From Megalobrama amblycephala (taxonomy: Eukaryota; Chordata; Actinopteri; Cypriniformes; Xenocyprididae), in assembly GCF_018812025.1 (NCBI RefSeq), contig NC_063053.1, positions 14,302,623 to 14,366,622 on the forward strand: a stretch of 64,000 nt of DNA, given 5' to 3'. The position numbers and the translations under genes were made by a program. The notes beneath the pieces are model-generated. The model ran no database searches. It had not been told where the DNA came from and saw nothing but the letters and a program-made list of their open reading frames with translations. Positions 1-64,000 of this stretch are shown piece by piece. How positions within the stretch are numbered: the first letter of the stretch is position 1; each line of letters starts with the position of its first letter.

Positions 1-3000
1 TTTTTTTTTTTTTTTTTGTAAGTACATAGTATACTTAAGTACACTTAATAACATAAAATGTGACTAGAAACAGCAACAAAAAGACATTGGCAAATGGTAG
101 AAATGGCTTTGAAAGTTATAAAAGGTCAGCTGTGTAAAATTAAGCAGCAGATTAATATAAGCCTTTTAATATAAAACACAGCATAATATTATTAAAGCTC
201 TCTTGTTGTCACTAGTGACTAGCATGTACAGTATAGCACAGATGACAAAATCTTTTGACCTACTGGTAGGAATGGAGGGGGGTTGAGACCTCGAGTATAA
301 AAGAGGAAAGTTATGGGCTTACCCAGCACTAAATTACCTTATACTAATGTTCTGTGACATTTCATTTGACACTGTGGTGTCATTAGAAACGGATTTGCTT
401 CTGAAATAATGTTACATTTAAATGTCAACATTGATCCACTGTTTAGGATCTGCCAAAATACTTTGAGAATGTCTCATCCGGTGGAGGGCACTTGCAGTAG
501 ACTTTTAATATAAAACACAGCATAATATTATTAAAGCTCTCTTGATGTCCCTTAGAGCACCAACTGGTGGAATAGTGTTTCACCAAGTGGTATTAGGGGT
601 TCAAATATGGAAGTTTCAAATTAAGGTTCACTCTCATTCATATGGTATTCACTGAGCATCCAGTTAAAGCTTGTGAAGATTGAGTTTTATGGCTGGCATG
701 AATTTGATCTGCATTAATACTATGAGTGTGTTGGAATAATGACACAAATGTAGCTGTCTTTTCACTTGGAAAGCATTCAAAGTTGTGGGATTTTTTATTT
801 TATTTTATTTATTTATTTTTATTTTTTAGATCTAGAAATAGCACAACACTGATGAGAGTGTTCCCAACAGTGTTGATTTTCATTGTGACTTTCCAATGCT
901 GGACTGCTTATATGACATCTCTCCACACTCCCATTCTCTAATGAGCCGAGGGAAATTCTACATTCCAGTCAGTCTTCAAGAAGATTGATGCTGGCAGATG
1001 AACACAAATCCACTTCATTTTTAAAGCTGATTATTGCATTTTCTGTTCCCATGAGATAGATGACAGAAAGGCTGTATTAGCCTTTTCTGTCTTTCATGGT
1101 TGCTTGATTTTTGTGTAATGTATATTTAACTATATTTATAAATTGTTTTATAATATATATTTTCACTGATCCCACTACAAATATTGATGTTTAGCAACAT
1201 ATACTACCATTCTGATATTTAGCAACATATACTTCAGTTTAGCAACATATACTACCGTTCTGAACTTTCTATTTATCATAGTATCCTGAAAAAATTGTAT
1301 CATGCTTTCCACAAAAATATTAAACAGCACATTGATGATAATAATAAGAAATGTTTCTTGAGCACCAAATCAGCATATAAGAATGATTTCTGAAGAATCA
1401 TATGACACTGAGGACTAAAGATGCTGAAAATTCAGCTTCGCCATCACAGGAAGAAATTAGATTTTAAAATATTAAAATGGAAAACAGTTATTTTAAATTG
1501 TAAAAATATTTCACAATATTACTGTGTTTACTGTATGTTTGATCAAATAAATGCAGCCTTGGTTGGTGAGCATAAGATAATTGTTTCAAAGAAAATTATA
1601 AATCTCACAGATTTAATAGGTTTCATTTAATGTTTTCTTAACAATAAAATAATCTACTAGAAATGATGTAGGTTTTTAATTTTCATTATTGCTGGAAATT
1701 ATACCACTATAATAAAGCTATGTATGAATTCTTTTGCTGAATAACAAGTCCATGTGGTGCAAAACATTCAGATTTGTTTGACTGCAACAATGTTTTGTTG
1801 ATTGTTTGATTTCTATTTTTGCGTCATCATGCTGGTTAGGTTATTGTGAAATAGGTTAGGTTAGGTTAGGTTATTGTCCTTGGTTCAAAATCTCAATCCA
1901 CGTAACATCCAATATCTTCTTATAGACTGAGGTTGTGTCACTTCGCACAGCAGTTTTGTGTTCATTGGACAGACAAATCGCTTATCATTGGAAACATCAC
2001 ACCAGGTTAGGACATGGTGTTATTCTGTTCTGGTTTACTAAACTAATCTGATGTTGTTTGTACACACGTCATAAAGAATGCGATTAACAGAACCCAATGT
2101 ATTAAGTGTGGAAACAAAAACACTCATGTTCTTCATGAAGTTTGAAAATGAGTCTGTAGCAAGTTGTGTGATCCTTAAATAGTGTTGTTAATAATGTTAA
2201 TATATAATAGTCTCTCTCAGATAGTCCCAAACAAGTAGGCAGCAAGTACCCTTGGTGTGTGCCATGACAGCCTGAAGCTGGTGCTGCTGACAGGCAGAGC
2301 TGTTTTTAGATGGCTGCTGAAGGTCAAGTCAGTCGTGCTGGGGAAGACTATTACATACCAGCATCCACCAAAACTACATGCTTCCTTCCACCAATATAGA
2401 AATGTGGGGTGTTTTTAACCAAAGCTTGTTCTCGGATAACTCATCAGGTTGGCTTTTATGTGCTGTGATTAAAATCTTGGTCTTTTTCACATGTGTTTTA
2501 TTCATTTGTTGTCGGTGAGGTTTATATGAGGCACTTATGTGAGGGGTGCTACAGCAAGGGAGGATCAGGTCGCATTGCATTCATATGGTGTCGGATACTT
2601 TTCGGTCTTGTTAGCATAAATGAGCCCATCTGGTTAAGTACTCAGGCCTCAATCATGAGTAAGTACTGCTACTTTAGTCTTATGTAACTGATCAAGTCTT
2701 CACCATTTCAGATGTTTAGACACTATGACTCAATTCAAACTATGACTGGTGTAAATCTTAGTGTGTTCACTTAGGAATCGCAGAGAACAAGAATATATTA
2801 ATTCAAAACTTACCTTAAAGGACTGATTTCAACCTCAGCTTTACATAACAAGAAAATTATATATCTTTCTTTTTTTTTATGCGGCACACCACAAAGGAAA
2901 CATTTTGAAAGCTGTTTTCCCTACCGTTTTCCATGAAATTACAATGAAGTAATTTCAGCACATACTGTGATGTGCTGTGCATGTTCTGTTTTCTTGTTCG

Positions 3001-6000
3001 GTTACCCATCACTTAATGATTTTGTTCAGCTGTTCCTGTTTAGCTCCCTCATTTAGTCTGTGTATAATATACTCCCTGTTTTGTTCAGTTGAAATTCTTT
3101 GTCCGTTCTTGTCGATGTTAAGTGGTTGTGTAGCGTTGTTTCTTCTGCCTAAGCTGGTGGATTATATTAAAGACTCCTTTGTTTCTAAAATGTATCGGTC
3201 TCCCCAAAATATTAAGTAGCTGTTATTCAACATTGGTATTAATAAAAAATGTTTCTTGAGCACAAAATCAGCATATTAGAATGATTTCTGAAAGATCATG
3301 TGACACTGAAGACTGGAGTAATGATGCTGAACATTCAGCTTTTTGAAATGTTCACAGGGTATTGTATTTTAAAACATATTGCAATAGATAACAGTTATTT
3401 TAAAAAGTTATAATGTTTAACAATATTACTGTTTCTGCTTTGATTAAGTAAATGCAGCCTTGGTGAGCATAAGAGACTTCTTTCAAAAACATTTTACCAA
3501 CCCCAAACGTTTGAATGGTAGTTTATGCTGAGTGAAACAGGATATTCCCTGAAAAAAAAGTTTGGTTGGACTTTATCAATAGTTTTGTCTTGATTTTGCA
3601 TTGGAATGATGCATAGCAATCATGCACCACAAGACCAGGAATGTTTATTAACAAAGTATATAGGATGCATTTTGATTTCATGTTGACTTATTTTGCCAGT
3701 CCATCTGTCCATCCATCCAGCCATCAAATTTCTCTCTTTAGTTTTCTCTGTGACCCCCCCACCCCCACCCCCCGTGATTCACTTGACCCACAGAACAGCT
3801 CCTTTGTGCTGTTGTGAGTGAGCAGGAGATTGGAGCTGGCATATCAGCCACTCATTCATCCAGGCATCAATTGGAATGAGCTGAGAATGGAGAGTTAATG
3901 CATGTTTTGTGTGCCAGGCCTGGTAATCCACCCTCAGTCTCTCCAAGCCTTTGTTTTCCCATGCTCCCTTCCTTTTCCTCCTGCCGTTAGTTTTGCTTAC
4001 CCCGGCACAAAGCAACAGTATCATGCATTCCTTAAAACATGTAAATCTGAATTAGAAAAGTTTTTGCAAAACGTCTTTATCCATATTTTTTTCTGCCATG
4101 AAGGTTTTATATGATGTGACCTAATATTACGCATAATTTAATGAAGCCTTAAAGGGATAGTTAACCCAGAAATGAAAATTCTGTCATCATTTACTTACCT
4201 TCATGTAGTTCCAAACCTATATGAATTACATTAATTAAATGGAATTTTCCATTTAATTTTCTGCACAGGTCAGAAGTCACTTTATGGGGATGTTGCCCCC
4301 AGCACATGAACACTACCATCACAGTGGCCTTTCTAAAGGTGACAGGACACTCCCCTTGCTAGATGAGGCAATTAGACTTGACATTTATAGAGGAAGATGA
4401 CTCTTAAAACAACCACAGCACTCTAGTGGCTAGCACCCATTTACACAGACACAATTAGTGCAGCTGTCAAGCAGGAAAAAGACTACCCAATGTGGGTAGT
4501 TATATATACAGAACATTTTTTTTTAATAAAGGAGGAAGAAGCCTATCATTTAAAGCTATTTTGGACTTATCGCACCCATCTAACTGCAAACATATTTATT
4601 CCAACCTCGATTTAACCAAAGGTTGGACGGACGTATCCAGACCAGCAGAATTTTTTTTTTTTTTTTTTTTGCAAAACCTAGTGTGGCTTATTTTTACAGG
4701 CCTGTACCCCAATAAGCAAATGAGACAGACTTCAGTTATTTGTGAATTTGTGCCAGAGTATGAGAGCTATTCAGTTGGGGGATGCAGTTATATTCAGTTC
4801 ATAAACATGGGCAGTGAACTTGAGCTGGTTAATTATTTTGAGAAAAAGATTATCAAATACAGTGCCATGTAGTCTGCAAGAAGGGCAACTACAATCTGTC
4901 ATATTTGCTCATGAGTATGTGCAAAGTGCCTGGATATAGTACATCTAGGTGTCGGATTGCATTGATGATCATGTTAAGCTCATCCACAGTGTGGATGTGA
5001 CCACAGTAGTGGAAACACAGCTGTCACATACCAATGCATTTTTAAAGATATTACACACAGTAGCCACACGCTGCAAGGTATTCCTCTAACAATGGCACTG
5101 ATTTATGAGACACCAACTGATTACTGGTAACACTTTAGTTTAGGGTCCAGTTGCTTATTAGCATATGTATTACTATGATATTGGCTGTTTATTAGCACTT
5201 ATAAAGCACATATTAATGCCTTATTCTGCATGACCATATTCTACATCCCATAATCCTACCCAATACCTAAACTTAACAACTACCTTACTAACTATTAAGA
5301 AGCAGTAATTAGGATTTTATTGAGACAAAAGTTGTAGTTAATAGTGATAATTGGACCCGAATCTAAAGTGTGACCGAATTATCAAACCCAGATTGAATTT
5401 GCAGGTTGAATCCATATTTTTTTATTATTGTGTAAAAATATGCATAATGGATAAACATGATCAAATAAGATAAAAACTCTTGAGCACTACACTCTTATTG
5501 AAAGCTGAAAGCATAATCAAATTAAAACTGGGGGGGAAAAAACTAACTAATAAGCAAACACTGGGGGCAGTAAAAGATTTTGTGTTTGCATAATAATGAT
5601 CAGCTTTACACTAATAATAACTAGATGTCCTTAATTATTAGTCGATCCCTATATTATTATTTGTCTTGTCTTTGATGTACCAGAATGAGAGCCGGTTAAA
5701 AACGAGAGATGCAGGTCAGTAGAATGAAAAATGAGCGAGGTCTAGAGACGTGTTTTTTAAAAGTTGCATTTCTTTTAACTTGAGCTCTGCAATTTTAGAA
5801 CATAGACTAGACGCTGCAAAAGACATGAGTTAAAGATGTCCATCTAGCATGTGTTTACATTGAAAACAATGAAAAAGTAGCACAGTGGAATGGAAAAACA
5901 CATTCCAACATGAATCAGCATGAATTCAATGTTGGTCCAGGCTGGTTTATGCTGGTTAGAGCTGGCTAATGCTGTTATAGTGCTTGTCTAGCTGGTGGAC

Positions 6001-8352
6001 CATGCTGTTCTCAGGTAAAACTAGGCTGGTGTGGCTGGTCCACCATGCAAAACATACCTTATGCTGGTGACCAGTAATACTGGAATTTTCTGCAGGGGCC
6101 ACATTTACCATTGCTTGGCAAAATCCAGTCAATTCAAAAGACATCCATGCGATCGGAAATTTTGCTTTAGGGTGACAGATTTCACCACACAGATCTTGCA
6201 GCGGTTTCAAGTTGGTTTTATAAGTGCGATTTGTATAAGTGCCTGTAAGTTTTGTCTCAACAATATTTTCATTGCCTCATACATTGTAGCCACATAGTGC
6301 ATAATGATGTTGTTTCACCTGCTCTGCTGCTCCACTCTGTCTGTCATTCTGGTATTTCTGCTGGACCCTTTGCTGGTTTGTCAAAGGCTCAATCTAGGCA
6401 CCACAAGCTTTCAAAGCTTCCCAGTAGTTAATGAGAATCAAAGAGCAGACACTGATCAATGTCTGATACTGATCTAGTTCACTGAAAACCATATACTGAA
6501 TTATGACTGCTGAAGGACTGGTTCATTATGAATTTTCTAAAGATCTAGGCACAAATATTTCAGGTAAGATACAGAGGTGACCTATTAAATTAGCTGATTT
6601 GATTGCTCTATTATTATTATTGTGGCTAAGAGTGAAGCATTGGAAAGTTCACCCTAAAATGACAATTCTGTTATCATTTGCTTGCCCTCATGTCGTTTCA
6701 AAAAATGAATAATGAATAATTTCATTCTTCTGTGAAAATATAATAAAATATGATATTTTGAAGAATGTTTTGGTTACTACTGACTTCCATTGTATGGACA
6801 AAAACACTGACGATTATCTGTTGTCAGATAATTAACAGCAAGCTAACTTTCTCAGAATGATTTTGCATGTGTTCTTCTCATTTTCTTGTTATGGCTGGTC
6901 TAGCTCTCAAGCTATAGGCTTTACAGTCCTGGCTCTTTTCAGACTAAATCCTTGGCTCAGATGTGCATGCATTTAAAAAAAAAAAAAAAAAAAAAAAAAA
7001 TCTAAACTGATGGAAATACAAAAAAATACACTCACACAGAGAGCTTTTCAGTTTTTCTCAATGGGAGTTTTAGTAAAAGTCCCTCAGGGAGCAAAACATA
7101 ACACAGTGTCAAAAATTCCTCATCTAGCCAGAAGAGATTAGAGAGAGAAACAGGCACACATCTGAAATCAGCTTTATTCATTTTGCATTCACATCAGTTT
7201 TCTGTAAATTAGACTTCTGTAAATAGTTCTGCACAACCATGCACAGTGACACTTTAGATAAGGAGATGCTTCTGGCTCAAAACACACAGCTCAAACCTCG
7301 CCAGATTTAAAAGAAAAGAAACAGACTCTAAATCTTGGTATGTGATAGCCTAGTTTTATGATACAAGGATGACACAGTGCCACCCATTTGTGCATTCTGT
7401 AGGTTTCCTGTATCAGTATCACAGAATCACAAATGGTGGTCCTCAACATTCTCCTTACATGTCATGGAGGAACAGACCTGATCCAGTTTTCATTACTAGT
7501 TCCAATGTAGAAGTTAGCTTTTCATCAATAAAGTGTCCAATAATGAGCGATTTGTTGTCCTTATTTAAACTGTTTGAAATTCTCACAAAACCTTATGGTT
7601 ATTTTGAAAACAGCTGTACTGATTAATATTTTTGTGGAAACCATGGTACTTTTTTTTTCAGGATTATTTGATGAATAGAAAGTTCAAAAGAACAGCATTT
7701 ATTTTGAAATAGAAATCGTTTGTAACATTATAAAAGTCTTTACTGTAACTTTTGATCGATTTAATACATCTTTGCTGAATAAAAGTATTAATTTCTTTCA
7801 CACAAAAAAAATCTTACTGACCCCAAACTTTTGAATATTAGTATGTATATATAATTTCTATATTACTATAAGTTCAATGGAAGGTATAAAGGTATTACAA
7901 AATCGAAATATGACCCAGACATGTTCTTTGCTTTGTTCACATTATGCTCATACACGTTTTCTCATATTGATTTAGGGTCTGTAGACTAAGAGCAACTTTA
8001 TTCTCCGGTCACAATTCTATTTTTAGCAAGAGGAACACATTATCTGTTCTAGTACTAAGCATGCAGCATGCCAAATGTGTGATTGAGATCTCTTTGTGCA
8101 CCCAGCTGTCATGGATTCAGAATATATGTGTGTGTTTTTATCCTCCACTGATTTTATTGAGAGGGTATCCAGCAAGTACCTGCAGAATCTTCCGCTTTGT
8201 TCACCTTTATTCATACGTCCAACCTAAATTATCAATCCCATAGGGAGGCAGGCAAATAAAAAACAAATAATTATCTTGTCCAAGTTTTGTGTTTGCAGAG
8301 GTGCTGACCTGTCAGTCTTTATTTTAAAGGCTCATTTGTTTTGTTTTAACAG
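1..8352 (+). other. ldb3 intron (5' end outside window), repeat-filled
   Basis: No exon found; in particular nothing resembling the PDZ N-terminus. Contents: poly-T at 1-17; three copies of a TTTAGCAACATATACT unit at about 1188-1256; inverted-repeat family fragments at 1250-1605, 3238-3530 and 7618-7845; a TTAAAGGGATAGTT-type end at 4149-4230; an element at 5128-5377; TGCTGG-rich repeats at 5930-6090; poly-A at about 6975-7000. AGGTT units at about 1853-1875 resemble (TTAGG)n. Confidence 0.7.
5128..5377. mobile_element. Inverted-repeat element, AACACTTTAGTTTAGGGTCC type
   Basis: Left end AACACTTTAGTTTAGGGTCC; right end GGACCCGAATCTAAAGTGTG, its near reverse complement. About 250 bp, AT-rich interior, no ORF. 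Confidence 0.75.
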
Positions 8353-35726
<27,374 letters not shown>

Positions 35727-35842
35727 ATGCTTCAACGGTGCATCAAAAGCTGTCAGTGAAGGAACTAAATGCAATTAATGTAACATCTGCATGTGTGGTT
35801 TTATGGCAAGACATTGGTGCCAATCCAAATGACACAAAAACT

Positions 35843-35848
35843 AATAAA
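35843..35848 (+). terminator. ldb3: Candidate polyadenylation signal of the ldb3 long isoform
   Basis: AATAAA 117 nt after the long-form stop. Other A/T-rich hexamers occur further downstream, so a longer 3'UTR is possible. Confidence 0.45.
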
Positions 35849-35849
35849 A

Positions 35850-38699
35850 AGACATACAGTATATCATTTATTAAACAGAATATTAGTAAACGATGACTGA
35901 ATGATACATAAACTAGGTGCTTTGACAATTTTTTAATCCAAACCCAATGTTGCACATAGAGTATGGGTTATTTTAGGTCATTCTTTTATTATATCCTGAA
36001 TACATTTGCATACATGCACTTGTATGCCTGATATATATTAATTTAAGAGATACATTTTCACTTTTTTTTTTTTTTTTTTTTGATTTAGTGAATTTATACA
36101 ACATACAATTTTTTTTTTTTAAACCTTTTTTTTTAATGAATAGGTTATACACAGATGTTGAAGATTGCCTGCATATGTAGTTGCACATGACCAGACATAG
36201 TCTTTGATCTCATAAATCATGTATAAACCAGAAACAGCCTGAAAAACGTCTATGCATTTTTATTATGCCTTAAACTCTAAAGTAAACCTAAATGTTTTTA
36301 TTGCATTTGTTTTTAGAAACAATAATGAGGCCTATAGATCCCTGACTTGCAAATCGATCACAAAAAGATGTTAAAAAGATTTGTTGAATGTTTTTTTGTG
36401 CAGTCTTTTTAATGCTGAATGGGTGATACAGTCAAACCAAAATGTATTCAGACACCTTGAACATTTTATTCATTAATACAGTTTATTCACTGTAGTTTAA
36501 AAAAATGGTAATAAAATATGACAGTTAAACTGTGTCAGAAAAAAATCATCTTAAGTATGTCATATAACATTGAAGTAAAACATGGTCAGGTCAAAGTGTC
36601 TGAATAGTTTTTGTTTCCACATTTTTATGAATTTTACTGGTATAAAGAATTTTTGGGTATAATATGTCACAGTTTACTTTATTTTGCTATCCTCACTTAC
36701 ATAAATGAACTATAGTGTCCTGAACCCACTAGTAAAAATCTATCAAAAATGTCTGAATAATTTTGGTTTGACTGTATATGTGTTACTAATTTTATTTATT
36801 TGAGTTTTTAGTGTGTGTAAGCATGCAAGGGAGTTAATTGATCCATTTGTGATGTCAACATTAGCATTAAGTTGTCAATGGTTTCATCAAACAATTTTAA
36901 GAAAATACCGTACACAGGGCATCTGAAAAGGTAACACAGTATGTGCTGTATAATGTCCAGCTCTCAAGGCTTAACAGAGTATTTTAAACTGGTCATGTTT
37001 GGCCTTGTCACCTATGATAGTTCCTTTTTTCTGTTATTTATTGCGTGCTAAACCTCAACATTTACACACTCTTTGCAAATGGTGTACTCTTCTGATTTTG
37101 CATAGATAATTAACTTTTTTCTTTGCCAAGAGTGGGGGATTGTTAATTTAATTTAATTTTTAAGACAGAGCCACATACACAGAGGACTCGAGTTGTATTC
37201 TTAATTTGTTCCTTAAAATGAATGACGAATGTAGTACCTGAGACTTTGTTCTTTTTATTCTCTGTGGGTAGATGCTACCCAACTCTGACATGCAACTGTA
37301 GGGTTACAGTAAAGGTTTTGTTTCGTGCCACATGACTATTAAAGAACAAGGTCAAATTGTGAGATTGCAATTGCAGACAGTTGTGTTTTCCTAAAGTTTG
37401 TGTGATATTGAAAGTTTTTATGCATACAATTCACTTGAACAAGATGGCTTTTATTTAGACACATTTTAGGATTGTGTCATTGATGTGTCAGTATATTTTC
37501 ACTGCCGCATATTAATCTTTAAAAGTTAATTTATACCCACCACATCAGTTAAGATGTATTCTTCGGGCTACTTTTGATTTTGGCTTTGGTTTTTTGTTTT
37601 AAATATTACTAACACAAACAATGGTTTTGCATGTCATAATTGCCTCTCTTAAATTTAATAAATTGTTAGCTTCTTTTTTACACAACATTAGTAAGTTATT
37701 TAAAATTACATTTGTAGCAGTGTTGGGTTCAGGAGTGGGTATCTTTTTAGCATTTTTCAAGAATTAACGCAATTGAATGTAGTCATATTAGACATATTAG
37801 GTGTAATATGTAGTCATATTACACATAATGTATTATCACTATTTGTCATCTGCTATATCTGCAGTTCACTTGGGAATTACAAGGAGACAAAAGAGTGATC
37901 CATCATTTTGCAGTGATACTGCAATAAGAAAAACAATTAAGAGCCATACAGTATGTTTTATGTGACACCCATGTGTTAACAAGTGCCTTTAATGCAGTTT
38001 TCTTCTGTTGAAAAATAGAGATATTGAGATATGGCTCTACGGAACACTGAAAATTTACTTTATGTAGTAGCTATCTTAAATATGAGCTGTATGTTTTTTC
38101 AAGATAGTTTGATAAACTAACTAGTACTACTATGGTGTTCTCTTTTTTGTATTATGAAATTATATTGTGAAAACAGCCTTACTTTGTACTTATTTCAATA
38201 CATTACTTAAATGTCCAAAAAAAAAAAAAAAAAAAAAAACCACCTGTATATTCACTGATATGTTAAACATGACTAATAAAAATATTAAGCTGCCTTATAA
38301 ACTGAAAATAGCTCATAACACATACAAATTTTATGGGCACTGTTCTCTATGTATGATTAAATATTATAAAACTGTACTGCAGCCTAATTGACATTACTAA
38401 ATGACATTTGTAATATTTAAATCTCATTGTTTTATTTAAATCTAAATCATAATCATCCTGTTTAACTTGAACACTATCAAATAAAATTGTTTAAAACTAA
38501 AGTATTTATGCATTGTACTTTATACACAAATGGCATACAAAAAGAGTAAGTATAATGTTCATCATTCATGTGTGAATTAAAAATGAAATAAAACGAACTA
38601 ATATGATTTCTATATTTAAAAACTGTGTGTTAAATGTTTTATCTAATGTATTAAATACATTTGATTTGGACATGAAAATGTACTAACTATAGTGTATCA
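35850..38699. other. Intergenic region ldb3-bmpr1a
   Basis: About 2.85 kb, strongly AT-rich, with poly-T (36063-36082, 36110-36120) and poly-A (about 38217-38240) tracts and one TA-flanked inverted-repeat element (36429-36774). No ORF with similarity and no RNA gene seen. Confidence 0.65.
36429..36774. mobile_element. TA-flanked inverted-repeat element, CAGTCAAACCAAAAT ends
   Basis: Left end CAGTCAAACCAAAATGTATT with ATTCAGACA; right end GTCTGAATAATTTTGGTTTG then ACTG; TA on each side. 346 bp, no ORF. Tc1/mariner-like MITE by ends and target site. Confidence 0.8.
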
Positions 38700-38976
38700 T
38701 TACACGTTAGTCGCCACTGTTTAGTTTCAGTCGCCAGGTGGCGCTAAGGAGTCGGTCAATCAGCGCGCTCGCTGCCGTGAGCTGCTGTCCGCTGACTGCG
38801 TGCAATCAGTGAGTGCAGTACGCTCTACGATGATGGTCAGTGCCAGACCCTTAACGGACCTCAGTCAGAGTCAATCACGACCACAGCTACAACCGACCCT
38901 CTGAATTATTCGAGTTTCGAGAGCTCATTAAATTGACGGAATACACGAAAATACGATTTACCGGAGAATCTTTTCG
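38700..38976 (+). promoter_or_regulatory. bmpr1a: bmpr1a promoter and non-coding first exon (GC-rich)
   Basis: A sharp local rise in G+C and CpG (for example CAGCGCGCTCGCTGCCG) after 2.8 kb of AT-rich intergenic DNA, ending in a strong donor, TTTTCG then GTAAGT at 38977. No TATA box is evident, as expected of a CpG promoter. The start site is not defined; the exon probably begins near 38750. A CTCF-like motif lies at 38731-38744. Within it, ATG at 38830 opens a 24-codon upstream ORF closed at 38902-38904. The assignment to bmpr1a rests on position and on the family having non-coding 5' exons. Confidence 0.65.
38731..38744 (+). promoter_or_regulatory. CTCF-like motif at the bmpr1a promoter
   Basis: TCGCCAGGTGGCGC fits the CTCF core at 12 of 14 positions and lies between the two genes at the edge of the GC-rich promoter. 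Confidence 0.35.
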
Positions 38977-40066
38977 GTAAGTGAAATAGAAAGTGTTAGC
39001 TTGGCTAAGCTAACGCTGCCTCACGAAAGTTTGTTAAGGCTGAATTTTCCATTTTCCACGTAATATTTTAAACGACTTGCTAAGGTAAAAGCGACTGTAG
39101 TGGCGTGTTATATTTTTCACTACACAGTACACAACTGTACAAGGCTTAAAGAGAAAAAACGGTGGGCGTTTACAGGTTTATTAAGTAATTTTGTTGGGAA
39201 ATGTTCTCAAGAGTGCGGCGAGTTGAACGATAGCTAGTGAGCTATCGCTGTTAGCAAGTCAAAATACGTTTAAATTTACTCACTTAACTAACAATAAGGT
39301 TTGTCTTTTTTCAAAACAATACAGTATCCTCGTAATTTTACGTGTTATCATATGTTTAAAATACCGTTATTATTGTTGGAAGAAAAACTGTCACTTAAAA
39401 AGTCTGAGTAAAAAGTTATTAACGCGATAGTCGCGTAATGCTAGCAACAACTTCCCTAATAATCTGACAGCTGTACATTACCTCTAAATGTTGATTTATC
39501 ATTCATATGCGAACTGCTTTACATGTTTTGTTTGCTTCTTTTCACTATTTAGCAATATCTTAATATTTTGGATTATATATTCTTCTCGTGGATTGTTTTT
39601 ATCTTCAGGCTGTTCTGGTCACGTATCCGCCTCTCAATACAAGCTGCATATGTGGGTGGAAATTTATTACATTTAAATTTTCCTAGTTTAACTGTACAGT
39701 GTGTACTCTTTTTTTCCCCATGTTTTGGTCTTTCTTGTGGCTATACTTCTAGCCCTCGATACAAAAGCTGCTTTTAATTTATGGGTTCTGGGGGGAAGGG
39801 GTCTGTTCAGCTCCTTTACCTTCTCGAGGAGGTCAAAAAACAGATGGTAACACTGCCTGTGAAGCAGTCAGCTTCGAGAGGCCTGAAGGAGAGAGAGGCT
39901 TAGTCTGAGGAAAGTGGATTTATTTTAGAAAATTAAAGCTAAAGGCTCACAGTATATACATGCCAGACATCTGTGCATTCCACAGCTTGATTCAAAATCT
40001 CCTCTGCAAAAAATAATATTGGTCAAACTGGGTGCTCTGTACTGATGAGAACAAAACCAGGTTGTG

Positions 40067-40342
40067 TTAAAGAGTTAGTTCGTTCAGAAATGAAAATGTC
40101 TGTCATCATTTACTCATCCTCATGTCGTTTTAAACCTGTAGGGGTTTCTGAAGATGTTAGGCAGACCACTAGGGAGTGGAGTCACCATTCACTTGCACTG
40201 TATCTTTTTCTCCATACAATAAAGAATAATGGTGGCTAAGTGACATCTTATTTTATTTTACGCAGACGAATGAAAGTCACACAGGTTTGGAACAACATGA
40301 GGATTAGTAAATGATGACAGAATGTACATTTCTGGATAATGT
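40067..40342. mobile_element. Short copy of the TTAAAGGG-type inverted-repeat family
   Basis: About 276 bp. Left arm has GTCATCATTTACTCATCCTC and right arm GAGGATTAGTAAATGATGAC. Located in bmpr1a intron 1. Confidence 0.75.
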
Positions 40343-42540
40343 ATTATGTTAATAAATGCAAAACACTGAGTGATTGTATGTCCTGATATTTGTGTGTGTG
40401 TATTGTGTAGCATGTGATGGTTTATTTACACTAACTGCTAGAGCAATTATTTGTTCTGTCTTACTTTGAATGTTAATGAATGATTAATTGTTATGCAGAT
40501 GTGATGGTCATGCTCTTTGTGTCCAGTATAAAAAGATGTTTCAGTCTTTTATTTAGATGCCACAGACCCCCAAATATGATCGTCCTCATGCAAAGGACCT
40601 CCTTCCGAAAATGTAAATGCTTCTGTATAGTTTCTTGTATAAAGACGTATTTATACTGTAAAAAAAAATATTGTAAAATGGCTAAATATTATTTGTTTGT
40701 ACTTTCTGTTAAGTTTATTATTACATTTTATATTCATTCCAAAGTAGTGTTCGGCGTAGTTTTGCTTTTTTAATCAAATTTTTATTTATTTATTTATTTA
40801 TTTTTTAAAGTATGCTGTTTTTCATTAAGCATTTCCACGAACCCACTAGCACTCCGTTGCAGCCCCCTGGAGTTCCCTGGACCCCAGGTGGAAAATTCTT
40901 ATTGGCATATTCTCACTGGCACTGATCAGTCCCTCGTATAATGTGCAAAATCAATCACTTAATTGCTTAAAAGTCTCCAATATCGTACAACAATAAGCAC
41001 AGATGTTTTTCCTCTCTTATTTGTTTTTTAAAATATCAGCCAGGCCCAGATTAAGTTGCCCTGGAGCCCTCTAGGAGTGTGTTTCAATCTCAGCCACAGT
41101 GCGAAGGATCGGATTGCAGTAGGAGTCTGTGGCGAGGTGGCAGCGCAGGGATCTTGGAGGGGAGGAGGGGGTATGGGGGCGGGAGGGTTAAGAGGCAGTA
41201 TAGATCAGGTTTCACATCCCTGCCTGCGTTCCTCAGGCTTCTGCACCATCTAAAGTCAGCCCCCCACCCCTCCCTAACTCGTTCTGGAGACAGGATGGCT
41301 AAGCAAGAGGGAAAAACACACACGGCCACCTCAGACCTGGCCCTGAGTGTATCACCCATCCCATCGTAAAGGTGCTGATGTATCACCCTCACCATTTAGT
41401 CATATCATTCTAATCTAAAGGGTGGAAAACTAATCCTAGATGAGCTTGGCTATTTGATACACACTACTGCGCTTTTATTGAACAGACTTTTCTTTAACGC
41501 TTACTGTAGGCTTGGAGTCCTCTGCGCTTGTTTTTCCAATGGATGGTAGGAAAGTGAGGGAGAGCCATTGATTTCTTTAACTCTTTCTATGCCGCTGTTG
41601 GTTAGTGTGATGGCAGATCAGATAAAGATAGATTGGATAAAGCTATGCAGTGGGTGGTTGGTGTAGCGCTGGAGAGTGGTCTCTGTTTATTCAGTATGCC
41701 CCAGCTGTCCTTTAATGGTATTGATCTTCTTTAAATACACTTGGCTATCGAAGTAAATTATTTAGAGTGGCACCGGATAGGGTGAATTCAATGATGGGTT
41801 GAGTTAGTGCAAAGAAGACAACCAAAAAGATGTATGTCTGGTCTTGTAATGAATTAGAAAACTGGTTTTCCTTGTTATTTAGGAGATTTCATTTTGTTGT
41901 AGAGATCTAGAAATTTAATTACAAGTGCCTGTTTTTTTGTGTGTTTTTTTTATAAAAATGCCATGTGATGAAGATCTTGTGTGACTTGTAATGCCTGGAA
42001 TGCCTTTCTCTCCAGGGCTTGTTTATAGACCTTGTGCGCAAGGGAAACAAGCACGCAGCCATCTTTAGAATTTTTTGTTTGAATTTCCGTTTTTGCGGTA
42101 GCCCTTTATTAGGGTTGGGCGATGTCTACAGTGAAACATCACGATGGATGATGACATTGGGGTGGGGGGATTTAATTAATTGGCGCATGTCTGGAGAAAG
42201 AGAAAGCGCACGGAGCTGGAAGGGCTTGAATGAAGTGTGTCTGGCTTTAAATAAAACTACTAGAGGATATAGCACTGAAATACCATTACCACAAACTATC
42301 CTGAGTGCTTGTGGTGTGATCCGCATGGCTGCTCGCTTCAACTAGAAAAAGTAAAATGGTGCTACCGTTCTGTCTCACAGTCCGGATGGAAACATGCCGG
42401 GGTCCGGATGTGAACCGCGGTCCGCCATTTGAATATCAGTGCTTTAGTTTGTGTAAAACATCTAGTAGCCTATAATTTTTTTTTTATTGTGCATTTTTTG
42501 CACAATAAAATCTTTACTTTTTAAACTGTGTTCATTCTAG

Positions 42541-42615
42541 CTTTCCTGTAGCTCAGTGGTTAGAGCATGGCACTAGCAATGCCAAGGTCATGGGTTCGAT
42601 CCCAGGGATTGCACA
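42541..42615 (+). repeat. tRNA-derived SINE head (Ala-AGC-like)
   Basis: A-box TAGCTCAGTGG and B-box GGTTCGATCCC are at tRNA spacing, with a TGGCA/TGCCA anticodon stem around CTAGCAA (anticodon AGC). The acceptor stem does not pair and the T stem is imperfect, so this is not a functional tRNA gene. A more decayed copy of the same kind is at about 33062-33125. Confidence 0.7.
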
Positions 42616-45514
42616 TACTCAGTAGGGCTGCACGATATATCGCATGAGATTGTCACGCGCATTTCGTCAGTAAAGCCGGTTCCCTGATTACTGCTAAATC
42701 TCCATCACCTGCTTTCAAATGGAGCGGCATTTAATAGACAGAGCCGTAGTTCACTGATAAGCCACGCAATATCGCATTCATTATCGAAGGCGATTCATCT
42801 GCGATATGAACGCGATATGCCTTTCCTGTGCTTGCCAATGTGTCAAAAATTATTCTCTGTATCCCGGCCACAAGCACATCAAGCGGTACAGTGGATGCCA
42901 TTATTTTTTTTGCACAGTGAACATAAAAACGGTAAATGAACATTTCCGTGTGTTAAATAAAATAAAAGTTCAGTGGTTATGTAGCGTAGGCTGTAAACGG
43001 TTGTCCTATACAAATCTGAAAGGGATATATAAAAGGCTTAATGTGAAAGAGTTTAACGTGGCTTAATTTACTAAGGCAGTGTTAACAAACCAAACTTAGT
43101 AAATACCATACAAATAAAGCATACTATATAGAATAATTGTTTTGTGCAGAATTTGATCTTTGATCTCTGACTTAGGCTACATTAAACGACGTTAAGCTTT
43201 TTCTTTATAGCGGTTTTATATGGGAGGAAAACACAACGTGAAATTAAGCGAATTGTGTTCATATTCTGGACTCAACTGCTTTTCTGTAGTATACTTTATT
43301 AGTATGATGTTTAGTAGTATGAAGTTTGGTCTGTTTATATCACTTAGCACATTAAGCCACGTTAAGCATTTTAGAATGTCCCAACTGAAATACAAAAATT
43401 GTTTAGCCTATTAGATGAATACAAACGCTGCTTTGTAAACGTTGAAAATGTTTATCATTATCTTGTTATTACTGATTTATACTGGTTCATATTCATAATC
43501 GTATGTTGTTGCCAGTTTACAGGGAGATGTTTCCAAGCACTTTCAGACTGAAATAAAGGCTGTTTTAATTTACATTTTAATGCCTAGTATGTCTATTAAA
43601 TGGTCGCAGGTGCAGAGCGGGGTGGGTTGTAAACCTGTGGGAAGCACTGAGATGTCATAACAAATTTCATTAGACTGGGAAGATTTTAAAACGATCTGTT
43701 CATTCATAAATCTGTAAGATCTTACGTTCATGCTATGGAAATACAAACCATTAGATAGAACACAATGAGCACAAAACTGAAAAGGGGCGGGACTACTTAA
43801 GGTCTATACCAGCACTTGTCTCTTTGTAAAATAACTAGTCTAATTTCACTCTGTGGCAGACTTTAGATATAAACTTTAGATGTTGTCTCTTTTTTTCTGC
43901 TTAAAAAAGCCAGAATACTGATGTTAACCTAACCAAAGTATCCAAAAAGCGTAACTACTTGTCAAAGATACTTATTTTTAAGTATGAGTATTGTTAGATA
44001 ATTCAGTCAAGTTCTGTATACAGCATCAGATGAACACCTTTGTTTTTTTCTGCGTTTCCACATCCTGCCCAGTGTTCTCCAAACAATGTGCAATTTTGCT
44101 ATAAAAGCAAATATAAATGTAGGCTATACAAAACAAACAAAAAATGCTTTGTTCATATAAAGCTGCAAGTCAGTCACTAAATTATAGATAATAAAGGAAA
44201 CAAAGTCTACCATGTGTTAGAGTTTCTGAGGTCTTCTGAACAGGAACGTGTATCAGTTCTCTGCATATGTAAGACATATTTTATGATTATTCTGTTAAAG
44301 TTGCTGTTACAATACAATATCATTGTCAAACAAAAGGATTTTTAAAAATGTCCAACAACAGATATGTTAATTTTAATAATTCATATTTTAGTCAGTTCCC
44401 GTGTACACCTTGTTGAACTTTTTTTGGGCGGGGGGGGCTTGCTGCATGTGTACATGCTTGTCGAAGTCTTTGAGGTTTAACACTGACTCACTTTCTGTTA
44501 AGATGAGCAAATTTAAATATGAATTTATTACATTTATGGATAAGAGTAATCTAGGTTGTGCACAGTTCTCCCCATCCCATTAATCTTTTCAATTAAGTTA
44601 TGTTGCAGATTACGCTGTTAGCAGGTGCAACATGACACTTTCAGCTACAGTTTTTCTTTTCACACTGAAATTGACATGCTGTCATTAGCAACAAAATGCT
44701 TCAAAACAAATACTGTAATGTAGTAGTACTTTGTCTGAGTTGCTAATAGGTTAGGCTCACTGGATAATAAAAATAGAGTGGGTGGTTTGGATCCAATTAT
44801 TAACTGAGTTCTGAAGTTACCTTGATTTAAAAATGCAGTCAAATATTTAATATTCATAAACTCCCTCTCATTTTTTTTTTTCAGTTTATTAAACTGATTG
44901 CAAAAACATTACAACTCTAACATCCTTTACTAAATAAAAGATTCTGTTTTTTATTAGTGCTGGGTATTGACACAAATTTCCCAAATCAATTTCGATTCAC
45001 AATCTTGTGATTCGATTAAATAATGATTATTTGGGGTATATATCAATTGTGTTTCTACTATTTTTATTTTTATTTTTATTTTTTTTTATAAATATGTACA
45101 TTTAAATGGTGACTAATAAAAACGTGATGGATTTATTCAAACATACATTAAATATTGGAAAATGGGTTAAAAATACAGTGGATTTCAGTAAGTTGTACTG
45201 TGGCTTTCAATGTATCTTCTGATGTTCATTCATGTTAAATCCATGCTGAAACTAGTAGTAAAGGGGAAGAGATAAGTTCATCTGCGCTGTCGTTCCTGTA
45301 CAGTGATCTGTCACGCCACATTAAAGAGTGCCAAAACTGTATTTATTGTTTGAGTTTTGTAATAAAATTGACAGAATTTGAAATCTGAGACTGTTTTATA
45401 TCAAAAGTAACAAAGCACAAAGCTTACTGCGATTTATTGAATGGGAGGTGCGCTACAAAGTTTTACAAAGAAATCAATATATTTTTTTAACTCAGCCTTA
45501 TTCTTTGTTAACAG

Positions 45515-45651
45515 GGTTTTGTGGTACTATGCCAGAATCCAAATGCCATTTGGACATTCAGCCACCTGGATCCGAATGACACCTGTAGCCAGCCTCCATG
45601 CTTACCAAACACTATGCCAACATGCTTCACAGAAATGGATCTTTCTGTACG
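45515..45651 (+). other. bmpr1a: Candidate second non-coding exon of bmpr1a
   Basis: Bounded by a strong acceptor (TTATTCTTTGTTAACAG) and a strong donor (TACG then GTAAGAA). It stands out from the repeats around it and has no long ORF. It carries a 16-codon upstream ORF (ATG 45529-45531, stop 45577-45579). Human BMPR1A also has 5' non-coding exons before the start-codon exon. This is a splice-signal prediction only; an alternative first exon or a chance pair of sites is possible. Confidence 0.45.
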
Positions 45652-48137
45652 GTAAGAAAACCTCTGATAAAAAATATAGTTCTTCTTGACCTCTCTTATA
45701 GGCAGACATCCCCTGCAGTACAAGCAAGAAGTGTGTTTTCATGTGGTGATTACATGACCACAGTAGATAGAAATGCTCCCTACATCAGTGGTGGCCGGAC
45801 TGCAACAAATGGTTTCCACATGTTTGGATCTGGGAATTCATTTTAGAGAAATAACATTTACAGGCCAAAGTTCATCCACGTGTGACTGGTTTCCACGGCA
45901 ACAGCTCCACCTAGTTTCTCTCACACTTGTGGTGCAGACTTGTGCTTAGCAGATGCAAAGCTGTGAAATATACAGGGAGGAATTTTCACAGAGGGGAAAA
46001 AGGATTTTCCCTAAGAAAAAGAAGTCATGTGATTGATGGTGATATACTGAAAATTACTTTTTTGTCTGAATATATACAATGTCAACTAAATTATTAAATC
46101 CATATATTTAATAATAGAGACCATTAGAGGTGTTATGCCCAGCTATGATACAATGTGTCCCTTGAAGTAAAGGGGATCCCAGTGCAGGGTCATAAGTTTG
46201 GAGATGGTTCATTAGAGTTGAACACTAGATGGGGAGTACTGCAGGTCTCTGTGTTGAACCTGGCTCTCATCAAACCCCAGCACACCCACTCCCTCTGACC
46301 CTTTCGGAGGAATGTGTGCGGCAGGTAATGGAAAATAAACTTGCAATAAACCTCTGCTGCTCCATTAATTCCAGGAAATTTGTGGATTTTTCCATCTCCA
46401 TATTTGTTCCTTTGTAAATACCAAGAAATAGAAAAAAATTATTTTCTCAGGTTAAAAACGGAAGTATAATAATACAGTACAGAAAGCACTTTGGGAGAAC
46501 TGATCAATAATTCTACATAAAATCAAAACAGAACATTGATCAGAACATTACCGTCCCCTCCCTCTTGCAACAACATCTCTTCTCTGATGATGTGTGTATT
46601 GGATTCGGGCAGGACAATAATCCAGTTTACATTAAAATTTGGAAGAAAAGTCGTTTTTCATTTCAGACCGACTTTTTTTTTTTTTTTAAACCAGTGCATT
46701 TAGTTACAGTAATGATAAATGATATCAATAACAGAATTTTGTAATACATTCTATTATTACACACATTATTATATTTATACAAATATTTGTACCATAAATG
46801 GTGCAGCCATATTTTTAGAAAATGGCCATAAAACTGGAGCTGAACAAAAAGTTTTTTTTTTTAAACTGCCAAATCTTCTTGGCTAATTAAGAATATTAAA
46901 AGTAATGAAGAATCAGCACACAGCACTTTAAAGTCATTGCGTGGTAACTGGTCCAGTTATAAGCACTAAGATCAAATCAGCTTCTTTAGTGAGATGTATT
47001 TAATGTTTCACAGACGAGCTGTTGTTGAGCTGCGTTTCTTAAATTCTCAGCCAAAATGGGCTCAGATTTTGGGGGCTTTGTTCTAGGAATGGTGTCTCAA
47101 CCCATTACCTCTCCAGAGGAATCTGGCCAGAGGAGCTCATATTGCACCCAAGTGCTCCACAGATTAACTTTTGTTCTTCTCCTGCAATCCACTGCTGTGA
47201 CACCAAAGACTCTGGAGTCTTGTGCTATGTTCAAAGTCTCTGCTTGACTGACTCTCCACGATGCAGCTGCTTGACAGTGATTGGTGTTGTGTCAGGAAGA
47301 GATGTGGGACTTCAGTGAGGATGAGAAGAAGTGAGGATGATAGGAGAGAGAGAGTTGGTCGTGGGGCACATCTCAATGTGCCTAAGTATTCTTATGCTAA
47401 TCCTTTCCTGGGATGAGGCGCAAAGCAGCCAAGCAAACAATGGCAGCGGAGCCAGAAAGTCTGCCCTGCAGTCTAGCAGGCCTTGAAAGGCATGTCGGGC
47501 ATAGCGCCGACACTGAGAGAAGGCAGCCTCCAGTACTGGGAGCCCTGCTGTAAGGAGGGGCCCCAGGAGGGACCAGAGATCCAGGCCAAAGCAGGCTGAG
47601 AGAGCGGGGGCGAGGGGGAGACAAACACCAGACCTCTCTGGTCGTCATGCAGGCTGTAGTTACAAGTGATAAGAAAGGCAAAGTGAGATTTATTTCACAG
47701 ATTGTCAGTATTTCATAATATTATCATACATTGGCCTTTTCTTCTGGTTGTTACCCCCACCAAAAACGCCTGTATGTTGTGGTAAACTGTCGGTTATGTT
47801 GTATCATTGACATGAGGAAGCCCTGAGTTCTACACATGAGGAAAATCAGAAAAATATTACTCCTCCTCAGGGATTGAGAGATATCCATGTCAAGCATAAG
47901 TTTGACTGCAAAGGTGCACCTTAGTTACACATCACCATACAATACCGCTATTCATTCAGCCTCCATACTCTTTATGGCGCCACCAAAACCTTTCAGAGGG
48001 CAGAGCTCCAGGAGTGTCTGATGAAACACTGAAACATAGTGTGCCTTTATATTGCTTTAAGATCCGTGATACTTTTGAAGCAATAATAGTGTTAGATGTC
48101 CATTCAAGACACGTGACTGCTTGGCTTAAACTGCCTA

Positions 48138-48810
48138 AACTTAAAGGGGACCTATTATGCAAAATTCACTTTTGCATGGTGTTTGGACATAAATGTGTGT
48201 TGGGAGTGTGTGTATACAACCACCCTATAATGATAAAAATCCAACCACTTCTTTTTTTTTTTTAATCCCCATAAATCATAAGCAGTGTCTCAGAACAAGC
48301 CGTTTGCAGGTTCCTGGCAATGTGACATTAGCCACAGGCCCCGCCCACGAATATTGACAGACACTGCCGTTTTAAAGTGATAGTTCACCCAAAAATGAAA
48401 ATTTGATGTTTATCTGCTTACCCCCAGGGCATCCAAGATGTAGGTGACTTTGTTTCTTCAGTAGAACACAAATGATAATTTTTAACTCCAACCGCTGCCG
48501 CCTGTCAGTCAAATAATGTGAGTGAATGTGTACTCGAACAATAAGAGTCGAAAAAACTTGCCTAGACAAATCCAAATTAAACCCTGCGGCTCATGACGAC
48601 GCATTGATGTCCTAAGACAAGAAACGATCGGTTTGTGCGAGAAACCGAACAGTATTTATATAATTTTTTACCTTTAAAACACCACTATGTCCAACTGCGT
48701 TCAGCATTCGCTTAGTGAGGTCTGATCTCGCTCTGACAACGGCAGTAATGTCTCGTGCTTATACTTCAATGAGTGCTAGACGTTACTTTTGTTGTCAGCG
48801 CGATCAGCAT
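48138..48810. mobile_element. Two abutting element fragments in bmpr1a intron
   Basis: From 48138 an AAAGGGGACCTATTATGC-type end; from 48370 a GATAGTTCACCCAAAAATG-type sequence running to about 48810. Both types are recurrent in cyprinid-like DNA; no coding capacity. Confidence 0.6.
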
Positions 48811-50031
48811 ATATTCACAGTTTCTGACATTATAGTGTATCCTGACTGAAGACTGGGATCTTTCAAAAACATTAATTGTACCGACCCCAAACTTTTGAAC
48901 AGTAGAGTAAACATTGGCAGTTTAGTAACTAACACCTCTAAACATCCTCCTGCACTGTGTTGACACTCTTCCCATTATTTTAACCTTGAAAGTTATGGTT
49001 TCAGCCCCGTATTTCATTCCTGATGCAAGAGAGAAACTGTTCCGTTGTGCTTGTCTAAAATAGTATCTTCACCATACCTGTGTACACTTTCAAATTTAAA
49101 GTAGTTTTTATACCATTTTGGTTTGAACCTGATAAGTTGTGGGATATCTCATCCATGTCTTTTGCAGCAGGCCTCAACTTTCCCTGGTTGTGATCCTGCT
49201 TTTTGTGTACCACTTAACCTAGCACACACACTTAGCCGCAGCTTCTTGTCTCTGTGTGTAGGTGCCTGCACAGCTATCTTGTCCCCTGCCTTGCGGAGGC
49301 TAGCTTTGTTCCCTTGTTATCCAGTCAGGGATGTGTGAAAGTGGGGCACAGGTCGGGGCTCTTTGTCCCCCTTGGGCAAATCAGAAGTGACAGATACCGG
49401 CCCACTCCACCACTAATTTGTCCCCCCCTCAGCACAGACTTCACTCAAGGCCACTAATTGCAGCGAGACGCACAGGCCTACAAGGGAACAGACACATCAC
49501 GTTATTAACGCTGGAAGGGGCCAACGGGGTAATTGCGGAACATCCTTCATCAAATTATTTGGGCATGTTTCAGCATTCAAGAGTAGCGCCGGCCTGACGG
49601 GTTGAGGGGTCAAGCCCAGAAAAAACAAGGGGGCAATGATGTTCTGTGCTACCAAGAAAAATTACAACGTTGCCTAATCAGAATCGGACTATGTGCATTT
49701 TTCATAAGATTGGGAATTTATTATTATGTTTAAAGATATTTGTTGAAGGTCTAAATATTACCCTGCAGGTTCTTTTCTTCTATTATGTTACACTTTATTA
49801 AAAAAAGGTCATATAGGACCATAAAAAATGAGTTCACAAGATTACATTATTCACATGATTACATTGCAGACCAAAGGTAAGCTAGTTTGAAAGTGAAACC
49901 TCATAAAGTGTAAGTAAAGCAAAGCAATTTTGGACTATATGTTTGTAGACATTGTTCAGACATCTAGAAAGATGCATTGAGACTGGTATGAACTCACCAC
50001 ATGTGCTTTGTTTTTTGTTTTTTTATTCTAG

Positions 50032-50302
50032 TGCCGTGGACCCCGTGAGAAGGGACCTTTGAGTTTGTAGTGTCATCGCCATCCTCCTACCTCTTCCTCT
50101 TATCCTCTGCTTTTGTCCCTTGAGCCATATCTTTGATTGCTCCACCTGTACGTTAGTGTTCACTGGGATTTTTAAGAGCATAAGCTTCCGTCATCACTGA
50201 TCTCACCCTCAAAGGTTACGGCAAGGCTGACAATGGCACAGCTTTTGTGTGTCACTGTGGTTTTGGCTGGAGTCTACCTTCTTCTCAGGCTCTGCGCTGG
50301 AG
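50032..50302 (+). CDS. bmpr1a: bmpr1a exon: 5'UTR end, start codon and signal peptide
   Basis: Acceptor TTTTTATTCTAG; 201 nt of leader with no ATG; start codon at 50233-50235 in good context (A at -3, G at +4); coding part 50233-50302. It encodes [20 protein letters not shown] then CAG plus one base, a typical signal peptide (human [20 protein letters not shown]). Donor GTAAGA. Confidence 0.93.
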
Positions 50303-53300
50303 GTAAGAGTGTTTTTTCTTCCCTTTGCACTAGGGCTGGGCGGTATATTGAGTTTGTATGATATATCGATATATTTTTTTGTATACGATACGGAATGAGG
50401 CAATACTGTTTATATCAATATACAGTAGTTTTATATGAGCGCATCTGAAACATAGCGGTGGATGTCGCAGAATGCTGTTGTGGGAAAAATACATAATACT
50501 CTTTGTCCTAAACATGAGACATGCTTAATATTAAGGGCTTTAAAAATAGCCTAACTCATAAGATTAAGATATAGTTAACATGTAGGCTATAGTTCAAAGT
50601 GGCTTGCCCCGTCAGATGCTCTGAGTCTGACAGATTCATGTGCTGACAGATACTTGTGCTGGTTAATGCATTTGTGATGTGGTGTCTTTTTCATTGCATA
50701 ACTTACATTTCACAGGTATATTCTCCATCTGTCAATGTTAGAAAGGAATACAAATATTTCCATTTTGCTGTCAGGAGTGGACGAGCCTTCTGTTTACGAA
50801 TCTCCTGTAAACTCTATAGACTTGCGTGAACGAGCGCCGCCACATGCATTTCCGCCAAACAGACGGAGCGCAATAGAATAGGATTGCCATAATTCTGACT
50901 AAAATATACATTTTGCTAAAACGGTTGTTGTTGAACAATAAATGTGCCATATGTAGAATTTTAAACCTACAAATAAGTGTATTTTTTATTATAGCAGTAA
51001 AGTGACTATTTGGGGTAGGCTAATCAAAATAGCATAATATAGCTAATTAGTCTGTGCTTTTGTTTTTATTTTCATTTTTAGTCTTGAATTTAACTTTGCT
51101 TTAAAAAGCATTATTTTTATTTTTAGATTGTAATGTTACAATGTTAGAATGTAAGGTAATTTTCCCTTTTTTGCATATATATAATCTGCCAGACTACATG
51201 GTTACATTCACTACATTTGTTTTAATAGACTTCAATATGAACACTGTTTGTAGGACAACATTAGGCATATTAAATTAAGATCTTTTTAAAAATAAATACA
51301 GATTTGTTTATTTGTTTTTTTTTCTAAATCCAAATAGAAAAATGTAGAAAATACCAAGATATATACCGTATATCGCCATTTAGCCAAAAATGATGATCCT
51401 TCATCCGTACGGACCAAGCCCCACGGTTTGGCACGCATGTGATTCGTGGATCAATTGCAAGTTTAACTGCAATAGAGTGAAAGGTTATCATTTGCACGTG
51501 TTTTGTCTTGCTAATTCAAACCATTCCAGCGCTAGAAGAGGCAAAAGAGGATTTCGGTATCGCACTCCACTGTTATTGGTGCGCACAGACGCACATACAT
51601 ACAAGGCTCGTGCGCACACACACAAAGAGAGAGGCGCGTTTCAGATAGCTCGTGAATTCTAAATTGATTTCTCTTTCACGTCCTCAATGCACTTGGATGG
51701 ACAGATAAACGCATTATGTCAGTCAAAATACCCTCTCGTTTCTGTACACAAAAATTAATACTACAGTTAGACCTTATACTTTATTTGTAACTTTGTTGTA
51801 TTTATCTATGCTTGTAATTAGTGTACAGTATTTGTTCTTTTTAGTCTGTTCACTTGCCTTTAATAATGTATTAGTTAGGCCAGTAGTGTCTGCTGTTGTA
51901 TCCGAGTAATAAATGCAAAGTTACTTCCACCCCCCAATTCTTTTTTTTTTTTTTTTTTGTGCTGATCCGAAAAATGATCCGATCCGTGACTTAATAACCG
52001 TGATATGATCCGAACCGTGAGTTTTGTGATCCGTTGAACCACTAAAACTGATACCTTTTGTTTAATAAAAACGCCCTCCCTGAATCAAACTAAACTCTGT
52101 TTTCCCAATGAACTCTGATGGTTGCCTGTGGACAGTCAATGAGCTGTGAAGGCAAACAGCAACAACCGATTGCTCGGAAAGCAGTTTTAGGGCACAGGGA
52201 AAAAAAAGAGTTTGAGTTAAAACTTGCCTACAGCTTTATACTTTAGCTCACATTGTTTATGTTAACACTTTAATTCTGAATGTCTGTCTGTGTGCAGACA
52301 ATAGTTTGTGCTGAGGTTTAGAACACCGTCTGATATCTCTGATGTGTTTACTCATGCCAGGAAGTTCAAAAGACATCTTTCCCACCGTGACTCACTCCTG
52401 AACCATGAGCCTCTCAGAGGCCCCCCACTAAAGGAAGCTGTTGAAGTGATTGTTGCTACTCTCTCTTCCTTTTTTAGCACATTAACAATTTCCTCTATGA
52501 CACTGTCACAATTGCTTGTGGGTACAAACTATTCCAAACACTCTGTGCTCTCCGGAAATACTTTAACCCTTTTGTGTTGTTGATCTTCAGATTTAAGCCC
52601 CTAATAAGTGTGCTCAGATTTTAGATATTACAAATGGCTTCCTTGCTGTTCCACACTGACTAAAAAACATGATGAGTTTATAAATGTTATTATTATTAAT
52701 GTATAATAATTTTATTCACCTAAATTTTTGAGTTAACAAATTAAGCTTTTATTTATTATTTATTTATTTACATAATAGATACATAATAGATATGTATGTT
52801 TGAGAAGTTTTAAATCATCTTATTTAATCCAGACTTAGATTGAACACTTGCCACTGCAGATTAACTCTGTAGTTTTAATGGCCTTTTTTGTTCTGTCTTT
52901 TATTTGATTCTGATGAATTAGTGGAGAGTAAGGGAAGAAGTCTTGTAACATGCTCAGTAGTCAGATTTTCAAACAGCTCAGTTTTCCTTTAGAGTTCATA
53001 TTATATCAAACATCAGTCTAATGTCCTTGTCGGTGTATTTTTGTACAGATGCAGCAGAAAAGTAGGAGATGGTTGAAACCAGAGACACAGCATGAAGGAA
53101 AGGACATTTGACTTTTCAATTCGCTGTTGTTTCTCCCAGTGTTAGAGTTGTGTAACAGCTGGTTAAATACCCCTATAGTACATCTTTTTTACCTTGCTCA
53201 TCAGATGCACCCCTGAGATGTAATTTCAGGCAGGTGTCTGCACCTCTGAAACATAATCTTCAAGAAACAGAGAGGTGACATTGGCGACTGAAAGCCCTCA

Positions 53301-56300
53301 GTTGCCTCCATAGTGCAATGGTATTTTTTTTTTCCCCAAGCAATTGTATACTTCTACCTGGACTGAATAGTGAATGGGGTTAGCACTCCTCCTAGGGGAG
53401 AAGAAAACGTGTTTAAGTGCAGGCAGGCTTTTAACTTGCTTTCCCCGAGGTGAACATATTAAAATACAATTTTGCCCAAGAAATGACACATTGACAATTT
53501 ACTCCACTATATCGACTTAATTCAATTTTATTTTACATAATGTTAGTTTTCATTGCTTCCAGATGAAGGTTTCTGCTACTTGAAACTACCATTTCGAATA
53601 CCATGTGTAAAGATTGAACAAACAATTAATGTTAAGTGCGATATATAGGCTTGTCAAAGAAACAATGAATTGCTCTGAAAGGAAACGGAGACTCAAATCT
53701 GCTAGAGAGAGAAAGAGAGAGAGAGAGTAATGGTGTGCATCTGCTAGAGTCTCATTATGGGGGGATGCTCTGCCAGACCTCAGACTCCACTGTAACTGGC
53801 GGCAGAATTAGGCACACATGTGAATGTGTAGGCTCTTGTGGGCCCCGGACACATCCATCATCACCCACAATCAGTCACAGTCCAGCAGTGGGCAAAGACG
53901 CAAAGACTTTGCCCAGTCAGAAAGACTACTTTGCATCTTTAAGAGCTTGAGAGTTTTGAAATCCTGACATTGTTGCAAGTTACACTTTCTGCCACTCCCA
54001 TAGATTTTTGTACTGTTGCATTGAAAACCAGATCCTTCAAGGATTCCCTCAAGCACTGACCCTGAGTGGAGAAAATGAAGAAAAAAAAGGAGTAAAGACT
54101 AGAGTGATAGAGAAGGGATCCCCAGGGTTCCTCTTTGGGAATTTGCCCATTTGATCATTGTCCAGCCTTCTCCTTATGCGAAATTTCCACGCTGGCCCTG
54201 TGCATCAGGGTTTTCCGCCATAAAGGTGGACTGTCTCCATTAGCCTGGGCTCAAGGCCACACAACCTCTTACATTTGCTTTATGAGTAGCTCAATTACAG
54301 AAATGACCTCATTGAAATCCCTTGCTAGCAGTTGAATTAGATTAAGTCTAGACAGTGTAATTCTCTTTAAGAGTTGATTTTTATAGTTTAGTAAAGTAAC
54401 AGGAGACAGTGTGTTTGATCTGCTTAAGAAAGATATGGAGTCTGTCCGCACCCTGAACGAGAACACTTGAGAGGCTGAATGCATCATTTAGTTTGCGGTC
54501 TAGAATCGTTGTGACAGACTGAGCATATCAAAGGCAGCGTCTCACAGCTCCACATGCTTTATCTGGACTTTTAACTGCACTGCCTCCCTCAGCTCTGTTT
54601 TCTCAGAGTGTTTCTCCAGTACCCTTATTTGTGTTGTGATCAACTGTCTTGCTAATGTTTCCTGCTGTCACGCATTCTGTCTTTGACCCCTTAATGACAC
54701 TGCTTTGGAAGACCGCAACAGTTTACTTGTTTGTTTTTTTTTTCTTTTTAAAAGTAAAAATCATAAAAGTAAATACAGATTTAAGTCTTATGAACCTCAT
54801 TACATAAAATCGTTCATAGAGGGTTAATACTAGAGTAAATTGATTTCTTCTGCAGAATGTAAAAGCAGATGTTTAGAAGAGATCTGTGTTTTTTGTCCAT
54901 ATAATTAGTTAATTGAGTCCAAAACAACATTGGATCCCACTGACGTTCGTTTTATAAAAATAGTACGTACAGCATGGTAAAATGTTTCACATTGATATAA
55001 AAAAAAAAAAGTGATTCAAATAGATAACTTGGGAGTCACAGATTCATTAAAAGTAAACATTTGTGAATTAGACATCAGGGGTCATGATGTATGTTTATCA
55101 TTGCATGCTGCCAGCGAAGACAACACAATAGAATGATGCAGTTTTCGAACCCTTTTAACTTGCTACATTTAATTCAAGTATGTTTACTTTTGCCGTGGCA
55201 CTGAAGATTCAACAGTGTGATATGCTTAAACAGGCTAGGAAAAGTAAATGTTCTTCATGATACCATATTTCTAGTGGCATTTGCTTCAGACTGCCTATTT
55301 TGTTAGGTTCATACTGTTTATATTGAGTTTTGTGTACTCAAGCACATTTTCAGTGTATGTACATATTAGGCGATCCATTGAATTATGCAGTAAATTGAAT
55401 ATCAGAAGCTCCTTTATCTTGACCAGCTCTCTATTTAATCACTGAGTCCTAATAGAATTAGTCCAAGAGGAGAGTCCAGTCTAATTGTAAGATAGGCAGC
55501 ACACGGAGAGGCTATATAAGACCGACTCGTAATGGGATCTGAGGATGGAATGCAGCTGATAAAGAGAGCGCCGTGTTGCCCTGCCGCCCAATCTCACAAA
55601 CTGCTGCTTTGTGAGTGATTAGCTGTTTTACCGACAAGTCTAGACTGGAACATCTGCAGTGGAGTCATGCTCAACAGAAAGCTACAGCAATACATACTCA
55701 TGCACTGTGACAGGATAAGAAGACCGTGAGATCAGTAGCAACATGTCTCAGAGGCCTTTTATTTAAACTGAAATTCAAATAAAGAGAAAAATAAATGTTT
55801 GTGAGGGTGTGAAGCAGAAAGGGACATGGTGATCTGGATGTACATGCTAGTTGGTCTGGATTTGAACAGGAGCAGGTTTGCTGTCAAATACAGAGGAGCA
55901 AACGATGGGAAATAATAAATGTAGGACATTGTTATATTGAGGATTGACACAATACCTAAATTTCAGTAGTCAATAATTTTAATGATTATCAATTCTATTT
56001 CAGTACTATACCAAAGACTAACGTCCTATTAAAATAAAATTAAACCAATATTATGTAGACCTCTTGTAATTTGAATTAAATAAACATTGCTTCAACATTT
56101 ATTATTCAAGTAAATATTAAATGCACTTTGTTTATATTAAAACCTCACCAACATGCGCTCAACATGAACAGCCACATTACTCACAAAATGAGGGTTCAAA
56201 AACAGCCAATTATCAACCAGAACAGGTTACTGAATTGAGTATAGAAAGTTAAAAAGTTCATTTTTAATCAATTTAATGCAAAGTATTCATTTTAAAATCT

Positions 56301-59300
56301 AAAAATCTTCCTGACCCCAAACATCTGAACAGTAGTGTAGTAGAATTTCTGAAACCACAGACGCAGGTTTATGAAACGCTACTGGTTATTTAGTGTCTAT
56401 GCGCACCTAGCTTGTCATTGACTGTGTTTTGTCACTTACAGCAGGGCAGAATCCTGACCACGTGCTGCTGGGCACTGGAGTGAAGCCTGGCTCAGACCCC
56501 AGAAGGCCTGGGGACGACTCCACTGTGGCACCAGAAGATGCTGCCCGCTTTCTTAGCTGCTACTGCCAAGGTCACTGCCCTGATGATGCTAAGAACAACA
56601 CCTGCGAGTAAGTGTCACAGGCTATGGCACATTTTTAAGTGGTCATTGTTTAATGTGATTAAATGTTTGTGCTTTGTTTATATGTATTCAAAAAAATTTG
56701 CTTTTTCTTTGAAACCCAACAGGACAAATGGGCAGTGCTTCGCCATCATTGAAGAAGATGAAAATGGAGATGTGATCTTAAGCTCAGGCTGTATGAAATA
56801 TGAAGGCTCCCACTTTCAGTGCAAGGTAAGGGAAGTTGTTTCTCTTAAGTGTCTTGTGCTTTTAGTTGCATTATTAAATACTTTGTAAGTTTTACTCACT
56901 TGAGGCATGGATTTGTCACAGGATTCGCAGTTTGCACAGACACGTCGAACCATCGAGTGCTGCCAGTTAGACTTTTGTAATCGAGACCTAAAGCCAGAGT
57001 TGCCACCTCGAGACTCAGGTAATCGTCAGTACTGTCTGCCTGGCAGTTGCGTGGCATTGTAAGGTTATTTTCTGTGAAGATTGTTGATTTAAAATGTTTA
57101 GCAGTGTAATGTTATCTAGTTAGCTGAAATAAATTGCAGTGAAAACTGAAAATAACTTTGTCTATGAAGCATTAGAATCATTCAAAAATTAAAAGACATT
57201 AATACTTTTATTCAGCAAGGTTGTAATAAATTGATCAAACGTGACAGTAGAGACGTGTCAAAATGTTACAAAAGATTTCTGTTTAAAATTAATGCTGTTA
57301 TTGATCCATTATTTCTATTCATCATAGAATCCTGAAAAAATGTGTCATGGTTTTCAGTAACAATATTAAGCAGCACAACTGTTTTCAACAGTATAATTTT
57401 AAAATGTATTAACAGATATATGATTAAATTTGCCCATTTATATTGTTTACAGAGCAAGTAAAAATCTCAACAGACCTGCTGATTGAGCCCTGGCTAACCC
57501 AATGCCTTAATGATGGACATGTGTTTTCTCTTGATCTCTTTGCAGAACCACCAGACCCTCACTGGCTGGCCTTCCTCATTCAGTGTCTGTGTGCTTCTGC
57601 ACCCTCATCTGTGTCACTGTCATCTGTTATTACAGGTGAGATCATCACCGCACTGAAGCTCTTACATATAATAGCCGCTTGTGACGTGCCTGTTTTCCCA
57701 CATCACTGAACTGCTATGATTGTGCACAGCACTGTTGAAAACACATGCCACCCACATCATGGCCTGTTGTTGTTAAAAGACAAACACTTCTGTTACTGCA
57801 AGTAGGGGCAAGACTCTATACCTTGGCATGGGTACACAACTGTGAAAGAAGTTTGCCTTTATAACAAATGCATCTTTTAAAGTGTCTGTTTACTGAACTA
57901 TCTGTTAAAAAGTGTTTTGTCTTGATATTCAAAAAGGAGTCAGTAAGGATCTTTCTGACGTCAGGCATAGATGTAAAAAAACATGTTTGACTGTGTCCTG
58001 TGTCAGGTATAAGTGGCAGACAGAGAGGCAGCGCTACCACAGAGACCTGGAGCAGGACGAGGCCTTTATCCCAGCAGGAGAATCTCTAAAAGATCTCATC
58101 AACCAGTCTCAAACCTCAGGCAGCGGCTCTGGGCTCCCCCTGCTGGTGAGAAATCTGAAATGCAGACTGTAGGATTTAAGTGTCAACAGCTTGCTTTTTT
58201 TCACTGTTTCTATTCACATCTTACAGGTGCAGCGCACCATTGCGAAGCAGATCCAGACGGTGCGCCTTATTGGAAAAGGGCGATATGGAGAGGTGTGGCT
58301 TGGTCGGTGGCGGGGGGAGAAGGTAGCAGTCAAAGTGTTCTTTACTCGAGAGGAGGCCAGCTGGTTCAGAGAGACGGAGATCTACCAAACCGTGCTCATG
58401 AGACACGAGAACGTACTAGGTACACTTCATGTCATTCAAATTAGTGAGGTGTTTTTAATTGTGTATCAATGCCATGTTTTCCAATGTGACGCGATTCTCT
58501 TCAATCTGCCCGAAGGCTTCATTGCTGCTGACATAAATGGCACTGGAGCCTCTACACAGCTGTACCTGATCACAGACTACCATGAGAACGGCTCTCTGTA
58601 TGACTATTTGAAGTTCACCACTCTGGACACACAGGCCTTGCTCAGACTGGCCTACTCTGCAGCCTGTGGCTTGTGTCACCTGCATACGGAGATCTACGGC
58701 ACACAGGGAAAACCAGCCATCGCTCACAGAGACTTGAAGAGCAAGAACATCCTCATAAAGAAAAACGGCACCTGTTGCATCGCTGACCTTGGGCTTGCTG
58801 TTAAATTCAACAGGTGCATTGTCACTTTGCATTAGTTTCATTGGCTAGTTTTAAGTGATTTGTTCAGTCATTTTGAGGAAGTAACTTTTTTGTTGTTGTT
58901 GTTGTTGTAGTGACACAAATGAAGTGGACATCCCACTGAGCACACGTATGGGGACCCGACGCTATATGGCTCCAGAAGTCCTGGACGAGACTCTGAACAA
59001 GAACCACTTCCAGGCCTACATCATGGCGGACATCTACAGCTACGGGCTGGTTATATGGGAAATGGCCCGACGCTGTGTCACTGGAGGTATTCATGAGACA
59101 ATGAAAAATTCACTGTCAAATGTTTCTTTTATTTTGCTTTATGCGTATGTTAAGAGCCTTTCCGTATCCAAGCCATATCATTTTAAAGTAGGCATATGAC
59201 GGTATCAAATTTTCATGTTGCGATTAATTGCTGAAGCTTTTATCACGATATTAAAATAAGTTGCAAAAAAATGTTGTCATAGTTTAACAGGTTTAAGAAC

Positions 59301-61853
59301 TCTTTTTGTAATAAAACAAAAATAACTCTGAATGTTTAAATACAATAATACACTACAAAAAATATATAAAGTGAAATTTTCAAACAGATTAAAATGCAAA
59401 AGAATTAGGCTATAAAGAACAACAGATAACACTTTACAATAAGGTCTCTATTTAATGCATTAACTAAGATTGAGCAACAGCTACATATGTTACAGAAAGT
59501 TTTATTTTTTGTTAATGTTAGTTTAGAAACACAACTGATCATTGTTAGTTTTATCTCAGGTCCATTAAATAAGTTCTTTTGATTTTAGTAATGTTATTAA
59601 ACAGTAACTAAGAAATGAACATTAACTAAGAATAATTAATGCTTTATAAGTAATTTTCATTGTCAGTTTGGTAATAATGAATTAACATGTTAACTAATGA
59701 AGCCGTATGACTTTAAGTTTTACTGAACAATAACAAATAATCAGAACATTTCTAATCATTAGGGCATGTTGTAGTCCAGATTAAAATATAAACATGTTTA
59801 GGTTTGAAAATAAATATCCTTTTTAATTATTCAGTTTTTGGTGCTGTGATGAACAACACTGAGATTACAAAAAAATTAAAGGCAGTTTGAAGCATTTCAA
59901 AAACTTCACCAGCACAGTTACTTTGTTTGCACGGTTTCTGTGGTAACCGCTGCATGCTGCTGTTCCATCAGCGCCCTCTGCTGTCAGAGAGTGAACGTGC
60001 ACTTTCATTCAGCGCGTCTCCTTCACTCGTTCAGTCATGTGCTTCTCATGCATGATGGGCTTGTTTACATCTGAGCGCGTGTCCTTTTGACGCAGAATAC
60101 AGCGGTGTTGTACATTTTATATGAGTGATGGGTAAAGTATTCTTAATTGCATTATAAAAAATAAAAAATTGGTAATAAATTATTATTTACGGTATTCTGA
60201 AGTGCCCACGATTACAATATCGTGCATATTCATTCATCGCATTACCGAATATCGGCACAAGTCTATTTTAAAGTTGACATGAAATGGAAATTCAACCTAT
60301 TTCCTAAATGCATCTAAATGAACTTATTGTGAACGATTCAATCATGTATTTTTTATTTAAATCTTTAAATCTTAAAGGGTGATTTCGCATTATTTACTCA
60401 CCTTCATGTTGTTCCAAACCCATAAGACTTTTGTTCATATTCGGAACACAAATGAAAATATTTAATGAAATCTGAGAGATTTCTGTCCCTCCATCGACAG
60501 TTACGCAACTGACACTTCAAAAAGTTCATAAAGAGATCTAAAAACTAATCCATATGAATAGAGTGGTTTAGTCCAAATCTTCTGAAGAGACTTGGTCGTT
60601 TTATACGCTGAACAGATTTAATTTAGGCTTTTATTCACATATAAACTTTCATCAACGCACACATCAGATATGGTAAATGGAAGCTCAAGAATGCTTGCTT
60701 GATGTCTGAGAACCAATGAGGTTCATTCTCATATGTTAAACAGCACATTTCAGCATCTGAACCAATGAGGTTTGTTCTTGCACTTCAAGCAGGTTCGGTT
60801 GAGCTCGTTTATGTTTGCTGATCAATGTTTATGTGTGAATAAAAGCCTAAATTCATCATATAAAGCAATTTGGACTAAACCACTTTATTCTTTCTGAACT
60901 TTTTGAAGCGTCAAAGTGGTAGTTACATAGACTGTCAGTGGAGGAACAGAAATCTCTCTTTTATTTCATTAAAAATATCTTAATTTGTTTTCCGAAGATG
61001 AACAAAATCTTATGGGTTTGGAACAACATAAGGGTGAGTAAATGATGACAGAATCTTCATTTTTGGGTGAACTATCCCTTTAAGATCTTCTGGTGAAACA
61101 AGAGACTACTCTCTGATGACATATTCAGGACTTATCTAGTCCTTTAGTCAGCTTAAACTCCGCCCCTTTTTCACAGTCAACTGTAAGCTTGCATTCAGGT
61201 CTGCCTCTATCCAATCAACAACTGATGAATTGAACCAAGCTTTACATTTTTCCCCACCCTACATTTTTCTTTTTGATAAATATTTTCACTCAGATGTACA
61301 TAACAATAAAAAAGAGACCTGTCACTACTTCTGTTACATCACAACTTTAAGTATTTTGATCTAAATCTTTCTAAAATAAAAATGGTTCCTGTTGTGGATG
61401 TTTACAGAATTCAAACAGTTCATGAATACATCCATTGATTGTTTCCCAGGTATTGTTGAGGACTATCAGCTACCATATTATGAGATGGTCCCATCAGACC
61501 CATCTTATGAGGATATGCTGGAGGTTGTGTGCGTCAAAGGACTGCGGCCCACCGTATCCAATAGATGGAACAGTGATGAGGTGAGCCAGCAAGCAGTTTC
61601 TGACCAGCAGATGGCAGTATATTTACAGATTTAGTGAATATTTGTAGCTTTGCATAGGAGCTTCAGGTCAGAAGTATGTATTGAAGAGAAATGTATGTTG
61701 TGATCTGAAAAGAGTTTGTCTCCGCAGTGCTTGAGGGCCATGTTGAAGCTGATGTCAGAATGCTGGGCCCACAATCCTGCATCACGCCTGACCATCCTAC
61801 GAGTCAAGAAGACTTTGGCAAAAATGGTGGAATCTCAAGACATTAAAATCTGA
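50233..61853 (+). CDS. bmpr1a: bmpr1a (BMP receptor type 1A, ALK3) coding region, with an apparent 1-nt frame break
   Basis: Type I receptor serine/threonine kinase of the BMP pathway: binds BMP ligand with a type II receptor, is phosphorylated in its GS box, and phosphorylates Smad1/5/8(9). Eleven coding exons are seen: signal peptide, extracellular ten-cysteine domain, membrane segment, GS box ([11 protein letters not shown]) and a full kinase with [30 protein letters not shown] and APE motifs. Coding exons sum to 1589 nt, one short of 1590 (529 residues plus stop; human 532). The shortfall is in the transmembrane exon 57546-57635. Read literally, the frame shifts after residue 157 and stops at 58087-58089, before the kinase. 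All other exons are in frame. Either this copy is damaged or the sequence has an error at that point. Confidence 0.96.
50331..51386. mobile_element. Transposon-like element, GGGCTGGGCGGTATAT ends
   Basis: Left GGGCTGGGCGGTATATTGAG; the right end, ATACCGTATATCGCCATTTA followed by GCC, is an imperfect reverse complement. About 1.05 kb without a transposase frame. Confidence 0.6.
51388..52045. mobile_element. Transposon-like element with GATCCG-rich 3' end
   Basis: Starts ATGATCCTTCATCCGTACGG and ends with repeated GATCCGAAC/GATCCGTGA motifs. It directly follows the previous element. Family not determined. Confidence 0.5.
56442..56607 (+). CDS. bmpr1a: bmpr1a exon: N-terminal part of the ligand-binding domain
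   Basis: 166 nt, donor GTAAGT. Encodes [20 protein letters not shown] and, at its end, [20 protein letters not shown] then C plus GA, carrying the first four conserved cysteines (CYC, GHC, NTC); human has CYCSGHCPDDAINNTC. The acceptor is a tandem NAGNAG (ACAGCAG), so the exon may start at 56442 or 56445, which adds or drops one Ala. Confidence 0.95.
56723..56825 (+). CDS. bmpr1a: bmpr1a exon: middle of the ligand-binding domain
   Basis: 103 nt, acceptor GAAACCCAACAG, donor GTAAGG. Encodes [20 protein letters not shown] then [14 protein letters not shown], with three further conserved cysteines. Human: [20 protein letters not shown] then [14 protein letters not shown]. Confidence 0.96.
56922..57018 (+). 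CDS. bmpr1a: bmpr1a exon: end of the ligand-binding domain
   Basis: 97 nt, acceptor TTTGTCACAG, donor GTAATC. Encodes [20 protein letters not shown] then [19 protein letters not shown] and the final CN motif complete the ten-cysteine three-finger fold. Confidence 0.95.
57019..57545 (+). other. bmpr1a intron before the transmembrane exon
   Basis: 527 nt; the middle (57170-57400) is a degraded copy of the ACTACCGTTCAAAAGTTTGG fold-back family, recognisable by the TTCAGCAAGG, TCCTGAAAAAATG and TTAAGCAGCACAACTG blocks. Confidence 0.65.
57546..57635 (+). CDS. bmpr1a: bmpr1a exon: transmembrane segment, one nucleotide short (apparent frameshift)
   Basis: 90 nt, acceptor GATCTCTTTGCAG, donor GTGAGA. 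In the incoming phase it reads [12 protein letters not shown], the expected entry to the membrane helix (human SIRWLVLLIS). In the phase needed by the next exon (R, then [10 protein letters not shown]) the rest reads [18 protein letters not shown], clearly the remainder of the helix and its basic stop. The two halves are in different frames, changing at about 57578-57582 (ATTCAGTG). One missing base there explains it. No alternative GT or AG close by restores both halves. Confidence 0.9.
58007..58145 (+). CDS. bmpr1a: bmpr1a exon: juxtamembrane region and GS box
   Basis: 139 nt, acceptor GTCCTGTGTCAG, donor GTGAGA. Encodes [35 protein letters not shown] and [11 protein letters not shown], the GS box that type II receptors phosphorylate. 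If the upstream frameshift is real, translation meets TAA at 58087-58089 inside this exon. Confidence 0.96.
58227..58419 (+). CDS. bmpr1a: bmpr1a exon: kinase N-lobe
   Basis: 193 nt, acceptor CACATCTTACAG, donor GTACAC. Encodes [40 protein letters not shown] and [20 protein letters not shown] then ENVL. Glycine loop GKGRYGEV and catalytic lysine in VAVKVFF are intact. Confidence 0.97.
58516..58813 (+). CDS. bmpr1a: bmpr1a exon: kinase hinge, catalytic loop and DLG motif
   Basis: 298 nt, acceptor CTGCCCGAAG, donor GTGCAT; the intron before it is only 96 nt. Encodes [60 protein letters not shown] and [12 protein letters not shown]. Catalytic HRDLKSKN and the DLG form of the Mg-binding motif typical of type I receptors are present. 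At 58548-58553 it has Ala-Ser where human type I BMP receptors have Ser-Trp (GTGSWTQ). Confidence 0.96.
58911..59086 (+). CDS. bmpr1a: bmpr1a exon: activation segment and APE region
   Basis: 176 nt, acceptor after a (GTT)n run ending TTGTAG, donor GTATTC. Encodes [40 protein letters not shown] and [20 protein letters not shown]. The APE motif and the [15 protein letters not shown] helix match human closely. Confidence 0.97.
59087..61449 (+). other. bmpr1a intron before the C-lobe exon
   Basis: Filled by a probable element from about 59186 to 60265 (CGATAT/ATATCG-type ends, with an inner ACACTTTACAATAAGGT repeat at 59427) and by a complete 712-bp TTAAAGGGTGA-ended inverted-repeat element (60372-61083). 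A CTCF-like motif lies at 59971-59984. Confidence 0.6.
60372..61083. mobile_element. Inverted-repeat element, TTAAAGGG / GAACTATCCCTTTAA ends
   Basis: 712 bp. Left arm includes ACTCACCTTCATGTTGTTCC; right arm includes its near complement GGAACAACATAAGGGTGAGT. Same family as 11522-11973 but with a different interior. Lies in the bmpr1a intron. Confidence 0.82.
61450..61580 (+). CDS. bmpr1a: bmpr1a exon: kinase C-lobe
   Basis: 131 nt, acceptor TTGTTTCCCAG, donor GTGAGC. Encodes [20 protein letters not shown] then [20 protein letters not shown] and SDE. Human: [20 protein letters not shown]. Confidence 0.97.
61728..61853 (+). CDS. bmpr1a: bmpr1a last coding exon
   Basis: 126 nt including TGA at 61851-61853. 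Acceptor GTCTCCGCAG. Encodes [20 protein letters not shown] then [20 protein letters not shown] and I. Human ends [13 protein letters not shown]. Confidence 0.97.
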
Positions 61854-64000
61854 TCAGCGGAGTGGCTTTTATTTCGTTTTTGACATCTTTGTCCCCTTCA
61901 GGAGAAACAAGCTCTCTTTTTCTGTTGGATCAGACAATGGTGCCTTTGCTGCTTTCTGTGAAAGCTGTATCATTGCAAAGTTGGATCAGAGGATTACTGC
62001 AACAGACACAAACAGTAGAGTGGGACCTTCTGGAGATTTTGGGAGAGAAAGTAAACCCCACTGCCTTAAAATACACTCAGTTGTTCTGAATATGTTTCTT
62101 TAGATTCTGGGATAAACCTCCTGCCATATGGATGAAATGCTGTTGACTTCTCATGGAATCTGTGTAAAGCATACTGTGATTTAATGTATGACATGTAAAT
62201 ATATTATAGTAGTAAATGATCTGAAAACAGCAAAACAATATACTATCAATATAATCTCGTTCAGTTAACAGCCATTGTAGAATATCTAGGGGAAGATTCT
62301 GTGCCTCTTGCAGCCTAATGTGTGGCTTTTGAAAATCTTAATTCATCTATATAGTAGATCTTCTCTCAACATGTTTTCTGATGAAAATAACCTGTTTTTA
62401 TGAAATGAGACCCCTGACATAAGTTTGAAGATAAAGAGATGCATGCCATTCATGATTTTGTTGCATGAAACAATATATTGTTTGCAATGTTTAAAGCATG
62501 CCATTTTTAATATCCTCAGAATAGAAAACATTGTCAATTGAATCTTTCACTAAGAATTGACCATATTTTTGGAAAGTTAACCAGCTGTCAAAAAGCTCAT
62601 TTTAATTAAGAAAACTTTTCATACTCACTGATGTTTGCAGTCGAGGGGGATCTCCTACTAGCAGTGATTAGGCAATCTTGAATACCACTTCAGAGTTGCC
62701 AAACTCAATGCAGTGTTTGTGGGAGGGATATCTGCTTTCTGGTTGGTGTGATAGAGTTGATACATTCCTGAGTTTCCTTCATTCAGAGAAGTTGGGTCTT
62801 TTTTTTTTTTTTTTTTTCTTTTTTTTTGGTACAGGATGCTATCAGTATAAATGTGACTTGTGACTTGAAAGTGCAAATTTTTGAGGATTTGGTGATATTC
62901 TGATCGTATGTCTTTGCCAATGTTATTAATCAAATTTTGAACTGTGTTTGCTTGTGAAGTGCCCAAAGTTGAAGGGTACGACCGCAAGTAACATCTGTTA
63001 GTCATCAGGTCTTAATGTTTCAGTTGGGGCTGCCAAAATACGATCTTGGTAACTAGTATAGTCCAAAATACACATTATTGTTACGTAACATGTTTACAGA
63101 ACTCCCATGCAGATTTAATTTTATTATTCTTTTAAAAAATGCAGTATTGTATCCCAGAATACTTGTTTATTATTCTTAGTGCCATTGAAAAGACCAATGT
63201 GTTTTGTTAATAGCAACAAAGCAACAATTCACAATAGCTCTTTACACCAATATCTGGGCCCTTAAAGACAGGAAGTGTGAATGTACAATGCTTTGATAAT
63301 GTCAGTGCCAGACTAAGGTGCTTTGTCATGATTTTAATACAGTATGCCCTGAAACGCCAAAAGGGCATCTTGATTAAAACCAAACAATTTAAATAAATAA
63401 TAGATTTAAAAAAAAAGGAAACATTCTCACCTCAGTGTGGTTAACTTCAACATACATTACAATATGCTAGAGAAACACTAAATTTAGTGTATATGAAAAT
63501 ACATTTGTAGCTTTTACTATACAAGTAATCTAAAGTTGGATCTGTGGAATCTATATCAAATGCTTTTCTGTGGCTGAAAAGGGATTTTCAAATGGACCGT
63601 CAAGTTAGCATTTGATTGCATTAAAGAAAGAGAAATCATCTTATTGTGACTATTCCAATGGTTTTGCTTCCATCCCCTACGGCTTCTGTTCTTCACCCGA
63701 GAACCGACAATGCGGCTTCTCACCATAATTAATTATGAAGTATGTTGATTGGACATGAGTTTTAAAATACTGTATTTATGTCTGTAGATATTTCAATGTG
63801 CTTTAGTATCACCCAGCCCACCTCTGTGTAAAATATTAAATGACCTTTACTGTCTAATTTGGAAAAATGTTTTGGTTTATTCAGCCCCATGTTGAAAGGG
63901 TGCCTTATAAGTAGGCCTCATACTCTGTATAATATTTGTCCATGTAATCTTTTAAAAATATATAATTTTAGTACACAATTTCTTTTCTCTGTTTTTGGTG
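61854..64000 (+). other. bmpr1a: bmpr1a 3'UTR and flank
   Basis: AT-rich sequence without further exons. The first clear AATAAA is at 63392-63397, about 1.5 kb past the stop, suggesting a long 3'UTR; earlier sites of weaker form are possible. A poly-T run (about 62800-62827) is present. Short ORFs here lack coding similarity. Confidence 0.5.
63392..63397 (+). terminator. bmpr1a: Candidate polyadenylation signal of bmpr1a
   Basis: AATAAA about 1.54 kb after the stop codon. Further sites beyond the window are possible. Confidence 0.35.

Follow-up and report, generated by a model that had tools for sequence, protein, structure and literature searches.

In the 64,000-nucleotide stretch of DNA of Megalobrama amblycephala analyzed here (the window, C10:14302623-14366622), the coding sequence of the BMP receptor gene bmpr1aa is interrupted by a one-nucleotide frame break in the exon encoding the transmembrane helix. 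The sequence as given contains the break; whether the fish itself carries it is another question. Most probably, the base was lost through a residual one-nucleotide error in the consensus of a hybrid PacBio RS II/Illumina assembly, and the fish's own gene would be intact and would encode an ordinary type I BMP receptor. What is observed directly is the frame break itself, the intact state of the rest of the gene and the occurrence of solitary one-base losses elsewhere in the same assembly.

Gene model and frame break

The gene was identified as bmpr1aa, the best listed relative being the bone morphogenetic protein receptor type IAa of Puntigrus tetrazona (94% over the whole query; the entries are cluster representatives, which may hide species closer than Puntigrus). 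Recomputed coordinates and phases give eleven coding exons (Table 1) of 70+166+103+97+90+139+193+298+176+131+126 = 1,589 nt, with AG at 10 of 10 acceptors and GT at 10 of 10 donors. The CAGCAG acceptor of exon 2 (window 56439-56444) allows two proteins one codon apart, and the total becomes 1,586 nt if its other half is used. In a 516-aa model obtained by splicing within exon 5 (see below), the domains of a BMP type I receptor (BMPR1A/ALK3), PF01064, PF08515, and PF00069/PF07714, are all found above cut-off, and the Activin_recp, GS, and kinase scores are about those of the Puntigrus protein. Upstream of bmpr1aa, the window carries ldb3a (8350-38901, + strand).

Table 1. Coding exons of bmpr1aa and related positions in the window.
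Feature	Position	Strand	Basis
Coding exon 1, start codon and signal peptide	50233..50302	+	ATG, GT donor
Coding exon 2, extracellular domain; with its CAGCAG acceptor it could also start at 56445	56442..56607	+	Activin_recp domain
Coding exon 3, extracellular domain	56723..56825	+	Splice borders
Coding exon 4, extracellular domain, ends in phase 1	56922..57018	+	Splice borders
Coding exon 5 (90 nt, lacks one base), transmembrane helix	57546..57635	+	Phases; comparison with Puntigrus
Presumed site of the lost base at the Ile/Ser boundary, ATTCAG	57578..57583	+	Frames; Ser in relatives
Hypothetical 52-nt exon from the in-exon AG 57582-57583; frame restored, 13 residues of the intact receptor dropped	57584..57635	+	Acceptor score
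Coding exon 6, juxtamembrane region and GS box	58007..58145	+	Splice borders, domain search
First stop in the literal reading	58087..58089	+	Translation
Coding exon 7, end of GS box and start of kinase	58227..58419	+	Splice borders, domain search
Coding exon 8, kinase	58516..58813	+	Splice borders, domain search
Coding exon 9, kinase	58911..59086	+	Splice borders
Coding exon 10, kinase	61450..61580	+	Splice borders
Coding exon 11, TGA at end	61728..61853	+	Splice borders

The recomputed phases agree with the original prediction that the transmembrane exon is one nucleotide out of frame, with 90 nt where 91 are expected, that the other coding exons are in frame and that the total falls one short of 1,590. 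The Puntigrus protein (P0002) has 529 aa, that is 1,590 nt with the stop codon, which equals the window total if exon 5 is given 91 nt. The incoming frame of exon 5 yields EPPDPHWLAFLI, and the remainder of the helix, VSVCFCTLICVTVICYYR, is read only in the frame that exon 6 needs. Hence, no continuous frame runs through the single transmembrane helix in the sequence as given. Judging from the remaining bases, the missing one would lie at the Ile/Ser boundary of LAFLI-S-VSV. At this site, a serine is found in 42 of the 45 relatives having the transmembrane region, and the models of the other three have a gap.

When the sequence is read literally, the first stop is codon 203, where it had been predicted; another 56 nt of exon 6 and five further coding exons follow it. 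An mRNA with a stop upstream of five coding exons should be a target of nonsense-mediated decay, and this prediction, made conditionally for the literal frame, therefore holds. The same position bears on the proposal of a shortened, secreted-like receptor acting as a decoy, made of the ligand-binding domain and an altered tail. The literal 202-aa product does retain the Activin_recp domain, and the proposal stands insofar as the shifted stretch is poor in hydrophobicity; against it counts the transcript, which should be a decay target. We regard such a decoy as extremely improbable.

Copy number and the sister gene bmpr1ab

The original prediction also considered that the genome might be polyploid, with one of its bmpr1a copies beginning to decay. 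This idea is not supported. At the DNA level, exon 5 matches the assembly only once, and in the protein search the next best gene is on C20, so that a second, polyploid copy of bmpr1aa is not supported; the assembly total of 1,109,882,926 bp fits a 24-chromosome bream. A protein search of the same genome (89 matches, the best 83 of 148 candidates being scored) gave bmpr1aa once (C10), bmpr1ab once (C20), two bmpr1b-like genes (C2 and C4), as well as receptors that are less closely related. There are 19 differences between bmpr1aa and its Puntigrus counterpart; when carp, Siphateles, and Triplophysa were used to decide the branch, two were assigned to the window, six to Puntigrus, and 11 were unclear. 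The substitution rate of the gene is not raised. Neither relaxed constraint nor a further disabling change was found in branch substitutions, splice sites, or domains. Thus, bmpr1aa resembles unitary or polymorphic pseudogenes in having a frameshift and a premature stop, but it differs from them in lacking any other disabling change or sign of relaxation, and it is known here from one assembly.

The homologous exon of the other bmpr1a gene is likewise out of frame. The transmembrane exon of bmpr1ab (locus L054, C20:18318000-18327999; 4328-4425 of the reverse complement, corresponding to C20:18323575-18323672 on the minus strand) is 98 nt long, although 97 would keep the frame, and PPLWNAHLLAFL and ISVTVCCFTLVAITVVCYYR are read in different frames. 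This break is a gain of one nucleotide, opposite in sign to the loss in bmpr1aa, and lies roughly a codon away from the position homologous to the bmpr1aa lesion. When L054 and window 49001-64000 were searched for another, overlooked transmembrane exon, only the known halves matched well, all other matches being at chance level. In the two bmpr1b genes, the transmembrane exons are in frame. As for four further receptor loci, helix and GS box share a frame in L059 and L062, L061 has just a segment resembling a helix, and L060 shows none clearly. Programmed ribosomal frameshifting was considered and rejected, since the offsets are opposite (-1 in bmpr1aa, +1 in bmpr1ab) and since the serine residue is present in most relatives; slippery sites were judged by eye.

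In zebrafish, according to PMC3183088, animals lacking both bmpr1aa and bmpr1ab are without exception C4-dorsalised and form no cardiac field; the C4 dorsalisation of double mutants is also given in PMC7478894. Because this double loss abolishes the cardiac field, and the sequenced bream gave blood, both bmpr1a lesions can hardly be real nulls, and at least one of them is probably not.

These data weigh on the possibility of a true young null allele of bmpr1aa, homozygous in a doubled haploid fish, with its mRNA degraded and BMP signaling carried by bmpr1ab and bmpr1b. A very young mutation would also look like a single-base loss in an otherwise intact gene. Moreover, PMC3183088 describes zebrafish lin/bmpr1aa mutants without cardiac defect that reached adulthood, and most bmpr1ab mutants as free of a morphological phenotype. 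However, the bmpr1ab gene expected to compensate is itself out of frame in this assembly, maternal-zygotic lin mutants are worse than zygotic ones (PMC3183088), and, in our judgement, the rates observed make an assembly error likelier than a rare null that happens to be homozygous in the sole sequenced fish. A young null is therefore rather unlikely.

The original prediction held a base-calling error to be equally possible. Its possibility stands, but not its equal weight, as the present evidence makes it the more likely. What remains unusual for a consensus error is the coincidence between paralogues. Two independent errors that fall, in two paralogues, within 5 nt of one homologous site would arise by chance with a probability of about 1e-4 to 3e-3, a partly hand-calculated figure that depends on the error rate and on the number of paralogues counted. 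We know of no mechanism for an error shared by bmpr1aa and bmpr1ab. A shared cause, for example a context-dependent error downstream of the CACTKGCTGGCCTTYCT stretch that the two genes have in common, amounts to the artefact interpretation with its cause named. It would account for a -1 and a +1 separated by about one codon of that exon, and the in-frame helices of bmpr1b, L059, and L062 are consistent with it; the lesions are nevertheless opposite in sign, and we find a shared cause very improbable.

One-base breaks elsewhere in the assembly

The assembly analyzed is very probably M. amblycephala V2.0, which, as stated in PMC8476165, was obtained from a double haploid fish with PacBio RS II and Illumina data (BioProject PRJNA343584) and corrected with Pilon. 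If this is so, a heterozygous bmpr1aa allele is excluded. Reads of this fish would be expected to show the missing base. Residual indel errors of long-read assemblies create false pseudogenes, as stated in PMC12007338. The case of bmpr1aa is alike in that a solitary one-base change is found in an otherwise intact gene of a PacBio-based assembly having other such lesions; it differs by the unusual coincidence with a paralogue and by being known from the consensus alone.

Solitary one-base breaks were found at three other places. Two of them are in protocadherin exons of a cluster located on C2 at about 43.67-43.70 Mb. In L028, a run of five G is contracted to four, an intact tandem copy showing no mismatch to it within 150 nt, and in L064 a run of five T is contracted to four, with 0 mismatches within 100 nt of an otherwise identical copy. 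Overall, 17 of the 150 protocadherin first exons scored (196 candidates) have an open frame shorter than 790 aa. Eight of these 17 were inspected: besides the two solitary contractions, six are more diverged, with at least one frame change each, and some of these six may be real pseudogenes. The third place is an epiplakin-like exon of the plectin family with 1,023-nt repeats (C9, about 25,841,000-25,855,300), in which the frame changes once within 140 nt; read from the spacing of the matches, this is a one-nucleotide frame change in near-identical repeats. The three solitary breaks could themselves be young mutations.

The long exons of the assembly are mostly clean and the frame-break rate is low, which counts against a consensus error, as does the position of the bmpr1aa lesion in what would be no more than three consecutive T. 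Indeed, two fn3-array (titin-like) frames run without a stop for 5,750 and 5,911 codons (best 150 of 1,300 fn3 candidates scored), and plectin-family open frames of at least 689 codons, about 54 kb in total by hand sum, contain one break. The rate thus perhaps ranges from 1e-5 per nt (one break per 89 kb or so, calculated by hand) up to 5e-5 per nt in the protocadherins, among which there may be real pseudogenes. At such rates, about 2 to 7% of genes of the size of bmpr1aa are expected to be broken (hand calculation; the titin-only upper bound is 13%), so that one frame error in such a window is not rare. A control with 7tm_1 genes was of little use, 147 of 1,766 candidates having been scored in a way that favors intact genes. 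Within the window, ldb3a served as a local control and shows no in-exon frame change in its matched exons (four relatives compared, two of them in detail; the first 31 residues are unmatched). Compared with the proteins of five species, ldb3a matches that of Chanodichthys best, with 98-100% over four exon matches, identity being lower where the matches enter introns or repeat-length differences.

Possible splicing around the lesion, and zebrafish alleles

A real lesion might also be bypassed at the level of splicing, either through an acceptor at 57583/57584 within exon 5 or through an extension of exon 4 with exon 5 skipped, leaving the helix short or absent. The in-exon AG, which follows CCTTCCTCATTC, scores 7.4 on the matrix used, the gene's own ten acceptors ranging from 3.4 to 10.0, and a yUnAy motif is present at 57558-57562 with its A 22 nt upstream. 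Its use would remove 38 nt including the lesion and give the 516-aa frame with GS box and kinase. In addition, most of exon 5 is absent, with neighboring exons present, in the models of 5 of 118 relatives (four fish and one snake). However, exon 6 is absent almost as often (4 of 116 models), and the loss of just the 13 residues is seen in none of the 45 relatives having the region, in a 90%-clustered database where isoforms may be hidden. The corresponding AG of bmpr1ab scores 2.3, and 141 of 3,715 AGs on this strand of the window score at least as high as the in-exon AG. The helix left would have about 17 residues, which is marginal on the hydrophobicity scales used. With exon 5 skipped, the four in-frame alternative donors of exon 4 are weak (-4.5 to 5.0), and this route was rejected. 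A transcript using other sites to restore the frame, named in the original prediction as grounds for abandoning it, can be drawn on paper with the in-exon acceptor, but we found no support for its use. Within a limited literature library, no published BMPR1A splice isoform lacking the transmembrane domain and no soluble form was found; a search of the same library for M. amblycephala bmpr1a gave only grass carp work. Altogether, a bypassed lesion is very unlikely. That both bream genes are truly broken yet functional, their transcripts omitting the first part of the exon or the whole helix, is hardly to be expected; were it true, bream Bmpr1a would have a short or missing membrane anchor.

The relatives' models without most of the transmembrane exon (P0021, P0037, P0041, P0094, and P0097) are vertebrate type I receptors. 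In the Esox and coho salmon models, GEAPG follows exon 4 in both, perhaps by read-through.

If the missing base is, as we favor, an artefact, gene-loss calls in the bream reference need read support, and both bmpr1a models may be wrong where they are used for annotation, primer design, or guide design. If the lesions were real, a fish without either intact Bmpr1a frame would contradict zebrafish genetics. The zebrafish alleles of bmpr1aa, the lin missense mutation and the p3 CRISPR allele, affect the same gene as the one broken in the bream sequence. They differ in that they were chemically induced or engineered and studied in animals, whereas the bream change is known from the assembly alone. 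The p3 guide, given in PMC7478894 as GGTATAAGTGGCAGACAGAG, matches window 58006-58025 letter for letter, where bmpr1aa exon 6 begins; the p3 allele was thus aimed just after the membrane helix.
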